From positions 1,178,001-1,242,000 of the forward strand of contig NZ_CP026538.1 in assembly GCF_004135975.1 (NCBI RefSeq): 64,000 bases of DNA. Direction: 5' to 3'. The number at the start of each line of letters is the position of its first letter. Position 1 is the first letter of the stretch. The notes beneath the pieces were generated by a model that saw only the letters and a list, made by a program, of their open reading frames with translations, made no database searches and was not told where the DNA came from. This DNA comes from Solidesulfovibrio carbinolicus. Lineage in GTDB: Bacteria > Desulfobacterota > Desulfovibrionia > Desulfovibrionales > Desulfovibrionaceae. The translations under genes were made by a program, and so were the position numbers. Of this stretch, positions 1 through 64,000 are shown in pieces.

Positions 1-1060
1 TCACCCGGGCGACGCCCTTGATATTCAAGGTGTCGCGCAGGTGGTTCAGGTAGAGCGGCTCGTAGGCGACCTTTTTGATCACGCTCGATTCGCAGGGGGT
101 CACCTGGGAGATGATGGAGGCCACGGTGTATTTCCTGCGTCGGGTGATGGCCGTCACCGTCATGGAGAAGTTGTATTCCTCCAGGGCCATGTAGCCGTGG
201 GATTCGCCAAAGGGGCCTTCGGGCTCCAGGGCGTCGGTGTCGATCAGGCCTTCGATGATGACCTGGGCGGCCGCCGGTACGAGAAGATCGACGGTCTTGC
301 CGCGCACGACCTCGATGGGACAGCCGGCCAGCCCCCCGGCCACGGTGAGCTCGTCGCAGTCCAGGGGCAGCTTCTGCGGCCCGGTGTAGGCGACGACCGG
401 CGGCGCGCCGATGACCACGGCCACGGGCATCTTTTCGCCCTTGGCCTTGTATTTGCGCCAGTGGACGCCGCCGCCGGCCAGGGTCGAACGCTCCATCATG
501 ACGACCAGCCGGTTGGAGGCCTTGAGGTTGCCCCGGTACAGGCCCAGGTTCTGGATGCCCGATTCCGGGTCGCGGGTGGCCCACAGGGCGGCGGTGAGGT
601 AGGGGGCGGTGTCGTAGCCCGGGGTGGAAATGGGGATGGGCAGGGCGTCCAGGCCCTTGCCTTCGCCCAGGAGCTCGTCGCCGGTGATGACCACTTCCTG
701 GCAGGGCGCGTCAGTGACTTCCTTGGGCGCGATGGGGGCGGCTATGGCGTCCAGCCAGGCCTGGCCGATGTCCTCGGGTTTGCGGCCAAGGCCCAGGGCG
801 TAGACCTCGGGCGTGGCGGCGAAAACGCCGATGGCCACCCGGGCGTCGGGATAGTGGCGGCCCTTGGCGTCGGTGGGGTTGGTGAAGAGAAAGGCCTTGC
901 GCCGGTGTTCGGGGATGCCGCCCCGGTACTGCCAGCGCACCAGCGGGTGCATTTCCCGGTCCTTGTCGATGGGGCGGTCGATGGTGTGGAGCAGGCCGGC
1001 GGCGGCCAGTTTGTCGAGTTGGGCATCGAGATCGTCGTAACCGGCGGGTTGTTGCGTCAT
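1..1060 (-). CDS. UbiD-family decarboxylase (3' end beyond window)
   Basis: I translated the minus strand from the ATG at 1060; the frame stays open for 353 residues to the window edge, so the C-terminal third is missing (family members are usually about 450-500 residues). The protein has the family's PEGPFGE motif followed by an EEYNF segment, where the catalytic Glu residues of UbiD enzymes lie, and a conserved VTPCESS stretch. UbiD enzymes are reversible (de)carboxylases that use prenylated FMN made by UbiX. In an anaerobe the substrate is more likely an aromatic or unsaturated acid than a ubiquinone precursor, but the sequence does not reveal it. It is transcribed away from a TetR-family gene, and a TetR-like operator sits in its promoter. 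The family call is firm; the substrate is unknown. Confidence 0.85.
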   Translation of the reverse strand, partial: MTQQPAGYDDLDAQLDKLAAAGLLHTIDRPIDKDREMHPLVRWQYRGGIPEHRRKAFLFTNPTDAKGRHYPDARVAIGVFAATPEVYALGLGRKPEDIGQAWLDAIAAPIAPKEVTDAPCQEVVITGDELLGEGKGLDALPIPISTPGYDTAPYLTAALWATRDPESGIQNLGLYRGNLKASNRLVVMMERSTLAGGGVHWRKYKAKGEKMPVAVVIGAPPVVAYTGPQKLPLDCDELTVAGGLAGCPIEVVRGKTVDLLVPAAAQVIIEGLIDTDALEPEGPFGESHGYMALEEYNFSMTVTAITRRRKYTVASIISQVTPCESSVIKKVAYEPLYLNHLRDTLNIKGVARV

Positions 1061-1136
1061 GGGCGGCACTCCAAAAGGCTTGCGGCGCGGGCTGGGGTTG
1101 TCCCTGTCCAAAGACGGGCGCGGGAGTATGGAATGT

Positions 1137-1165
1137 ATTAACACTAACCGGTTGGTTAGCGTCAA
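1137..1165 (-). promoter_or_regulatory. ubiD promoter with TetR-type operator in the spacer
   Basis: Read on the minus strand there is a -35 TTGACG (1165-1160), exactly 17 bp of spacer, and a -10-like GTTAAT (1142-1137). The spacer contains a perfect inverted repeat, CTAACC-GGTT-GGTTAG (1144-1159). A symmetric site of this size, filling the spacer about 80 bp upstream of the ubiD start, is the classic position for repression by a TetR dimer. The TetR gene on the same strand just upstream is the obvious candidate. The repeat is seen directly; its role is inferred. Confidence 0.7.
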
Positions 1166-1475
1166 GAGAAGAGATGGTGACGATGGGAAAGGCGTGGAAG
1201 CGCGCCTGCGGGGAGGCGGCGGAAAACGGTCTCGGTTCCTGTCGGGATGGCCCGTAGCCGGGCGCGAGGCGTGTGAAGGGCGGCGCTGTTGGCCGCAAGG
1301 GGGCGGTTATGCTGCGGCACGGGCGTGGGCCGCGGGAAGAGCGAGCCGCAAGGCGGACGGGCTGGCGTCGTCAGTCGGCCTTGCGGGCGGGGCCGGGCCA
1401 ACGGTTGCGGCGGACCGGCGCGTCATGGCGCTGGGTGGCGTGGTGCGCCCAGGGGCGCGGGGAAGGTGTTGCGTG
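1166..1475. other. Non-coding stretch between tetR and the ubiD promoter
   Basis: About 310 bases of GC-rich sequence after the TetR stop codon. The short open frames here overlap one another on both strands and lack convincing ribosome binding sites or recognisable products. I found no strong hairpin with a T-run and no second copy of the CTAACC/GGTTAG operator. Confidence 0.5.
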
Positions 1476-2153
1476 TTAGCGGGAAGGAGCGGCCTGCAGG
1501 GCCGCAATCACCACGCTGTCCAAAAACGCCGCGATGTCGAGGACGCTTGGCATGGGGGGCGGCTGGTCTTTGTCCAGGGTCTCGGCCAGGCGGGTGCGAA
1601 AGGGCGCGTTTATGGTGCTGACCAGCAGGCTGCCGGCCATGAGCATCTGCAGCACGGCCGTGTCCACGGGCAGCAAGCGTCCGGCGGCCACGCCCTGGCG
1701 GACGAAGCGGGCGGTGACGTTGTGGATGCGGGCGTAGATGGCCAACAGCTCTGGGGATGAGCGCCGGGAGCCGCCGGCCAGCTCGTGGGCGATGGTGCGC
1801 GGGGCGTTGGAATTGTGGGAAAAACCCTCGGCGTGGATGCGGATGACCCCGCGCAGCCCCTCGATTGGGTCGTCGCAGTCGGCCAGTTCGCGCTCCAGGC
1901 GATCGGCGAAATAGGCGAAATGGCGGGTGAGCACCACGTCGTAGAGCTTTTCCTTGTCGCCGATGTGGTAATAGATGGTGGCCTTGTTGACCCCGGCGGC
2001 GGCGGCGATCTCCTCCATGCGCGTGCCGGCGAAACAGTTGGCGGCAAATAGGGATTCGGCGGCGTCGAGGATGCGGCGCACGGTGTCGGACTCGTAGTCG
2101 ATGACCGTGCGGCGGCCGTGGTCGAGAAGTGTTGTTTTGCTGGGGCGCGGCAT
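1476..2153 (-). CDS. TetR/AcrR-family transcriptional repressor
   Basis: A protein of 225 residues starting at ATG 2153 (MPRPSKTTLL). The frame runs open further upstream to 2243, but that would cross the hairpin after copA, so I prefer the inner start. The N-terminus is a typical TetR DNA-binding domain: RRILDAAESLFA (helix 1), GTRMEEIAAAAGVNKATIYY (helix-turn-helix) and HIGDKEKLYDVV. The C-terminal half would be the ligand and dimer domain. TetR proteins release their operator when a small molecule binds. The downstream gene on the same strand encodes a UbiD-type decarboxylase whose promoter carries a symmetric operator, so this repressor probably senses that enzyme's substrate or a related aromatic acid. 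The inducer is not deducible. Confidence 0.85.
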   Translation of the reverse strand: MPRPSKTTLLDHGRRTVIDYESDTVRRILDAAESLFAANCFAGTRMEEIAAAAGVNKATIYYHIGDKEKLYDVVLTRHFAYFADRLERELADCDDPIEGLRGVIRIHAEGFSHNSNAPRTIAHELAGGSRRSSPELLAIYARIHNVTARFVRQGVAAGRLLPVDTAVLQMLMAGSLLVSTINAPFRTRLAETLDKDQPPPMPSVLDIAAFLDSVVIAALQAAPSR

Positions 2154-2180
2154 GGGCTGTCCAAAAGGAGCGAAACGCTT

Positions 2181-2209
2181 GGTCCCCGGGACCGGCGGTC
2201 CCGGGGACC
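2181..2209 (-). terminator. Perfect 13-bp hairpin after copA
   Basis: GGTCCCCGGGACC (2181-2193) and its exact reverse complement (2197-2209) are separated by GGC. The hairpin lies between the copA stop (2240) and the tetR start (2153), both on the minus strand. The following T-run is short (GTTTCG), so termination may be partial, or the structure may only protect the copA 3' end. Confidence 0.6.
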
Positions 2210-2239
2210 ACGTCCCCTTCCCTCGAAAACCGGCCTCGG

Positions 2240-4738
2240 TCAAGAGCCAATGGGCGAGGGGGCGAAAAAGCGCAGGCGCAGGGCGTTGGTCACCACGGTA
2301 AAGGAACTCAGCGCCATGGCCGTGCCGGCGATCATGGGATTGAGGGTCGGACCGCCGAAAACATGCAGCGCGCCGGCCGCCACCGGGATGCCGATGACGT
2401 TGAAGGCAAAGGCCCAGAAGAGGTTTTGCTTGATGTTGGCGATAACGGCCCGGGACAGCTCCAGGGCGGCCGGCACGCCGGAGAGGTCGTTTCGCATGAG
2501 CACCACGTCGCAGGATTCCACGGCCACGTCGATGCCCGAACCCATGGCCACGCCGAGATCGGCCCGGGCCAGGGCCGGGGCGTCGTTGATGCCGTCGCCG
2601 ACCATGGCCACCTTGTGCCCGGCCGCCTGCAAGGCCGCGACCTCGGCCTCTTTGCGCTCGGGCAGCACCCGGGCGACCACGTGCTCAATGCCCAGGCTCG
2701 CGGCCACGGCCCGAGCCGTGGCCTCATGGTCGCCGGTGAGCATGACCACGCCAAGGCCCCGCTTTTTGAGCGCCGCCGCCACGGCGGCCGCTTCCGGGCG
2801 CGGGGCGTCGGCCACGGCCAAGACGGCCGCCGCCACCCCGTCCACGGCCAGCCGCACCGGGGTCTTGCCGGCTCCGGCCAGGCCCGCGTCGGCCGCTTCC
2901 AGGGCCGGATCGGCCGCAATCCCGCGTTCGGCCAAAAAAGCGGCCGTGCCGACCAGCACCTCCCGGCCGCCAATGCGGGCGGCCACGCCCCGGCCGGGCA
3001 CGGCCTCGAAAGCCTCGGGATCGGGCAGGGCGGGCGTTTGTTCCCGGGCGGCCTCGGCCACGGCCTTGGCCAGGGGATGTTCCGAGCGGGCCTCGGCCGC
3101 CCCGGCCAGGGCCAGCAAGGCGGCCGGGTCCTGGCCGGCGGACGGGACCAGATCGGTCAGGCGCGGCGCGCCCACGGTCAGCGTCCCGGTCTTGTCGAAC
3201 ACCACCGTGTCCACGGTTCCTGCCGCCTGCAAGGCCGCCCCGGATTTGACCAGGATGCCCAGGCGCGCCCCGCGCCCCGTGCCCACCATGATGGAGGTGG
3301 GCACGGCCAGCCCCATGGCGCAGGGGCAGGCGATGACCATGACCGCGACGAAAATCCGCAGCGAAAAGGACAGATCGGCCCCGCCGATAAAAAACCAGGC
3401 CAGCCCGGAAACCAGGGCCACGGCCATGACCGTGGGCACGAAATAAAAACTCACCGTGTCGGCCAGATTGGCGATGGGGGCCTTGGAACCCTGGGCGCGG
3501 CGCACGAGTTCCACGATGCGCGACAGCGTGGTGTCCTGGCCCACCCGGGTGGCCCGGACGAGCACCGCGCCGGCGGTGTTCTGGGTGCCGGCCGAGACGG
3601 CGTCGCCGAGAGTCTTGGCCACGGGCATGGGTTCGCCGGTCAGCATGGACTCGTCCACCCGGGTGGCCCCGTCGGTGACCAGACCGTCCACCGGGATGCG
3701 TTCGCCGGGCCGCACCAGGACCACGTCGCCGGGTTCGACCTCGGCCAGGGGCACGACTTCTTCCCGGCCGTCGCGCATCAGGGTGGCCGTGTCCGGGGCC
3801 AGGCGCAAAAGCGCCGCGATGGCTCCGGAGGTTTTGAACTTGGCCGAGGCTTCGAGGTATTTGCCCAGGCTGATCATGGCCAAAAGCACCCCGGCCGATT
3901 CGTAGTAGAGGTCCATGGCCCGGGCGGCCGGGTCCGAACCGAGAAGGATCAGGGCCGTGCCGGCCAGGCTGTAGGCCAGGGCCGCGCCGGTGCCGATGGC
4001 CACCAGACTGTCCATGTTGGGGCCGCCGCGCATAAGCGCTGGCAGGCCGTCGGCGTAAAAGCGCCGGCCGATCCAGACGATGGGGGCGCAAAGGGCCAGC
4101 TGGGCCAGGGCAAAGGCGGCGGGCGAGGCGTCGGGATGCAGGAAATGCGGCAGGGGCAGCCCGAGCATGTGGCCCATGGAGAGGACCAGCAGCGCCCCGG
4201 CCAGGCCCAGGGCCGGGACGAGTTCGCGGCGCTTGGCGGCCAGCTCCTCCTGGGCCTTGGCCTGGCGCTGGGCCAGCCGGTCCGGCCCGGCGGCCAGGGG
4301 GACGGCGGCGAAGCCGAGGTCGGCGATGGCCTGACGGATCTGACGCCGGGTGAGCGTGGCCGGGTCGAAGGCGAAGCGGCCCGTGCCCTCGGCCAGGTTG
4401 ACCGACGCTTCGACGATGCCCGGCAGCTTGCCCACCACCCGTTCGATGCGCGAGGAACAGGCGGCGCAGTGCATGCCGGTGATGGTCGTGTCGTAGACGG
4501 CGTGCTCCGGCGGTGGCGACCCCAGCGAAAAGCCCAGATCGGCCACCCGGGCGGCGATGGCGTCCAGGTTGACGATCCCGGGATCATAGGTCAGGCGCAA
4601 GGAGGCGTCGGCCAGATTGACCGAGGCTTCTTCAATGCCGGACTGGCCGCCCAGAACGCGTTCGATGCGCGAGGAACAGGCGGCGCAGTGCATGCCGCCG
4701 ACCGGGAGCGTCACTGTTTTGCGGGGTGATTGCGTCAT
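2240..4738 (-). CDS. copA: Copper-translocating P1B-type ATPase
   Basis: The protein is 832 residues from ATG 4738. Two N-terminal heavy-metal-associated domains each carry [14 protein letters not shown], with the metal-binding CxxC. After the membrane region follow the actuator TGEPMPV motif, the intramembrane copper motif in [12 protein letters not shown], the phosphorylation site DKTGTLTVG, the SEHPLAKA nucleotide-binding motif and the hinge [19 protein letters not shown] and paired HMA domains are diagnostic of Cu(I) exporters (CopA/ActP), which pump cytoplasmic copper to the periplasm. An upstream in-frame ATG exists at 4771 but lies outside the proposed promoter. No copper-responsive regulator (CueR, CsoR) is adjacent; the neighbouring TetR is more likely tied to ubiD. 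Confidence 0.95.
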
Positions 4739-4743
4739 GCCCC

Positions 4744-4771
4744 ATAGTAAAGCCCGAGCCGGAAAGTGCAA
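4744..4771 (-). promoter_or_regulatory. Candidate copA promoter, nearly leaderless
   Basis: On the minus strand, TTGCAC (4771-4766), a 16-bp spacer and TACTAT (4749-4744) form a moderate promoter. Its -10 ends only 6 bases before the copA ATG at 4738, which would place transcription start at or next to the start codon. The match to consensus is modest. Confidence 0.4.
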
Positions 4772-4862
4772 GTGTGAACGTCTTGAAAGATGGTTCCCAA
4801 CACTGGCAATTGCCGCCGGGCCGGGCTATAGGAAGGGATCACACGCCAAAGGAGTCCAGGAC

Positions 4863-5225
4863 ATGCAGGGAGATCCCCTGACCCCCGGCTGGGACGGCCA
4901 GCATCGCGAACCCGACCGGTGGGACCGGTTGCGCGATATTTATGAAAAACTGCGGCTCGTCCTGGACATGCCGGGCCTGGCCCCGACCGGGGTGGACGAA
5001 CTCATCGAGCAGTTGGAGCAACGTCTGGACGAAGCCGGGGCGCTGTTTCCCGAACCGGACTGGCTTGGGGACAGCCAGGCCGACGCCGGGGAAGCGGCGG
5101 AGCGCAGCTGCGCCAATCATATGGGCGCGTTGCTGGATATCTTGTCTCGGGCCGTGGCCGCCCTGGCCGAGCAGCGGGCCCGGGAACTGGCCTCGGGCCA
5201 ATGCGGCCGGCGGGAAGAGGCGTGA
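4863..5225 (+). CDS. Hypothetical protein, 120 residues
   Basis: The start at ATG 4863 is chosen because AAAGGAG lies about 10 bases upstream. The product is soluble, has no signal peptide or membrane segment, and is rich in Leu, Glu and Arg with predicted helices (a heptad-like segment VDELIEQLEQRLDEAG, and ALLDILSRAVAALAEQ near the end). It contains a single WDRLRDIYEKL stretch but no motif I recognise. It is divergent from copA; a weak promoter (TGGCAA, 17 bp, TATAGG at 4804-4832) may serve it. The next element is a tRNA on the opposite strand, so it appears monocistronic. Function unknown. Confidence 0.65.
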   Translation: MQGDPLTPGWDGQHREPDRWDRLRDIYEKLRLVLDMPGLAPTGVDELIEQLEQRLDEAGALFPEPDWLGDSQADAGEAAERSCANHMGALLDILSRAVAALAEQRARELASGQCGRREEA

Positions 5226-5263
5226 AGAAACGGGCGCGTTGCCGGCGCGGCGGAATGTCACAA

Positions 5264-5299
5264 GAAAAAGGGGTTACGGCAACTTTGCCGCAACCCCTT
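5264..5299 (-). terminator. Rho-independent terminator of tRNA-Pro
   Basis: On the minus strand a long stem (AAGGGGTTGCGGCAA paired with TTGCCGTAACCCCTT, one bulge) is followed by a run of five T. It begins 9 bases after the encoded CCA end of the tRNA. Confidence 0.85.
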
Positions 5300-5307
5300 G
5301 GACTGTC

Positions 5308-5385
5308 TGGTCGGGATGAGAGGATTCGAACCTCCGGCTTCTGCGTCCCGAACGCAGCGCTCTAGCCAGACTGAGCCACATCCCG
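5308..5385 (-). tRNA. tRNA-Pro (anticodon CGG), CCA encoded
   Basis: The minus strand gives an acceptor stem CGGGATG pairing with CATCCCG, followed by discriminator A and a genomic CCA (5310-5308). The anticodon stem CTGCG/CGCAG encloses the loop TTCGGGA, so the anticodon is CGG, reading CCG proline codons that are common in this GC-rich genome. The T-arm GGTTCGAATCC is canonical. The C1-G72 pair is typical of bacterial tRNA-Pro. Confidence 0.96.
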
Positions 5386-5551
5386 TCGTGAGAAGAAGGC
5401 TTTTAGAGCATCCCGCGGGGTTTGGCAAGCACAAAGTTTGTTGTCATATCGCGAAGAGTCATCTAATCATGTTCAAGGGGACGCGCCGTCCGGTTTTCGG
5501 GCCGGCCGGCCCCGGGCGAAAGCCCCGATATGCCGCCCTCAGGAGAGATGC

Positions 5552-6655
5552 GTGATCAAGGTAGTGGTCATTGACGATTCGGCTTTCATGCGCAAGGCGC
5601 TGGCCGCCATGCTGTCCAAGGACCCCGAGATCGAGGTCGTGGGCGCGGCCCGCGACGGCGAGGAAGGCCTGGAGATGATCCGTCGGCACCAGCCCGACGT
5701 GGTCACCCTGGATATTGAAATGCCCCGCATGGACGGACTGACCGCCCTGCGCCATATTATGATGGAAATGCCCCGGCCCGTGCTGATGGTGAGTTCGCTG
5801 ACCACCGAGGGGGCCGAGGCCACGCTCAAGGCCATGGAACTTGGGGCCGTGGATTTCATCCCCAAACAGCTGTCCAAGGTGTCGCTGGACATCGTCAAGA
5901 TCGAGGACGATTTGCGGGCCAAGGTCAAGCTTATCGCCAAACGGCGCATGAGCCATTTATCCCGTTCGTCCCTGACCGCCCGGGTGCGGGCGGCCGGCGC
6001 GGCGGGCGCGGCCCAGGCGGGAGCGGCCTCGGCGGCCCCGGCCGAACGGCCGTCCCGGGCGACCCGGCCCGGCGGCGCCCAGACCCGCGATCTGGTGGCC
6101 ATCGGCGTGTCCACGGGCGGGCCTCCGGCGGTGCAGAAGGTGCTGTCGGTGTTGCCCAAGGATTTTCCGGCCGGCATTTTGATCGCCCAGCACATGCCGG
6201 CCGCCTTTACCGGTCCCTTTGCCAAACGGCTGGACAGCGTGTGCCAGATTACGGTCAAGGAAGCCGAGGACGGCGAACGCCTCCAGCACGGCGTGGCCTA
6301 CGTGGCCCCGGGCGGCAAGCACCTGCGCCTGGACCAGAAGGTGAGCCGCATCGACGTGCGGGTGGTGGAAGAGCCGCGCGAGGCCCTGTACAAACCCTCG
6401 GCCACGGTGCTTTTCGATTCCGTAGCGGCCGGGGTCGGCCGGCGCGGGCTTGGGGTGGTTCTGACCGGCATGGGGTCCGACGGCCTGGACGGCATGAAGG
6501 TGCTCAAGGCCAAGGGCGGTCGCGCCCTGGCCCAGTCCGACTCCACCTGCGTGGTCTATGGGATGCCCAAAGCCATTGTCGATGCGGGGTTGGCCGACGA
6601 GATCGTGGATATCGACGATATGGGCGAAGCGATTCTGCAAAACCTTTACAAATGA
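5552..6655 (+). CDS. cheB: Chemotaxis glutamate methylesterase CheB
   Basis: The start is GTG 5552, preceded by AGGAGA with good spacing; the open frame extends further upstream but has no signal there. The product has 367 residues. The N-terminal receiver domain shows VVVIDDSAFMRK, DIEMPRMDG with the phospho-accepting Asp, and FIPKQ. A linker rich in Ala follows. The C-terminal methylesterase domain has the catalytic triad regions GVSTGGPPA (Ser), IAQHMPAAFTGPFA (His) and LTGMGSDGLDGM (Asp). CheB removes methyl groups from chemoreceptors when phosphorylated by CheA, resetting sensitivity. It is the first gene of the chemotaxis operon here; the following gene's ATG could overlap its stop. Confidence 0.96.
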   Translation: MIKVVVIDDSAFMRKALAAMLSKDPEIEVVGAARDGEEGLEMIRRHQPDVVTLDIEMPRMDGLTALRHIMMEMPRPVLMVSSLTTEGAEATLKAMELGAVDFIPKQLSKVSLDIVKIEDDLRAKVKLIAKRRMSHLSRSSLTARVRAAGAAGAAQAGAASAAPAERPSRATRPGGAQTRDLVAIGVSTGGPPAVQKVLSVLPKDFPAGILIAQHMPAAFTGPFAKRLDSVCQITVKEAEDGERLQHGVAYVAPGGKHLRLDQKVSRIDVRVVEEPREALYKPSATVLFDSVAAGVGRRGLGVVLTGMGSDGLDGMKVLKAKGGRALAQSDSTCVVYGMPKAIVDAGLADEIVDIDDMGEAILQNLYK

Positions 6656-6687
6656 CCGTCCCGGCGCGGGGCGGGCAAGGAACCGGC

Positions 6688-8610
6688 ATGGTGGACTGCA
6701 ACGAGCTTTGCCAGCGGCTTGGCGGCGACGATCCCGACGTGCTTCGGGACGCCGCCTATGATGCCGGCGAGAGCGGGTGCCTGGCGGCCGTTCCGCTTCT
6801 GGCCCATTTGCTGTGCTCGCACAACCTCGGTGTGCAGGAAGCGGCCGACCGGGCGCTGCGGCGTCTGGGCGGCAAGGACGTGGTGGCCGCGGTCAAGCCG
6901 CTTTTGCGCTCCGACGACGCCCCGGCCAGAAACGCCGCCATGGACATCCTGCGCGACGTGGGCGGCCAGGATTTTCCGACCCTGCTCGAACTGCTCCATG
7001 ACGGCGACCCCGACATCCGTATTTTCGCTTCGGATATCCTGGGCTCCACCGACAGCCGGCTGGCCGTGGGGCCGCTGTGCGAGGCCCTGCTCAAGGACCC
7101 CGAGGTCAACGTGCGCTATCAGGCGGCGGTGAGCCTTGGCGAACTGGCCTTTGCCGAGGCCGCGCCGAGCCTTGGCCAGGCCCTGGGCGACGACGAATGG
7201 GTGCAGTTCGCGGTCATCGAGGCCCTGTCCAAGATCCGCGACGCCTCCTCGGTCGGAGCCCTGGTCAAGGCCCTGGACCGGAGCACCGATCTGGTGGCTT
7301 CCATGATCGTCGACGCCCTGGGCGAGATCGGCAACATCAAGGCCGTGACCATGCTGCTCAAGCGCATGGACGCCTCGCCCGAGGTGCTGCGCAACAAGAT
7401 CGTCAAGGCGGTGGTGCGCATCCTGGGCGGCAAGGCCCTGTCGCTTTTGTCCCCGGCCGAGCGTGACCGTTTTCGCGGCTATCTGCTGGGGGCGTTGTCC
7501 GACGACGAGGACGATGTCCAGGACGCGGCCGTGTCGGGTCTGGGGTCCGTCAGCGGCGAGGAAGCGGCCCGGGCCGTGCTGGCCCATGCCGCCCGCCTGG
7601 ACCGCGACCATTTGCCCGAGCGCTACGAACACGCGATCACAGCCCTTCGGGACATGGGCCTCACCCAAGCCCTGGGCGACGCCCTGCGCCAGGGCGAAGA
7701 GGCCCAGCGGGCCGTGGCCCTGGACGTGCTGGCCGCCTTGCCCTGTCCCCAGTGCCCGGCCCTGCTCATGGACGCCTTCGCCGAGCTGCCGGCCTCGTTT
7801 CAGCCGGCGGCGGCCAAGGCCCTGGCCGCCATCGGCGGCGAGACGGCGGTGGAATTTTTCCTGGGTCAGCTTGATGCCGACAACGAGGCCGTGCTGCTGG
7901 AGGCCGTGGCCTTCCTGGGCGGCGGGATGCGGGTGGCTTCGGCCGGTCCGGCCCTTTTCGCCTTGCTCGGCCATCCTTCCGACGCCGTCAAGGAAGCCGC
8001 CCTGGACGCCTGCGTGGCCATCGGCGGGGCCGAACTCGACGCCCGCTTCCGGGAGCTTTCCCGCGGCGACGAGCCCATGGACCGGCTCATGGCCGTCTAT
8101 GCCCTGGGCCGCATGGGCGTGGGCGAACACATGGACATCATCCGCGAGGCCCTGATCGACGAGATTCCCGACATCCGCAAGATCGCCCTGGAGGCCCTGG
8201 CCGATTCCTGCGGCCACGAAGAGGGCAGCCTGTCGCTTATCGTCAGCCGTCTGACTGACGAAAGCCGGGATGTGCGGCTGGCCGTGGTGGAAGTGCTCGG
8301 CGGCTGCGACAGCGACAAGGTTTACACGTATCTGGAGCAGGCCTTAAACGACGAGGACGACTGGGTGCGCATCCGGGCCGTGGAAGCCCTGGGAGCGCGG
8401 GGCGAGCGCGAGGCCGTGCCGCGCCTGCTGGAACTGGCCGGAGAGCCAAGCAAGCTTGTAGCCATCAAAGCCGTGGAAACCCTCGGTGAGATCGGCGGCC
8501 CCGAGGCCTTTCAGGCCTTGCTCGGCCTTGTCGGCGGCGACGACCCGGAACTGGCCGGGGCGGCGGAAGCGGCCATAGCCCGCCTCCAGGACGAGCAAGG
8601 GGAGCGCTAG
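6688..8610 (+). CDS. HEAT-repeat protein of the chemotaxis operon
   Basis: I choose ATG 6688 (MVDCNELCQRL) because GCAAGGA lies just upstream; another ATG at 6652 overlaps the cheB stop. The product has 640 residues and consists almost entirely of about 30-residue HEAT/PBS-lyase-type repeats, with recurring phrases such as VRYQAAVSLGEL, IRIFASDILG, VRLAVVEVLGG and VRIRAVEALGARG. Such proteins form curved helical scaffolds for protein-protein contacts and have no enzymatic motif. It sits between cheB and cheR (3 bp from cheR), so it probably binds a chemotaxis component. It may scaffold the adaptation enzymes or the receptor array. That role is inferred from position only. Confidence 0.85.
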   Translation: MVDCNELCQRLGGDDPDVLRDAAYDAGESGCLAAVPLLAHLLCSHNLGVQEAADRALRRLGGKDVVAAVKPLLRSDDAPARNAAMDILRDVGGQDFPTLLELLHDGDPDIRIFASDILGSTDSRLAVGPLCEALLKDPEVNVRYQAAVSLGELAFAEAAPSLGQALGDDEWVQFAVIEALSKIRDASSVGALVKALDRSTDLVASMIVDALGEIGNIKAVTMLLKRMDASPEVLRNKIVKAVVRILGGKALSLLSPAERDRFRGYLLGALSDDEDDVQDAAVSGLGSVSGEEAARAVLAHAARLDRDHLPERYEHAITALRDMGLTQALGDALRQGEEAQRAVALDVLAALPCPQCPALLMDAFAELPASFQPAAAKALAAIGGETAVEFFLGQLDADNEAVLLEAVAFLGGGMRVASAGPALFALLGHPSDAVKEAALDACVAIGGAELDARFRELSRGDEPMDRLMAVYALGRMGVGEHMDIIREALIDEIPDIRKIALEALADSCGHEEGSLSLIVSRLTDESRDVRLAVVEVLGGCDSDKVYTYLEQALNDEDDWVRIRAVEALGARGEREAVPRLLELAGEPSKLVAIKAVETLGEIGGPEAFQALLGLVGGDDPELAGAAEAAIARLQDEQGER

Positions 8611-8613
8611 TCC

Positions 8614-9492
8614 ATGACCTCGCTTTTTTCCAAGACGATTTCCCTGCGCAAGGAACTCAAGATCTCCGACGCGGAGTTCGCGCAATTGCGGGATTTCATC
8701 TACGCCCAGTCCGGTATTTATGTGGCCGACAACCGCAAGTACCTGGTGGAAAACCGCCTGGCCACCCGGATCAAGGAGCTCAACCTCAAGAGCTTCGCCG
8801 AGTACCATGCTTTTCTCCAGTACGACGCCGGGCGGCGTCAGGAGCTCAATCGGCTTTTTGAGGTGATCACCACCAACGAGACGAGCTTCTACCGCAACCC
8901 GCCCCAGCTCAAGGTCTTCCAGGACATGGTGCTCAAGGACGTGCTGGACAAGCTCAAGGCCCAGCGCCAAAAGCGCCTGCGCATCTGGTCGGCCGGCTGC
9001 TCCACCGGCGAGGAGCCCTACACCATCGCCATCATCCTCCACGAGGTGCTGCGCGCCGAGCTGCCCGCCTGGGATATACGCATCACGGCCAACGACCTTT
9101 CGGAGGCCGTGCTGGCCCAGGCCCGGGAGGCCGTCTACAGCGACTACAGCCTGCGCACCACGCCAAAAGAGATCGTGGCCCGCTATTTCACCCCGGACGG
9201 CGCGAACTTCAAGCTCAAGCCCGAGGTCAAGCGGCTGGTGAGCTTCGGGCAGATCAACTTGAGCGACCGGATGCAGCTCAAGCGCGTGGAGCGTTCCCAC
9301 ATCGTGTTTTGCCGCAACGTCATCATTTATTTTGATGACGAGATGAAAAAAAACGTCATTACCGCCTTTTACGACAATCTGCTGCCCGGCGGCCAGCTGC
9401 TCATCGGCCATTCCGAGTCGCTGCACAACATTTCCCGGGCTTTTCGTCCCAAGCATTACCCCGGGGCCATCATCTACAGCAAAGAGGAGTAG
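8614..9492 (+). CDS. cheR: Chemotaxis receptor methyltransferase CheR
   Basis: The protein has 292 residues. An N-terminal alpha-helical CheR domain (ISDAEFAQLRDFIYAQSGIY) precedes a SAM-dependent methyltransferase domain. Visible motifs include TTNETSFYRNP, the SAM-binding loop IWSAGCSTGEEPYTIAI, ITANDLSEAVLAQAR and the late CRNVIIYFDDE motif typical of the family. CheR methylates glutamates on chemoreceptors and opposes CheB. The gene starts 3 bases after the HEAT-protein stop, with GGAGCG upstream. There are no TPR repeats or other fusions. Length and motifs match stand-alone CheR. Confidence 0.96.
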   Translation: MTSLFSKTISLRKELKISDAEFAQLRDFIYAQSGIYVADNRKYLVENRLATRIKELNLKSFAEYHAFLQYDAGRRQELNRLFEVITTNETSFYRNPPQLKVFQDMVLKDVLDKLKAQRQKRLRIWSAGCSTGEEPYTIAIILHEVLRAELPAWDIRITANDLSEAVLAQAREAVYSDYSLRTTPKEIVARYFTPDGANFKLKPEVKRLVSFGQINLSDRMQLKRVERSHIVFCRNVIIYFDDEMKKNVITAFYDNLLPGGQLLIGHSESLHNISRAFRPKHYPGAIIYSKEE

Positions 9493-9537
9493 TGGGCACA
9501 TGACGTTTTGGGCGGCCGCGCGGTCGCGGGAGTCGCG

Positions 9538-10302
9538 GTGGCCCGGATACTGGCGGTAGCCAACCAGAAGGGCGGGGTCGGCAAGACCACCACGGCCTTG
9601 TCCCTGGCCGGGGCCCTGGCCTTGGCCGGCCGGCGGGTGCTGGTCATGGACCTGGACCCGCATGGCTGCGCCTCGGCCCATCTGGGCGTGTTTCCCGAGG
9701 GCCTGGCCGCTTCGGCGGCGGACCTGTTTTTGGCCCAGGAGGCCGGGCAGGCCCCCTGGGACAAGGTGATCCGGCAACCGGGCAGCGGCCTGTTCGATCT
9801 GGCCCCGAGCTGCCCCCGGCTGGCGGACCTGGACCTGGACCTCAAGGACCGCAAGGGCAAGGGCATCGTGCTGCGACAGGCGCTGGAATCGGGACCGGGC
9901 TACGACCACGTGTTGCTGGACTGTCCGCCGCATACCGGGGTGGTGCTGGTCAACGCCCTGGTGGCGGCCGATTTGCTTATCATCCCGATTCAGACGGATT
10001 TTTTGGCCCTGCACGGCGTGCGCCACCTGTTTGACACCATGCGGGCCCTCAACCGGGTGCTGCCCAGGCCCATCGCCTACCGGGCCCTGGCCACCATGTT
10101 CGACCGGCGGGCCAAGGCCTGCCTGCGGGTGCTGGCGCTACTTCGCGACAAATTCGGAGAACGCATGTTTCAAACGGTCATCGGCCTCGACACCAAGTTC
10201 CGGGAGGCCAGCGCCGCCGGCAAGGTGGTTCAGGAACTGGCCCCGGATTGCCGGGGCGCGGGCGAATATGCCCGTCTTGCCGAGGAGGTCGCGGCCCTGT
10301 GA
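9538..10302 (+). CDS. ParA/MinD-type ATPase of the chemotaxis operon
   Basis: I choose GTG 9538, preceded by GCGGGAG, giving 254 residues that begin directly with ARILAVANQKGGVGKTT. This is the deviant Walker A of the ParA family, with the signature Lys in KGGVGKTT. LVMDLDPHG and DHVLLDCPPHTG follow as switch and Walker B elements. ParA ATPases form ATP-dependent dimers that bind DNA nonspecifically and position cargo. No parB or chromosome-partition partner is adjacent; the gene is embedded between cheR and cheW, overlapping cheW by 4 bp. That context suggests a ParC-like role in placing chemotaxis arrays, as described in Vibrio and Rhodobacter (established for those systems, inferred here). 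Confidence 0.88.
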   Translation: MARILAVANQKGGVGKTTTALSLAGALALAGRRVLVMDLDPHGCASAHLGVFPEGLAASAADLFLAQEAGQAPWDKVIRQPGSGLFDLAPSCPRLADLDLDLKDRKGKGIVLRQALESGPGYDHVLLDCPPHTGVVLVNALVAADLLIIPIQTDFLALHGVRHLFDTMRALNRVLPRPIAYRALATMFDRRAKACLRVLALLRDKFGERMFQTVIGLDTKFREASAAGKVVQELAPDCRGAGEYARLAEEVAAL

Positions 10303-10994
10303 GTCCGAGCCTGGAGCAGTATTTCGAGCAGTCCGTGCTGTTGCCGGAGCAGGGCGGGGGCACGTTTTCCGAGGCCGAACGGGCCTTTCTCTCCCGCTAC
10401 ATGGGAGATGATTTCGAGGCCGCCCTGGCCCGGTCCGGGCTGTCCCGGCCGGCGGCGGTGGTGACGGTCAGCGGGGAACCCGCGCCGGACCCCGCGCCGG
10501 GCGACGGCAGAGAGTCGGCCGACGTCGAGGACGCCGCCGCCCTGGAAGCCGCCCTGGCCGAGGCCCGGGAACTCAAGCTCGTGGGCTTCACCGTGGCCGG
10601 CCAGGAACTGGCCGTGCCCATCGCCCAGGTCCAGGAGGTGCTGCGGGCCATGCCGCTGACCCGCCTGCCGGCCGCGCCGGCCCACATTGCCGGCGTGACC
10701 AACCTGCGGGGCCGGGTGGCTCCCATGGTCGATCTGGCGCGCATCATGGATCTGTGCGGCGATTGCGCCGAGCAGCGGTTCGTCATCGTCTGCCGCTGCC
10801 GGGGAATGCTCGTGGGACTGTTGGTGGAAGCCATCAGCACCATGCATCAGGCCTCGGGGGATGATGTGGAGTGGGGTATCGAGGCCCGTGTGGGCGTGGC
10901 CTCGGACATGGTGCTCGGTTTGCTGAAGGTCGGCGAGCGCCTGGTGAAAATCCTCTCCGTTGACAGCCTGTTCCAAAAGGTTTTGAAGAGTTGA
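10299..10994 (+). CDS. cheW: CheW-domain protein with N-terminal extension
   Basis: GTG 10299 overlaps the parA stop by 4 bp and gives 231 residues. The last ~140 residues are a CheW domain (LVGFTVAGQELAVPI, VQEVLRAMPLTRLPAAP, VTNLRGRVAPMVDL), which couples receptors to the CheA kinase. The first ~85 residues are an extra segment, YFEQSVLLPEQGGGTFSEAERAF, followed by a linker rich in Ala, Asp and Pro; standard CheW proteins lack it. Because the gene is translationally coupled to parA, the extension is a candidate docking site for ParA or the HEAT protein. That idea is inference only. Confidence 0.88.
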   Translation: MSPSLEQYFEQSVLLPEQGGGTFSEAERAFLSRYMGDDFEAALARSGLSRPAAVVTVSGEPAPDPAPGDGRESADVEDAAALEAALAEARELKLVGFTVAGQELAVPIAQVQEVLRAMPLTRLPAAPAHIAGVTNLRGRVAPMVDLARIMDLCGDCAEQRFVIVCRCRGMLVGLLVEAISTMHQASGDDVEWGIEARVGVASDMVLGLLKVGERLVKILSVDSLFQKVLKS

Positions 10995-11005
10995 GGAGGG
11001 CAGAG

Positions 11006-11374
11006 ATGCCGAAGCATATTCTGATCGTGGACGATTCCAAGACCGTGCGCAACCTTGTGGCCTTTATCATGCGCAAGGAGGGCTTCAAGGTCACGGCGGC
11101 CGAGGACGGTCTCGACGGCCTGGAGAAGCTCTACACCGACCAGCAGGTCGATCTCATCATTACCGACATCAATATGCCGCGCATGGATGGCATCACTTTT
11201 ATCAAGACCGTCCGTGAGCAGGACCTCTACCGCGACATCCCCATCGTGGTGTTGTCCACCGAAGGCGAGGAACGCGACATCCATGTCGGGCTGTCCATCG
11301 GGGCCAACCTCTATATGGTCAAGCCCGCCCAGCCTGAGATCATGGTGCGCAACGTCAAGATGCTTTTGGGTTAA
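11006..11374 (+). CDS. cheY: Chemotaxis response regulator CheY
   Basis: A single receiver domain of 122 residues from ATG 11006, with GAGGAGG upstream. It carries the acidic pair ILIVDDSKTVR, the phospho-Asp in IITDINMPRMDG, the switch Thr/Ser in VVLSTEGEE and the Lys in MVKPAQPE. Phospho-CheY binds the flagellar switch and alters rotation. It follows cheW by 11 bp and precedes cheA. Other cheY copies elsewhere in the genome are possible, so its being the main motor regulator is not certain. Confidence 0.94.
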   Translation: MPKHILIVDDSKTVRNLVAFIMRKEGFKVTAAEDGLDGLEKLYTDQQVDLIITDINMPRMDGITFIKTVREQDLYRDIPIVVLSTEGEERDIHVGLSIGANLYMVKPAQPEIMVRNVKMLLG

Positions 11375-11413
11375 GACGGCGACCAGACCGAAAAAACGCC
11401 GCGAGGTGCCTTG

Positions 11414-14395
11414 ATGAGCCAGGATTTCATGGATCCGGAATTGTTTGCCGACTTCATCGTCGAAGCCCGGGAGCACCTCGAAACCATCGAGCCCAATCTC
11501 CTTGAGCTGGAACGAAATCCCGGCAACTTGAGCCTTTTAAACGACATCTTCCGGCCCATGCACTCCCTCAAGGGGGCCTCGGGCTTTCTGGGCCTAAACG
11601 CCATCAACGGTCTGGCCCACAAAGCCGAGAACATTCTCGACGAACTGCGCAAGGGCAACATCCCGGTCACTCCCGAAATCATGGATGTCATCCTTTCGGC
11701 CACGGACATCCTGCGCACCATGATCGAGAATCTCGAACAGACCGGGGCCGAAGGCGACGTGGAAACCGCGCCCACCATCGCCCGCATCGCCGCCCTCCTC
11801 GAAGGCGGTCCCCTGCCGACGCCCGAGACGCCGTCCGTCCCCGCCGGCGACTTTCCGGCCGAGGACGCGCCCGCGCCCGGCGGGGTCGCCGCGCCCCCCG
11901 CACCCGAGCCTGAGCCGGCGCTTGAGCCCGAGTCCGAAGCCGCGCCCGCGCCGCCGGCCGCCATGCCGGCCAAGACCGTCATCCGCATCGAAGATCTGCC
12001 CCCCTTCGTGCCCGACGCCTATCAGCTCACCTCCATAGGCGAAGGCCATATGGCCGATTTCATGGAGGAAGCCCGGGAAATCATTGAGCGCTTAAACGCC
12101 GCCCTGCTTGAACTCGAAGCCACTGGCGACGGACCCAATGAAAGCATCAACGACATTTTCCGCTATTTCCATAACCTCAAGGGCAACAGCGGCATCATCG
12201 GGCACAAGGAATTAAACGGCCTGACCCACGAAGCCGAGACCCTGCTCAACCGTGTGCGCAAGGGCGAGATGATCGCCACCCCGGCCATGGTCGATCTCCT
12301 GCTCGCCGTGGTCGATCAGGTCGAGGCCCTCATCTCCGCCATTGATGTGGGCACCTCCGTGGCCACGCCACTGGACATCCGGCCCCTGGTCGCTCGTCTC
12401 AAGCAGGCCAGCGAAGACGGCTATGTGGCCGATCCCGACGCCCCGGCCCAGCCCGAGGAGCTGGAACCCGAGCCGGAGCCGGAACCCGCGCCGGAACCGG
12501 AACCCGCGCCCGCGCCGGTTCCCCAACCGGCCAAGGACGCGCCGGCCTCGAACACGGCCTATGATCCCGAGGATGTGGCCGTCTTCGAGTCGACCATCGA
12601 ACAGCAGATCACCTACATGACTCAGGCCCTGGCCGGACTGGCCGACGATCCTCAGTCCAAGGAGATGATCGACGGCCTCTACCGGGCCTTGGTCACCATC
12701 CAGAATTCTTCCGGCTACATGGGCCTTTCCGACCTCAAGACCCTGGCCGAGCGCACTGCCGGGCTGGTGGACCAGGGGCGCAAACAGGACCTGCCTTTTG
12801 ATCTGCTCCTCGACATGCTGCGCCAGGAATGCTCCATCCTGGCCGACATGATCGCCGCCGCCCTGCCGAAACTGCGGGCCGCGCCCGCCGCCCCGGCTCC
12901 CGCCGCCCCGGTCGCCGAACCGGCCGCCCAGGCGCAGCCGGCAGAGGCCCCCGAGCCCGCGGCCCAGCCCGAACCCGATATCGTTGCCGCGCCCCAGCCC
13001 GAGCCGGAACCCGTGCCCGAACCTGCGCTTGCGCCCAAGCCCGAACCGGCTCCCGCGCCGAAGCCAACGCCCGCGCCGACGCCCGCGCCCAAGCCCGCGC
13101 CCAAGCCGGCCCCGGCCCCCAAACCCGCGCCCGCGCCCAAGCCCGAAGCCCAGGCCGCCCAGGGCGAGGCCGGCAAGCCCAAGGTGTCCTCCACCATCCG
13201 CGTGGACCACGAAAAGCTTGACCACCTCATGAACCTCATCGGCGAACTCATCATCAACCGCAACCGCTTCGCCATGCTCGCCCGCGCCCTGGAAGAGGGC
13301 AAGACCGAAGGGGCCCACATCGGCCAGCAGCTCACCGAAACCACCTACGCCATGGCCCGCATTTCCGACGATTTGCAGGACACCATCATGAAGGTGCGCA
13401 TGGTGCCGGTGTCCACCGTATTTTCCCGCTTCCCGCGCCTGGTGCGCGACCTGTCGCGCAAGTCCGGCAAGGAAGTGAACCTCGTCACCGAAGGCGAGGA
13501 AACCGAGCTCGACAAGTCCGTGGTCGAGGTCATCGGCGATCCGCTGGTCCACCTCATCCGAAACTCCGTGGACCACGGCATCGAAACCGAGGCCGAACGC
13601 ATCGCCGCCGGCAAGCCGCCCGTCGGGCGGGTCTGGCTGCGCGCCTACCACCGCGGCAACTCCGTGGCCATCGAGATCGAGGACGACGGCAAGGGCATCG
13701 ACCCGGCCAAGATGCGCGAAGTGGCCGTGCGCAAGAATCTCATGAGCCCCGAGGAAGCCAAGGCCCTCGACGACCGCGACGCCATCGACATCATCTTCAT
13801 GCCCGGCTTCTCCTCGGCCGAGACCATCACCGACATCTCCGGCCGGGGTGTGGGCATGGACGTGGTGCGCACCAACATCAAAAACTTGAAAGGCACCGTC
13901 AACGTCACCAGCGAAGTGGGCAAGGGCACCAAGTTCACCCTGGCCCTGCCGCTGACGCTGGCCATTATCGACGCCCTCATGGTCGTCGTCGCCGGCCAGA
14001 CCTACGCCTTGCCGCTGGATTCCGTCTCCGAGACCACCAAGATCGAAGTCAAGCGCATGACCGAGGTCAACAAGCGCAAGGCCGTGACCCTGCGTGGCGA
14101 GGTGCTCGGCATCGTCGAGCTGGCCGAGATCCTGGAGCTGCCCCGCGCCGAGGAATCCCAGGAGATCGTGCCCATCGTCATCCTCCAGGACAACGAACGC
14201 CGCCTGGGGCTCATCGTCGACCGCCTCCTGGAACGCCAGGAGATCGTCATCAAGCCCCTTGGCACGTATCTCTCGGAGTTCGACATGCGCGGCATCTCCG
14301 GAGCCACCATCATGGGCGACGGCTCGGTGGTGCTCATCCTTGATCCCCACGAGATCTATATGATGTCCACCCCCGGCAGCCGCTCCAAGGGCTAG
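11414..14395 (+). CDS. cheA: Chemotaxis histidine kinase CheA, three Hpt-like domains
   Basis: ATG 11414 gives 993 residues, long for CheA. Hpt1 carries His50 in FRPMHSLKG and Hpt2 His253 in FRYFHNLKG. A third Hpt-like domain has YRALVTIQNSSGYMG in the same place, so the phospho-accepting His is replaced by Val427. Between them are long linkers of alternating Pro, Glu, Ala and Lys (about residues 340-375 and 490-590). The core follows: dimerisation helices (LMNLIGELIINRNRF), the ATPase with IRNSVDHGIE, ISGRGVGMDVV, and a C-terminal CheW-like regulatory domain ending in GDGSVVLILDP. CheA autophosphorylates and passes phosphate to CheY and CheB. It is the last gene of the operon. No CheY-binding P2 domain is recognisable. 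Confidence 0.95.
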   Translation: MSQDFMDPELFADFIVEAREHLETIEPNLLELERNPGNLSLLNDIFRPMHSLKGASGFLGLNAINGLAHKAENILDELRKGNIPVTPEIMDVILSATDILRTMIENLEQTGAEGDVETAPTIARIAALLEGGPLPTPETPSVPAGDFPAEDAPAPGGVAAPPAPEPEPALEPESEAAPAPPAAMPAKTVIRIEDLPPFVPDAYQLTSIGEGHMADFMEEAREIIERLNAALLELEATGDGPNESINDIFRYFHNLKGNSGIIGHKELNGLTHEAETLLNRVRKGEMIATPAMVDLLLAVVDQVEALISAIDVGTSVATPLDIRPLVARLKQASEDGYVADPDAPAQPEELEPEPEPEPAPEPEPAPAPVPQPAKDAPASNTAYDPEDVAVFESTIEQQITYMTQALAGLADDPQSKEMIDGLYRALVTIQNSSGYMGLSDLKTLAERTAGLVDQGRKQDLPFDLLLDMLRQECSILADMIAAALPKLRAAPAAPAPAAPVAEPAAQAQPAEAPEPAAQPEPDIVAAPQPEPEPVPEPALAPKPEPAPAPKPTPAPTPAPKPAPKPAPAPKPAPAPKPEAQAAQGEAGKPKVSSTIRVDHEKLDHLMNLIGELIINRNRFAMLARALEEGKTEGAHIGQQLTETTYAMARISDDLQDTIMKVRMVPVSTVFSRFPRLVRDLSRKSGKEVNLVTEGEETELDKSVVEVIGDPLVHLIRNSVDHGIETEAERIAAGKPPVGRVWLRAYHRGNSVAIEIEDDGKGIDPAKMREVAVRKNLMSPEEAKALDDRDAIDIIFMPGFSSAETITDISGRGVGMDVVRTNIKNLKGTVNVTSEVGKGTKFTLALPLTLAIIDALMVVVAGQTYALPLDSVSETTKIEVKRMTEVNKRKAVTLRGEVLGIVELAEILELPRAEESQEIVPIVILQDNERRLGLIVDRLLERQEIVIKPLGTYLSEFDMRGISGATIMGDGSVVLILDPHEIYMMSTPGSRSKG

Positions 14396-14484
14396 CCCGG
14401 CCAGGGCGCTGCCCTGGACCCGGCAGGGCGCTGCCCTGCACCCGCACGGGCGCTGCCCGTGACCCGGCAGGGCGCTGCCCTGCA
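14396..14484 (+). repeat. Four tandem 22-23 bp hairpin repeats
   Basis: Units at 14396-14418, 14419-14440, 14441-14462 and 14463-14484 begin with CCCG and each contains a 7-bp hairpin around a constant GCT loop. The stems are CCAGGGC/GCCCTGG, GCAGGGC/GCCCTGC, CACGGGC/GCCCGTG and GCAGGGC/GCCCTGC. Both arms change together in units 1 and 3, so base pairing appears to be maintained. The array begins right at the cheA stop codon. Confidence 0.85.
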
Positions 14485-14488
14485 CCCG

Positions 14489-14509
14489 CCGGGGGGATAA
14501 TCCCCCCGG
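14489..14509 (+). terminator. G-run/C-run hairpin after cheA
   Basis: CCGGGGGGA pairs with TCCCCCCGG across a TAA loop, followed by ACCCCCTGG. It has no T-run. The same hairpin type recurs after ftsZ, lysE-like, mltG, the aminotransferase and hydG, always in sense orientation. Confidence 0.55.
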
Positions 14510-14654
14510 ACCCCCTGGCCGTCCGTGGCGGGCGGGGGAGCCACAAGCGGGCGGGGTAGGCGCGGAAACGAGGGATAATTCCCTCGGCCTCAGGAGGGCA
14601 TTGGGCGTGGAGAGGTCAGGGAAAGGGGGGGAGCCGGGAAAGTTGCGGTCCGCC

Positions 14655-14683
14655 TTGCCATCAAACCGTCATCGTCCTATCGT
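14655..14683 (+). promoter_or_regulatory. Candidate promoter of the GAK-like cluster
   Basis: TTGCCA (14655-14660), a 17-bp spacer and TATCGT (14678-14683) lie 55 bases upstream of the first gene of the cluster. The -35 matches consensus at 5 of 6 positions and the -10 at 4 of 6. The remaining sequence between the cheA hairpins and this site holds no gene. Confidence 0.5.
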
Positions 14684-14737
14684 AGAGTTGCCGCAAATCG
14701 CCGGCCGCTCAACGGTCGCCGGCCGCAGGAGGACACG

Positions 14738-15301
14738 ATGCACGGATCGCGCAAACGCCGAATCGAAAAGACCCTGCCCCGAGACGAGGTCCCGCGCGCC
14801 CTGGCCGAAGTCGTGGCCCGGGCCGGAGAAGGCTTGCTCGTCATCGACGGGGAAGCCGTCGAACTGGCCGACTGCGCCAGCTTCAAGATTTCCGTCCGCC
14901 ACGGCGGCCCTACCTCCCAACTCAAGGTGACCCTGCGCTATCCCGAGGCCCCGGGCCTCCTGGGCGGCGACTCGCCGGCCAAGGACCGCCCGGATGAGCC
15001 CGTCCCGCACGGCCTGCCGCGCTACAAGGGCCTCAAAAAACGCATGAAGTCCACCTTCCGGGCCATCCGCGACGCCTTGCTGGCCGGCGCGGCCCCGGAT
15101 GCGGGCGTGGCCGCTTCGTTCGTCGCCGACTCGCGCCTCATGACCCGCTATCCCGGCAAGGGCGACGCCTACTACGCCGCCTATGACGCCGAGGTGGACC
15201 GCTTCGAGCAGGCCCAGGCCGCCGGCGACGTCGCCGCCCTGACCGCCTCGGCCGCCGCCCTTGATCGCCTGAAAAAGGAGTGTCACAGCCGCCATGCCTG
15301 A
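14738..15301 (+). CDS. XXXCH-domain protein (GAK-system associated)
   Basis: The product has 187 residues from ATG 14738 with AGGAGGA upstream. It is soluble. The N-terminal third (residues 1-70) looks like a small alpha/beta domain (EGLLVIDGEAVELADCASF). The C-terminal part is helical (YKGLKKRMKSTFRAIRDAL, then a 60-residue helix-rich tail) and ends in KKECHSRHA. That terminal Cys-His is the hallmark after which the XXXCH domain family is named. From memory, this family is annotated as part of the GAK system, found with ATP-grasp, HprK-related and CofD-like proteins; its function is unknown. The gene overlaps the next one by 8 bp, so the two are translationally coupled. The family call rests on the C-terminal motif and the neighbours. 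Confidence 0.7.
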   Translation: MHGSRKRRIEKTLPRDEVPRALAEVVARAGEGLLVIDGEAVELADCASFKISVRHGGPTSQLKVTLRYPEAPGLLGGDSPAKDRPDEPVPHGLPRYKGLKKRMKSTFRAIRDALLAGAAPDAGVAASFVADSRLMTRYPGKGDAYYAAYDAEVDRFEQAQAAGDVAALTASAAALDRLKKECHSRHA

Positions 15302-16460
15302 TTCCCCGATCCAGCCTGAAGCCCGCTGCCTGGAGATCGACCCCGCCGCCCTGGACCCGGCCGTGGGCGAGGAGGACGAAAGCGATTTTCTGCGCATAAA
15401 CGACGTGAGCCTCTCCCCCGAGCAGATTGAGCGCATCGTCTCGCCGGTCCGGGCCTATCCGCGCCAGGAATACGTCCTGGCCGTCCACTGGCACCCCGAA
15501 CACGTGCCCATGGAACTGCTCAAAAAACGTATCGACACGCTCTATCCCAACCGCGTGGACGAACTCATCGTGCCCACCCAGCACAACGTGCTCATGGACT
15601 ACGACGGCTTCCAGGGCGTGGAGGTGGACTGCTATTCCAGCGGATTTAATCGCAAGGTCCAGCTGCTGCTCCATTTTCACGGCCTCGACATGGAGCGGGC
15701 CGACGTGCTCAAGTCCATGCTGCGCCACACCCACCGCTACCGGGCCTCCCAGCTCTTCGAATACCTCGACGCCCTGGTCGAACCGGCCTTCGAGGATCGC
15801 CGCCAGCGCGCCGCCGGCCGCACCAACGCCGAAGAAGAACTCGTCGCCTTCGTGCGCGTCCAGGCCGCCAAGATCAAAAGTCTGATCCTGGCCCACGAGG
15901 CCGAGCTGCCCGACGACGTCTACAAGAACAAGCTCGTGCGCAACTTCCTCGACGCCAAGCGCGCCCGCTACGGCGACCGGCTCATAAATCGCGCCCAGGT
16001 CTACGCCAAGGCGGTCAAGGATCTGGTTAAGGAAGAATTCTCCCTGTCCTATTTCTACCGCGCCACCGAAGTCATCGAAGAAGCCCGGTCCCTTGGGGCC
16101 GGCATCGTCATCCCCCACCCCGAGCAGTTCTGGCCCATTCTCCTGGCCGACTACGACGTGGACGGCATCGAGGTCTGGAACCCCCAGTCCCAGCAGTACA
16201 CCGAGTTTCTGATAAACGTGGTCAATCGCCGCAACCACATGGGTTGGCACGGCAAGCGCCCCATCCTCGTCTTTATGGGCGACGACTGCCACATGAGCGA
16301 AAAGACCCGGCCCCTGGCCGAGCAGGACCCGGAAAAAGCCGCCCGGGAAATCGGCCTCCAGCCGGCTTGGCACGACTTCAGCATCCGCAAGAGCCTCATC
16401 ATCAACGGCATGAGCCGGCGCAAGGTCATCGCCGAATACCGTGACCGGCTCTCCGGCTAG
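15294..16460 (+). CDS. PHP-like metal-dependent hydrolase of the GAK-like cluster
   Basis: ATG 15294 (AAAAAGGAG upstream) gives 388 residues. Metal-ligand-like motifs appear in the order expected for a PHP phosphoesterase-type barrel: LAVHWHPEHVP near residue 65, IVIPHPEQFWPILLADYDVD near 270 followed by IEVWN, and LVFMGDDCHMSEK near 325. The middle (residues about 110-240) is a long helical insert with SSGFNRKVQLLLHFHGL and no domain I recognise. PHP proteins hydrolyse phosphoesters or phosphorylated small molecules; the substrate here is unknown. Coupling to the XXXCH gene suggests a shared pathway or complex. The PHP assignment rests on motif spacing and should be treated as provisional. 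Confidence 0.6.
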   Translation: MPDSPIQPEARCLEIDPAALDPAVGEEDESDFLRINDVSLSPEQIERIVSPVRAYPRQEYVLAVHWHPEHVPMELLKKRIDTLYPNRVDELIVPTQHNVLMDYDGFQGVEVDCYSSGFNRKVQLLLHFHGLDMERADVLKSMLRHTHRYRASQLFEYLDALVEPAFEDRRQRAAGRTNAEEELVAFVRVQAAKIKSLILAHEAELPDDVYKNKLVRNFLDAKRARYGDRLINRAQVYAKAVKDLVKEEFSLSYFYRATEVIEEARSLGAGIVIPHPEQFWPILLADYDVDGIEVWNPQSQQYTEFLINVVNRRNHMGWHGKRPILVFMGDDCHMSEKTRPLAEQDPEKAAREIGLQPAWHDFSIRKSLIINGMSRRKVIAEYRDRLSG

Positions 16461-16595
16461 CTTGGCGCACCCTCGATGCCCTTTCTCTTGATGGAAAAAG
16501 CCATAAACGCTGACGGCCAGTAGGCGCGCCAGACCGTCTGCCGGCCTGCCCCGGATGCGGCCTTTGCCCGGCGCGCCGCGCCAAAGGATCACGAC

Positions 16596-16877
16596 GTGGA
16601 TAAGGAAACGCATTTCAAATACGAATCCACCCAGGACGCCGACACCCTGCGGCGCTATCTCGAAGCCATCACCGCCGGATTCGCCGCCGGCGAACTGCGC
16701 CTGGGCAGCCGCGAAGGCGAGGTGGTGCTGCATCCCTCGGGCATGCTCGGCTTTCTGGTCGAGGCCAAGTCCACGGGCGGGCGCATGAAGCTGCACCTCA
16801 AGTTTTCCTGGCGCGAAACCTCGGCCGAGGACGCCGAGGACGACGCCCTGACCATCGCCCCGGGCGGTCAGTCCTGA
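16596..16877 (+). CDS. amphi-Trp domain protein
   Basis: A 93-residue protein from GTG 16596, with AAAGGA upstream. It contains the sequence pattern of the small amphi-Trp domain: FKYESTQDADTLRRYLEAI, VVLHPSGMLGFLVEAKS and LKFSWRE, with the conserved Trp in the last strand. A short acidic tail follows. From memory, these domains are typically encoded next to XXXCH, ATP-grasp and HprK-related kinase genes (GAK system) and have no known activity. The pattern suggests a beta-sandwich with one amphipathic face that binds a partner protein. It lies 135 bp after the PHP-like gene. Confidence 0.72.
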   Translation: MDKETHFKYESTQDADTLRRYLEAITAGFAAGELRLGSREGEVVLHPSGMLGFLVEAKSTGGRMKLHLKFSWRETSAEDAEDDALTIAPGGQS

Positions 16878-16995
16878 CGCGGCGTTGACTGCGTAGCGTC
16901 AGGCGTCGTGAAAAGATCTATCCGTATGCTCTGTTTCAGGCCGGTTTCGAGAACACTCGGGACGCGGACCTTGGAACAATCCCCTGGGAGCGGTC

Positions 16996-18630
16996 ATGCG
17001 CATTCTGGAAGGCATTGAAGAGAATTTTCGCTTCATGGTCCTGGAGGTCTCCAAACAGGTGGCCAGCACGCTCAATGTGGTGGAGCGGCCGGACCAGGAG
17101 TGCATCAAGCGTATCGAAAGTCGTGACGACTATATCGACAATCTCAAGAGCGTCATCGAGAACGCCTGCTGGGGTCGCATCCACGGTTCCACCGACCGCA
17201 ACAAGCGCACGCTCGATCTCGTTCGCGCCGCCAACATCATCAACATCAATCTGGAGCGCATCGCGGACTACGCCGTCAACATCGTCTCGCAGATGCAGTA
17301 TTTGACCGAACCAGCGTTTATCAAACGCTACGACTACCGCGCCCCCTTCGTGGACGTGGACAAGGCCCTGGGGCTGGTCTTTCAGGCGCTCACCCGCCAG
17401 GACGTGAAGCTGGCCCTGCGCATCTGCCGGGCTGAGTTCGCCCTGGATGACCATTTCAAGAAAGCCTTCGACGCCATTTTGGGGGATCTGCGCCAGGGCG
17501 AGTCCCCGGAAAACGCCATCTCTTGCTTCAATATTTTCCGCTATCTCGAACGCATGGGCGACGCCCTGCTCAACATCGGCGAGGCCGTCATTTTCGCGGC
17601 CCTGGGCGAGAAACTCAAGATCCACCAGTACCAGGCCCTGCAGGATACCCTGGAGCTGGGCGAGGAAACGCCGATCACCCCAGGGGATTTCCATTCCATC
17701 TGGGGCACCCGGTCAGGCTGCCGCATCGGCCGGGTCCAGGAGGGCCACGGGGCGCGTTCCAAGGGCGTGCTTTTTAAGGAAGGCAATGCCGACAAGCTGG
17801 CCAAGGAAAAAGAGAACATCGAGCGCTGGCAGCGCCTGTCGCCTGGTCTTGCCCCGAGCATCCAGGCATTTCAGACCGACGGCGATTCGGCCTCCATGCT
17901 CCTGGAGTACCTGGGCGGCTGCAACGTCCAGGAAGTGGTGCTGACAGCCGACCGGGAGATCGTGGAAAACGCCTGCTTCCTGGTCACCCAGACGGTGGGG
18001 GGACTGTGGGAGCAAACCCTTGTCCGCCGGCCCGTCGCGGCCGACGCCATGGCCCAGTTGCGCGCCCGCCTGGACGACGTGTTCGGGCTGCACCCCCACC
18101 TCGCCTTCGGCCCCATGGACATCGGCGGTCAGGCCGTCGCCGGCCTGGACGCCCTGCTCGGGGCGGCCCAGGCGGCCGAGAAGACCCTGGCCGCGCCGTT
18201 TGCCGTGCTGCTCCACGGCGATTTCAACCTCAACAACATCGTCTACGACCACACCGCCCAGCGCATCCACTATATTGATCTGCACCGCTCCCGTGAGGGC
18301 GACTACGCCCAGGACACGGCGGTGTTTCTGGCCTCCAATTTCCGGCTGCCCTTTTTCGACCGCAAATCGCGCGGCCAGTTGGAGCTGGCCATGCGGCGTT
18401 TCCTGGAATTCGCCCGGGGATTTGCCGCCGAGCAGGGGGACGAGACCTTCGAGGCCCGCCTGACCTTTGCCGTGGCCCGGGCCCTGGCCACCTCGGCCCG
18501 GTTCGAGATGAAGGCGTCCTTTGCCCGGGAGCTGTTCCAGCGCGGCGTCTATCTTCTGGAGCGCGCGGCCGGCCATGCCGGCCGTCCCTGGGAGGCGCTC
18601 GCCTTCCCGGACGCGGTGCTGACCTACTGA
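16996..18630 (+). CDS. PhoU domain fused to an APH-type small-molecule kinase
   Basis: ATG 16996 gives 544 residues. Residues 1-215 form two PhoU-like three-helix bundles (ILEGIEENFRFMVLEVSKQV, INIINLERIADYAVNI-type helices, FRYLERMGDALLNIGEAV). Residues about 230-540 form an aminoglycoside-phosphotransferase/choline-kinase fold: a glycine-rich GVLFKEG strand with a candidate ATP-binding Lys, the Brenner motif LLHGDFNLNNIVYD (near residue 407), and the Mg-binding IDLHRSREGDYAQD (near 425). The catalytic residues look intact, so it should phosphorylate a hydroxyl on an unknown small molecule. PhoU domains normally regulate phosphate uptake, so the fusion suggests kinase activity tied to phosphate state. 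It ends the GAK-like cluster. I know of no characterised homologue. Confidence 0.8.
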   Translation: MRILEGIEENFRFMVLEVSKQVASTLNVVERPDQECIKRIESRDDYIDNLKSVIENACWGRIHGSTDRNKRTLDLVRAANIININLERIADYAVNIVSQMQYLTEPAFIKRYDYRAPFVDVDKALGLVFQALTRQDVKLALRICRAEFALDDHFKKAFDAILGDLRQGESPENAISCFNIFRYLERMGDALLNIGEAVIFAALGEKLKIHQYQALQDTLELGEETPITPGDFHSIWGTRSGCRIGRVQEGHGARSKGVLFKEGNADKLAKEKENIERWQRLSPGLAPSIQAFQTDGDSASMLLEYLGGCNVQEVVLTADREIVENACFLVTQTVGGLWEQTLVRRPVAADAMAQLRARLDDVFGLHPHLAFGPMDIGGQAVAGLDALLGAAQAAEKTLAAPFAVLLHGDFNLNNIVYDHTAQRIHYIDLHRSREGDYAQDTAVFLASNFRLPFFDRKSRGQLELAMRRFLEFARGFAAEQGDETFEARLTFAVARALATSARFEMKASFARELFQRGVYLLERAAGHAGRPWEALAFPDAVLTY

Positions 18631-18704
18631 CGCCGGGCTGCTGTTTTGTCGCGGCTTCCCGGCACAGGTGGCCCGGGCAAGCCGACAATCCGCCTTCAGA
18701 CCTC

Positions 18705-18743
18705 AAAAAACGCAGGCCCCTCTTCCGGCGGGAAGAGGGGCCT
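18705..18743 (-). terminator. Terminator of the HD-GYP gene
   Basis: A 13-bp stem (AGGCCCCTCTTCC with GGAAGAGGGGCCT, loop of four bases) is followed on the minus strand by six T. It lies about 90 bases beyond the HD-GYP stop. On the plus strand the T-run is missing, so it serves mainly the minus-strand gene, though the stem could also stop transcription from the PhoU-kinase gene. Confidence 0.85.
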
Positions 18744-18833
18744 CAAGCGAAAAAGCGTATTGGCGTCGGGCCGTCGTTGCCCCAGGCGCGCCGGGGCCGT
18801 CGGTCACAAAGCGTCTCGAGTGGGAAATCGTCC

Positions 18834-19847
18834 CTATTTGCCGCCGGCCAGGAAGGCGATGAGCCGTTTGACCACGTCGGCCGGATAGCGCTTGGCGTCT
18901 TCGTACAGCTTTTTGGCGGCGGCCAGCTGCTCCATGGCCGGGGCGTAGGGCCGCTTGACGATCATGGCGCAAAACGAATCCACCACCCCGGTCAACAGCC
19001 CCAGTTCCGAAATTGTTCCCACCCCGATCTTTTGCGGGTAGCCCGAGCAGTCCAGCCGCTCGTGGTGTTCCGACACGCACCGCTCCATTTCCGGAAACTT
19101 GATGTCGATGCGGGTAAGCATCTCGTAGCCGGCCATGGTGTGGCCTTTAATTTTTTGCATCTCGTCAGGCAAAAGCGGCTTGGTCTTGTCCCGGATCATG
19201 GCCGGCACCCGGGTCATGCCCAGGTCGTGGAGAAAGATGCCGAGCAGGGAGCGGTCAAGGATGTGGCGGGCGTTTTTCTGGTCCCGAAAGCCGTCCGACT
19301 GGCCGGCCAGGAAGAGATGCAGGCCCAGCAGCCCGCAGTTGACGGCGTGGTTGGCCAGGCAGTGGGTCGTGTGCAGCCGCTTGGCCAGGGCGCGGGTGCG
19401 GTGGAAATCCTCCCAGACGTACTCGGTGAGCACCAGCACGTCCTCGCGCACCTTGTCGTAGACCAGCCGCACCGGCTGGTCGAAAAAGGCTTCCATGCGC
19501 CGGGTCAGGGCGATCTGGAAGATGTCGGCGATCTCCGATTCGGTGAGATGCTTATCCAGCAGCACCAGATCGAGCTGGTAGCTGATGTGCTTGACGTAGA
19601 CCGCGTGGTCGGCCCGGGACACGAAGATGACGCCTTCGGCCACCAGATCGGCCAACTCTTGGGCCTGTTCCTTGGAAAGACGGTCGCCGACCTTGTAATA
19701 GGGCGTAATGCGGGACACGTTTTCCAGGAAACGGTAAATGTTCAGCGGCGGCCGCAGCTTGTTGAAGCTTTGCAGGATATCGGGATTGATTTGATAATAC
19801 TCTTCCTCAAGCCCCGCCGGAATTTCCAAGGTCGCCCTGTCGCGCAT
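18834..19847 (-). CDS. HD-GYP domain protein, probable cyclic-di-GMP phosphodiesterase
   Basis: The start at ATG 19847 (MRDRATLEIPAG) is preceded by GGAAGGG; the frame stays open another 500 bases, but that part reads as non-coding. The protein has 337 residues. Residues 1-150 are an N-terminal domain I do not recognise. The C-terminal half has HD-GYP motifs: the metal-binding IFLHDLGM, KGHTMAGYEML, the signature SEHHERLDCSGYPQK, and VVDSFCAM. HD-GYP enzymes degrade cyclic-di-GMP to GMP. The signature normally reads HHERLDGxGYP; here the Gly after Asp is Cys, which may or may not matter. There is no receiver domain, so the trigger is unclear. A strongly folded leader lies upstream. Confidence 0.85.
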   Translation of the reverse strand: MRDRATLEIPAGLEEEYYQINPDILQSFNKLRPPLNIYRFLENVSRITPYYKVGDRLSKEQAQELADLVAEGVIFVSRADHAVYVKHISYQLDLVLLDKHLTESEIADIFQIALTRRMEAFFDQPVRLVYDKVREDVLVLTEYVWEDFHRTRALAKRLHTTHCLANHAVNCGLLGLHLFLAGQSDGFRDQKNARHILDRSLLGIFLHDLGMTRVPAMIRDKTKPLLPDEMQKIKGHTMAGYEMLTRIDIKFPEMERCVSEHHERLDCSGYPQKIGVGTISELGLLTGVVDSFCAMIVKRPYAPAMEQLAAAKKLYEDAKRYPADVVKRLIAFLAGGK

Positions 19848-19909
19848 GATGCCCTTCCATGGGTCAAAATCCGTCGCTGATGCCCCCGATGCGGCAAGGG
19901 GGAAGAATA

Positions 19910-19975
19910 TGCCGTGACTTGCGACCCTTAACGGGTTCCGCTGCGTTCTGGCAAGGCTTGCTTCGCAATACGGCA
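19910..19975 (-). ncRNA. Folded 5' leader of the HD-GYP gene, possible cis-regulatory RNA
   Basis: On the minus strand, 63-128 bases before the HD-GYP start, TGCCGT pairs with ACGGCA and, just inside, TTGCGA with TCGCAA. Within the enclosed 38 bases are two smaller hairpins: GCAA/TTGC around GCC, and ACCC/GGGT around GTTAA. The result is a closed multi-branch fold. I compared it by eye with the c-di-GMP-I riboswitch consensus and did not find the expected conserved bases. It could be an undescribed regulatory RNA or a chance fold. Confidence 0.35.
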
Positions 19976-20140
19976 TGACGTCCTGCGGCGCCGTCTCCCG
20001 CCCGAGGATCGGTGTTTGCCGAAAAATCCATATATCCCACATCGTTTTCGCAATCTGGCCGATATCACAAAACATTTCCCACCAAAGGCCGAAAAATGGC
20101 CTGGCGTCCGGGCTTGTGTCCGTCAAAGGGTGGTTTGTCC

Positions 20141-20197
20141 TTGACACTGGGGGGTGATTGGTGGATGGAATGTGGGAAATGGTGGTAAGAAGTGGTG
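20141..20197 (+). promoter_or_regulatory. dcw cluster promoter with MraZ boxes
   Basis: A -35 TTGACA (20141-20146) is followed about 19 bp later by a -10-like TGGAAT. Overlapping it are GTGG cores at 20161, 20172, 20182 and 20192, an 11-10-10 bp register. In studied bacteria MraZ binds direct TGGG-type repeats spaced one helical turn apart and represses its own promoter. The position before mraZ and the periodicity fit that. The rest of 19976-20140 shows no gene; 19910-19975 is the folded leader of the divergent HD-GYP gene. Confidence 0.75.
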
Positions 20198-20217
20198 AGC
20201 CACCCCAGTGAGGGGCC

Positions 20218-20676
20218 GTGTTCCGGGGACATTCCAATCGCAGCCTCGACCCCAAGGGTCGCCTGATGCTCCCGCCCGAATTTCGGGAGGAGATTTTTCG
20301 TCTTGTCCCCGATGGCCGCGTGATGCTCACCAACAACTTCGACGGGGCCATCTCCGGCTACCCCATGCCCGAGTGGGAGGCCGTGGAAGCGAGCTTTCGG
20401 GCTGGCAACACGCTGATGCCCGGCTTTCGGGACATCGAACGGTTTTTCATCGCCGGGGCCACGGAAGTGACCGTGGACAAGCAGGGGCGCATCCTCATCC
20501 CGCCCTACCTGCGGACTTACGCGGGGCTGGACAAGGAAATGGTGCTGGCCGGGGTGGGAACGAAGTTCGAAATCTGGGACCAGGGCCGCTTCGAGGAGCG
20601 CTTGCGCCAGACCGCCGCCAACTTCAACGCGCATATGGAAGCCATGGCCGCTTCCGGCGTTTCGTTGCGGTTCTAG
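20218..20676 (+). CDS. mraZ: Transcriptional regulator MraZ
   Basis: GTG 20218 gives 152 residues of two tandem SpoVT/AbrB-like swapped-hairpin modules: FRGHSNRSLDPKGRLMLPPEFR, and EVTVDKQGRILIPPYLRTYA in the second. MraZ forms ring-shaped oligomers and represses the dcw operon. It is the first gene of the cluster, 9 bp before rsmH, and the GTGG repeats in its promoter are the likely binding site. Length and both DxxGR motifs are typical. Confidence 0.95.
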   Translation: MFRGHSNRSLDPKGRLMLPPEFREEIFRLVPDGRVMLTNNFDGAISGYPMPEWEAVEASFRAGNTLMPGFRDIERFFIAGATEVTVDKQGRILIPPYLRTYAGLDKEMVLAGVGTKFEIWDQGRFEERLRQTAANFNAHMEAMAASGVSLRF

Positions 20677-20685
20677 GAGGCGGCG

Positions 20686-21660
20686 ATGGAAGGGCAGCCG
20701 ATTCACAAACCGGTCCTTTTACGGGAAGTCATCGAACTCCTCGGCATTCGGCCGGGGATGAAAATTCTGGACGCCACGGTCGGGCTAGGTGGGCATTCTA
20801 GGGGGATGCTCGAAGCCGCCGGGGGAGAGGGGCAGGTGCTTGGCCTCGACAGGGACAGGGAGGCCCTGTCGGAAGCCGGGCGACGGCTTGCCCCCTACGG
20901 CGACCGGGTGCGCCTTGTGCGCACCCGGTCCAGCCGGTTCCCGGCCGTCCTGGCCGAGGCGGGGTGGGAGAAGGTCGACGCTGCGCTGCTGGACGCGGGG
21001 ATGTCCTCGTTGCAGCTCGACGACCCGGAGCGCGGCTTCGGGTTTTTGCACGACGGCCCCCTGGATATGCGTATGGGGGTCGAGGACGGCGGCGAGACCG
21101 CCGAAGGGCTGGTCAATCTGGCCTCGTACGCCCGGCTTTGCGAGATCATCCGCGAATACGGCGAGGATCCGCAGGCCGGGCGTATAGCCCGAGCCATCGT
21201 CAGCGCCCGGGAAAAGGATGCCATCACCACCACGGCCCGTCTGGCCGAGGTGGTCTGGCAGGCCTATCCGGCCAAATGGCGGGCCACGGCCCGCCAGCAC
21301 CCGGCCACGCGGACCTTTCAGGCCCTGCGCATGGCCGTCAACGAGGAATTGGCGGAACTGGAGGCTTTTCTCAAAGCCATTCCGGACCACCTGGCCCCTG
21401 GGGGCCGGGTGGCCGTCATTTCGTTCCATTCCCTGGAGGACCGGCTGGTCAAGCGCGCCTTTCGCGCCGAGGCCACGGACTGCATTTGTCCCAGGGAGCA
21501 GGTGGTGTGCGTGTGCGGGCACCGGGCCAGGTTGCGCATCCTGACCAAAAAGCCCGTCATGGCCGGGGAAGAGGAAGTGCGGGACAACTCCAGGGCGCGC
21601 AGCGCCAAACTGCGGGTTGCCGAGCGGCTGCCGAATGCAGGAGCGGACGTCGCCGGGTAA
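20686..21660 (+). CDS. rsmH: 16S rRNA (cytosine-1402-N4) methyltransferase RsmH
   Basis: The 324-residue protein starts at ATG 20686 after AGGAGGCG. It shows the SAM-binding motif ILDATVGLGGHSRGML, LDRDREAL, the family signature DAGMSSLQLDDPERGF, MRMGVEDGGETA and the C-terminal SFHSLEDRLVKR. RsmH methylates the P-site base C1402 of 16S rRNA. Its place after mraZ is conserved across bacteria. A CICPREQVVCVCGH-type cysteine cluster near the end is also typical of this family. Confidence 0.96.
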   Translation: MEGQPIHKPVLLREVIELLGIRPGMKILDATVGLGGHSRGMLEAAGGEGQVLGLDRDREALSEAGRRLAPYGDRVRLVRTRSSRFPAVLAEAGWEKVDAALLDAGMSSLQLDDPERGFGFLHDGPLDMRMGVEDGGETAEGLVNLASYARLCEIIREYGEDPQAGRIARAIVSAREKDAITTTARLAEVVWQAYPAKWRATARQHPATRTFQALRMAVNEELAELEAFLKAIPDHLAPGGRVAVISFHSLEDRLVKRAFRAEATDCICPREQVVCVCGHRARLRILTKKPVMAGEEEVRDNSRARSAKLRVAERLPNAGADVAG

Positions 21661-21677
21661 AGGAGAGGGGGGCTTTC

Positions 21678-22163
21678 ATGGGTACGCTTTCCAAGGAATG
21701 GGCCATTTCCATGGCCTTCAGCCTCGCCTTGCTGCTGGCCTTTGGCCTGGGGCTGGTGTGGGTCAACATTGAGCGCGTGGACCTGGCTTACGAGCTCAAC
21801 AAGATCCAGCGCCAGATCGACGAGATGGAGACCCTCTCGGCCAAGCTCGAAGTGGAGCGCAACACCCTGGTTACCCCGGCCCGGCTGCGTGAGCTGGCCA
21901 AGGAGCACGGCCTCGGGCCGGCTCGTCCCGGCCAGATCCGTCGCGTGGCCGTAAACGGCGAAATCGAGGCCTCGCCCCTGGTCGCCACGGCCGTGGAGCC
22001 GGCCAAGGCCCAGGCCAAGCCTGTTGCCGTGGACGCCGCCAAGGCCGCCAAACCCGCCGCTGTTGACGCCGCCAAGCCGTCGCCCAAGCCCGTAGCCGCC
22101 GAGGCCGCAAGCGCCGCGCCCAAGCCCAAACCCTTCAAGCCCGCCCCGGCGGGAGAACAGTAG
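21678..22163 (+). CDS. ftsL: FtsL-like septal protein with Ala/Pro/Lys-rich tail
   Basis: ATG 21678 (GGAGAGGGGGG upstream) gives 161 residues. A short cytoplasmic N-terminus, one membrane span (SMAFSLALLLAFGLGLVWV) and a periplasmic coiled coil (ELNKIQRQIDEMETLSAKLE) ending in LRELAKEHGLG match FtsL, which with FtsB and FtsQ activates septal wall synthesis. The last ~70 residues are low-complexity repeats of Ala, Pro, Lys and Val (AKAQAKPVAVDAAKAAK-like), absent from the E. coli protein. Position between rsmH and ftsI supports the call, as FtsL sequences diverge strongly. Confidence 0.85.
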   Translation: MGTLSKEWAISMAFSLALLLAFGLGLVWVNIERVDLAYELNKIQRQIDEMETLSAKLEVERNTLVTPARLRELAKEHGLGPARPGQIRRVAVNGEIEASPLVATAVEPAKAQAKPVAVDAAKAAKPAAVDAAKPSPKPVAAEAASAAPKPKPFKPAPAGEQ

Positions 22164-22201
22164 CCGGCCCGGGCCGGGCTACCCAAGGGCAGGGCCGCGT
22201 C

Positions 22202-24232
22202 ATGCGCAGGACTCCCAAAGATCAACGCCAGCACGCCACCGTGCGCGACTGGAGCCGGGTCAAGCTCACCTGCGTGGGCGTCTTTTTCGCGTTGGCCTGG
22301 CTGGCCCTGTGGAGCCGGGCCGGCTATCTGCAGATCGTGGCCGGGCCGGAGCTGGCCCAGCAGGCCGTGCGCCAGCATGTCGCCTCGGAAGTGGACAAGG
22401 GCGCGCGCGGCGAGATCTACGACCGCACCGGCCGGCTACTGGCTAAAAGCGTGGAGATCGAGGCGCTTTTCGTGCGGCCCAAGGAGATCGTCGACGTCGA
22501 TAAGACGGCGGCCTTCCTGGCCAAGGTGCTCCACATGAAGGAGCAGCGGGTCAAGAAAAAGCTCCAAAGCCCGTCCAGCATGGCCTACCTGTCCTGGCGC
22601 GTGGGCGACCGCACCGCCGCCAAGATCCGCGAGGCCAATCTCCCGGGCGTTTATTTCAACAAGGAGTTCGGCCGGTTTTATCCCAACGGCCATCTCGCCA
22701 GCCAGGTCATGGGCTTCGTCGGCGTCGGCGACGTGGGCCTGGAAGGCATGGAGAAATCCTTCGATGCCCGCCTGACCGGCCGCCAGGCCAAATACGTGGT
22801 CCAGCGCGACGCCGCTGGCCGACGTTTTTTCTTCGATTCCCAAGGTCGGGAACTGGCCGACATCAACGGCCATGACGTGCGGCTCACCATCGATTCCCAG
22901 ATCCAGTTTTTCGCCGAGGAAGAGCTGGAAAAGGCCGTGGTCAACAACAACGCCAAGTCCGGCACCTGCCTGGTGGTCCATGTGCCCACAGGCGACATCC
23001 TGGCCATGGCCAACTATCCGTTTTTCAATCCCAACGTCGGGCGCGGCATAAGCCCCCGGGTGGCCCGCAACCACGCCGCCCTGGACGTCTGGGAGCCCGG
23101 CTCCACCATGAAGCCTTTGCTGGTGGCCGCTGCCCTCCAGGAACGCACGGTTAAGCCGACCTCGACGTTTAACTGCGAGAACGGCAAGTTCGGCCTGGCC
23201 GGCAAGGTCATCAAGGACACCCATTCCTACGGTGTGCTGCCCGTCAACATGATCCTGCGGGTGTCGAGCAACATCGGCGCGGCCAAGATCGGCTTGCAGC
23301 TGGGATCTCCTCGGCTGCACGCCTATTTCGAGAAGCTCGGCTTCGGCCGGCCCACGGGCCTGCCCATTTCCGGCGAGGGCAAGGGGCTTTTGCGGCCGCT
23401 CAAGAACTGGTCGGTTCTTGATCTGGCCACCTGCTCTTTCGGCCAGGGCGTGGCCGTCACCCCGGTCCAGATGGCCCAGGCCTTCCTGATCCTGGCCAAC
23501 GACGGCGTGTACAAGCCCCTGCGTCTGGTGGCCGATCCCGACGAGGCCAATCCCCAGCGCCAGCCCTACCGCGTCTTCGACGCCGACGTGGCCCGCGCCG
23601 TCCAGCGGATGATGCGCGAGGTCGTCCACGAGGAACACGGCACGGGGCGCAACGCGCTGATCCCGGGCCTGGAGATCGGCGGCAAGACCGGCACCGCCCA
23701 GAAAGCCGCCGCCCACGGCGGCTACGGCAACAAGTATCTGGGTTCGTTTGTTTCCTTTGTTCCGGCTGTGGGTCCGGAATATATCGTCATGGTGCTGGTT
23801 GACGAACCCGAGCCAAGCCACTACGGCGGCGTGGTCGCCGCGCCCGCCGTCAAGGACGTGACCCTGCGGATGCTGTCCTACCTCGGCCGGATGCCCGAAA
23901 CCGTGCAGCTGGCCAAGGCTCCGGCCGCGTCCGCCGCCGGGATGCCGGCCGCGACGCCGGCCGCCCAGACCGGGCCGTCCAGGGCGGACCAGGAGATCCT
24001 GGCCATCGCCCAGTCCAAGCCGGCTACGGCCAAGGCCGTGGAAGTCCATGCCGTGCCGGATTTTTCGGGAATGCCGCTGCGGCGCGTGGTCGAAATCCTG
24101 GCCCAAAAGGGCATTGTGCCCAAGCTTGAAGGCCAGGGACTGGTGGTCAACAAGCAAAGTCCGGCTCCGGGGGCGCCCTGGCCCGGGGATAAACCGTCGG
24201 AATTCGTGCTCTGGCTGTCCAGGCCGTCGTGA
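22202..24232 (+). CDS. ftsI: Septal peptidoglycan transpeptidase FtsI (PBP3) with PASTA domain
   Basis: The 676-residue protein begins with a basic cytoplasmic stretch and one membrane anchor (LTCVGVFFALAWLALW). A PBP dimerisation domain contains RGEIYDRTGRLLAKS. The transpeptidase domain has the three active-site motifs: SxxK in WEPGSTMKPLL, SxN in VSSNIGAAK, and KTG in GGKTGTAQ. The C-terminal ~65 residues (VEVHAVPDFSGMPLRRVVEIL and on) form one PASTA domain, known in Gram-positive and deltaproteobacterial PBPs to contact peptidoglycan or related ligands; E. coli FtsI lacks it. FtsI cross-links septal peptidoglycan with FtsW. It precedes murE by 10 bp. Confidence 0.94.
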   Translation: MRRTPKDQRQHATVRDWSRVKLTCVGVFFALAWLALWSRAGYLQIVAGPELAQQAVRQHVASEVDKGARGEIYDRTGRLLAKSVEIEALFVRPKEIVDVDKTAAFLAKVLHMKEQRVKKKLQSPSSMAYLSWRVGDRTAAKIREANLPGVYFNKEFGRFYPNGHLASQVMGFVGVGDVGLEGMEKSFDARLTGRQAKYVVQRDAAGRRFFFDSQGRELADINGHDVRLTIDSQIQFFAEEELEKAVVNNNAKSGTCLVVHVPTGDILAMANYPFFNPNVGRGISPRVARNHAALDVWEPGSTMKPLLVAAALQERTVKPTSTFNCENGKFGLAGKVIKDTHSYGVLPVNMILRVSSNIGAAKIGLQLGSPRLHAYFEKLGFGRPTGLPISGEGKGLLRPLKNWSVLDLATCSFGQGVAVTPVQMAQAFLILANDGVYKPLRLVADPDEANPQRQPYRVFDADVARAVQRMMREVVHEEHGTGRNALIPGLEIGGKTGTAQKAAAHGGYGNKYLGSFVSFVPAVGPEYIVMVLVDEPEPSHYGGVVAAPAVKDVTLRMLSYLGRMPETVQLAKAPAASAAGMPAATPAAQTGPSRADQEILAIAQSKPATAKAVEVHAVPDFSGMPLRRVVEILAQKGIVPKLEGQGLVVNKQSPAPGAPWPGDKPSEFVLWLSRPS

Positions 24233-24242
24233 CGGGGAACGT

Positions 24243-25709
24243 ATGATGATGACGTTGCACGACAATGCTGCATTCCAGGGCCTCCTTGACGCTGTGCGCC
24301 AGGGAGGCGTCGACGTTGCCGCCGACTCCCGCAAGGCGACCCCTGGCGGGGTCTTCGTGGCCATGGCCGGCTCCAAGGATGACGGTGCGCGCTACGTGGT
24401 CGATGCTCTGGAAAAAGGCGTCGCCTTCGTCGTGGCCGCACCGGGCCAGGATCTGCCGGCCGGGGCCACGGCCCGACTCGTGGCCGTGGACGATCCCCAG
24501 GCCGCCCTGGGCGCCTTGGCTGCCGCCCGCTTCGGCACGGAAACCATGGCCATGCCCGTGGTCGCCGTCACCGGCACCAACGGCAAGACCACCGTGAGCT
24601 ATCTGATCGAGCGTCTGGCCCAGGCCGCCGGACATACGGTCGGGGTCCTGGGCACCGTGGCCTACCGCTGGCCCGGCGTGGTCCACGACGCCACGCTCAC
24701 CACCCCGGACTGCCTGGCCATCCACGAAAATCTCGCCGCCATGGCCCGCTCCGGCTGCACCCTGGCCGTCATGGAGGCTTCCTCCCACGCCCTGGACCAG
24801 GACCGGCTGGCCGGCCTGTCCTTTGCCGCCGCCGCCTTCACCAATCTTACCCAGGACCATCTGGACTACCACAAGGACATGGCCGTCTATTTCGAGGCCA
24901 AGGCCAAGCTCTTCCGTCGCTATCTGGCCCGGCCCGAGACGGCGGTCCTCAATTTTGACGACGCCTGGGGCCTGAAACTCCTGCGCGAGTTCCCCCAGGC
25001 CATCGGCTACGGCCTCACCGTGCCGCCCACGGGCTTTGCCCGGCTGCTCTCCGGCCACATCCAGCACCACGGCCGGGAGGGCCAGGAGCTGGTGGCCGCT
25101 TATGGCGACGACAGCTACGCCGTGGCCACGCCCTTGCCCGGCCGCCACAACGCCCAAAACGTCCTGGCCGCCTGCGGCCTGGCCCTGGCCCTGGGCTGGC
25201 CGGTGGAGACCTTCGCCGCCCTGGCCGACTGCCACGGCGCGCCGGGCCGGCTGGAGCGCATCTCCAATCCTTCCGGCCGCGCGGTTTTCGTGGACTACGC
25301 CCACACCCCCGACGCCCTGGAAAACGTGCTGTCCGCCGCCCGGGAGTTCACCGCCGGCCGGCTGTTCGTGGTCTTTGGCTGCGGCGGCAACCGCGACCGG
25401 GCCAAGCGTCCGCTCATGGGCGCGGCCGTGGCCCGGCTGGCCGACGTGGCTGTGCTCACCTCCGACAATCCGCGCCACGAAGATCCCCTGGCCATCATTG
25501 AGGACGTCAAGCCGGGCCTCAAAAAAGCTCGTCGGGCCATCCTCGAACCCGACCGTCGTCGGGCCATCGAGCTGGCCCTTTCGGAAATGCGGCCCGAGGA
25601 CGTGCTGGTCGTTGCCGGCAAGGGACACGAAACCTATCAGCAGATCGGCGACGTCAAACATCCGTTTTCCGATGCCGTCGTCGTGAGGGAGCTGACCGGA
25701 TGCGCCTGA
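24243..25709 (+). CDS. murE: UDP-MurNAc-tripeptide synthetase (meso-diaminopimelate adding)
   Basis: I take the first of three successive ATG codons (24243), giving 488 residues. Mur-ligase motifs are present: VAVTGTNGKTTVSYLIE (ATP loop), ASSHALDQDRL, NLTQDHLDYH, and VFVDYAHTPDALEN with FGCGGNRDRAKRPLMG. The DNPR sequence in TSDNPRHEDP marks enzymes that add meso-diaminopimelate rather than lysine, so the cell wall is of the DAP type. MurE adds the third residue to the UDP-MurNAc dipeptide in the cytoplasm. It overlaps murF by 10 bp. Confidence 0.96.
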   Translation: MMMTLHDNAAFQGLLDAVRQGGVDVAADSRKATPGGVFVAMAGSKDDGARYVVDALEKGVAFVVAAPGQDLPAGATARLVAVDDPQAALGALAAARFGTETMAMPVVAVTGTNGKTTVSYLIERLAQAAGHTVGVLGTVAYRWPGVVHDATLTTPDCLAIHENLAAMARSGCTLAVMEASSHALDQDRLAGLSFAAAAFTNLTQDHLDYHKDMAVYFEAKAKLFRRYLARPETAVLNFDDAWGLKLLREFPQAIGYGLTVPPTGFARLLSGHIQHHGREGQELVAAYGDDSYAVATPLPGRHNAQNVLAACGLALALGWPVETFAALADCHGAPGRLERISNPSGRAVFVDYAHTPDALENVLSAAREFTAGRLFVVFGCGGNRDRAKRPLMGAAVARLADVAVLTSDNPRHEDPLAIIEDVKPGLKKARRAILEPDRRRAIELALSEMRPEDVLVVAGKGHETYQQIGDVKHPFSDAVVVRELTGCA

Positions 25710-27100
25710 CCCTCTCCGAAATCCTGGCCGCTACCGGGGCCGTGGGCGACGTGGGCGAGCGGGGCAACCCCGACATCGAGGCCGTGCGCATCGACAGCCG
25801 GGCCGTTTCCCCGGGGAGCCTTTTCGTGTGCATCCCGGGCGAACGCCTGGACGGCCACAATTTCGCCGTCGAGGCCGTGTCCAAGGGCGCGGCCGCCGTG
25901 CTGGCCGACCGGCCCCTGGCCGGGCTGCCCGAAGGCACGCCGGTGCTGCTCGTGCGCGACACCGTGGCCGCCCTGGGCAAGCTGGCCAAGGCCTGGCGCG
26001 AGCGCGCCCAGGCCAGACTCGTGGCCGTGTCCGGCTCGGCCGGCAAGACCACGGTCAAGGAACTGACCGCCGCCATCCTGGCCAAGGTCGGGCCGACGGC
26101 AAAAAACTACAAGAATTTCAACAATAAGATCGGCCTGCCCCTGTCCATGTTGGAAGCCGGCGAAACCGACCGGCTGTGGGTCATGGAGCTTGGCATCTCG
26201 GCCCCGGGCGAGATGGCCCCCCTGGCCGCCATTGCCGAGCCCGACGTGGCCGTGATCCACAACGTCGGCCCGGCCCATCTGGAAGCGCTTATCGACGTGG
26301 CCGGCGTGGCCGCCGAGAAGTCGCGGCTTTTCGCCGCCCTGCGTCCGGGCGGCACGGCCCTGGCCTCCATGGACTATCCCGAGCTGTGGGCGGCGGCCAA
26401 GGCCGTGCGCCCCGACGTGCGCGGCATGTCGGTCAAGGGCGGATCGGCCCCGTACCGGGCCAAGTACCAGGGCGCGCTGTCCGAGGGCCGGGGCCGGTTT
26501 TTCCTGCGCCTGGACGGCCTGGAACTCGAAGTCGTCACCCCGCTGACCGGCGGGCACTTCGCCGAGAACATCCTGGCCGCCGCCGCCTCGGCCCGCCTGC
26601 TCGGCGCTACCGAAGAGCAGATCGCCACGGGCCTGGAATCCGCCGTCATGCCCGAACAACGCTTTTTTTGCCGCCGCCACGGCTGCTACACGCTCATTGA
26701 CGACACCTACAACGCCAATCCGCTGTCCATGCGCCGGGCCATCGCCGCCGCCGCCGAGGCCGCCCAGGGCAAGCCCCTGGTGCTCGTTCTTGGTGAAATG
26801 CGCGAGATGGGCGTCCAGGCCGAGGACGAGCACCGCAAGCTTGGCGAAGAAGCTGCCGCCAGCGGGGCCAAGGCCGTGTTTTATCATGGCGGCCATGCCC
26901 AGGCCGTGGGCGAGGGACTGGCCCGCAAAGGCTACGCCGGCCTGTTCGCCGTGGTCGATACCCCGGGAATGTTCACCCAAACCGTCGCCTCGGCTGGACT
27001 GAGAGGCGGCGTCTACCTCTTTAAAGGCTCCCGCTCCATGCGTATGGAAGAGTATCTGGCGGCCTTGACCCACAGCATCCAAAAGGACGCCACGGCATGA
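25700..27100 (+). CDS. murF: UDP-MurNAc-pentapeptide synthetase (D-Ala-D-Ala ligase step)
   Basis: The 466-residue protein starts at ATG 25700 inside the murE end. Motifs include [21 protein letters not shown], the P-loop [31 protein letters not shown], and [17 protein letters not shown], all MurF signatures. It attaches D-Ala-D-Ala to the UDP-MurNAc-tripeptide, completing the stem peptide. No ddl gene for D-Ala-D-Ala synthesis lies in this cluster, so it must be elsewhere. It overlaps mraY by 4 bp. Confidence 0.96.
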
Positions 27101-28173
27101 TCTATTATTTGCTGGTGCCGCTTGTGGCGCATTTCAGCGCCTTAAACGTCTTCCGCTACATCACCTTCCGGTCGATCGCGGCACTGCTGACGGCGCTTGT
27201 TCTGTCCATTGTCTTTGGCCCAAAGTTCATCGATTGGCTGCGCCGGCTGAAGTTTGGCCAGTACATCCACGAGGACGTGGCCGCCCACAAGCAAAAGGCC
27301 GGCACCCCTACCATGGGCGGCCTGCTCATCGCCTTTTGCATCGTGGTCAGCGTGCTGCTCTGGGGCGATCTGGCCAACGAATACGTCTGGATGACCCTGT
27401 TCGTCTTCCTGGGATTCGGGGCGCTGGGCTATGTGGACGACCACGCCAAGGTAGTGCGCAAGCAAAATAAAGGCCTGACGCCCAAGCAAAAGCTCCTGGG
27501 CCAGGTCGTCGTCTCGGGCGTGGCCGCCGCGCTGCTGGTTCTGGACCCGGAGTATTCCACCCGGCTGGCCGTGCCGTTTTTCAAGCACTTAACGCCCGAT
27601 CTTGGTCTGTGGTACCTGCCCTTTGCCATGCTGGTCATGATCGGCGCGTCCAACGCCGTCAACCTCACCGACGGCCTGGACGGCCTGGCCATCGGCCCCA
27701 TGATCGTCAACGCCGCCATGTTCGGGCTTTTCATCTACGTGGCCGGCCATGCCCAGATGGCCCGCTATCTCCAGGTCATGCCGGTGTCCGGCGTGGGCGA
27801 GGTGACGGTTTTCTGCGGCGCGCTGGTGGGCGCGGGCCTGGGATTTTTGTGGTTCAACGCCTACCCGGCCCAGATTTTCATGGGCGACGTGGGCTCGCTG
27901 TCCCTGGGCGGAGCCTTGGGCTTCCTGGCCGTATTGTGCAAGCAGGAGCTGCTGCTCGTGGTGGTCGGCGGGCTTTACGTGGCCGAGACCGTTTCGGTCA
28001 TCCTGCAGGTCGGCTACTTCAAGATGACCGGCGGCAAGCGGATCTTCCGCATGGCTCCGCTGCACCACCATTTCGAACTCATGGGCGTGCCGGAATCCAA
28101 AATCATTATCCGGTTCTGGATTCTCTCCATCCTTTTGGCCCTGGTGGGACTGTCCACCCTCAAACTGCGGTAG
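27097..28173 (+). CDS. mraY: Phospho-MurNAc-pentapeptide translocase (lipid I synthase)
   Basis: The 358-residue integral membrane protein has about ten hydrophobic spans. The catalytic aspartate motifs GYVDDHAKV and [13 protein letters not shown] and the HHHFEL loop after FRMAPL are all present and intact, as is the [11 protein letters not shown] motif near residue 70. MraY transfers phospho-MurNAc-pentapeptide to undecaprenyl phosphate on the inner face of the membrane, forming lipid I. It overlaps murF by 4 bp and precedes murD by 7 bp. Confidence 0.97.
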
Positions 28174-28180
28174 GCCGGCC

Positions 28181-29509
28181 ATGCGTGAAATGCTCCATAC
28201 CGATCAACTGCGCGGCCATCAGGCCGTTGTGGCCGGGGCTGGCGCGTCGGGCCGCTCGGCGGCCCGGCTGTTGTCGCGCCTGGGCGCGTCCGTGCGCTTT
28301 CTGGAGAAAAACCCGGCCGCCGTTTCCGACGAATTGCGCGCCGAGGCCGTATCGCTCGGCTACGATCTGCGCACCGGCGAACATGGACCGGCCGATTTCG
28401 CCGGGGCCGATCTGGTCGTGCTCTCGCCCGGCATCCGGGCCGCCAACCTGGCCCCGGCCCTGGCTGCCTGCCCGGGCGCCCAGGTCGTCTCCGAACTCGA
28501 ACTGGCCAGCTGGTTCACCCCGGAACCCATCGTGGCCGTCACCGGCTCCAACGGCAAGACCACCACGGTCATGCTCATAAGCGCGCTGCTCGAAGCCGCC
28601 GGCCGCCGGGTGTTCACCGGCGGCAACATCGGCACGCCGCTGTCCGACCATGTGCTCTCCGAGGAGCCGGCCGACGTGGTGGTGCTCGAAGTGTCGAGCT
28701 TCCAGCTGCAGCTCACCAAGACGTTTCGGCCCAAGGTGGCGGTTCTGCTCAATTTCGCCGCCAACCACCTGGACTGGCACGCCGACCTGGACGAATACCT
28801 CGACGCCAAGCTCAAGATTTTCGCGGCCCAGCGTCCCGGTGACGACGCCATCGTGGCCGAGGAGCTGCGCCCGCTGCTGTCCGGCCGGCCCTTCACCCGG
28901 GCCGGAGTCACCTGGTACGCCGCCGCCTCGGGCTTTTTGTGCCCGCGTCTGGCCGGCGTCCACAACCAGGCCAACATGGAGGCCGCCTACCTGGCCTGCC
29001 GCGCCTTTGGCGTGGATATCGAGCTGGCCCGGCAGGTGTTCGCCGATTTCGTGCCCGCGCCCCATCGCATCCAGATCATCGGCGAGAAGGGCGGGGTGCT
29101 TTTCGTCGATGACTCCAAGGCCACCACCGTCACGGCCATGGAAGCGGCCATTCGCAGCTTCGACCGGCCGGTGCGGCTGTTGTGCGGCGGCGTCTGGAAG
29201 GGCGGCGACCTGGAAGCCCTGCTGCCGCTGCTCAAAGAGAACGTCGTGGCCGTGGGCCTTTTCGGCGGCAGCCGGGAGGTCTTCGAGACGGCTTTTGCCG
29301 GGGTGGTTCCCGTCCATTACGACCCGACCCTGGCCGAGGCCGTGGCCCGTATCTACGCCGACGCCGCGCCGGGCGACGCGGTGCTGCTTTCCCCCGGCAC
29401 GTCGAGCTTTGACCAGTATCCCAACTACAAGGCCCGGGGACGCGATTTCCAGCAGGCGTTCGCGGCGTTGCCGGCCCAACCGGCCGGCGGGGCAGGGCAG
29501 GGCGCATGA
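28181..29509 (+). CDS. murD: UDP-MurNAc-L-alanine:D-glutamate ligase
   Basis: The 442-residue protein (ATG 28181; an alternative ATG at 28190 is possible) has a Rossmann-like start [17 protein letters not shown], the Mur P-loop [38 protein letters not shown], and [14 protein letters not shown]. MurD adds D-glutamate as the second stem residue. The ribosome binding site is weak. It overlaps ftsW by 4 bp (ATGA). Confidence 0.95.
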
Positions 29510-30633
29510 GCAGGATCACCGTGCAGTCGGCCGAGGCCAAGGCCAACGGCTCCATCGACTACTGGCTCCTGGGCGCGGCTCTGGTGCTGGCCGGCCTGGG
29601 ACTCGTCATGGTCTTTTCCTCCAGCGGCGTCATGGCTGAGCGGTTTAACGGCAACCGTTATTTCTTCATCCAGCGGCAAGGGCTTTTCGCCATGATAAGC
29701 CTTGTGCTGATGACCATCTGCGCCTGGATGCCCCGAAAGATCCTGCACGGTCCGGTCTATCTGTGGCTGTTTCTCATCATTGGCCTTTTGGTGCTCACCC
29801 TTGTGCCGCCGTTTTCCGTCAAGGCCGGCGGAGCGCGGCGCTGGATGCGCCTGGGTTTTATGTCCTTGCAGCCCATGGAGCTGGCCAAGGTGGTGCTGGT
29901 CATGTATCTGGCCTATTTTTTCAGCCAGAAGCAGCAACTCGTGCGCTCCTTCTCGGTGGGCTTTATCCCGCCGGTCGTGGTCACCGGGTTTTTGGGACTG
30001 ATTTTGTTGCTTCAGCCGGATTTTGGCGGCGCGGTGTTTCTGGGAATGCTCTTTTTCCTCATGAGCCTGGTCGGCGGCACCCGGCTGACCTATCTTGCCG
30101 TGTCCATGTTCTTCGGCATCGGGGCCATGGGACTGCTCATCGCCTCCTCGCCCTACCGATTCAAACGCTGGTTTGCCTTTCTCGATCCCTTCAAGGACCC
30201 GCAAAATGTCGGCTACCAGCTCGTGCAGTCGTTTTACGCCTTCGGGTCCGGCGGCGTGGCCGGGGCCGGGTTCGGCGCGGGCAAGCAAAAGCTCTTCTAC
30301 CTGCCCGAAGCCCACAATGACTTCATCATGGCCGTTGTCGGCGAGGAACTGGGCTTTATCGGCGTGTCCATCGTCTTTGTCTGCATCGGCATCCTGCTCT
30401 ACCGCGCTTTCAAGGTCGCTCTGGCCCAGGACGATCTGCGCGACCGCTTCACGGCCTACGGCATGGGGCTGGTGCTGGGACTGGGGTTTCTCCTCAACCT
30501 GGCCGTTGTCCTTGGCTGCGTGCCGCCCAAGGGCGTGGCCATGCCGTTTTTAAGCTATGGCGGTTCCAATCTGCTGGCCTGCTTCCTGTGCGTCGGCATC
30601 CTGCTCAATCTTTCCAGGAGCGCCAGGACATGA
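29506..30633 (+). CDS. ftsW: Septal SEDS glycosyltransferase FtsW
   Basis: The 375-residue polytopic protein has about ten membrane spans ([21 protein letters not shown] is the first). SEDS-family motifs include RRWMRLG-type sequence and [50 protein letters not shown] and the late loop [17 protein letters not shown]. FtsW polymerises lipid II at the septum in partnership with FtsI. Both neighbours overlap it by 4 bp. Confidence 0.96.
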
Positions 30634-31736
30634 CCCGGCTCATCGTCACCACCGGCGGCACGGGAGGCCACATCTTCCCGGCCCTGGCCGTGGCCGAGGC
30701 GGCCATGCGCCTTGCGCCGGGCCTCGATGTCCTTTTCATCGGCGGCGCCGGCCCGGAAGGGGAGCTGGCGGCCAAGGCCGGGCTGCCCTTTGTGGCCCTG
30801 CCGGCCAAGGGCGTTTTCGGACGGGGCATAAAAGCCCTGGCCGCGCCGTTTTGGATGTTGCGGGCCTTTGGTCTGGCCGGGGCGCGCATCCGCGAATTCT
30901 CCCCGGACGTGGTCTGCGGCTTTGGCGGCTACGCCGGGTTCATTCCCGTGGCCGCCGCCCGGCTCATGGGCGTGCCCACGGCCATCCACGAGCAAAACAG
31001 CGTCCCCGGCGTCACCAACAAGGTGCTCGGCCGGTTCGTGGACCGCGTCTTTACGACCTATCCCGACGAGGCCGGCGTCTTCCCGGCCGGGCGGACAACG
31101 CGCCTGGGCAACCCCATCCGGGCCGACATTGCCCGCGCGGCCACGGCCGCGCCCCATCCCGGAACCAAGCGGCTTCTCGTCCTTGGCGGCAGCCAGGGGG
31201 CCAAGGCCATCAATGACGCGGTCATGGCCATCCTGCCGACCTTACTCGACGCCGGGGTCAAGGTGCGTCTGCAAGCCGGCCGGGCCGATTTCGAGCGCGT
31301 CACCACCCAGGCCCATGCCGTGCTGGCCGGCCGCGAGGCCAAAGGCGACGAGCCTGAGGTGGTCATCGAGAATTTCATCGACGACATGGCCGCGGCCTAT
31401 GCCTGGGCCGATCTGGTCCTGGCCCGGGCCGGAGCCACCACCCTGGCCGAGGTCACGGCCGCCGGCAAACCGTCGCTGCTCATTCCGTTTCCGTTCGCCA
31501 CCCACGACCACCAGACCGTCAACGCCGCCTTTCTGGCCAAGGCCGGCGCGGCGCAGAGCGTGGCCCAAAACCAACTGCCCGGCATCGATCTGGCCGGGAC
31601 CGTCATCGGGCTTCTGGGCGATCCGGCGCGCCTTGAGGCCATGAGCCGGGCCGCCCTGGGCCAGGCCCTGCCCCACGCCGCCGACGACATTGCCCGGGCC
31701 CTGCTGGCCATGGCCGCGCACAAGGGAGAACGCTAG
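30630..31736 (+). CDS. murG: UDP-GlcNAc:lipid I GlcNAc transferase (lipid II synthase)
   Basis: ATG 30630 overlaps the ftsW stop (ATGA) with AGGAGCG upstream, giving 368 residues. GT28 features are seen: the N-terminal glycine loop VTTGGTGGHIFPALAVAEA, IHEQNSVPGVTNK, the second glycine loop VLGGSQGAKAIND and the sugar-nucleotide binding stretch ARAGATTLAEVTAAGKPSLL. MurG makes lipid II at the inner membrane surface. The murC ATG follows its TAG immediately. Confidence 0.97.
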   Translation: MTRLIVTTGGTGGHIFPALAVAEAAMRLAPGLDVLFIGGAGPEGELAAKAGLPFVALPAKGVFGRGIKALAAPFWMLRAFGLAGARIREFSPDVVCGFGGYAGFIPVAAARLMGVPTAIHEQNSVPGVTNKVLGRFVDRVFTTYPDEAGVFPAGRTTRLGNPIRADIARAATAAPHPGTKRLLVLGGSQGAKAINDAVMAILPTLLDAGVKVRLQAGRADFERVTTQAHAVLAGREAKGDEPEVVIENFIDDMAAAYAWADLVLARAGATTLAEVTAAGKPSLLIPFPFATHDHQTVNAAFLAKAGAAQSVAQNQLPGIDLAGTVIGLLGDPARLEAMSRAALGQALPHAADDIARALLAMAAHKGER

Positions 31737-33146
31737 ATGACGGCTCAGAAAAATCACGGCGCGCCCTCGGGGATGCGCAACAAGGTTCGCAAGATCCACA
31801 TGATCGGCATTGGCGGCTCGGGCATGAGCGGCATCGCCGAAGTGCTTTTAAACCTCGGCTACGAGGTCTCCGGCTCGGACCTGTCCATGAGCCAGACCGT
31901 GCGTCGCCTGGGCAGCCTTGGCGCGTCCATCGCCATCGGCCATGGCCGGGAAAATCTCGGCGACGCCGACGTGGTGGTCAAATCCACGGCCGTGACCAGC
32001 GACAACCCGGAAGTGGTGGTGGCCCGGGAGCGCGGCATCCCGGTCATCCCCCGGGCCGAGATGCTGGCCGAGCTCATGCGCTTGCGCACCGGCATCGCCG
32101 TGGCCGGCACCCACGGCAAGACCACCACCACCTCGCTTCTGGCCACCATCTTCACCGAGGCCGGCTACGACCCCACCGTCATCATCGGCGGGCGGTTGAA
32201 TGCCTACGGGGCCGGGGCGCGCCTGGGCCAGGGCGAATACCTTATAGCCGAGGCCGACGAATCCGACGGCTCGTTTCTGTGTCTGTCGCCCATCGCCTCG
32301 GTGGTCACCAACGTGGACGCCGACCATCTCGATCACTACGACGGCATTGAGGCCATCGACGACGCCTTCGTGAATTTTTTGAACAACATCCCCTTTTACG
32401 GGGTCAGCGTGGTCTGTCTGGACGATCCCGGCGTGGCCCGCATCCTGCCCCGCGTCAACCGGCCCATCCTGACCTACGGCTTTTCCGACAAGGCCCGTCT
32501 TCGCGGCCGCGTCATCGACTCCGGGGCCATGAGCTGCTTCGAGGTCTCCCTCGACGGCAAGCGCCTGGGCGAGATGCGCCTCAATCACCCCGGCCGCCAC
32601 AATGTCTTAAACGCCCTGGGGGCCATCGGCGTTTCCCTGGAGGTCGGCATTCCCCTGGGAACCATTGCCGAGGCCTTGGCCAAGTTCGCTGGCGTGGGCC
32701 GGCGCTTCGAGCGCAAGGGCGAGAAGGACGGCGTGGTCGTCATCGACGACTACGGCCACCATCCAGCCGAAATCAAGGCCACCCTGGCCACGGCCCGGGC
32801 CGTGTATCCCGAACGCCGGCTGGTGGTGGCTTTCCAGCCCCACCGGTTCTCCCGCACCAAGGCCCTTTTTGGCGATTTCTGCACCTGTTTCGAAGCCGCC
32901 GACGAGTTGCTCTTGACCGAAATCTATCCGGCCTCGGAAGCGCCCATTCCCGGCGTGAGCGGCGAAAGCCTGGGCCAAGGCATCCGCCAGGTGACCAAGA
33001 CGAAAGTCGCCTACTACCCGGATTTCGCCGCCATGGAAGCGGCCCTGCCGGGCATCCTGCGGCCGGGGGACCTGTTCGTGACCCTTGGGGCCGGCAGCAT
33101 CTGGCAGGTGGGCGCGCATTATCTGGAGTCGGAGCGTGGCGCTTAA
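31737..33146 (+). CDS. murC: UDP-N-acetylmuramate:L-alanine ligase
   Basis: The 469-residue protein shows the N-terminal [17 protein letters not shown] loop, the P-loop [39 protein letters not shown], and [16 protein letters not shown], all diagnostic for MurC. It adds the first stem residue, L-Ala, to UDP-MurNAc and so commits the precursor to the pathway whose later steps are encoded upstream. It overlaps murB by 11 bp. Confidence 0.97.
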
Positions 33147-34023
33147 GGTCGAAGCCGGGCCGCTGTTGTCGGCCCGCACCACGCTACAGCTCGGCGGTCG
33201 CGCCCTGGCCGAGGTGGTCTTTGATCAGGCTGACGACGCCCTGGGCCTTGGCGAAACCCTGGAGCGGCTTGGCGGCGCGCCCCTGGCCCTGGGCGGCGGG
33301 AGCAATCTCCTGGCCCGAGACGGCGAACTGCCGTTGGTGCTGGTGCGGCCCAGGCTGCGCGATGAACCTCGCGTGTTGCCGGACCGCCCCGAGGGAAAAG
33401 TCCGGGTACGCTGCGGGGCCGGGGTCAAGCTCCAGCGATTGGTGGCCTGGCTGGCCACCCAGGGGTTGTCCGGGCTTGGGGGGCTCATTGGCGTGCCGGG
33501 CAGCGTGGGCGGGGCCGTGGCCGGCAATGCCGGCTCCTATGGCGACGAGGTGGGCGCGATTTTGGCCCGGGTCCAGCTGTGGACGCCCGAGCGGGGACTT
33601 TTTTGGGCTGGTCGGGAGAAACTCGACATCGGTTACCGCCGTTTCGTCGTGCCGGGCCTGACCGGGTTTTTTCTGGTCCTGGAAGCGGAATTCGACTGCG
33701 AGGTGCGCGAACCCATCGAGATTCGCCAGGAGATGATCGCCAACCTCAAGAAAAAGCGGGCCAGCCAGCCGATCACGGCGGCCACGGCCGGCTGCGTGTT
33801 TAAAAATCCGCCCGGGGAAGCGGCCTGGCGGCTGCTGGCGGAATCGGGATTCGCCGGAAGGGCGGTTGGAAAGATGGCGTTTTCTTCGTTGCACGCCAAT
33901 TTTCTGGTTAACCTGGGCGGCGGGACGAGCGGGGAGGCGCTTGAGCTTCTGGCTTTGGCGCGGGAGGCGGTGCGGGAGCGATTCGGTCGCCAACTCGAAC
34001 TGGAAGTGAGGGTGGTTCCATGA
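33136..34023 (+). CDS. murB: UDP-N-acetylenolpyruvoylglucosamine reductase
   Basis: GTG 33136 gives 295 residues beginning [20 protein letters not shown]. The FAD-binding domain has [14 protein letters not shown] and [19 protein letters not shown] followed by AGSYGDEV. The substrate-binding domain has [20 protein letters not shown] and ends with [15 protein letters not shown]. MurB reduces the enolpyruvyl group with NADPH to make UDP-MurNAc. The Tyr-bearing loop of the E. coli (type I) enzyme is not evident; the layout resembles type II. It overlaps both murC and ftsQ. Confidence 0.93.
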
Positions 34024-34961
34024 ACGTCAGGGCGGGAACATTGTCGGGATTCGGGGGAATCTCGGCCAAAAAAAAGCGCAACGGGTACAGCGGGCCGCGC
34101 ATCACGGTCAAAAGCCGCACCGTTTCGTCGCGGGGCAACAAGAACCGCAATGCCCGCTCCGGCGGCGGCTCTGGCGGCGTCAAGCTGCCGTCGGTGAGCT
34201 TCGGCGGCCTTGGCAAGGTGTTCACCCGGGCCGTGTCCATGGCTTTCATGGGGGCCATCGTGTTGGCCGTCAGCGTGGCCCTGTTGGCCGGCTACCGCTG
34301 GCTGACCACGGTCAACTACTTTGCCCTGCAGCAGGCCGAAGTCAGCGGTTTTTCGCGCCTTTCCGAAGAGCATATCCGCCAGGTGGCCGGCCTGACCCCC
34401 GGGGTCAACGTGCTGTCGTTGTCCATGGACCGGATGCGGGCCGAGCTTTCCCGGGAGCCGTGGGTCGATTCGGTGTCGGTCAAACGGGTGCTGCCCGGGA
34501 CAATTCAGATCGAAGTGCGGGAAAAGGCCCCTTCCTATCTTGTGCAGTATCAGGGAACCCTCTATTACGCCGACGAGGTCGGGCGCATCATCGACAAGGT
34601 CGAGCCCGGGCAGTTCGTGTCCCTGCCCCAGATCGAGGTCGAGGCCGGGATGGAAAAGCATCTGCCCATTCTGGCCGATCTGCGCCGGGCCGTGGCCGAA
34701 CATCAGGTTCCCTTCGATTTCGGACAGATCGCCTGGCTGCGCCTGAGTTGGGGCCGTGGGCTGGAAATCCGGCTCATGGAACCGGGCATCGTCTTGTGCC
34801 TGGGGTCCCAGAACTGGCGGCGCAACCTGTCGCGGATGAACATGGTCTGGATGGACTTGCGCCGGCGCGGCGAGCTTGACAAAGTGGGGCTCATCACCGC
34901 CGAGGGCGACAAGGTTTGGGTCGAGAAGCGGGGCGCGGGGGACGCGCCGCAAAGCTCATAG
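34020..34961 (+). CDS. ftsQ: Cell division protein FtsQ
   Basis: The 313-residue protein starts within the murB stop. A basic, Gly/Ser/Arg-rich cytoplasmic tail of ~75 residues precedes one membrane span (AFMGAIVLAVSVALLAGY), then a POTRA domain (FALQQAEVSGFSRLSEEHIR, VLSLSMDRMRAEL, EPWVDSVSVKRVLPGTIQIEV) and the FtsQ beta domain (YYADEVGRIID). FtsQ joins FtsL and FtsB to form the divisome checkpoint complex. The tail is longer than usual. Confidence 0.93.
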   Translation: MNVRAGTLSGFGGISAKKKRNGYSGPRITVKSRTVSSRGNKNRNARSGGGSGGVKLPSVSFGGLGKVFTRAVSMAFMGAIVLAVSVALLAGYRWLTTVNYFALQQAEVSGFSRLSEEHIRQVAGLTPGVNVLSLSMDRMRAELSREPWVDSVSVKRVLPGTIQIEVREKAPSYLVQYQGTLYYADEVGRIIDKVEPGQFVSLPQIEVEAGMEKHLPILADLRRAVAEHQVPFDFGQIAWLRLSWGRGLEIRLMEPGIVLCLGSQNWRRNLSRMNMVWMDLRRRGELDKVGLITAEGDKVWVEKRGAGDAPQSS

Positions 34962-35189
34962 ATGGGTTATATTTAACAAGGAATCAAAGGGGTTGACGCC
35001 CTTTGCAGGAAAATGGGAAGCGCCGGGCCGCGCCGCGTGCTTTCGGGGTTGGCGAAGCGCCTGTGGGAGGCGTGACAAAAAACCCGGGACGCGCCATTTT
35101 ACCAATGAAATTCGCGCGGGTTTGACGTACAACCCGCCTGTGGGCGCGGCCAACCCCACGACGCCGAAACGTTCAGGGAGCGGATTCGT

Positions 35190-36416
35190 ATGGCCAGGTC
35201 GGAACTTATCGTCGGTCTCGATATCGGCACCACCAAGATTTGCGTGGTCGTCGGCGAACTTTCGCCCGAGGGCGTGGACGTGGTGGGCATTGGCACCAGC
35301 CCCTCCACGGGCCTGCGCAAGGGCGTGGTCGTCAATATCGAACAGACCGTGCAATCGATCAAAAAAGCGCTGGAAGAAGCCGAACTCATGGCCGGGTGCG
35401 AAATCCGCTCGGTCTACGCCGGCATTGCCGGCAGCCACATCAAGGGCTTCAACAGCCACGGGGTCATCGCCGTCAAGGGCGGCGAGGTCGGCCCCCGGGA
35501 CATTGAGCGGGTCATTGACGCGGCCAAGGCCGTGGCCATTCCGCTGGACCGGGAGGTTATCCACATCCTGCCCCAGGAATTTATCGTCGATGACCAGCGC
35601 GGCATCGCCGACCCCCTCGGCATGGCCGGGGTGCGTCTGGAAGTGCGCGTGCACATCGTCACCGGAGCCGTCACCAGCGCCCAGAACATCATCCGCTCCT
35701 GTCACCGGGCCGGGCTCGACGTTTCCGACATTGTTCTGGAATCCTTGGCTTCGTCCAAGGCCGTGCTGACCGGGGAAGAACGCGAAATCGGCGTGGCCCT
35801 GGTGGACCTCGGGGGAGGGACCACCGACCTTGCCATCTTCGCCAACGACTCCATCAAGCACACCGCCGTGCTCGCCCTTGGCGGCACCAACCTCACCAAC
35901 GACATCGCCTTCGGGTTGCGCACCCCCATGGCCTCGGCCGAAAAGATCAAGGTCAAGTACGGCTGCGCCCTGGCGGAAATGGTCCCGAAGGACGAAGTCA
36001 TCGAGGTGATGAGCGTGGGCGGGCGCGAGCCGCGCCGCCTGTCGCGCCAGGTGCTGGCCGAGATCTGCGAGCCGCGCGTGGAGGAAATGCTGGCCCTGGT
36101 GGATCAGGAACTCATCCGCTCCGGCATGAAAAACCAGATCGGGGCGGGCGTGGTGCTCACCGGCGGCACCGCGCTGATCGAGGGCATCCAGGAACTGGGC
36201 GAGCAGATTTTCAACCTGCCCACGCGCATCGGCTATCCCGACAAAGTCGGGGGCTTAAAAGACGTGGTCAACAGCCCCATGTACGCCACCGCCGTGGGGC
36301 TTCTCATGTACGGCGCGGAAAAAGAAGGCGTGGAACAGCGCTTCCGCATCCGGGATGAGAACGTGTTCAACCGCATTCTGGGGAGGATGCGGAAATGGTT
36401 CGTGGACGTGAAATAG
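35190..36416 (+). CDS. ftsA: Cell division actin homologue FtsA
   Basis: The 408-residue protein carries an actin/Hsp70-type ATPase: phosphate loop ELIVGLDIGTTKICVVVGE, the 1C domain region, the second loop ALVDLGGGTTDLAIF and the adenosine motif VVLTGGTALIEGI. The C-terminus FNRILGRMRKWFVDVK is an amphipathic membrane-targeting helix. FtsA anchors FtsZ filaments at the membrane. A 228-bp gap precedes it (longest in the cluster); it contains a small stem (35116-35137, GCGGGTT/AACCCGC) but no convincing promoter. Confidence 0.96.
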   Translation: MARSELIVGLDIGTTKICVVVGELSPEGVDVVGIGTSPSTGLRKGVVVNIEQTVQSIKKALEEAELMAGCEIRSVYAGIAGSHIKGFNSHGVIAVKGGEVGPRDIERVIDAAKAVAIPLDREVIHILPQEFIVDDQRGIADPLGMAGVRLEVRVHIVTGAVTSAQNIIRSCHRAGLDVSDIVLESLASSKAVLTGEEREIGVALVDLGGGTTDLAIFANDSIKHTAVLALGGTNLTNDIAFGLRTPMASAEKIKVKYGCALAEMVPKDEVIEVMSVGGREPRRLSRQVLAEICEPRVEEMLALVDQELIRSGMKNQIGAGVVLTGGTALIEGIQELGEQIFNLPTRIGYPDKVGGLKDVVNSPMYATAVGLLMYGAEKEGVEQRFRIRDENVFNRILGRMRKWFVDVK

Positions 36417-36473
36417 CGTCCGCGTAAGTTGTCGTTTGTTGGGGGAAAACAGGGAGTTCGCTAGGGGGAACAG

Positions 36474-37787
36474 ATGGAATACTTGGAACTCGATCAAGGC
36501 TCGAACGCCCGCATCAAAGTGGTCGGATGCGGCGGCGGCGGCGGCAACGCCGTGGAAAATATGATCACCTCATCCATGTCCGGGGTGACCTTTATCACCG
36601 CCAACACCGATATTCAGGCCTTGCAGCGCTCCCAGGCCGAATACCGCATCCAGCTTGGCGACAAGCTCACCAAGGGCCTCGGGGCCGGGGCCAATCCCGA
36701 CGTCGGCCGTGACGCCGCCCTGGAGAGCATCGACGCCATCCGCGCCGCCATCGGCGACTGCGACATGGTCTTCGTCACCGCCGGCATGGGCGGCGGCACC
36801 GGCACCGGAGCCGCTCCCGTGGTCGCCCAGGTGGCCAAGGAAGCCGGCGCGCTCACCGTGGCCGTGGTCACCAAGCCGTTTTATTTCGAAGGCAAAAAAC
36901 GCCTGCTCTCGGCCGAGAAGGGCGTCCAGGCCCTGCGGGACGTGGTGGACTCCATCATCACCATCCCCAACGACCGCCTGCTGTCCCTGGCCTCCAAAAA
37001 GGCCACCTTCATCGAGATGCTCAAAAAGGCCGACGAGGTCCTGTATTATGCCGTCAAGGGCATTTCCGACCTCATCATGGTGCCGGGCCTGATCAACCTC
37101 GACTTTGCCGACGTCAAGGCCGTCATGAGCGAGATGGGACTGGCCATGATGGGCTTTGGCACCGCCCGCGGCGAATCCCGCGCCCGCGAGGCGGCGCTTA
37201 AGGCCATCACCAGCCCGCTTTTGGAAGACGTCACCATTGACGGCGCCAAGGGCGTGCTCATGAACATCACCTGTGGCCCGGACCTCACCATCGAGGAAGT
37301 GGACGAAGCCGCCTCCACCATCACCGAGGCCGTCCACGAAGACGCCAAGGTGTTCTTCGGCACGGTCTTCGACCCCGACGCCACCGACGAGATGCGCATC
37401 ACCGTCATCGCCACCGGCATCGAGTCCGCCTCCCAGCGCGGCATGCCCGTGCAGCAAAAGGCCGTGGTCGAGCAAAAGCCCATGGAGGTCATCACCTCCC
37501 TGGCCCGCCAGAAAGCCATGGCCCCGGCCGCCGCGCCGGCCGCCGCCCATCACCACCACGGCGGCTCCTCCGGCGGCGTGCAAAGCCCGCGCAGCATGCG
37601 GGTGCTCAACAGCCAGGGCAACGACTACAACATCCCCGCCTACCTGCGCAAAGGCACCAAGAAAGGCGGCCCCGAAGCGGCCCTGTCCCAGCCGCCGATC
37701 AAGACCCAGCCCGTGGGCGAGGAAGAATTCATCTTCGACGAGGAGGAGTTCGAAATCCCCTCCTTCATCCGGATGCAGGCGGACTAG
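36474..37787 (+). CDS. ftsZ: Cell division GTPase FtsZ
   Basis: The 437-residue tubulin homologue has the N-terminal KVVGCGGGGGNAVENM loop, the tubulin signature GMGGGTGTGAAPVVA, the T7 catalytic loop region NLDFADVKAVMSEMG, and a C-terminal peptide EEFEIPSFIR that binds FtsA and other partners. A linker of ~100 residues includes a His-rich stretch (AAHHHHGGSS). FtsZ polymerises with GTP into the Z-ring. It ends the dcw cluster and is followed by a hairpin. Confidence 0.97.
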   Translation: MEYLELDQGSNARIKVVGCGGGGGNAVENMITSSMSGVTFITANTDIQALQRSQAEYRIQLGDKLTKGLGAGANPDVGRDAALESIDAIRAAIGDCDMVFVTAGMGGGTGTGAAPVVAQVAKEAGALTVAVVTKPFYFEGKKRLLSAEKGVQALRDVVDSIITIPNDRLLSLASKKATFIEMLKKADEVLYYAVKGISDLIMVPGLINLDFADVKAVMSEMGLAMMGFGTARGESRAREAALKAITSPLLEDVTIDGAKGVLMNITCGPDLTIEEVDEAASTITEAVHEDAKVFFGTVFDPDATDEMRITVIATGIESASQRGMPVQQKAVVEQKPMEVITSLARQKAMAPAAAPAAAHHHHGGSSGGVQSPRSMRVLNSQGNDYNIPAYLRKGTKKGGPEAALSQPPIKTQPVGEEEFIFDEEEFEIPSFIRMQAD

Positions 37788-37815
37788 CCTCCCCGCTTCT
37801 CCCCCGATCTCCCTG

Positions 37816-37841
37816 CCGGGGGGAGTCTTCGCTCCCCCCGG
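37816..37841 (+). terminator. Hairpin after ftsZ
   Basis: CCGGGGGGAG pairs with CTCCCCCCGG across TCTTCG, 28 bases after the ftsZ stop. There is no T-run. It belongs to the same family of G-run/C-run hairpins found after several genes here and probably marks the 3' end of the dcw transcript. Confidence 0.6.
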
Positions 37842-37869
37842 CCCCCTCTAAAGGAGGCCGGGACACATC

Positions 37870-39531
37870 TTGAACGATTCCACCAAGGTCTATTTCGGCC
37901 TGGACAGGCCTGCCGCGCCCGAATGGGGCGGACGGCTGCCCGTGGCCCTGGCCGTGCCCGGCGACGCCGCCATGGCCCTGTCGGCCCTGGGCTGGCAGGC
38001 CGCCTGGCGGCTTTTGGCCGATGCTCCCACCCTGGCCGTGGAGCGCGTCTTCACCCGCGCCGCAACCCCGCCCCAGGCCGAGGATTCCGGCCGCGCCCTG
38101 GCCGATTTTCCGGTCATCGCCTTTTCCCTGTGCTACGAAGAGGAATACCTGGACGCGGCCAAGGCCCTGGTGGCCGCGGATATTCCCCTGCGCCGCGAAG
38201 AGCGCCCCGATTTTCCCATCGTCATGGCCGGCGGCCCGTTGGCCTTTCTCAATCCCGCGCCATTTCTGCCGGCTCTTGATCTTCTGTTCGTTGGGGAGGC
38301 CGAGGCCGGGCTGGCCGAGGTCTGCGCCGCCCTGGCCCGCGTGGCCCTTTCCGGCGGCGACAAGGCCGCCTGTTTGGACGCCGTGGCGCATCTCCCAGGC
38401 GTCTATCTGCCCGGCCGCACCACCGGCCCCGTCACCCGGGCCACGGCCCTGGCCGGCGGCGCGCCAACGCTCCTTGCCGTTCCGGCCCATTCCTGCTTCG
38501 TGTCGGGCCATGCCGAATTCCGCGACATGTTTCTGGTCGAGATCAATCGCGGCTGTCCCTACGGCTGCCGCTTCTGCGCCGCCGGCTATGTCTACCGCCC
38601 GCCGCGCCAGTCGCGCCTGGCCGACCTCCAGTCGCTCATCGAGACCGTGTCGCCGCGAAAGATCGGCCTGGTCGGCACGGCGCTCACCGACTGGCCCGAA
38701 CTCATCCCGTTTCTGACCTGGCTTCGGGAGCGCGGCACGAAGTTCTCCCTGTCCTCGGTGCGGGCCGATGGCTTGACCCCCGAGCTGCTCACCATCCTGC
38801 GCGCCGCCGGGCTGCGCACCTTGACGCTGGCCCTGGAAGCCCCAAGCCCGCGCCTTCGCGCCGCCGCCAACAAGCAGCTCTCCGAGGAAGCGCTGCTTAA
38901 TGCTGTCGCCCTGGCCGGCAAGCACGGCGTCAACCACCTCAAATTCTATTGCATCATTGGCTGGCCCGGCGAGACCGAGGCCGACTACGACGCTTTGCGC
39001 CCGCTGCTCGACAAGGTGGCCGCCGCCGCCTCCATTGGCGTCGGCAAGCGCGGCGTGGCCCACGCCACGTTGTCGGTGAATCCGCTGGTGCCCAAGCCCT
39101 TCACCCCCATGCAGTGGGCCCCCATGGCTTCCGAGGCGGCCATCGAGGCCGGCTATGCCCGGGTGCGGGCCGCCGTCAAAGGGCTCAAGGGTTTTCGGGT
39201 GGAAACCGAAACCCCGTCCCAGGCCCGGCTCCAAGGGCTTTTGGCCCGGGGCGACCAGACGCTTTTTTCCCTCATCGTCGCCGCCGTCGAAGCCGGCAGC
39301 TTCCGCCGGGCGCTCAAGCGCTGGGACGGCGATCCGGCCGCCTTCCTCGACCGGGAGCGCCCCGAAGCCGAGGCCTTCCCCTGGGATTTCATCGACAACG
39401 GCGTTTCCCGCGACTTCCTCTGGCGCGAATGGCAGCGCTACCAGCAGGCCGCGCCCACGGCCAAATGCCCGCCGGCCGGCTGCGGCGGCTGCAAACGTTG
39501 CGGTGTTTACGACACCCTGGGAGAAGCGTAA
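37870..39531 (+). CDS. Radical SAM protein of unknown substrate
   Basis: I take TTG 37870 with AAAGGAGG upstream, giving 553 residues. The [4Fe-4S]/SAM motif CxxxCxxC is clear in NRGCPYGCRFCAAG near residue 235, preceded by a ~220-residue N-terminal region resembling a cobalamin-binding-like fold without an obvious DxHxxG motif (VIAFSLCYEEEYLDAAKALV, FPIVMAGGPLAFLNP). A long C-terminal region ends in a cysteine cluster CPPAGCGGCKRCG, which could bind another cluster. The layout resembles radical SAM proteins annotated as uncharacterised, sometimes fused to a tRNA-modification-like domain. It stands 82 bp after ftsZ, so it may share read-through, but no functional link to division is evident. 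Confidence 0.82.
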   Translation: MNDSTKVYFGLDRPAAPEWGGRLPVALAVPGDAAMALSALGWQAAWRLLADAPTLAVERVFTRAATPPQAEDSGRALADFPVIAFSLCYEEEYLDAAKALVAADIPLRREERPDFPIVMAGGPLAFLNPAPFLPALDLLFVGEAEAGLAEVCAALARVALSGGDKAACLDAVAHLPGVYLPGRTTGPVTRATALAGGAPTLLAVPAHSCFVSGHAEFRDMFLVEINRGCPYGCRFCAAGYVYRPPRQSRLADLQSLIETVSPRKIGLVGTALTDWPELIPFLTWLRERGTKFSLSSVRADGLTPELLTILRAAGLRTLTLALEAPSPRLRAAANKQLSEEALLNAVALAGKHGVNHLKFYCIIGWPGETEADYDALRPLLDKVAAAASIGVGKRGVAHATLSVNPLVPKPFTPMQWAPMASEAAIEAGYARVRAAVKGLKGFRVETETPSQARLQGLLARGDQTLFSLIVAAVEAGSFRRALKRWDGDPAAFLDRERPEAEAFPWDFIDNGVSRDFLWREWQRYQQAAPTAKCPPAGCGGCKRCGVYDTLGEA

Positions 39532-39554
39532 AAAGGCGGCCAAAGGAGTCCTCC

Positions 39555-40166
39555 ATGACCTGGCCGCTCTACCTTGCCTTCATCGCCGCCGCCTCGGTGC
39601 TGCTCGTCATCCCCGGCCCCACCGTGCTTATGGTCGTGGGCTACGGCCTGGCCGAAGGCCGCCGCAAGAACTGGCCGCTGGTCGCCGGCGTGGTGCTGGG
39701 CGACGCCGTGGCGCTGACCTGCTCCGTGGCCGGGCTCGGCGCGGTGCTGGCCGCCTCGTCCCAAGCCTTTACCATCCTCAAATACTGCGGCGCGCTCTAT
39801 CTCATCTACCTCGGCGTCGGCATGATCCGCTCCGGGGCCACGGCAACGCCCAAGCTCAATATCGTCAGCAGCCGCAAGAAATTCCTCCACGCCCTGGCCG
39901 TCACCTCGGTCAATCCCAAGCCCATCCTCTTTTTCGTTGCCTTCCTGCCCCAGTTCATCAGCCACGACGCCCCGGCCGGCCCGCAACTGCTGCTCCTGGG
40001 CGCGACCTTCTGCCTGCTCTCGGCCATAAACGTGAGCCTTTTCAGCTACCTCGCCGGCACGGCCGGCAGCCGCATCCAGAACCCGCGCTTCATGCACCGC
40101 CTCAAGCTCGCCGGCGGCGGCGTCATGGTCGGCGCGGGCCTGCTGACGGCGGCGGCCCGGCAGTAG
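39555..40166 (+). CDS. LysE/RhtB-family amino acid exporter
   Basis: The 203-residue membrane protein starts at ATG 39555 after AAAGGAG. It has about six membrane spans and the family's conserved N-terminal pattern VIPGPTVLMVVGYGLAEGRRK, plus CGALYLIYLGVGMIRSG and VTSVNPKPILFFVAFLPQFI. LysE/RhtB proteins export amino acids such as lysine, homoserine or threonine by proton exchange; which one is not evident. It follows the radical SAM gene by 23 bp and probably shares its transcript. Confidence 0.9.
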   Translation: MTWPLYLAFIAAASVLLVIPGPTVLMVVGYGLAEGRRKNWPLVAGVVLGDAVALTCSVAGLGAVLAASSQAFTILKYCGALYLIYLGVGMIRSGATATPKLNIVSSRKKFLHALAVTSVNPKPILFFVAFLPQFISHDAPAGPQLLLLGATFCLLSAINVSLFSYLAGTAGSRIQNPRFMHRLKLAGGGVMVGAGLLTAAARQ

Positions 40167-40210
40167 GGAGAGAGTGGGGAGGTGAGGGGGAGAGAAGGGA
40201 AGAGGAAGAG

Positions 40211-40260
40211 TGCCTCCGGCGGCCAAAGGGGGTGACCCCCTTTGGAAACCCCACATGGGG
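40211..40260 (+). repeat. Gene-end hairpin repeat after the LysE-like gene
   Basis: TGCCTCCGGCGG leads into CCAAAGGGGG-TGA-CCCCCTTTGG (40223-40245) and GAAACCCCACATGGGG. Nearly the same block, in reverse, follows the aminotransferase gene at 54.65 kb, and a variant follows mltG. All copies read in the sense of the preceding gene. Confidence 0.75.
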
Positions 40261-40277
40261 GACGTGGGCTTTGGCAG

Positions 40278-41687
40278 TTAGCGAAAGGCGTCCGCAGCGA
40301 TGCCCAGCCGTTTCAGGATCTTCTGCAGCGACACCCGCTCCAGCCCCGACACCCGGGCCGCTTCCGAGATGTTGCCGCGCGTCTGCTTGAGCAGCCGCTC
40401 GACGTAGCGCCGCGTAAACGCGTCCACCACTTGCCCCTTGGCTTCCAGATACGGCCCGGCCGAGGCGCTCTCGGCGAGACCCTCGGCCTGGGGCTGGTCG
40501 AGAGCGCCCGGATCGGCCTCTGTGACGGCCCCGGCGCTGATGACGTCGCCGGGCGAGAACACCGTCAGCCGCCGCACGAAATTAAAAAGCTCCCGGACGT
40601 TGCCCGGCCAGTCGCGCCCGGCCAGGGCGGCCAGGGCCTCGGGGGAGAACTCCTTGTCGCCAATCCCCATTTCCCGGCAGGCGCGTTCCAGAAACGCCGT
40701 GGCCAAAAGCGCGATGTCGTCGCGCCGCTCGCGCAGTGGCGGCAGGCGCACGGTCAGGACGTTTAAGCGGTAGTACAGGTCCTCGCGAAAGGTCTTGTCA
40801 ACGATCTTGGCTTCCAGGTCCTGGTTGGTGGAGGCCAGGATGCGCACGTCCACCGGGACCGACTTGCTGGACCCGACCGGCCGCACCTCGCGCTCCTGGA
40901 GCACACGCAAGAGCTTGGTCTGTACGCTCATGGGGATGTCGCCGATTTCATCCAGCACCAACACGCCGCCGCTTGCGGCCACGAAAAGGCCGCGCCGGTC
41001 GCGCTCGGCCCCGGTGAACGCGCCGCGCACGTGGCCGAACAGTTCGCTTTCCAGAATCTGATCCGGGATGGCCGGGCAGTTGACCGACAAAAACGCCCCG
41101 CCGGCCCGTCGCGACAGGGCGTGGACGGCCCGGGCGGCCAGCTCCTTGCCTGTGCCGGATTCGCCCCGGATGAGCACGGTATAGTCCGAGGCGGCAACCG
41201 CCGCGATGGTCTGCTTCACCTGGCGCATGGCCGCCGATTCCCCAAGCATTCCGGCCTGGGCGCCACAGGCGGACACGGCGGCCCGCAGCCGCCGGTTCTC
41301 GCGCAACAGTTCGGCGCGCTCCAACCCCTTGGCGATGACCCGGGCCAGATGGTCGGAATCCACCGGCTTGGTGAGGAAGTCGTAAGCCCCGGCCTTGAGC
41401 GCCAGCACGGCCGAATCAATGTCGCCGTGGGCGGTCAGCAGCACCACGCCAAGAGACGGTTGCAGGGCCAGGGCGCGGGGCAAAAGCTCCAGGCCGGACA
41501 AGCCCGGCATCCGCAGATCCGTGACCATGACGTCGCAGGGCGCGCCGGCCAGATCGTCCAGGGCGGCCTCGGCCGAGAGCACGCAGGACAGGGCGGTCTT
41601 GGGGAGCTTGGGCGTAAGCAGCCGCACCAGTCCCTTGGCGAAGTCGGGCTGGTCGTCAACGATGAGCACGCGGGGAGTGTCGTTCAC
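40278..41687 (-). CDS. NtrC-type sigma-54-dependent response regulator
   Basis: GTG 41687 (AGGAGG upstream) gives 469 residues and overlaps the kinase stop by 4 bp. A receiver domain (VLIVDDQPDFAKG, VMVTDLRMPG with the phospho-Asp, LTKPVDSDHL) is followed by an AAA+ domain with Walker A GESGTGKELAARAVH, the sigma-54 contact GAFTGAERDRRG, Walker B GGVLVLDEIGDIP and WPGNVREL. The C-terminus ends with a Fis-type helix-turn-helix (GNISEAARVSGLERVSLQKI). Such proteins activate sigma-54 promoters when phosphorylated by their partner kinase. A good sigma-54 promoter lies divergently 2.5 kb away, just past the kinase gene, making the Usp/YeiH operon the likely target. Confidence 0.95.
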   Translation of the reverse strand: MNDTPRVLIVDDQPDFAKGLVRLLTPKLPKTALSCVLSAEAALDDLAGAPCDVMVTDLRMPGLSGLELLPRALALQPSLGVVLLTAHGDIDSAVLALKAGAYDFLTKPVDSDHLARVIAKGLERAELLRENRRLRAAVSACGAQAGMLGESAAMRQVKQTIAAVAASDYTVLIRGESGTGKELAARAVHALSRRAGGAFLSVNCPAIPDQILESELFGHVRGAFTGAERDRRGLFVAASGGVLVLDEIGDIPMSVQTKLLRVLQEREVRPVGSSKSVPVDVRILASTNQDLEAKIVDKTFREDLYYRLNVLTVRLPPLRERRDDIALLATAFLERACREMGIGDKEFSPEALAALAGRDWPGNVRELFNFVRRLTVFSPGDVISAGAVTEADPGALDQPQAEGLAESASAGPYLEAKGQVVDAFTRRYVERLLKQTRGNISEAARVSGLERVSLQKILKRLGIAADAFR

Positions 41688-44104
41688 GAAGCGTCCTCCT
41701 GGCAGGGGCCGTGGCAGGCGGGCAGGGTCAGGGTGAAGACCGCGCCGCCGTCGTTTCGGGCTTCGATGGTTCCGCCCATGTCGCGCATCAGTCCAAACGC
41801 CACGGCCAGTCCCAGGCCCGTGCCGCGTCCGGCTTCCTTGGTGGTGAAAAACGGATCGAAGATGTGGGGCAGGTCGACGGCCGGGATGCCGGGGCCGTTG
41901 TCGGCCACGGTGAGGCTGACCTGCTCGCCGTCTGGGGATGCGGCGGCGGACAGGGTGATGCGTCCCTGGCCCGGCTCCACGGCGTCCAGGGCGTTTAAAA
42001 GGAGGTTGGAGAGCACCTGCTCCAAAGCGCCGGCATCGGCCTTGGCCAGGGGGATGCCCTCGGGCACGTCCAGGCAGAGGCTGGAATGGCGCGACTGGGC
42101 CTGGACCTCGAAGATGCGGGCCAAGCCGGAAAGCAGCGCCCCGAGATCGCAAGGGCCGGGCTTGGCCGGCCGGGGCCGGGCGAAGTCGAGAAGATCGCGC
42201 AGCACCTTCTTGGCCATGACGGCGTGGCGTTCGATGACGGCCAGATCGTCCAGGGCCTGGGGATCGGCCAGGGATTGGCGCAGCAGTTCGGCGTAGCAGG
42301 CGATGACCCCCAGCGGATTGTTGATCTCGTGGGCCAGGCCGGCGGCCAGCTTGCCCACGGCCACGAGCTTTTCGGTCTGGCGCAGCTGCTCAAGCATCCG
42401 CCGTTCGGCGGTGTTTTCCCGGGCGTAGACCACGAAGCGCCGGGAGTGGCCCGAGGGCGAGGCCAGGGGATAGCGGGCCACGGCAAAGGACCGGCCGCCG
42501 TCCAGGGCCACGGTAGTGGCCACGGGCGCGTCCGGGCCGGCGTCGGCGGCGTGGATGGGATCGCCCACCAGCCGGGCCGGCAGACGTGGCGTCTCGCCGG
42601 GCAGGGCCGGCCGGTCTTCCAAGGCCCGGGCCAGCTCCCGGGCCGGTTCGTTGGCCAGAATGATACCCGAGGCGCTGTCGATAAGGGCCAACGGATCGGA
42701 GATGCCGTCGAAGATGGAGGCGAGCAGGGTGTTTTGGGCGAGCAGGGAATTGATGGCGTCGAGATTTTCCAGCGCGATGCCGAGCTGGTGGCCGATGGCC
42801 CGGTAGAGGTCCTCGGCCTGGGGATCGGGGCCGGGGCCATCTTCGGGGAAATAGAGGCGGAGCAGGCCCCGGCTGACGTCGGTGGTGCGCACGGGAATAA
42901 ACGCGGCCTGGTCGGTCAGGACCAGTTCGCCCACGGCCAGCAAGGCGCGCCAGTTGTCGGGCGGTGGCGGGATGGCCGCGCCCGGGGGCCAGGTGGCCGA
43001 GCCGCCGCCGGAAAATTCGCACTCATAGGCGGCCCCGGACGCGCCGAACCGGCCGGCCACCCGGGCCAGGGCGGCGCTTAAGAGTTCGGAGCGGGTCTGG
43101 GAAAAGTTGAGGATGCTTAAAAGCTCCACGAAAAGCGACACGTCCGAGCGGCGTTCGTCGGCTTCCCGGGCCAGCTCCAGGGTGCGGTCGGCCACCTTGC
43201 GCTCCAGGTTCTGGGCGTGGTCCTCGATGTTCTCCCGGGCTTCTTTGAGGCGCGAGGCCATGGCGTCGATGCCGGCGTAGATTTCCTCGATCTCGTCTTC
43301 CACGGCGGCCGGGGCGGCGGCCTTGGGGGCTTCGCCGGCTTCCTTGGGAAAATACCGGCGCAGCACGTCGGTTGCCCGGCGCAGGTTGACCACCACCAGC
43401 CGGTCGAAAAAGACCTGCAGCGTCAGATAGAAGGCGGCCAGCCCCAGGGCGAAAAGCGACAGGAAGCTGATGGTCGTGCCCTTGATCTGCCCCAGCGCCC
43501 CGGCCACGGGCACGGTGACCATGTCCAGGCCGAAGAGTTCCCCGGAATGCCGCCAGAACCCGCGCGTGTCGCCGTAGCGCTCCAGCAGGGCTTTTGGCGC
43601 GTCGGTCGGGTCGCCATGGCAGCGCAGGCACGACGGTTCAAAACGCACCGGCCGGGCAGCCACGAACACTTCCTCCCCGTTTCGCTCGGTGATTTCCTCA
43701 ATGCGCGTCACTTCCGGATCGGCGGCAAAGCGGGCCATGACGCCGCGCTCAAAGGCGTCGGCTTCGTAGTCGGGGTTGCGCGCCCCCACGGCCACCCGGC
43801 GGTAACGGAACTGGTCGCCCAGGGCGTTGTGGTCGCTCATGACCTTGCGGGTGACGAACGAGGTGGACATGGCCTCCAGGATAAAGGCGTCGGGCGGCAG
43901 CAGGTCGTACATGGAGGGGCGCAAGACTTCTCGCACGTAGGCCTGGACGGCCTCGACCTGGGACAGCACCAGGGAAGCCTTGTGCTCGGTGTCGCTGACG
44001 AGCTGGTCGCGCAGGTTCATGGACAACAGCACGGCGAAAAAGACGCCCAGGGCGGCCATGCTGACCGACAGGCCGACGAGGAAACGATGTTTGAGAGTCT
44101 TCAT
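41684..44104 (-). CDS. Membrane histidine kinase with haem-binding periplasmic sensor
   Basis: ATG 44104 (AGGAGCGG upstream) gives 806 residues. One membrane span (VGLSVSMAALGVFFAVLL) precedes a periplasmic domain of ~180 residues with a single CxxCH haem c site (PSCLRCHGDP; Cys159, Cys162, His163), as in DUF3365/Tll0287-like sensors. A second span (FLSLFALGLAAFYLTLQVFF), a HAMP-like and coiled-coil region, GAF-like and PAS-like domains (about 330-570), then HisKA with His592 in LAAGLAHEINNPLG, and an ATPase with DNGPGIP and GTGLGLAV follow. The haem suggests sensing of redox state or a small gas or anion such as NO or sulfite. Its regulator is encoded next, with a 4-bp overlap. Confidence 0.93.
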   Translation of the reverse strand: MKTLKHRFLVGLSVSMAALGVFFAVLLSMNLRDQLVSDTEHKASLVLSQVEAVQAYVREVLRPSMYDLLPPDAFILEAMSTSFVTRKVMSDHNALGDQFRYRRVAVGARNPDYEADAFERGVMARFAADPEVTRIEEITERNGEEVFVAARPVRFEPSCLRCHGDPTDAPKALLERYGDTRGFWRHSGELFGLDMVTVPVAGALGQIKGTTISFLSLFALGLAAFYLTLQVFFDRLVVVNLRRATDVLRRYFPKEAGEAPKAAAPAAVEDEIEEIYAGIDAMASRLKEARENIEDHAQNLERKVADRTLELAREADERRSDVSLFVELLSILNFSQTRSELLSAALARVAGRFGASGAAYECEFSGGGSATWPPGAAIPPPPDNWRALLAVGELVLTDQAAFIPVRTTDVSRGLLRLYFPEDGPGPDPQAEDLYRAIGHQLGIALENLDAINSLLAQNTLLASIFDGISDPLALIDSASGIILANEPARELARALEDRPALPGETPRLPARLVGDPIHAADAGPDAPVATTVALDGGRSFAVARYPLASPSGHSRRFVVYARENTAERRMLEQLRQTEKLVAVGKLAAGLAHEINNPLGVIACYAELLRQSLADPQALDDLAVIERHAVMAKKVLRDLLDFARPRPAKPGPCDLGALLSGLARIFEVQAQSRHSSLCLDVPEGIPLAKADAGALEQVLSNLLLNALDAVEPGQGRITLSAAASPDGEQVSLTVADNGPGIPAVDLPHIFDPFFTTKEAGRGTGLGLAVAFGLMRDMGGTIEARNDGGAVFTLTLPACHGPCQEDAS

Positions 44105-44250
44105 GTCCGCTCCTTGGCCAAATGTGGGGCCGGTTTGGGAAAAAGGCAATGCGGCCCGGCGGCTTCAGGGTGCTAACTGGAGTTTGCGATAAGATTGGGG
44201 GTTGAAATAATTTTATAATTGTTTTAATAGGTTAAAATAAGGAATTCCTT

Positions 44251-44266
44251 TGGCCTCTGCTTTGCA
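44251..44266 (+). promoter_or_regulatory. Sigma-54 promoter of the usp-yeiH operon
   Basis: TGGCCT, five bases, then TTGCA gives GG and GC elements with exact -24/-12 spacing. Transcription would start about 25 bases before the usp ATG. An AT-rich stretch (44198-44240) upstream is unusual for this genome and could bend or bind activator or IHF. The adjacent NtrC-type regulator is the likely activator. Confidence 0.8.
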
Positions 44267-44302
44267 GTGGCCGGGTGCTCCCAATGACAAAGGAGGAGAA
44301 GG

Positions 44303-44725
44303 ATGAAAATTTTGGTGGCTCATGACGGTTCGGAGAAAGCGGACAAGGCGCTTGATGTCGCGGCCGGCATTGCCGGGAAAAGCGGCGGAACAGTGGTCAT
44401 CGTCAATGTGGTGCCTGACCTGTGCCTGTCGAGCGAGGAGATCGGCGCGGAAGGCTGCGAACTGGTCTCCCGGTCGCTTTCCGAGGAGGCCGGCGGGGCC
44501 ATGCGCAAGGTCACGGCCCGCTTGGCCGCCATGGGCATTGCTGCCGAGCTGGTCATCAAGGACGGCCGTCCAGCCGATGCCATTCTCGACGCGGCCGACG
44601 AAGTTGACGCCGATCTTATTGTTATCGGTTCCACCGGCAAACACGGGGCGCTGCGGATGCTTATGGGCAGCGTGTCGTCCCGGGTGGCGGAATACTCCAC
44701 GCGCAGCGTGTTCATCGTGAAATAA
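44303..44725 (+). CDS. Universal stress protein (UspA family), first of operon
   Basis: The 140-residue protein follows AAGGAGGAGAAGG. It has the Usp fold: KILVAHDGSEKADKAL at the start, and the ATP-binding motif IVIGSTGKHGALRMLMGSVS near the end, so it probably binds ATP. Usp proteins are small cytoplasmic stress or regulatory factors. It is the first gene behind the sigma-54 promoter, 15 bp before the YeiH-like transporter, suggesting it regulates that transporter. Confidence 0.93.
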   Translation: MKILVAHDGSEKADKALDVAAGIAGKSGGTVVIVNVVPDLCLSSEEIGAEGCELVSRSLSEEAGGAMRKVTARLAAMGIAAELVIKDGRPADAILDAADEVDADLIVIGSTGKHGALRMLMGSVSSRVAEYSTRSVFIVK

Positions 44726-44740
44726 GCAGAGGGGTTTATC

Positions 44741-45850
44741 ATGGAAGACAAGGGTATTTTCGGGAAAATCGCCGCCATCCTTCCGGGCCTGGCCCTGATG
44801 GTCGGCACGCTGTGGGTGCTGCGCACCTGGGTCGAGCCGTGGATGGCCAATACCGTGCTGTTTGGCCAGAAAGGCTGGCTGGTCAAGGTGCTGAGCCTCA
44901 ACTACATCCTTTTGGCCATCATCGTCGGCATGCTCTACCGCAACCTGCTTTTTGGCGGCAAGATTCCGGCCTGGGCTGAAGAGGGCTTTCGCACCACGCG
45001 CCTGTTCATCAAGTCCGGCGTCATCATGCTGGGTTCGCTCTACACCATCCAGAGCCTGGCCAAGGTCGGCGGCATCGCCATCCTGCTCATCATGACCTTT
45101 GTTTTCGGCACCATCTTCTTCGTGATGTTCCTGGGCCGGCTCATGGGCATGGACCGCTCGCTGATCGGCGTCATGGCCGCGGCCTGCGGCGTGTGCGGCG
45201 TTTCGGCCGCCGTGGCCACCTCGCCGGCGGTCAAGGCCAAGCCCTCCGACGTGGCCCTGGTCATCGCCACCATCCTCGGTTTCGGCATCATGACCATGTT
45301 CGTGTCGCCCTTTGTCGGCAAGGCCCTGCAAATGTCCGACTACCAGTTCGGGGCCTGGGTCGGCACGGGTATTCTCAACTCCGGCCAGGTGCTGGCCACC
45401 TGCCTGGCCTTCAACCCGACCATCGCCCCGGGCACGGCCGTGGCTTATGGCGAGATATGGAACGTGGTGCGCGTCATCTCCATCCCGTTCGTGGTCTTTT
45501 TCATCACCATGTGGTTCTGGCGCGCCGAGGCTCAGGCCGAGCATCTGTCCCTGGTCGGCATCCTCAAGGACAAGTTCCCCATTTTCGTCATCGGCTTTTT
45601 CGGCATGACCTTCCTGTCGTCGGTTGGGGCGCTTGGGGCCGAGGGTTCCAACACCCTGCACATGATGCGCGACGTCATGTCCTGGATCTTCGGCATCGGC
45701 CTGGTCGGCCAGGGCGCCTACATCGACATCCGCGAGATCAAGACCGCCGGCGGCAAGCCGCTCAAGGTGGGTCTGGCCGCCGGCTGTCTCAAGTATGTCG
45801 TGGCCCTGCTTGTCATCATGTTTTTCGTCAGCAAGGAATCGTCCTTCTAA
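44741..45850 (+). CDS. YeiH/UPF0324-family membrane transporter
   Basis: The 369-residue protein has about ten hydrophobic helices and no soluble domain. Family-like motifs include GTLWVLRTWVEPWM, RLFIKSGVIMLGSLYTI, AAACGVCGVSAAVATSPAVKAK, GAWVGTGILNSGQVLATC and FFVSKESSF at the end. Members are annotated as putative sulfate exporters (YeiH), but the substrate has rarely been shown; in a sulfate reducer an oxyanion such as sulfite or sulfonate is plausible. The Cys-containing ACGVCGVSAA segment is conserved in this family. It sits between a Usp protein and a lipoyl-like membrane protein in one operon. Confidence 0.85.
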   Translation: MEDKGIFGKIAAILPGLALMVGTLWVLRTWVEPWMANTVLFGQKGWLVKVLSLNYILLAIIVGMLYRNLLFGGKIPAWAEEGFRTTRLFIKSGVIMLGSLYTIQSLAKVGGIAILLIMTFVFGTIFFVMFLGRLMGMDRSLIGVMAAACGVCGVSAAVATSPAVKAKPSDVALVIATILGFGIMTMFVSPFVGKALQMSDYQFGAWVGTGILNSGQVLATCLAFNPTIAPGTAVAYGEIWNVVRVISIPFVVFFITMWFWRAEAQAEHLSLVGILKDKFPIFVIGFFGMTFLSSVGALGAEGSNTLHMMRDVMSWIFGIGLVGQGAYIDIREIKTAGGKPLKVGLAAGCLKYVVALLVIMFFVSKESSF

Positions 45851-45862
45851 GGAGTTTATGAT

Positions 45863-46264
45863 ATGGCCGGAGAAGTGAAAAAAAGCGGCAAGATGACGGT
45901 GTTCCGGTCCGACCGCCACGAGGATGTGGCGGCCATCGTGCTGGTCGGCTGTCTGGTGGTGTTCGTGCTGTGCTACATGGCCTTTATCGTGCCCACGGTC
46001 ACTGTCGGCGCGCCCATGGACGGCAAGATCGTGGCCATTAGCGCCGTCGAGTCGGGCATGGTGAAAAAGGGCGAGCCGCTGTATTCCTTTGAAGTGAAGG
46101 AAAAGAAGTGGACCCAGGGCAAGGTCGAGGAAAAGCTGGTGGTGCGCGAGATCAAGTCCGCCGCCGGCGGCAAGGTGATCAAGGTCGTGGCCAAGCCCGG
46201 CGACGAACTCAAGAAGGGCAAGCCCATCGTGGTCCTGGAGCATGAGAAGGGGACCTTGCCGTGA
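45863..46264 (+). CDS. Membrane-anchored biotinyl/lipoyl-like domain protein
   Basis: ATG 45863 (AAGGAG upstream) gives 133 residues. A basic N-terminus and one membrane span (AAIVLVGCLVVFVLCYMAFIV) are followed by a barrel-sandwich (lipoyl-like) fold: VGAPMDGKIVAISAVESGMV at the start, FEVKEKKW where a biotin or lipoate Lys would lie, and GGKVIKVVAKPGDELKKGKP at the end. The usual AMKM or DKA attachment motifs are absent, so it may be an unmodified scaffold like those in membrane-fusion proteins. The domain should face the periplasm or cytoplasm depending on topology. It probably partners the YeiH-like transporter. It overlaps the next usp gene by 4 bp (GTGA). Confidence 0.75.
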   Translation: MAGEVKKSGKMTVFRSDRHEDVAAIVLVGCLVVFVLCYMAFIVPTVTVGAPMDGKIVAISAVESGMVKKGEPLYSFEVKEKKWTQGKVEEKLVVREIKSAAGGKVIKVVAKPGDELKKGKPIVVLEHEKGTLP

Positions 46265-46725
46265 CCGGGGTGCTGGTCGTCCTCGACGAGTCCGGCCAGG
46301 CCATCGGCCAAGGCCTGGCCCTGGCCCGGCAACTTGGCCAGACCGCTGTCGGCCTTTTCGTCTACGAGCGCGGCTGGAACGTCTACATCGGCCATGATTG
46401 GCTGCTCGGCTCCAACGCCCGGGCCACGTTCCTGGGCTACATCGAGGAGCACGAAAAGGCGGCCGAGGCCGAGCTCAAGGCCCGATTCCTGGCCGAGGCC
46501 CAGGCGGCCGGCGTGGACGCCCGCTTCGAGGCCATTTGCTGCGACGATCTGGAGCATCTGACCGACGCGGTCCTCCGCGAGGCCCGGGAAGGCGGCTACG
46601 GCCACATCGTGTGCGCCGATCCGCTCACGCGCGGCCTGTCCCAGCGTCGCGGCGGCACGAAGGCGCTGGTCCGTGCCGCGCCCTGCCCGGTGGTCCTGGC
46701 TGGACAGGCCGTCGCGGCGGCCTGA
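46261..46725 (+). CDS. Second Usp-like protein of the operon
   Basis: GTG 46261 gives 154 residues with a Usp-type Rossmann fold: VLVVLDESGQAIGQGLALARQL and ALVRAAPCPVVLAGQ at the C-terminus. The glycine-rich ATP motif of the first Usp is not preserved (RGLSQRRGGTKALVRA instead), so ATP binding is doubtful. It is translationally coupled to the lipoyl-like gene and ends the operon before a strong terminator. Confidence 0.8.
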   Translation: MTGVLVVLDESGQAIGQGLALARQLGQTAVGLFVYERGWNVYIGHDWLLGSNARATFLGYIEEHEKAAEAELKARFLAEAQAAGVDARFEAICCDDLEHLTDAVLREAREGGYGHIVCADPLTRGLSQRRGGTKALVRAAPCPVVLAGQAVAAA

Positions 46726-46751
46726 GGCGGCCGGCAACCCTTGTGATTATT

Positions 46752-46779
46752 AACGGGCGGTCCTTCGGGGCCGCCCGTT
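46752..46779 (+). terminator. Terminator of the usp-yeiH operon
   Basis: A 12-bp stem (AACGGGCGGTCC with GGGCCGCCCGTT) caps a TTCG tetraloop, then TTGCATTT. It lies 27 bases beyond the last stop codon. Confidence 0.85.
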
Positions 46780-46839
46780 TGCATTTGGCGCGACAGCATC
46801 AGCCAGAAACCGAAACCGCCATTGTCTTGGCGCGACGCC

Positions 46840-46855
46840 TGGCATACCATTCGCA
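46840..46855 (+). promoter_or_regulatory. Possible sigma-54 promoter upstream of mscS-like gene
   Basis: TGGCAT, five bases, TCGCA: the GG and GC elements have correct spacing, but one T of TTGC is C. It lies 53 bases before the start codon of the channel gene. The match could be chance. Confidence 0.35.
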
Positions 46856-46907
46856 AGCTTCCGCCGCCTTGCCCGTGCAGGGGCGGTCCATTCCCCAAGG
46901 AGCGAGC

Positions 46908-49283
<2,376 letters not shown>

Positions 49284-49327
49284 GGCCGCCGGCCCCATGA
49301 CGCCGGCCAAGGCTTCGGCCCCGCGTA

Positions 49328-49357
49328 CCTTAAACAATACGCCAGTATTTTTTAAGG
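49328..49357. promoter_or_regulatory. AT-rich inverted repeat before the FAD/Fe-S dehydrogenase gene
   Basis: CCTTAAACAATAC and GTATTTTTTAAGG are reverse complements at 12 of 13 positions, separated by GCCA. It lies 172 bases upstream of the dehydrogenase start and just before an AT-rich GATATATGG that could be a -10. It could be an operator, or a weak terminator for the channel gene. Confidence 0.45.
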
Positions 49358-49528
49358 AAGATATATGGTCTTAGTCTGTTGCCTGCCAGGCGCCTGAGGC
49401 GCTTTTCGTGGGAATGACCCGAGGTGCCCGGCGGTCGGGGCCGGACGGGGCAACCGGCCTTGCCTTTCCCGGACATCGGCATTATCTGACTCCCTCCTTT
49501 CCTCAACCCTCGCCGGAAGCGCCTTATC

Positions 49529-52500
49529 ATGTCGGAGCGAACACCCCATATTTCCCTGCCTCTTGAGCGTCTCGTGCCCCGGGTCCTGGACATCACCGCC
49601 GATGAGCTGGATTCCTGGCCCGAGGACGCCAAAAACCTCGCCGTGGCCGTGGCCGCCGAGCTGTTTTTGGTGCGCTCCAATCCGTTTATCAATCCCGGCG
49701 ACGTCAAGGCGTCGGTGGAAAAGCGCCTGGCCGAGGCCAACCCCAAGGCCTGGGGCGATTATCCCCGCACCATCAAGAAGGCGTACAAGGCTTTCTGGGA
49801 CGTCTATGAGGCGGACAGCCGCTTTCGCGACAACCTCGTCGAGCGCCTGCGCCAGTTTCTGCCCGACGAGGCCGTGGTCACCGCGCCCAATTCCCTGGTC
49901 GAGTGTTCCACCGACGCCACCGACCTGCGCATGGAGCTGCCCCTGTGCATGCTCCTGCCCGAGACCGAAGGGCAGATCCGCGACATCCTGCGCCTGGCCA
50001 ATGAACTCGAATTCGCCATCATCCCGCGCGGCGGCGGCTCGGGCCTGACCGGCGGCGCGGTCCCCACCCACAGCCGGGCCGCGATCTTGAGCCTGTCCAA
50101 ATTCAAGAAGATCCTCAGCATCGACCTCGATGCCAAGACCCTGTGCGCCCAGACCGGCGTCATCACCCTGACCGCCATCAAGGCGGCCGAGGCCAAGGGC
50201 TTGCTTTTCACCGTGGACCCGGCCTCCAAGGCGGCCTCGTCGCTGGGCGGCAACATCGCCGAAAACGCCGGCGGCCCCTTTGCTTTCGAGTACGGCACCA
50301 CGCTGGACAACATCATCAGCTACCGCATGGTCGAAGCCACGGGCGAGATCATCGAGATCCGCCGGGTCGATCATCCGCGCCACAAGATCCAGCCCGAGGA
50401 AACGGCCGTCTTCGAGATCCTCGACGAGGACGGCGTGGTGCGCGACGTGGTGAAACTGCCGGGCAACGAGATACGCGGCAAAAACCTCGGCAAGGACGTC
50501 TCCAACAAGTACCTGGGCGGCTTGCCCGGCGTCCAGAAAGAGGGCGTGGACGGCGTCATCACCGAAGCCTGCTTCGCCCTGTACGACATCCCGAAATATT
50601 CCCGCACCTTGTGTCTGGAGTTTTTCGGCCGCTCCATGAAAAACGCCATGTGCGTCATCCGCGACGTGGTGGGACTGCGCAACCGCATCCGCGAGGAAGG
50701 CGACGCGGTCAAGATTTCCGCCCTGGAGGAGTTCAACTCCAAATACGTGCGGGCGATCAGCTACGCCAAGAAATCCGGCCTCTACGAGGGCGATCCCATA
50801 TCAGTGCTGCTGCTGCAGCTCGACTCCGACGACGAAGACGCCATGCTGCGCGCCGCCGCCGACATCGTGGACATCGTCGATCCCTACGACAACGTGGACG
50901 TGTTCGAGGCCAAGGACGCCAAGACCGCCGAACTCTACTGGGAAGACCGCCACAAGCTCTCGGCCATCTCCAAGCGCACCTCGGGCTTCAAGATCAATGA
51001 GGACGTGGTCATCCCCCTGTCCGTGGTGCCGGAATTCGCCGAATTCCTGGAAGACCTCAACCTCAAGTGCATCGCCCGGGCCTACCGCACCGCCCTGCAA
51101 AACGCCGGCCGGCTGCCCGGCATTCCGGCTTCCGACGAATTCATCGCCATGGAGCTGGAATTCTGCGACCGGGTGCTGCGCGGCCGCATTTCCGCCCGCG
51201 ACCTGTCCGACTCGGAAGTCGAGGTCCAGACCCACTATTTCTTTACCGATCTGGCCTCGCGCTACCCGCGCCTCAAGGACCGGCTGGCGGCCATCCACGC
51301 CGAAATGACCGCCACCCGCATCGAGGTGGCCAGCCACATGCACGCCGGCGACGGCAACTGCCACGTCAACATCCCGGTCAACTCCAATGATCCCGAGATG
51401 ATGCGCCAAGCCTGGGAAGCGGCCGAAGCCGTCTTCGAGACCGTCACCAAGCTCGGCGGCGCGGTTTCCGGCGAGCACGGCATCGGCATCACCAAGATCG
51501 CCTTCCTGGCCCAGGACAAGATCGACGCGCTTCGCGCCTACAAAAAGCGCGTGGACCCCAAGAACATCATCAACCCCGGCAAGCTCACCACCCGCGAGCT
51601 GGCCGTGGAACCCTACACCTTTTCCTTCAACCGCCTCATCCGGGACATCAAGAAGACCGCGCTGCCCGACAAGGACCTGCTCATCTCCATTTTAAGCGGC
51701 ATCCAGTTCTGCAACCGCTGCGGCAAGTGCAAGCAGGTCTGCCCCATGTTCGCCCCGGAACGCGGGATGCTCTACCATCCACGCAACAAGAACATCAGCT
51801 TCGGCGCGCTCATTGAAGCCATCTACTATTCCCAGATCACCCACGGCGAACCCGACGCCGCGCTGCTGGAACGGCTTCGCGGCATCACCGACCACTGCAC
51901 CGCCTGCGGCAAGTGCACCGGCGTATGTTCGGTGAAAATCCAGTCCGGCCAGGTGGCCCTGGGCCTTCGCGGCTTCCTGGACCAGCAAGGCCACGGCGGC
52001 CATCCCATCAAACACAAGATCCTCAACTATCTGGCCGAGGACCCGGCCGGCCGTGTGCCCAAGGCGGCCAAGCTCATGGCCTACGGCCAGCAGTTCCACG
52101 GCAAGCTCATGCCGCTTTTGCCGAAGTTCTGGCGAAACCGCATCGAAAACCCGGGCCTTCGCGGCCCCAATCCCTCCCTTGGCCTGCGCAATCTGGCCGA
52201 GCGCCTGGACCTGGACAAAGGCTCCATTTTTATCCCCCAGGAAGGCCGGGAAGCGCCCGAGACGGTGCTCTATTTCCCGGGCTGCGGCGCGTCGGTCTTC
52301 TCCAGCGCCATCGGCCTGGCGGCGGTGCATCTGTTGCTGCGGGCCGAAGTGGCCGTGCTCATGCCGCACACCCATCTGTGCTGCGGCTATCCGCTCCTGG
52401 CCGCCGGCATGGGCGAGGCTTACCGCCAAAACCGCGAGCGCAACCGGGCCGCCCTGGCCGCGCTTCTGGACGAAGCCGAAAGCCTGGGCCTGCGCCCGAC

Positions 52501-53053
52501 CTACTGCCTGACCAGCTGCGGCACCTGCCGGGAATCCCTGGAAGAGCATGAGCTCAAAACCCTGCGTCCCAATCTCAAGCACATGGACGTGACCCAGTTC
52601 CTCATGGGCCGGTTGGATTTCCCGCCCGCGCAGGACGCCTCGCCCATCCTCTACCACGCCGCCTGCCACGCCGAATGGGCCGATGTGCCCAAGACCAAGG
52701 CGGCCGACATGTACAAGACCGCCCTGGGCAAGATCACCGGCCGGCCCGTGGCGCTGTCGCCCAATTGCTGCGGCGAATCCGGCACAGGAGCCATGACCAC
52801 GCCGGCCATCTACAACCGCCTGCGCGACCGCAAGCGCGAGACCCTGGCCGAAAACCTAGCCGAAGCGCAGGAATCCATGCCTATCCTGGTCGGCTGTCCC
52901 TCCTGCAAAATGGGCATCAGCCGCATCCTGTCCGAGATGCGCGACAAACATACGGTCCTGCACACCCTGGAATACCTGGCCGAAGCCCTGGACGGCCCCA
53001 AATGGAAAAAACTGCTCGCCAAAGCGGCCAAGGCGGCCCGGGTGCGAGGGTAG
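49529..53053 (+). CDS. FAD- and 4Fe-4S-dependent dehydrogenase, D-lactate/glycolate type
   Basis: The 1174-residue protein is a fusion of a GlcD-like flavoprotein and a GlcF-like iron-sulfur protein. Residues 1-110 are a helical extension (tentatively DUF3683). The FAD domain shows IPRGGGSGLTGGAVPTHSRA and GGNIAENAGGP, then a cap ending SHMHAGDGNCHVN and VSGEHGIGITK. Two ferredoxin-like clusters follow (CNRCGKCKQVCP and CTACGKCTGVCS), then two CCG domains (CCGYPLLAAGMG, CCGESGTGAM). Such enzymes oxidise 2-hydroxy acids such as D-lactate and pass electrons to the membrane pool; in Desulfovibrio lactate is a key electron donor. The substrate is inferred. It is followed 1 bp later by ruvX. Confidence 0.9.
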   Translation: MSERTPHISLPLERLVPRVLDITADELDSWPEDAKNLAVAVAAELFLVRSNPFINPGDVKASVEKRLAEANPKAWGDYPRTIKKAYKAFWDVYEADSRFRDNLVERLRQFLPDEAVVTAPNSLVECSTDATDLRMELPLCMLLPETEGQIRDILRLANELEFAIIPRGGGSGLTGGAVPTHSRAAILSLSKFKKILSIDLDAKTLCAQTGVITLTAIKAAEAKGLLFTVDPASKAASSLGGNIAENAGGPFAFEYGTTLDNIISYRMVEATGEIIEIRRVDHPRHKIQPEETAVFEILDEDGVVRDVVKLPGNEIRGKNLGKDVSNKYLGGLPGVQKEGVDGVITEACFALYDIPKYSRTLCLEFFGRSMKNAMCVIRDVVGLRNRIREEGDAVKISALEEFNSKYVRAISYAKKSGLYEGDPISVLLLQLDSDDEDAMLRAAADIVDIVDPYDNVDVFEAKDAKTAELYWEDRHKLSAISKRTSGFKINEDVVIPLSVVPEFAEFLEDLNLKCIARAYRTALQNAGRLPGIPASDEFIAMELEFCDRVLRGRISARDLSDSEVEVQTHYFFTDLASRYPRLKDRLAAIHAEMTATRIEVASHMHAGDGNCHVNIPVNSNDPEMMRQAWEAAEAVFETVTKLGGAVSGEHGIGITKIAFLAQDKIDALRAYKKRVDPKNIINPGKLTTRELAVEPYTFSFNRLIRDIKKTALPDKDLLISILSGIQFCNRCGKCKQVCPMFAPERGMLYHPRNKNISFGALIEAIYYSQITHGEPDAALLERLRGITDHCTACGKCTGVCSVKIQSGQVALGLRGFLDQQGHGGHPIKHKILNYLAEDPAGRVPKAAKLMAYGQQFHGKLMPLLPKFWRNRIENPGLRGPNPSLGLRNLAERLDLDKGSIFIPQEGREAPETVLYFPGCGASVFSSAIGLAAVHLLLRAEVAVLMPHTHLCCGYPLLAAGMGEAYRQNRERNRAALAALLDEAESLGLRPTYCLTSCGTCRESLEEHELKTLRPNLKHMDVTQFLMGRLDFPPAQDASPILYHAACHAEWADVPKTKAADMYKTALGKITGRPVALSPNCCGESGTGAMTTPAIYNRLRDRKRETLAENLAEAQESMPILVGCPSCKMGISRILSEMRDKHTVLHTLEYLAEALDGPKWKKLLAKAAKAARVRG

Positions 53054-53054
53054 G

Positions 53055-53498
53055 GTGGAGAAGATACTCGCCATCGATTACGGCCAGGCCCGGGTGGGCC
53101 TGGCCGTTTGCGCTCCAGGGGGAACCGTCGCCTTTCCCCATTCCACCATCGCCTGGGAGACGCGAGACGACTTGTTTGCCAGGCTGCTTGCGGTTATCGA
53201 AGAACAAAACCCAGGCCGCATCGTCATCGGCTACCCGGCCCGGGCCGGCGGCGACGAAGGCCTCACCGGCCGGCAAGTCCGCAACTTCGCCGCCCGGCTG
53301 GCCCGGCGCACCGCCGTGCCCCTGGCCTACGCCGACGAGGCCCACTCCACCGAGGAAGCCGCCGAGCGCCTGCGCGAAGCCGGCCTGTCCGGCCGGGAGC
53401 TTTTGGCCAAGGTGGACGCCATGGCCGCGGCCGTCATCCTCGAACGCTACCTGCGCGGCGGAGAACTATGTTTCGAGCCATCCTCCTTGGGTTCCTGA
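53055..53498 (+). CDS. ruvX: RuvX/YqgF-family putative pre-16S rRNA nuclease
   Basis: GTG 53055 gives 147 residues of an RNase H-like fold: ILAIDYGQARVGLAVCAP (catalytic Asp), IVIGYPARAGGDEG and ADEAHSTEEAAERL near the second acidic site, and KVDAMAAAVILERYL with the last Asp. YqgF was proposed as a Holliday junction resolvase and is now mainly linked to 16S rRNA 5' maturation. It overlaps mltG by 31 bp and follows the dehydrogenase by 1 bp, so all three are likely co-transcribed. Confidence 0.92.
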   Translation: MEKILAIDYGQARVGLAVCAPGGTVAFPHSTIAWETRDDLFARLLAVIEEQNPGRIVIGYPARAGGDEGLTGRQVRNFAARLARRTAVPLAYADEAHSTEEAAERLREAGLSGRELLAKVDAMAAAVILERYLRGGELCFEPSSLGS

Positions 53499-54505
53499 TC
53501 GTCCTTGTCGTCCTGGGCGGAACCATCGGCTACAAGGCCTACGAATTCCTGGCCGTGCCGCCCCAAACGCCCGGCCAGAACAAAATCGTGCTCATCGAGC
53601 CCGGCCAGAACCTCGACGCCGTGGCGAACATGCTCGTGGCCGAAGGCGTGCTGCGCGACGCCGACGGCTTCAAGCTGCTGGCCAAGTTCCTGGACAAGGG
53701 CGGGCGCGTCAAAGCCGGCGAATTTGAAGTCTCCACCGGCTGGACGCCGCAAAAACTCCTCGACTACCTGACCACGGCCAAGGGTGTGCAACACAAGCTC
53801 GCCGCCCCCGAAGGCCTGACCATGCGCCAGATCGCCAGACTGGCCGAAGACGCCGGCCTGTGCTCGGCCGCCGCCTTCCTGCGCGCCGCCCGCGATCCCG
53901 AACTTCTCAAGAAATACAACATCCCGGCCGAATCCGCCGAAGGGTTCCTGTTCCCCAACACCTACCTCTTCACCCGCAAACGCGGCGACGACGGAACCTA
54001 CGTCGTTGAAGCCATGCTCAAGGAATTCTGGAAACAGGCCGAAGCCCTCTGGCCCGGCGAAAAACCGGCCGGCCAAAAACTCCTGGCCTTTGTCACCATG
54101 GCCTCCATCGTGGAAAAAGAAACCGGCGTCGACGCCGAACGCACCCGCGTGGCCGGGGTGTTCGCCAACCGCCTGGCCAAAGGCATGTTGCTGCAAACCG
54201 ATCCCACCATCATCTATGGCCTGGGGGAAAAATTCACCGGCAACCTCACCCGCGCCCACCTCGAAGACGCCGCCAATCCCTACAACACCTACACCCGCCC
54301 CGGACTGCCCCCAGGCCCCATCTGCTCGCCCGGCCTCAAATCCCTGCAGGCCGTGGCCAACCCCGAAAACCACGAGTTCTACTACTTCGTCGCCACCGGC
54401 GAAGGCGAACACAAGTTCAGCAAGACGTTGGACGAACACATCAATGCCGTGAACAAGTACCAGCGCGGCCGTGGCAAGAAGGATGACGGCAAGGGCAAGC
54501 CGTAG
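53468..54505 (+). CDS. mltG: Endolytic transglycosylase MltG (YceG)
   Basis: ATG 53468 lies inside the ruvX end, with GGAG upstream, giving 345 residues. One N-terminal membrane span (AILLGFLIVLVVLGGTIGY), a LysM-like subdomain (LIEPGQNLDAVANML) and the YceG catalytic region ASIVEKETGVDAERT with the active-site Glu, followed by LQTDPTIIYGLG and NPYNTYTRPGLPPGPICSPG, are all typical. MltG cleaves nascent glycan strands and terminates their polymerisation. The C-terminus is Lys/Gly-rich. Confidence 0.95.
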   Translation: MFRAILLGFLIVLVVLGGTIGYKAYEFLAVPPQTPGQNKIVLIEPGQNLDAVANMLVAEGVLRDADGFKLLAKFLDKGGRVKAGEFEVSTGWTPQKLLDYLTTAKGVQHKLAAPEGLTMRQIARLAEDAGLCSAAAFLRAARDPELLKKYNIPAESAEGFLFPNTYLFTRKRGDDGTYVVEAMLKEFWKQAEALWPGEKPAGQKLLAFVTMASIVEKETGVDAERTRVAGVFANRLAKGMLLQTDPTIIYGLGEKFTGNLTRAHLEDAANPYNTYTRPGLPPGPICSPGLKSLQAVANPENHEFYYFVATGEGEHKFSKTLDEHINAVNKYQRGRGKKDDGKGKP

Positions 54506-54530
54506 GGTGGGGGTATAGGGAAAGAAAAGA

Positions 54531-54570
54531 TGCCTCCGGCGGCCGGGGGGGTCAGCCCCCCGGACCCCTG
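54531..54570 (+). repeat. Gene-end hairpin repeat after mltG
   Basis: TGCCTCCGGCGG is followed by CCGGGGGG (54543-54550) pairing with CCCCCCGG (54556-54563), then ACCCCTG. It is the sense-strand copy for mltG of the same family found after the LysE-like gene, 26 bases after the stop codon. Confidence 0.75.
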
Positions 54571-54574
54571 ACCT

Positions 54575-54635
54575 GGGAACAATAATGGCGCATGTCGGCG
54601 CGCAACGCGCGCCGACATGCGCCATTATTGTTCCC
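54575..54635. terminator. Perfect 29-bp palindrome with 3-base loop between convergent genes
   Basis: The sequence from 54575 to 54603 is the exact reverse complement of 54607 to 54635; only AAC separates them. It is AT-rich at the base (GGGAACAATAAT) and GC-rich near the loop (GTCGGCGCGC). It sits midway between convergent mltG and the aminotransferase gene and could terminate transcription from either side or act as a cruciform. Confidence 0.8.
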
Positions 54636-54647
54636 CAAGTGGGGTTT

Positions 54648-54690
54648 CCAAAGGGGCTCAGCCCCTTTGGCCGCCGGAGGCATCTTCCTG
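54648..54690 (-). repeat. Gene-end hairpin repeat after the aminotransferase gene
   Basis: On the minus strand, GATGCCTCCGGCGG then CCAAAGGGGC-TGA-GCCCCTTTGG and GAAACCCCAC. It is nearly identical to the copy after the LysE-like gene and is oriented in the sense of the aminotransferase, 23 bases past its stop. Confidence 0.75.
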
Positions 54691-54712
54691 TCTTTCTAGT
54701 CTTTACTCCACC

Positions 54713-55846
54713 CTACCGCGTCAACACCTCGCCAAGAACCGCCAGATAGGCATCAAGCATGGCCGGGGTGATGTCGCCCATGTGGCCGATGCGGAAGATG
54801 GGTTGTTTGCCGGCGGCTTCCAGGTCTTCGTTGAGTTTGGCGTAGCCGGGATCGAACAGGTAGCCTTTGGCGCGCAGGGTTTCTTTTATGGCGCGCAGGT
54901 CGGCGCTGGTCATGCCGGGTTTGGCGGCCACGGCGGTGACGGTGGGCGAGCGGAAGCCGGGGGCGGCGAAGGGGGCGTAGCCGGGCAGGTTTTCCACGAA
55001 GGCGATGGTCGTGTCGCGCATGGCCGCGTGTCGGGCGTAGCGGGCTTCGAGGCCTTCTTGTTCCACGATGTAGCGCAGTTGCAGGTACATCTGGTTGCCG
55101 AGCGCCCCGTTGGGGGTGGACTGGGTCTGGAATTTTTCGGCCCGGCCGAGGTGGCTCAGGATATCGGTGGCGTGGCCTCGGGCGGTGACGTGGCGGGCTT
55201 TTTCGATGGCGGCGGGGCTGACGAAGCCGATGCCGAAGCCGGCGTGGAGCCCGAGCGATTTCTGGGTGGCGGTGGCGTAGAAGTCGCAGCCCGAGGCGGC
55301 GATGGGGCAGGGCGCGCCGCCGAAGATGCTCACACCATCGACCAGGGCCAGGGCGTTGTGGGCTTTGATGACGCGGCACAGGGCGGGCACGTCGTTGGTT
55401 ACGCCAGTGGAGGTCTCGTTGTGGGTGACGGCGACCACGGCGGGTTTGTGCTGGGCCATGGCGGCGTCCAGGGCTTCGGGGGTGATGGGCTGGCCGGGTT
55501 CGGCGGCCAGGCGCACGGCGTTTTTGCCGTTGGCCAGGCTCATTTTGTGCCACAGGTCGCCGAACGCGCCGCAGGTGGCGTGGAGGATGGTTTCGCCCTG
55601 CGCCACTAGCGAGCGGATGGAGGCTTCCATGGCGGTGGAGCCGGAGCCGAGAAACAGGATGGTGCGGTAATCGGCCGGCAGTCCGGCGATAATGCCGAGG
55701 TTACGGAATATCGGCTCGAAGCGTTTGGCGTTTTCGGCGTCGCGGTGGCCGTATTCGGGCCAGGAGCCGGCGTCGCGCACTTCGGGGCGGATGTAGGTGG
55801 GGCCGGTGATGAAAAGGGTCAGTTCCGGAAAGGGCGCTTGGGCCAT
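54713..55846 (-). CDS. Class V aminotransferase (alanine-glyoxylate or phosphoserine type)
   Basis: The 377-residue PLP enzyme begins with LTLFITGPTYIRPEVRDA and has GHRDAENAKRFEPI, LGSGSTAMEASIRSLV, VTHNETSTGVTNDV, VDGVSIFGGAP and the Schiff-base Lys region YATATQKSLGLHAGFGIGFV. This is the fold-type I class V layout shared by alanine-glyoxylate, serine-pyruvate and archaeal-like phosphoserine aminotransferases. serB (phosphoserine phosphatase) is 1.4 kb away on the other strand, which mildly favours a role in serine synthesis. Motifs alone do not settle the substrate. It starts at ATG 55846 and is divergent from a small lipoprotein gene. Confidence 0.85.
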   Translation of the reverse strand: MAQAPFPELTLFITGPTYIRPEVRDAGSWPEYGHRDAENAKRFEPIFRNLGIIAGLPADYRTILFLGSGSTAMEASIRSLVAQGETILHATCGAFGDLWHKMSLANGKNAVRLAAEPGQPITPEALDAAMAQHKPAVVAVTHNETSTGVTNDVPALCRVIKAHNALALVDGVSIFGGAPCPIAASGCDFYATATQKSLGLHAGFGIGFVSPAAIEKARHVTARGHATDILSHLGRAEKFQTQSTPNGALGNQMYLQLRYIVEQEGLEARYARHAAMRDTTIAFVENLPGYAPFAAPGFRSPTVTAVAAKPGMTSADLRAIKETLRAKGYLFDPGYAKLNEDLEAAGKQPIFRIGHMGDITPAMLDAYLAVLGEVLTR

Positions 55847-55973
55847 GGTGGTGCTCCCTGTTGGGGTGAGCGGCGAAATTTACGGAAAAAGGCCCTGGTG
55901 GGCAAGGGCGGGCCGGGCATGGATGCTGCAATGAGGGAGGCCAGGCCGGCAAAAGTGGCCGGGGAGGATGCCT

Positions 55974-56153
55974 ATGCCTTATCGTTTGGTGCTTGTGATC
56001 CTGGCGCTTTGCGCCGCTTCCTGCGCGCCCATGGCCAACGGGGAGTTTGCCCGGCTGTACAACCGGGACAATGACGACTGCCTGACCCAGATGCAGGGGC
56101 GGCAGGATTTTCGCAGTTTCCGGCAGAGAACGCCGTCGTTTTTGCTGCCATGA
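55974..56153 (+). CDS. Small putative lipoprotein
   Basis: I take the second of two in-frame ATG codons (55974), which is 6 bases after GGGGAGG; the first (55968) is too close. The product has 59 residues: a short signal peptide (YRLVLVILALCAASC) ending in a lipobox-like AASC, then a polar, Asp/Arg/Gln-rich tail (FARLYNRDNDDCLTQM). It should be lipid-anchored in the cell envelope. Function unknown. A hairpin terminator follows at once. Confidence 0.65.
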   Translation: MPYRLVLVILALCAASCAPMANGEFARLYNRDNDDCLTQMQGRQDFRSFRQRTPSFLLP

Positions 56154-56162
56154 CCGGGCAGG

Positions 56163-56194
56163 AACGCTCCCCGCGTCGGTCGCGGGGGGCGTTT
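56163..56194 (+). terminator. Terminator of the small lipoprotein gene
   Basis: AACGCTCCCCGCG pairs with CGCGGGGGGCGTT (one G-T wobble) around TCGGT and ends in TTT, 9 bases after the stop codon. Confidence 0.75.
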
Positions 56195-56357
56195 GCCTGG
56201 GGCGTGGTGCAGCGGCGCGTGGCCGGGGTGGGCGTTGGGCTGGCCGGGGCCGGCCTCGTGTCGCGTCCTTGAAAATACGGGACTATTTTTTACGCAAGAG
56301 CCTGGCGTCTCGTGGGCTGGCCGGGCGACGCCCCAGGCGCATTGCGTGGGCGCGCCA

Positions 56358-56576
56358 TCAGGGATGGTCGGTGGCCGGCTGGTCGGCGGGGGGCGTTTCG
56401 GCCTCGCCGTCTTCCGTGGCCGCCTGGGGATAGACGATCTCGCCGGTGGCCTCGTCGAAGTAGGGGCCTTCCTCGACGTCGGGGCGATCCCCTTTGCGCT
56501 GCAGTTTTTCTTCTTTTTTCTTCTTCTTGGCCAATTCCTTGGAACGTTTCGCAAAGGTATAGGCGTTTTTGGCCAC
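56358..56576 (-). CDS. Small charged protein, function unknown
   Basis: GTG 56576 with AGGAGG upstream gives 72 residues. The N-terminal 30 residues are strongly basic (YTFAKRSKELAKKKKKEEK), the rest acidic (VEEGPYFDEATGEIVYPQ). The first part looks like an exposed helix that could bind nucleic acid or ribosome. I know similar short proteins from Desulfovibrio only as hypotheticals. The frame remains open far upstream, but the ribosome binding site fixes the start. Confidence 0.7.
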   Translation of the reverse strand: MAKNAYTFAKRSKELAKKKKKEEKLQRKGDRPDVEEGPYFDEATGEIVYPQAATEDGEAETPPADQPATDHP

Positions 56577-56716
56577 TGTTCCTCCTGGGGAAGGTTTGTT
56601 CTCGGCAGGGGCCGGGGACCGGCCGACAGGGGGCGCGGGGCCCCGGGGACGAAGCGAGACGATGGCGTCTCGGCACCGACTATAACCGAAAGTGGCGGCT
56701 TGGGGAAGGGGAAAGG

Positions 56717-57130
56717 TCAGGGCCGGCCGGCGGCGGCTCGGGGCGCTGGCGGGGCGGGCAGCGGGGCCAGGAGCGTTGCGGCCGGGACCAGCGGCCACAA
56801 ATGCCCCTGGGCCATGTTCCAATCGGCCCAGAGGACTTCCCAGGACGTGCCGAAGAGGTAGTGGCCGGCTAGAAATTCGAAGGCCAGGGTGAGGGCGCAC
56901 CACAGGACGCCCACGCCCAGCCGGGCGGCGGGCGAGGGGCGGTGGCGGTCGACAAAGCGTCGGGCAAGCAGGATGATGGCCAGGCACAGGGTCAGGGTCC
57001 CCGCGGCCCGGGCGGCCATGTCGCCTATAAGCGGGGCCAGGACGAGCTGGCGGCCCGCGCCGAGGGTTACGGCGCAGGCGAGTTGCAGGAGCCAGCAGGC
57101 CACGGCCAGGGACAGGAAACGGCGTCGCAT
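56717..57130 (-). CDS. Small membrane protein, function unknown
   Basis: The 137-residue protein has about four hydrophobic stretches (FLSLAVACWLLQLACAVTL, MAARAAGTLTLCLAIILLA, LGVGVLWCALTLAFEFLA and HLWPLVPAATLLAPL) and a Pro/Ala-rich C-terminus. Conserved polar residues include GHYLFGTSWEVLWADWNM. I do not recognise a family. It is divergent from serB. Confidence 0.65.
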   Translation of the reverse strand: MRRRFLSLAVACWLLQLACAVTLGAGRQLVLAPLIGDMAARAAGTLTLCLAIILLARRFVDRHRPSPAARLGVGVLWCALTLAFEFLAGHYLFGTSWEVLWADWNMAQGHLWPLVPAATLLAPLPAPPAPRAAAGRP

Positions 57131-57174
57131 GGGGCCGTGGTAGCGTCAATTCCGTTTCATGAAAAGCGTCCGTC

Positions 57175-57203
57175 TTGCCCCCGGCCGCGCCCGGCGCTAT
57201 AGC
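57175..57203 (+). promoter_or_regulatory. Candidate serB promoter, leaderless arrangement
   Basis: TTGCCC (57175-57180), 17 bp, TATAGC (57198-57203). The -10 ends 7 bases before the serB ATG at 57211, and no ribosome binding site precedes it, which fits a leaderless transcript. The consensus match is moderate. Confidence 0.4.
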
Positions 57204-57210
57204 CTTCCCC

Positions 57211-58431
57211 ATGCAGCAGCCCGAAATCATCCTCATTCGCGTGGCCGGCGACGACAAGCCCGGCCTCACCGCCGCCATCACCGCCGAACTGGCCAAATTC
57301 GGGGCCGACATCCTCGACATCGGCCAGTCGGTCATCCACGACAGCCTGACGCTGGGCATCCTGGTGCGCGTGCCCACCACGGCCGAGTCCACGCCGTTTC
57401 TGAAGGACTTGCTCTTTTGCGCCCACAAGCTCGGCGTGAATCTCAGCTTCACGCCCGTGGACCCGGCCAATTACGAAAGCTGGGTCGAGGCCCAGGGCAA
57501 GCCCCGGCGCATCGTCACCCTGTTGGCCCGCAGCCTCAATGCCGAGCATATCGCCGCCGTCACCGGCGTCATTGCCCGCAATGGCCTCAATATCGACATT
57601 GTCAACCGTTTGTCGGGCCGCACGTCCCTGGACGGCAAGAACGCCCCGCGCATGGCCTGCGTGGAATTTTCCGTGCGCGGCACGCCCACCGACCTGACGG
57701 CCATGAAAAGCGAATTTCTGGCCATTTCCGGCGACATGGGCGTGGACATCGCCATCCAGGAAGACAACGCCTTTCGCCGCAACCGGCGGCTGGTGGCCTT
57801 TGACATGGACTCGACGCTCATTGCCGCCGAGGTCATCGACGAACTGGCCAAGGCGGCCGGCGTGGGCGAGCAGGTGTCGGCCATCACCGAATCGGCCATG
57901 CGCGGCGAGATCGATTTCCAGGAGAGCCTGCGCCGCCGGCTGCGCCAGTTAAAAGGCCTGCCCGAGGCCACCCTGGCCGAGGTGGCGGGGCGCATTCCGC
58001 TCAACGACGGGGCCGAGCGGCTCATCACCAACCTCAAGCGCTTCGGCTACAAGATCGCCATCATTTCCGGCGGCTTCACCTACTTCGGCAACCGGCTCAA
58101 GGAGCGGCTTGGCATCGATTACGTCTTTGCCAACGAGCTGGAGATCGAAAACGGCGAGCTCACCGGCGGGGTGGTGGGCGAGATCGTGGACGCGGCCAAG
58201 AAGGCCGAGCTGCTGCGCCTTATCGCCGACAAGGAAGGGTTGTCCCTGGAGCAGGTCATCGCCGTGGGCGACGGGGCCAACGACCTGCCCATGCTGGGCA
58301 TCGCCGGCCTTGGCATCGCCTACCACGCCAAGCCGGTGGTGAAAAAAGGGGCCGGCCATTCCATCTCCACCCTGGGCCTGGACAGCATCCTGTATCTGGT
58401 GGGCGTTCGCGATCGCGACACGCTGTCGTAA
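57211..58431 (+). CDS. serB: Phosphoserine phosphatase with two ACT domains
   Basis: ATG 57211 gives 406 residues. The first ~180 residues hold two ACT-like domains (ILIRVAGDDKPGLTAAITAE and IVTLLARSLNAEHIAAVTGV), which usually bind serine for feedback control. The HAD phosphatase follows with DxDxT in LVAFDMDSTLIAAEVIDEL, the motif II serine in IISGGFTYFGNRL and motif IV GDGANDLPMLG. SerB removes phosphate from L-phosphoserine, the last step of serine synthesis. No Shine-Dalgarno is visible. Homologues with tandem ACT domains are known in mycobacteria. Confidence 0.93.
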   Translation: MQQPEIILIRVAGDDKPGLTAAITAELAKFGADILDIGQSVIHDSLTLGILVRVPTTAESTPFLKDLLFCAHKLGVNLSFTPVDPANYESWVEAQGKPRRIVTLLARSLNAEHIAAVTGVIARNGLNIDIVNRLSGRTSLDGKNAPRMACVEFSVRGTPTDLTAMKSEFLAISGDMGVDIAIQEDNAFRRNRRLVAFDMDSTLIAAEVIDELAKAAGVGEQVSAITESAMRGEIDFQESLRRRLRQLKGLPEATLAEVAGRIPLNDGAERLITNLKRFGYKIAIISGGFTYFGNRLKERLGIDYVFANELEIENGELTGGVVGEIVDAAKKAELLRLIADKEGLSLEQVIAVGDGANDLPMLGIAGLGIAYHAKPVVKKGAGHSISTLGLDSILYLVGVRDRDTLS

Positions 58432-58467
58432 CCGGCTCGCCACGTCGGACGGCTGGTCAGGAGTGCA

Positions 58468-58498
58468 TTGACAGGGTTTGTTCAAATTGTCACATATC
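58468..58498 (+). promoter_or_regulatory. Weak promoter candidate before phoU
   Basis: TTGACA (58468-58473) is perfect, but the only -10-like sequence, CATATC (58493-58498), needs a 19-bp spacer. TGACA and TGTCAC elements nearby do not form a convincing PhoB box by eye. Confidence 0.3.
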
Positions 58499-58595
58499 CG
58501 GCATGGCGTCGTAACCGAAAACCGTTCGTGACAAAGGGTAACGCCAACGACGCCGCCGGGCCGACCCGCCCTGTCGCCAAACCAGGAGCCGCCCC

Positions 58596-59273
58596 TTGGA
58601 AACCCCGCTCGATCAGGCCATCCACAAGCTCAAGGTCGATGTGCTGCACATGATGCATCTGGCCCAGGACGCCGTGCAAAAAGCCGTGGCCAGCCTCCTT
58701 GACCACAACGCCGCCCAGGCCCGCGAAGTCATCGACGCCGACCGCGAAATCAACGACTACGAATGCCGGGTGGATTCGGAGAGCCTCAAGATTCTGGCCC
58801 TGCACCATCCCGTGGCCAAGGATCTGCGGTTTATCGTGGGGTCCATGCGGATGCTCGTCAATATTGAGCGCCTCGGTGACGAGGCCGTGAACATCGCCGA
58901 GCGGGTGCTGGTGCTGACCAGCGAAACCCGCCTGCCCGTCCACGGCAACCTGCGCCAACTGGCCGATCTGGCCCGGGAACTCATGGCCGCCTCCATCGCC
59001 TGCTACATGGACCTTGACGACGCGGCCGCCCTGCGCATCATTGAACAGAACGCGGCGGCGCTGGAACTCAACGTCCGCATTTTTCGCGACGTGACCACCG
59101 AGATGATCAAGGAATCGCGGCCGGTGGAGCGGGCGGTGCAGCAGGCGTTCGTGGCCCACAGCTTAAAGCGCGTGTGCGACCAGTGCGCCAATATCGCCGA
59201 ATCCACGATTTTTATCCGCCGGGCCGTGGACTACAAGCACAAGTGCACGCCCCTGCCGGGAACCGACAAATAG
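58596..59273 (+). CDS. phoU: Phosphate transport regulator PhoU
   Basis: TTG 58596 (AGGAG upstream) gives 225 residues made of two PhoU three-helix bundles: LHMMHLAQDAVQKAVASLL and DAVKDLRFIV-like helices, with the metal-binding E/DxxxD signatures in IERLGDEAVNIAERV and CDQCANIAESTIF. PhoU links Pst-type phosphate uptake to the PhoR-PhoB system and represses uptake when phosphate is plentiful. No pst or phoB/phoR gene is in the window. A Cys pair (CDQC) and a terminal YKHKC may be incidental. Confidence 0.92.
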   Translation: METPLDQAIHKLKVDVLHMMHLAQDAVQKAVASLLDHNAAQAREVIDADREINDYECRVDSESLKILALHHPVAKDLRFIVGSMRMLVNIERLGDEAVNIAERVLVLTSETRLPVHGNLRQLADLARELMAASIACYMDLDDAAALRIIEQNAAALELNVRIFRDVTTEMIKESRPVERAVQQAFVAHSLKRVCDQCANIAESTIFIRRAVDYKHKCTPLPGTDK

Positions 59274-59301
59274 CCGGCCGTTTTTGCCTCGGCCAATGAC
59301 A

Positions 59302-59340
59302 AAACGCCGGCCCGGGACAGCATGTCCCGGGCCGGCGTTT
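59302..59340 (+). terminator. Terminator after phoU
   Basis: An 18-bp perfect stem (59302-59319 and 59323-59340) with a GCA loop, followed by GCTTTT, 28 bases beyond the phoU stop. Preceding A-run means it can also work in the reverse direction for transcripts from hydG. Confidence 0.9.
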
Positions 59341-59482
59341 GCTTTTGGCCAGCGAGGCTTGGCCCGGCGTCGTTTCCTCGAAACAGGTGTGGGCGCTTTT
59401 CACACAGCCCTTTGGAAGCCGGAACAGCGGTGCTTTGGGTCAAAGGCGAATCACCCTTTATCCCTTTTCCCATCGAGGGGGT

Positions 59483-59515
59483 CCGGGGGGGATCATCCCC
59501 CCCGGCCGCCGGCAT
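59483..59515 (-). repeat. Gene-end hairpin repeat after hydG
   Basis: On the minus strand GATGCCGGCGG leads into CCGGGGGGG and CCCCCCCGG separated by five bases (59505-59483), then ACCCCC. It is the hydG-sense member of the gene-end repeat family, 16 bases past the stop. Confidence 0.7.
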
Positions 59516-59530
59516 CCCTCTACGACGGCG

Positions 59531-60967
59531 CTAGAAAAACATGTCGCGCTTGCCGTGTTCGATGTCTTGCAGACGCTCGATGGTCAGGTCGCGGATGCCG
59601 TCCTTGCTGATGGTGGACAGCGCTTCCTGGATGCGCTGTTCGCCGATGGCCCGGGTCTCTGGGTCGGCGTAGTCGATGAGATATTCCTTGAAGGTGAGCA
59701 GGGCGTTGGGCAGGCAGACGTGCTGGATGGTCCCGTCCTTGGCCAGGCTCATGAACCGGTCGCCGGTGCGGCCCTGGCGGTAGCAGGCGGTGCAGTAACT
59801 GGGGATAAATCCGCGCTCGCACAGCATCCGGATGACCTCGGCCGGCGAACGCTGGTCGCTAGGCTCGAACTGCTGGCCGTTGTTGGTGTTGTTGGTGGGT
59901 TCGTGGTCCTCGTGGACCTTCTGGTAGCCGCCAACGCCCGTGCAGGAGCCGGCGCTGATCTGGGAGACGCCGTAGTTGATCAGTTCGTCGCGGAAATCCG
60001 GGTCCTCGCGGGTGGACAGGATCATGCCGGTGTAGGGCACGGCCAGGCGGATGACGGCGATGATCTTTTTGAAGGCCTCGTCGGGCACCAGGTAAGGGAA
60101 GGTGTCGAGGTTGACGGCTCCGGCCGGGCGCATACGGGGCACGGAGATGGTATGGGGGCCGACGCCGAAGGTTTTTTCCAGATGCTCGGCGTGCAGGAAC
60201 ATGGCCACGGTCTCGTATTTCCAGTCATAGAGGCCGTAGAGCACGCCGATGCCCACGTCGTCGATGCCGCCTTGCATGGCCCGGTCCATGGCCGTGGTGT
60301 GCCAGTTGTAGTCGTGCTTGGGGCCGGTGGGGTGCAGGGCCGCGTAGCGCTCGCGGTTGTAGGTTTCCTGGAAGAGGATATAGGTGCCGATTTCGGCGTC
60401 CTTGAGCTTTTTGTAGTCCTCGACGGTGGTGGCGGCGATGTTGATGTTGACGCGGCGGATGGAGCCGTTGCCGTCCTTGATGCTGTAGATGGCCTTTATC
60501 GCGTCGGTAACGTACTCGATGGGACAGTGAATCGGGTCTTCGCCGGCTTCCACGGCCAGGCGCTTGTGGCCAAGGGATTCGAGAATCTCCACCTCGCGCC
60601 GGATTTCGTCCATGGTCAGGCGCTTGCGCAGCTGTTCCTTGTTGCTGCGCTTGTACCCGCAGTAGACGCAGTTGTTGATGCAGTGGCTGGAGATGTAGAG
60701 CGGCGCAAAAAGCACGATGCGCTTGCCGTAGATGGCTTCCTTGACCTGTTTGGCGGCCCGGAACATCCGGTCGAGCAGGGCCGGGTCGGAGACTTCGAGG
60801 AGCACGGCCACTTCCTCGGCGTTAAGTCCCTTGTAGTCCAGGGCCTTGTCGATGATGGCGGCCACGGCGTCGGGGGCGGCGGCCAGGGTCTTGGCGTTGG
60901 CAAGGGCCGCGTGGATGCGGTCGTCGTCAATAAAGGCGTCCGAAGAGCGCTGGGATTCGTCAATCAT
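59531..60967 (-). CDS. hydG: [FeFe]-hydrogenase maturation tyrosine lyase HydG
   Basis: ATG 60967 (AAGGAGG upstream) gives 478 residues. The radical SAM CxxxCxxC is in SHCINNCVYCGYKRSN; HydG/ThiH landmarks include VEAGEDP, TYNRERYAALHPTGPKHDY and DDVGIGVLYGLYDWKYE, and the C-terminal cluster is in YCTACYRQGRTGDRFM with a third Cys in HVCLPN. HydG cleaves tyrosine to make the CO and CN ligands of the H-cluster. HydE and HydF are not in the window. It overlaps the TM1266-type regulator by 8 bp. Confidence 0.95.
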   Translation of the reverse strand: MIDESQRSSDAFIDDDRIHAALANAKTLAAAPDAVAAIIDKALDYKGLNAEEVAVLLEVSDPALLDRMFRAAKQVKEAIYGKRIVLFAPLYISSHCINNCVYCGYKRSNKEQLRKRLTMDEIRREVEILESLGHKRLAVEAGEDPIHCPIEYVTDAIKAIYSIKDGNGSIRRVNINIAATTVEDYKKLKDAEIGTYILFQETYNRERYAALHPTGPKHDYNWHTTAMDRAMQGGIDDVGIGVLYGLYDWKYETVAMFLHAEHLEKTFGVGPHTISVPRMRPAGAVNLDTFPYLVPDEAFKKIIAVIRLAVPYTGMILSTREDPDFRDELINYGVSQISAGSCTGVGGYQKVHEDHEPTNNTNNGQQFEPSDQRSPAEVIRMLCERGFIPSYCTACYRQGRTGDRFMSLAKDGTIQHVCLPNALLTFKEYLIDYADPETRAIGEQRIQEALSTISKDGIRDLTIERLQDIEHGKRDMFF

Positions 60968-61235
60968 TTTGGGCCTCCTTGCCAAGCGTTTTGCTCGTCA
61001 GGGCGGATTTCACGGTTACGCCGGGAATATTCCCGAGTCTGCCGGTAAGCGAACCGATCTCATCGGTTGTTCCTTCGATAATGAGCGAAACCACGCCGGC
61101 CTGATAATCCGGCTTGGGGATGCCCATGCGGCCGAGCACGATGTGGCCGTGGTCGCTGATGACGGCGTTGACCTTGTCCGAGACGTGTTTGGGGTCCTCG
61201 ATGACGATGCCGACCACGCCGATGCGCCTGTTCAT
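60960..61235 (-). CDS. TM1266-type iron-only hydrogenase system regulator
   Basis: ATG 61235 (AAAGGAG upstream) gives 91 residues: RRIGVVGIVIEDPKHVSDKVN and SDHGHIVLGRMGIPKPDYQA, with VSLIIEGTTDEIGSLTGRLG later. This matches the small ACT-like family found with hydE/F/G genes and annotated as a putative iron-only hydrogenase system regulator, whose mechanism is not established. It is co-transcribed with hydG (8 bp overlap) and its start codon overlaps the stop of a tiny upstream ORF. Confidence 0.85.
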   Translation of the reverse strand: MNRRIGVVGIVIEDPKHVSDKVNAVISDHGHIVLGRMGIPKPDYQAGVVSLIIEGTTDEIGSLTGRLGNIPGVTVKSALTSKTLGKEAQND

Positions 61236-61312
61236 GGGGTCTCCTTTGGGGCAATAAAAAACGCCTTTGTTTTCCATGGGAAAACAAAGGCGTCGGAATT
61301 AGGCTGGTTCAT
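61232..61312 (-). CDS. Short leader ORF overlapping the hydrogenase regulator gene
   Basis: On the minus strand an ATG at 61312 preceded by AGGGGGACGCC opens a 26-codon frame whose TGA overlaps the ATG of the TM1266-type gene (ATGA). It begins MNQPNSDAFVFPWKTKAFF. Its last half spans the strong hairpin at 61261-61293. It may be a leader peptide coupling translation to the main gene or to termination at the hairpin. It is too short to call from coding statistics. Confidence 0.4.
   Translation of the reverse strand: MNQPNSDAFVFPWKTKAFFIAPKETP
61256..61293 (-). terminator. Terminator or attenuator in the leader of the hydG operon
   Basis: A perfect 15-bp stem (61261-61275 with 61279-61293, loop ATG) is followed on the minus strand by a long T-run (complement of 61256-61260, continuing from the stem). 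It lies only 21-25 bases upstream of the first structural gene, so it would stop most transcripts unless antitermination occurs. Confidence 0.75.
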
Positions 61313-61630
61313 GGCGTCCCCCTTCGGCGCAGGGAGGCGTCCCCTTGCCGTCAGATCGCGGTATGGTGTCGTTGCCTTCGCGTCAGGACCAAGACGGCCC
61401 CGGCGCGGCAGCGTTTTAAACATGCCTGAAGTCATTGCCGGAAGCAAGCATTGTTTGCATGGTCGCGGCCGGGGGCGGCCCTGAGGTGTCCGTCCGCGAG
61501 AACCGCAGTCTGGTAAAGGATGCAGGTGGAATTGTTTTTGTATGGCTTAGCCTTTTCCTTGCGGTATTGTCGATGTATGCTAGAAATTGTGCCGAGCAAG
61601 AGATTGCATTGCTTGAGGATGAAATAAACA
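61313..61630. other. Intergenic region between hydrogenase operon leader and hybrid kinase
   Basis: About 320 bases with direct repeats of GGCGTCCCC near 61315-61340 and a marked drop in GC toward the kinase gene. I see no strong hairpin with T-run beyond 61293. A short plus-strand frame ending at 61638 contains a hydrophobic stretch but lacks a convincing start. A sigma-70 promoter may lie in the AT-rich part (around 61550-61600), but no clear pair stands out. Confidence 0.4.
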
Positions 61631-63739
<2,109 letters not shown>

Positions 63740-63746
63740 TGCCCGC

Positions 63747-63776
63747 GTTCCCACATGATGTCCGTCATGTTGGAAC
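63747..63776 (+). terminator. Hairpin after the hybrid kinase gene
   Basis: GTTCCCACATGA pairs with TCATGTTGGAAC (one mismatch) around TGTCCG, 8 bases past the stop codon. T-run absent; moderate terminator candidate. Confidence 0.5.
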
Positions 63777-63863
63777 AACAAGCCCATAAAGCACGCTACG
63801 ACGTTTGTATTGGATTCCACGCGAGAAGTGCAATCGACGTCAGCCAGGTCTTCCGCCACAATA

Positions 63864-63897
63864 AAACGGCCGGGGCACTGCCATGCCCCGGCCGTTT
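63864..63897. terminator. Bidirectional terminator between convergent genes
   Basis: A 14-bp stem (AAACGGCCGGGGCA with TGCCCCGGCCGTTT) encloses a 6-base loop. On the minus strand it is followed by TTTTATT, on the plus strand by CGTTTG. Confidence 0.85.
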
Positions 63898-63917
63898 CGT
63901 TTGCGGATGTCCAGAAG

Positions 63918-64000
63918 TTATTCGGGCACGACTTCGAGGACCGGATCGCCGTAGGGATCGACCACGGTCTTCTTGATATTCAAGAGTTCTATCCAGCGCC
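63918..64000 (-). CDS. C-terminal end of an unidentified protein (start beyond window)
   Basis: A minus-strand frame enters from the right edge and ends at TAA (63920-63918). The last 27 residues include WIELLNIKKTVVDPYGDPVL. Coding is supported by the good terminator behind it and by the open frame, but the fragment is too short to name a family. Confidence 0.5.
   Translation of the reverse strand, partial: RWIELLNIKKTVVDPYGDPVLEVVPE

Follow-up and report, generated by a model that had tools for sequence, protein, structure and literature searches.

The closest described relative of the locus is the GAK system, for which NCBIfam holds five families (TIGR04354-TIGR04358: amphi-Trp, HprK_rel_B, grasp_GAK, CofD_rel_GAK, and XXXCH). 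The names of three of these models say GAK, TIGR04358 (XXXCH) being called a 'GAK system' protein; amphi-Trp (TIGR04354), whose model name makes no mention of GAK, and HprK_rel_B we take to be members as well. A literature search for GAK found no paper on function. All five families are present in the genome of Solidesulfovibrio carbinolicus, from which the 64,000-nucleotide stretch analyzed here (the window) is taken. Compared with the GAK models, two further members prove near-constant, a PHP-type protein and a PhoU domain fused to an APH-type kinase (PhoU/APH); no GAK model for either turned up.

The four genes that the first-pass annotation had placed next to one another on the plus strand are all present (Table 1). 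Its description of some of them as overlapping holds for genes 1 and 2, which share 8 bp, and not for the other pairs. Profile searches assign XXXCH and amphi-Trp to their families above the respective cut-offs, a result on which that annotation had staked its reading, and the amphi-Trp protein also matches PF20068 (32.4 bits; cut-off, 27). Their GAK membership, as stated in that annotation, is borne out by model name for XXXCH and by operon place for amphi-Trp, which is found in the operon at 71 of 80 loci (best 80 of 221).

Table 1. Features of the GAK locus, numbered from the first nucleotide of the window
Feature	Position	Strand	Description
Conserved promoter element CTTGCCATCAAACCGTCATCGTCCTATCGTA	14654..14684	+	11-bp direct repeat above a -35/-10-like pair
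XXXCH gene	14738-15301	+	187 aa; TIGR04358, 93.4 bits vs cut-off 40 (profile search)
PHP-superfamily metal phosphoesterase-like gene	15294-16460	+	388 aa; predicted from fold and ligands
amphi-Trp gene	16596-16877	+	93 aa, GTG start; TIGR04354, 68.7 bits vs 31
PhoU/APH gene	16996-18630	+	544 aa; PF01895 and PF01636

The product of gene 2 has no family match beyond chance among the Pfam and NCBIfam profiles, the Pfam PHP model matches 0 of 40 family members up to an E value of 0.1, and a sequence search of the PDB gave nothing useful. The earlier PHP-like assignment is instead upheld by fold and metal ligands: the modeled structure has an RNase AM/nucleotide-phosphatase fold of the PHP superfamily, and eight ligand-type residues, presumably the PHP His/Asp/Glu metal ligands as mapped by motif, are invariant in all 40 aligned members. 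The nearest folds are the PHP phosphoesterases RNase AM (9etk and 7ug9), Chromobacterium violaceum 2yb1, whose structure has AMP bound, and BAD_1165 (3o0f), from which the window protein differs in its low identity (14 to 18%), the missing Pfam PHP match, and its link to GAK. Judged by its predicted fold, it is a PHP-superfamily metal phosphoesterase-like protein that is part of the GAK operon.

The fusion proposed for gene 4 is confirmed, with a PhoU domain at residues ~1 to 220 (PF01895, 79.9 bits in two stretches; cut-off, 23.5) and an APH-type kinase domain at ~230 to 544 (PF01636, 26.9 bits; cut-off, 23.2). Both motifs read earlier, HGDFNLNN and IDLHRS, are there, and H407, G408, D409, N411, N413, N414, D428, R431, and S432 are invariant in 14/14 aligned proteins; the domain model, the HGDxNxNN (HGDxxxxN) motif, and Asp428, which we take to be the Mg-binding Asp, all identify an APH-type kinase. 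Solved PhoU structures match the sequence profile (E = 6.6e-19). In contrast to the Pst regulator PhoU, whose equivalog model (TIGR02135) gives 81.3 bits, below its cut-off of 130.25, the window protein is fused to a kinase domain, and a separate PhoU adjoins some loci. Subfamily searches returned weak matches to APH(3'), and naming the kinase substrate from them was dropped. A paralogue that is 47% identical lies in the same genome (G000:C1:1887714-1889309).

XXXCH is predicted to be an amphi-Trp-like domain (~1 to 72) fused to a four-helix cytochrome c'/b562-like bundle (96 to 187) that carries Met103 and Cys182-His183. The Cys-His that the first-pass annotation saw at the very end is thus real and sits at residues 182-183 of 187 (end ECHSRHA), not as the final two. 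The His is kept in 36/36 family members, the Cys in 35/36, and Met103, which could be a second heme ligand, in 34/36. Cytochrome c'/b562 proteins share the modeled fold and the C-terminal position of the Cys-His, whereas XXXCH lacks the first heme cysteine, so that Cys-His alone is retained of a CxxCH attachment site, has the amphi-Trp-like domain attached, and begins with a charged N terminus in which a signal peptide is not evident to the eye.

To place the four genes, we compared them with 80 named loci, the best 80 of 221 stretches by score and therefore biased to close relatives. The operon in relatives reads [XXXCH]-PHP-amphiTrp-PhoU/APH-ATPgrasp-HprK_B-CofD-[amphiTrp]. Among the best 80 of 221, and counting loci with room for the gene in question, PHP is followed by PhoU/APH in 76/78, by ATP-grasp in 66/73, by HprK_B in 51/68, and by CofD in 50/63, and is preceded by XXXCH in 52/76; six of the seven loci with no following ATP-grasp are split loci of the Solidesulfovibrio type. 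The neighborhood, whose lack in related genomes was to count against the earlier reading, is thus conserved.

Co-occurrence with the core genes, likewise proposed earlier, is also found. PHP and PhoU/APH occur in an identical set of 62 of the 120 genomes drawn from the order, 61 of which have a GAK ATP-grasp above the cut-off. Because the two genes share exactly these genomes, the association lies far beyond chance and a chance row of four genes is ruled out; the chance expectation of ~1 locus is our own estimate from genome size, from which the tails were computed, and the genomes are related and hence non-independent. Outside the order, PHP and ATP-grasp lie 1,953 to 2,125 bp apart in all 15 drawn genomes holding both. 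As counterevidence, among genomes of the phylum PHP lacks a GAK ATP-grasp in 7/28 and ATP-grasp lacks PHP in 3/24. G361, with PHP at E = 4.7e-4, is left out of the PHP positives. The Escherichia coli control genome has no XXXCH or amphi-Trp match and no GAK ATP-grasp or CofD above the cut-off.

The ATP-grasp, CofD-like, and HprK-related genes are, as first observed, absent from the window; they reside elsewhere in this genome, at two further sites (G000:C1:1885710-1889571 and 2230795-2233064; loci 2 and 3), all above the cut-off (ATP-grasp, 424.8 bits; HprK_B, 535.3; CofD, 534.4). GAK is therefore spread here over three loci, most relatives examined having one operon; in Solidesulfovibrio the operon is split in this way, its break-point genes being duplicated. 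In another Solidesulfovibrio genome (G101, L126) the window block itself is interrupted after PHP. Of the two alternatives offered earlier, a satellite locus or an accessory half, the second stands in substance, as in most relatives examined the four genes run into ATP-grasp, HprK_B, and CofD; 'satellite' is too weak a term, because both halves are retained in 9/9 genomes with PHP and ATP-grasp apart (six in g1 and three in g4, two genera). Nor is an orphan or decaying locus favored, given this retention and the intact active-site residues.

Phylogenetic trees offer a possible history of the split. In the PhoU/APH tree (71 of 87 matches of named loci, with scores of >550 and >480 aa, plus 9 others), the window protein groups with those of G092, L131, L132, and L142; among the matches listed, the locus 2 PhoU/APH and ATP-grasp both group with L130, G089, and L133. 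These placements fit, tentatively in view of the long branch (1.01) of the second PhoU/APH copy, two parental operons, each minus a part. Fifteen named loci, chiefly from other phyla or on long branches, were excluded from the trees of HprK_B, ATP-grasp, and CofD. The locus 3 HprK_B copy is above the NCBIfam cut-off, has no Pfam model match, and is very divergent among the matches listed (branch, 3.5), which leaves the history of the copies unsure.

The link to phosphate status, first guessed from the presence of a PhoU domain, draws support from neighboring genes and from Pho-box-like repeats, and this phosphate context of GAK is new in this analysis. Among the best 80 of 221, phosphate transport or PhoU genes flank 14 loci, the other 66, which count against the link, being without them in the fetched flanks, and candidate genes for phosphorus-free lipids flank 11. 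Neighboring PstB proteins score above the curated cut-off in 7/7 tested and PstS in 2/2. In Desulfovibrio gigas (G092) a full GAK operon lies directly behind phoB-phoR-pstB-phoU, in G002 PiT and DUF47 sit between ATP-grasp and CofD, and in our genome a PstB above the cut-off lies 0.8 kb upstream of HprK_B2-CofD. A Pst system within the window was considered and rejected, the two PstB above the cut-off in this genome being elsewhere.

Upstream of the window operon, TGCCA-N6-CGTCA (14656-14671) resembles a Pho box with 2 mismatches in 10, and a promoter scan finds a -35-like TTGCCA from 14655 and a -10-like TATCGT to 14683. All 31 bases of the element are the same in another species (L125), with identity of 29% before and 42% after it; L123 and L124 share it letter for letter, L126 carries a near-identical copy, and in L127 to L129 it is clearly weaker. 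Taken by itself, and with two mismatches, the window site is a weak Pho-box candidate that could be no more than a promoter. Across 77 operons (best 80 of 221, less 3 whose first gene starts <260 bp from a contig end), TGTYA-N6-TGTYA, with its 11-bp period, precedes 30, versus 2 to 7 at ten other spacings, and GTTAC-N6-GTTAC precedes 16, versus 0 to 3. Of 60 letter orders tried, GTTAC ranked first and TGTCA second. This top rank is not a failed control, because the D. vulgaris PhoB site tested by gel shift is GTTAC-N6-GTTAC (PMC6456213). Against the Pho reading count the 41/77 operons (best 80 of 221) with no repeat at the same stringency, locus 2, which is without a TGTYA-type repeat, and the other intergenic upstream regions of the same loci, 39/251 of which have the repeat with ≤1 mismatch, 11 exactly. 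Eight of these 11 exact repeats precede pst, phoB-like, PiT, Na/Pi, or glycosyltransferase genes; one of the control regions lies in an intergenic stretch that it has in common with a GAK operon (L160).

We favor the reading, with a probability of about 0.5, that the four genes are the 5' half of a GAK operon and that GAK is a phosphate-starvation (Pho-regulon) module of the Desulfobacterota and a few other phyla; on the genomic evidence, a Pho-regulon kinase/phosphatase module is the best reading. Low phosphate would lead PhoB to turn on the operon, and the PhoU domain would sense phosphate or metal status and gate the fused APH-type kinase. The ATP-grasp, the HprK-like kinase, and the CofD-like protein would make or relay a carried group, and the PHP enzyme would reverse the kinases' additions to a single common phosphorylated substrate, either that carried group or a small molecule. 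The amphi-Trp and cytochrome c'-like proteins might serve as scaffold, carrier, or redox/haem-sensing partner.

A rather unlikely alternative, though the best of the others, is a protein relay in which HprK_B and the PhoU-kinase phosphorylate amphi-Trp and XXXCH proteins or Pst/PhoR, PHP reverses this, and the whole tunes phosphate, Mg2+, or c-di-GMP signaling. HprK_B weakly resembles HPr Ser kinase (TIGR00679, 32 to 36 bits, far below the cut-off), the operon holds several small non-enzymatic proteins, EAL-CBS-GGDEF genes (by clustering) neighbor 10/80 loci (best 80 of 221) as well as locus 3, and Mg2+ transporters adjoin loci 2 and 3. However, the nearest PHP folds use nucleotides or RNA, and small-molecule chemistry suits the ATP-grasp and CofD-like enzymes. 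A somewhat less probable proposal is synthesis of an F420- or tetrahydromethanopterin-like cofactor, whereby the kinase would yield a phosphorylated hydroxy acid, the CofD-like protein would carry out the transfer, and a RimK/MptN-like ATP-grasp would add an amino acid. After its own model, the ATP-grasp is indeed nearest to MptN (143.5 bits, below the cut-off) and RimK, and CofD has its PF01933 domain at 125 bits; yet CofD_rel_GAK also reaches 115 bits to the regulatory relative YvcK, occurs without PHP in 41 genomes of the order and is absent from 3 of the 62 with PHP, and a cofactor on its own leaves the Pho context unexplained.

Least probable, and in our view improbable, is that GAK makes and mobilizes an organic phosphorus reserve of sulfate reducers, multiply (pyro)phosphorylated sugar in granules under PhoB/PhoU control and placed by ParA-type proteins. 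ParA ATPases position inclusions, and a ParA-like gene lies between amphi-Trp genes at the operon end in L144, L151, and L154; the D. gigas operon behind phoB also fits, as granules of that species reportedly consist of glucose pentakis/hexakis(diphosphate) and D. magneticus is said to form P-Fe granules. A literature search for glucose pentakis(diphosphate) together with D. gigas found no paper, a sugar-specific enzyme is not seen in the operon, and PhoB-type induction falls at low phosphate, when reserves are used, not built. D. alaskensis G20, taken irrespective of GAK content, forms DAPI-positive polyphosphate granules (PMC5193443).

For GAK as a Pho-regulon module, the placement in phosphate starvation gives this named system a first testable idea of its role. 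Two near-constant enzymes, a predicted PHP phosphoesterase and a predicted PhoU-gated kinase, are added to it, and XXXCH is newly recognized as a putative cytochrome c'-like fusion. Together, GAK suggests a route of phosphate adaptation in anaerobes that is seemingly absent from E. coli.

The four adjacent plus-strand genes of the first-pass annotation are real reading frames, contiguous on that strand. Curated family models assign gene 1 to XXXCH-domain proteins and gene 3 to amphi-Trp proteins, as the annotation had it; the annotation also took two of its families for components of GAK, a gene set named by NCBIfam models. Gene 4 carries PhoU and APH domains in a family model search, while a profile search with gene 2, here called PHP, found no Pfam or NCBIfam match beyond chance. 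The set is preceded by CheY- and CheA-type genes (CheY named by reading the sequence) and followed by an HD-domain gene in convergent orientation and then by the beginning of an mraZ/mraW/ftsI cluster, whose names were read from the sequences and not from a search. The stretch between cheA and XXXCH contains a palindromic unit resembling ggcagggcgctgccctgc, possibly REP-like, in several copies. The HD-domain frame overlaps the mraZ-like frame, the true start of the HD-domain gene probably lies inside its frame, and this gene has a terminator-like stem (see table).

A PHP alignment was scanned against the genome_contigs collection (84,980 species), and the best 80 of 221 stretches encoding a relative were kept, so that the set leans to close relatives. 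By title most of the 80 loci are from Desulfobacterota or "Deltaproteobacteria", and a few are from MAGs titled Phycisphaerae, Nitrospinota, Atribacteria or Zixibacteria. Their genes usually stand in the order [XXXCH]-PHP-amphiTrp-PhoU/APH-ATPgrasp-HprK_B-CofD-[amphiTrp]. Counting only those of the best 80 loci with enough contig, XXXCH lies 5' of PHP in 52/76, and 3' of PHP come PhoU/APH (76/78), amphi-Trp (71/80), ATP-grasp (66/73), HprK_B (51/68) and CofD (50/63). The grouping proposed at first pass recurs across relatives: among 120 Desulfovibrionales genomes, PHP and PhoU/APH occur in the identical 62. An ATP-grasp above cut-off was found in 61 of the 62 and in none of the remainder; in the single exception, G060, the end of a contig carries a fragment of ATP-grasp. 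Of 395 genomes sampled across the phylum, 21 have both PHP and ATP-grasp, 3 ATP-grasp alone, 7 PHP alone and 364 neither, and in the 15 pairs outside the order the two genes lie 1,953-2,125 bp apart. A divergent PHP branch (318-370 bits, family f87) is found in G331, G352, G372, G410, G446 and G481, and these six genomes have no GAK ATP-grasp over cut-off. CofD_rel_GAK exceeds its cut-off in 100 of the 120 order genomes, 41 of them without PHP; in G105, G107, G109 and G118 a copy adjoins XXXCH, in G105 also amphi-Trp, and these sets are reduced GAK versions.

The core genes are absent from the window, as the annotation had it. Its term accessory half is supported and its term satellite understates the case: the core is retained in the same genome, at loci 2 and 3. 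This genome has two copies of the break-point genes (amphi-Trp with PhoU/APH, and HprK_B). The window belongs to Solidesulfovibrio, and its PHP protein is 97-99% identical to those of S. magneticus loci. PHP and ATP-grasp lie on separate contigs or are separated by at least 0.59 Mb in 6/6 genomes of the window genus and 3/3 of genus g4, and all 9 split genomes retain both. In one Solidesulfovibrio locus, L126, which looks like genome G101, the window block is itself broken 3' of PHP, with amphi-Trp and PhoU/APH on another contig. Trees suggest that the split may have arisen from two parental operons, each of which lost a part that the other kept, with cautions over the long branch of the second PhoU/APH copy and the divergent locus 3 HprK_B.

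The proposed link to phosphate status is supported by gene neighborhoods. PstS, PstB, PhoU, PiT-type or Na/Pi transporter genes occur in the fetched flanks of 14/80 loci, against about 1 expected by our own estimate. Curated cut-offs were exceeded by 7/7 PstB and 2/2 PstS tested; L200 and L175 gave confirmed matches to PHO4 and Na_Pi_cotrans, and L194 has a PBP domain, the other PstS and PhoU assignments being from phmmer alone. PhoH-like genes flank 11/80 loci (L125, L127-L132, L146, L168, L189, L190) and were left out of this evidence because the family is broad. A hand count over the whole genomes of the 62 order members with PHP finds 11 in which a GAK-family gene lies within 10 kb of an over-cut-off PstB. 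CofD and PstB are ~2.0 kb apart in 5/6 window-genus genomes (on separate contigs in the sixth, G103), 1.7 kb in G076 and 1.3 kb in G082. G092 has the order phoB-phoR-pstB-phoU-XXXCH-PHP-amphiTrp-PhoU/APH-ATPgrasp-HprK_B-CofD, phoB and phoR being named from domain and position, and in G002 two opposite-strand genes, a PiT (PF01384) and a DUF47 gene, separate ATP-grasp from CofD.

The link also extends to Pho-box-like repeats. PHO boxes are described as 11-nt direct repeats (PMC4415409). With at most one mismatch, TGTYA-N6-TGTYA lies 5' of the first operon gene in 30/77 regions versus 2-7 at ten other spacings; exact copies number 10 versus 0-1. Among 60 letter orders of TGTCA at an 11-bp period (mean 2.2), GTTAC (16) and TGTCA (14) rank highest, and GTTAC-N6-GTTAC is the half-site of a PhoB site demonstrated by gel shift upstream of the D. 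vulgaris lactate operon (PMC6456213). Both forms combined reach 36/77 versus 4-11. The repeat (at most one mismatch) is also found in 39/251 other intergenic regions near GAK, so the enrichment is only ~2.5-fold over neighbors; of the 11 exact control repeats, 8 precede pstS-like, phoB-like, PiT, Na/Pi or glycosyltransferase genes. The window has a two-mismatch version only. In a second species every base of the 31-bp element around it is conserved, unlike the flanks of that element.

Candidate genes for phosphorus-free lipids flank 11/80 loci, among them a double acyltransferase (6), taken for an OlsF-like candidate, and a group 1 glycosyltransferase (10), in which Pfam finds the transferase domain alone and whose N-terminal start looks PHP-like by eye. 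Homologues of Agt and OlsF matter in D. alaskensis G20 at low phosphate (PMC5193443). Flanks, whole genomes, lipid candidates and repeats all point the same way, supporting a phosphate context.

Other genes recur beside GAK families. A short XXXCH protein (~110 aa) without the amphi-Trp part occurs in the window's genome and in L208, L209, L211-L214, L216 and L217; it lies 30-390 bp before parA-parB in 9/10 fetched regions having such a gene (exception L210). Genomes lacking PHP, for example G033 and G007, have this arrangement too, and the label "GAK system" may mislead for these proteins. A ParA/MinD-like ATPase (251 aa; Pfam check on L154) sits between amphi-Trp genes at the operon end in L144, L151 and L154, and an orphan amphi-Trp of the window's genome is one gene from a ParA-like gene. 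EAL-CBS-GGDEF proteins, a possible c-di-GMP link, neighbor 10/80 loci (sequence clustering; Pfam on L132) and locus 3. Mg2+ transporters (MgtA-type, CorA, MgtE) adjoin both scattered loci of this genome and 6/80 named loci.

Coordinates and members of the features discussed (G, genomes, G000 being the window's own; C1, its contig; L, fetched regions)
Feature	Location	Strand	Content
Palindromic units	window 14400-14510		between cheA and XXXCH
Terminator-like stem	window 18714-18743		HD-domain gene
HD-domain frame	window 18834-20351	-	
mraZ-like frame	window 20218-20676	+	
Locus 2	G000:C1:1885710-1889571		amphi-Trp, PhoU/APH' (paralogue), ATP-grasp, HprK_B, then magnesium-type P-ATPase
Locus 3	G000:C1:2230795-2233064		HprK_B2, CofD, then CorA
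Short XXXCH	L104:6181-8926 (own genome, G000:C1 ~15180-17930)		with parA-parB
Orphan amphi-Trp	L105:7105-7401		region L105:7105-9212
EAL-CBS-GGDEF, locus 3	L204:4794-7100		
EAL-CBS-GGDEF, other loci	L130, L131, L132, L146, L149, L155, L156, L163, L191, L192		
Mg2+ transporters beside GAK	L103:4725-7550; L204:11162-12097; L184:4223-5656		
GAK-PstB within 10 kb	G000, G002, G006, G032, G076, G082, G088, G092, G094, G101, G115		

A search of 5.39 million open-access papers (subscription papers and preprints being outside its scope) returned none on the GAK system, amphi-Trp or the HprK-related kinase, and for "xxxch" only papers with unrelated titles. The system's name comes from NCBI; this analysis contributes two further members, the fold of XXXCH, the splitting of the operon and the connection to phosphate.

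The GAK parts are present with intact active-site residues. A relay among proteins is an unlikely account of them, cofactor synthesis a somewhat less likely one, and a phosphorus reserve is improbable. The reading we favor, with a probability of about 0.5 for the frame as a whole, is a phosphate-responsive one, in which PhoB would induce the GAK operon, the PhoU domain would act as sensor, the kinase activity would be opposed by a PHP phosphatase, and ATP-grasp, HprK_B and CofD would carry out assembly steps.
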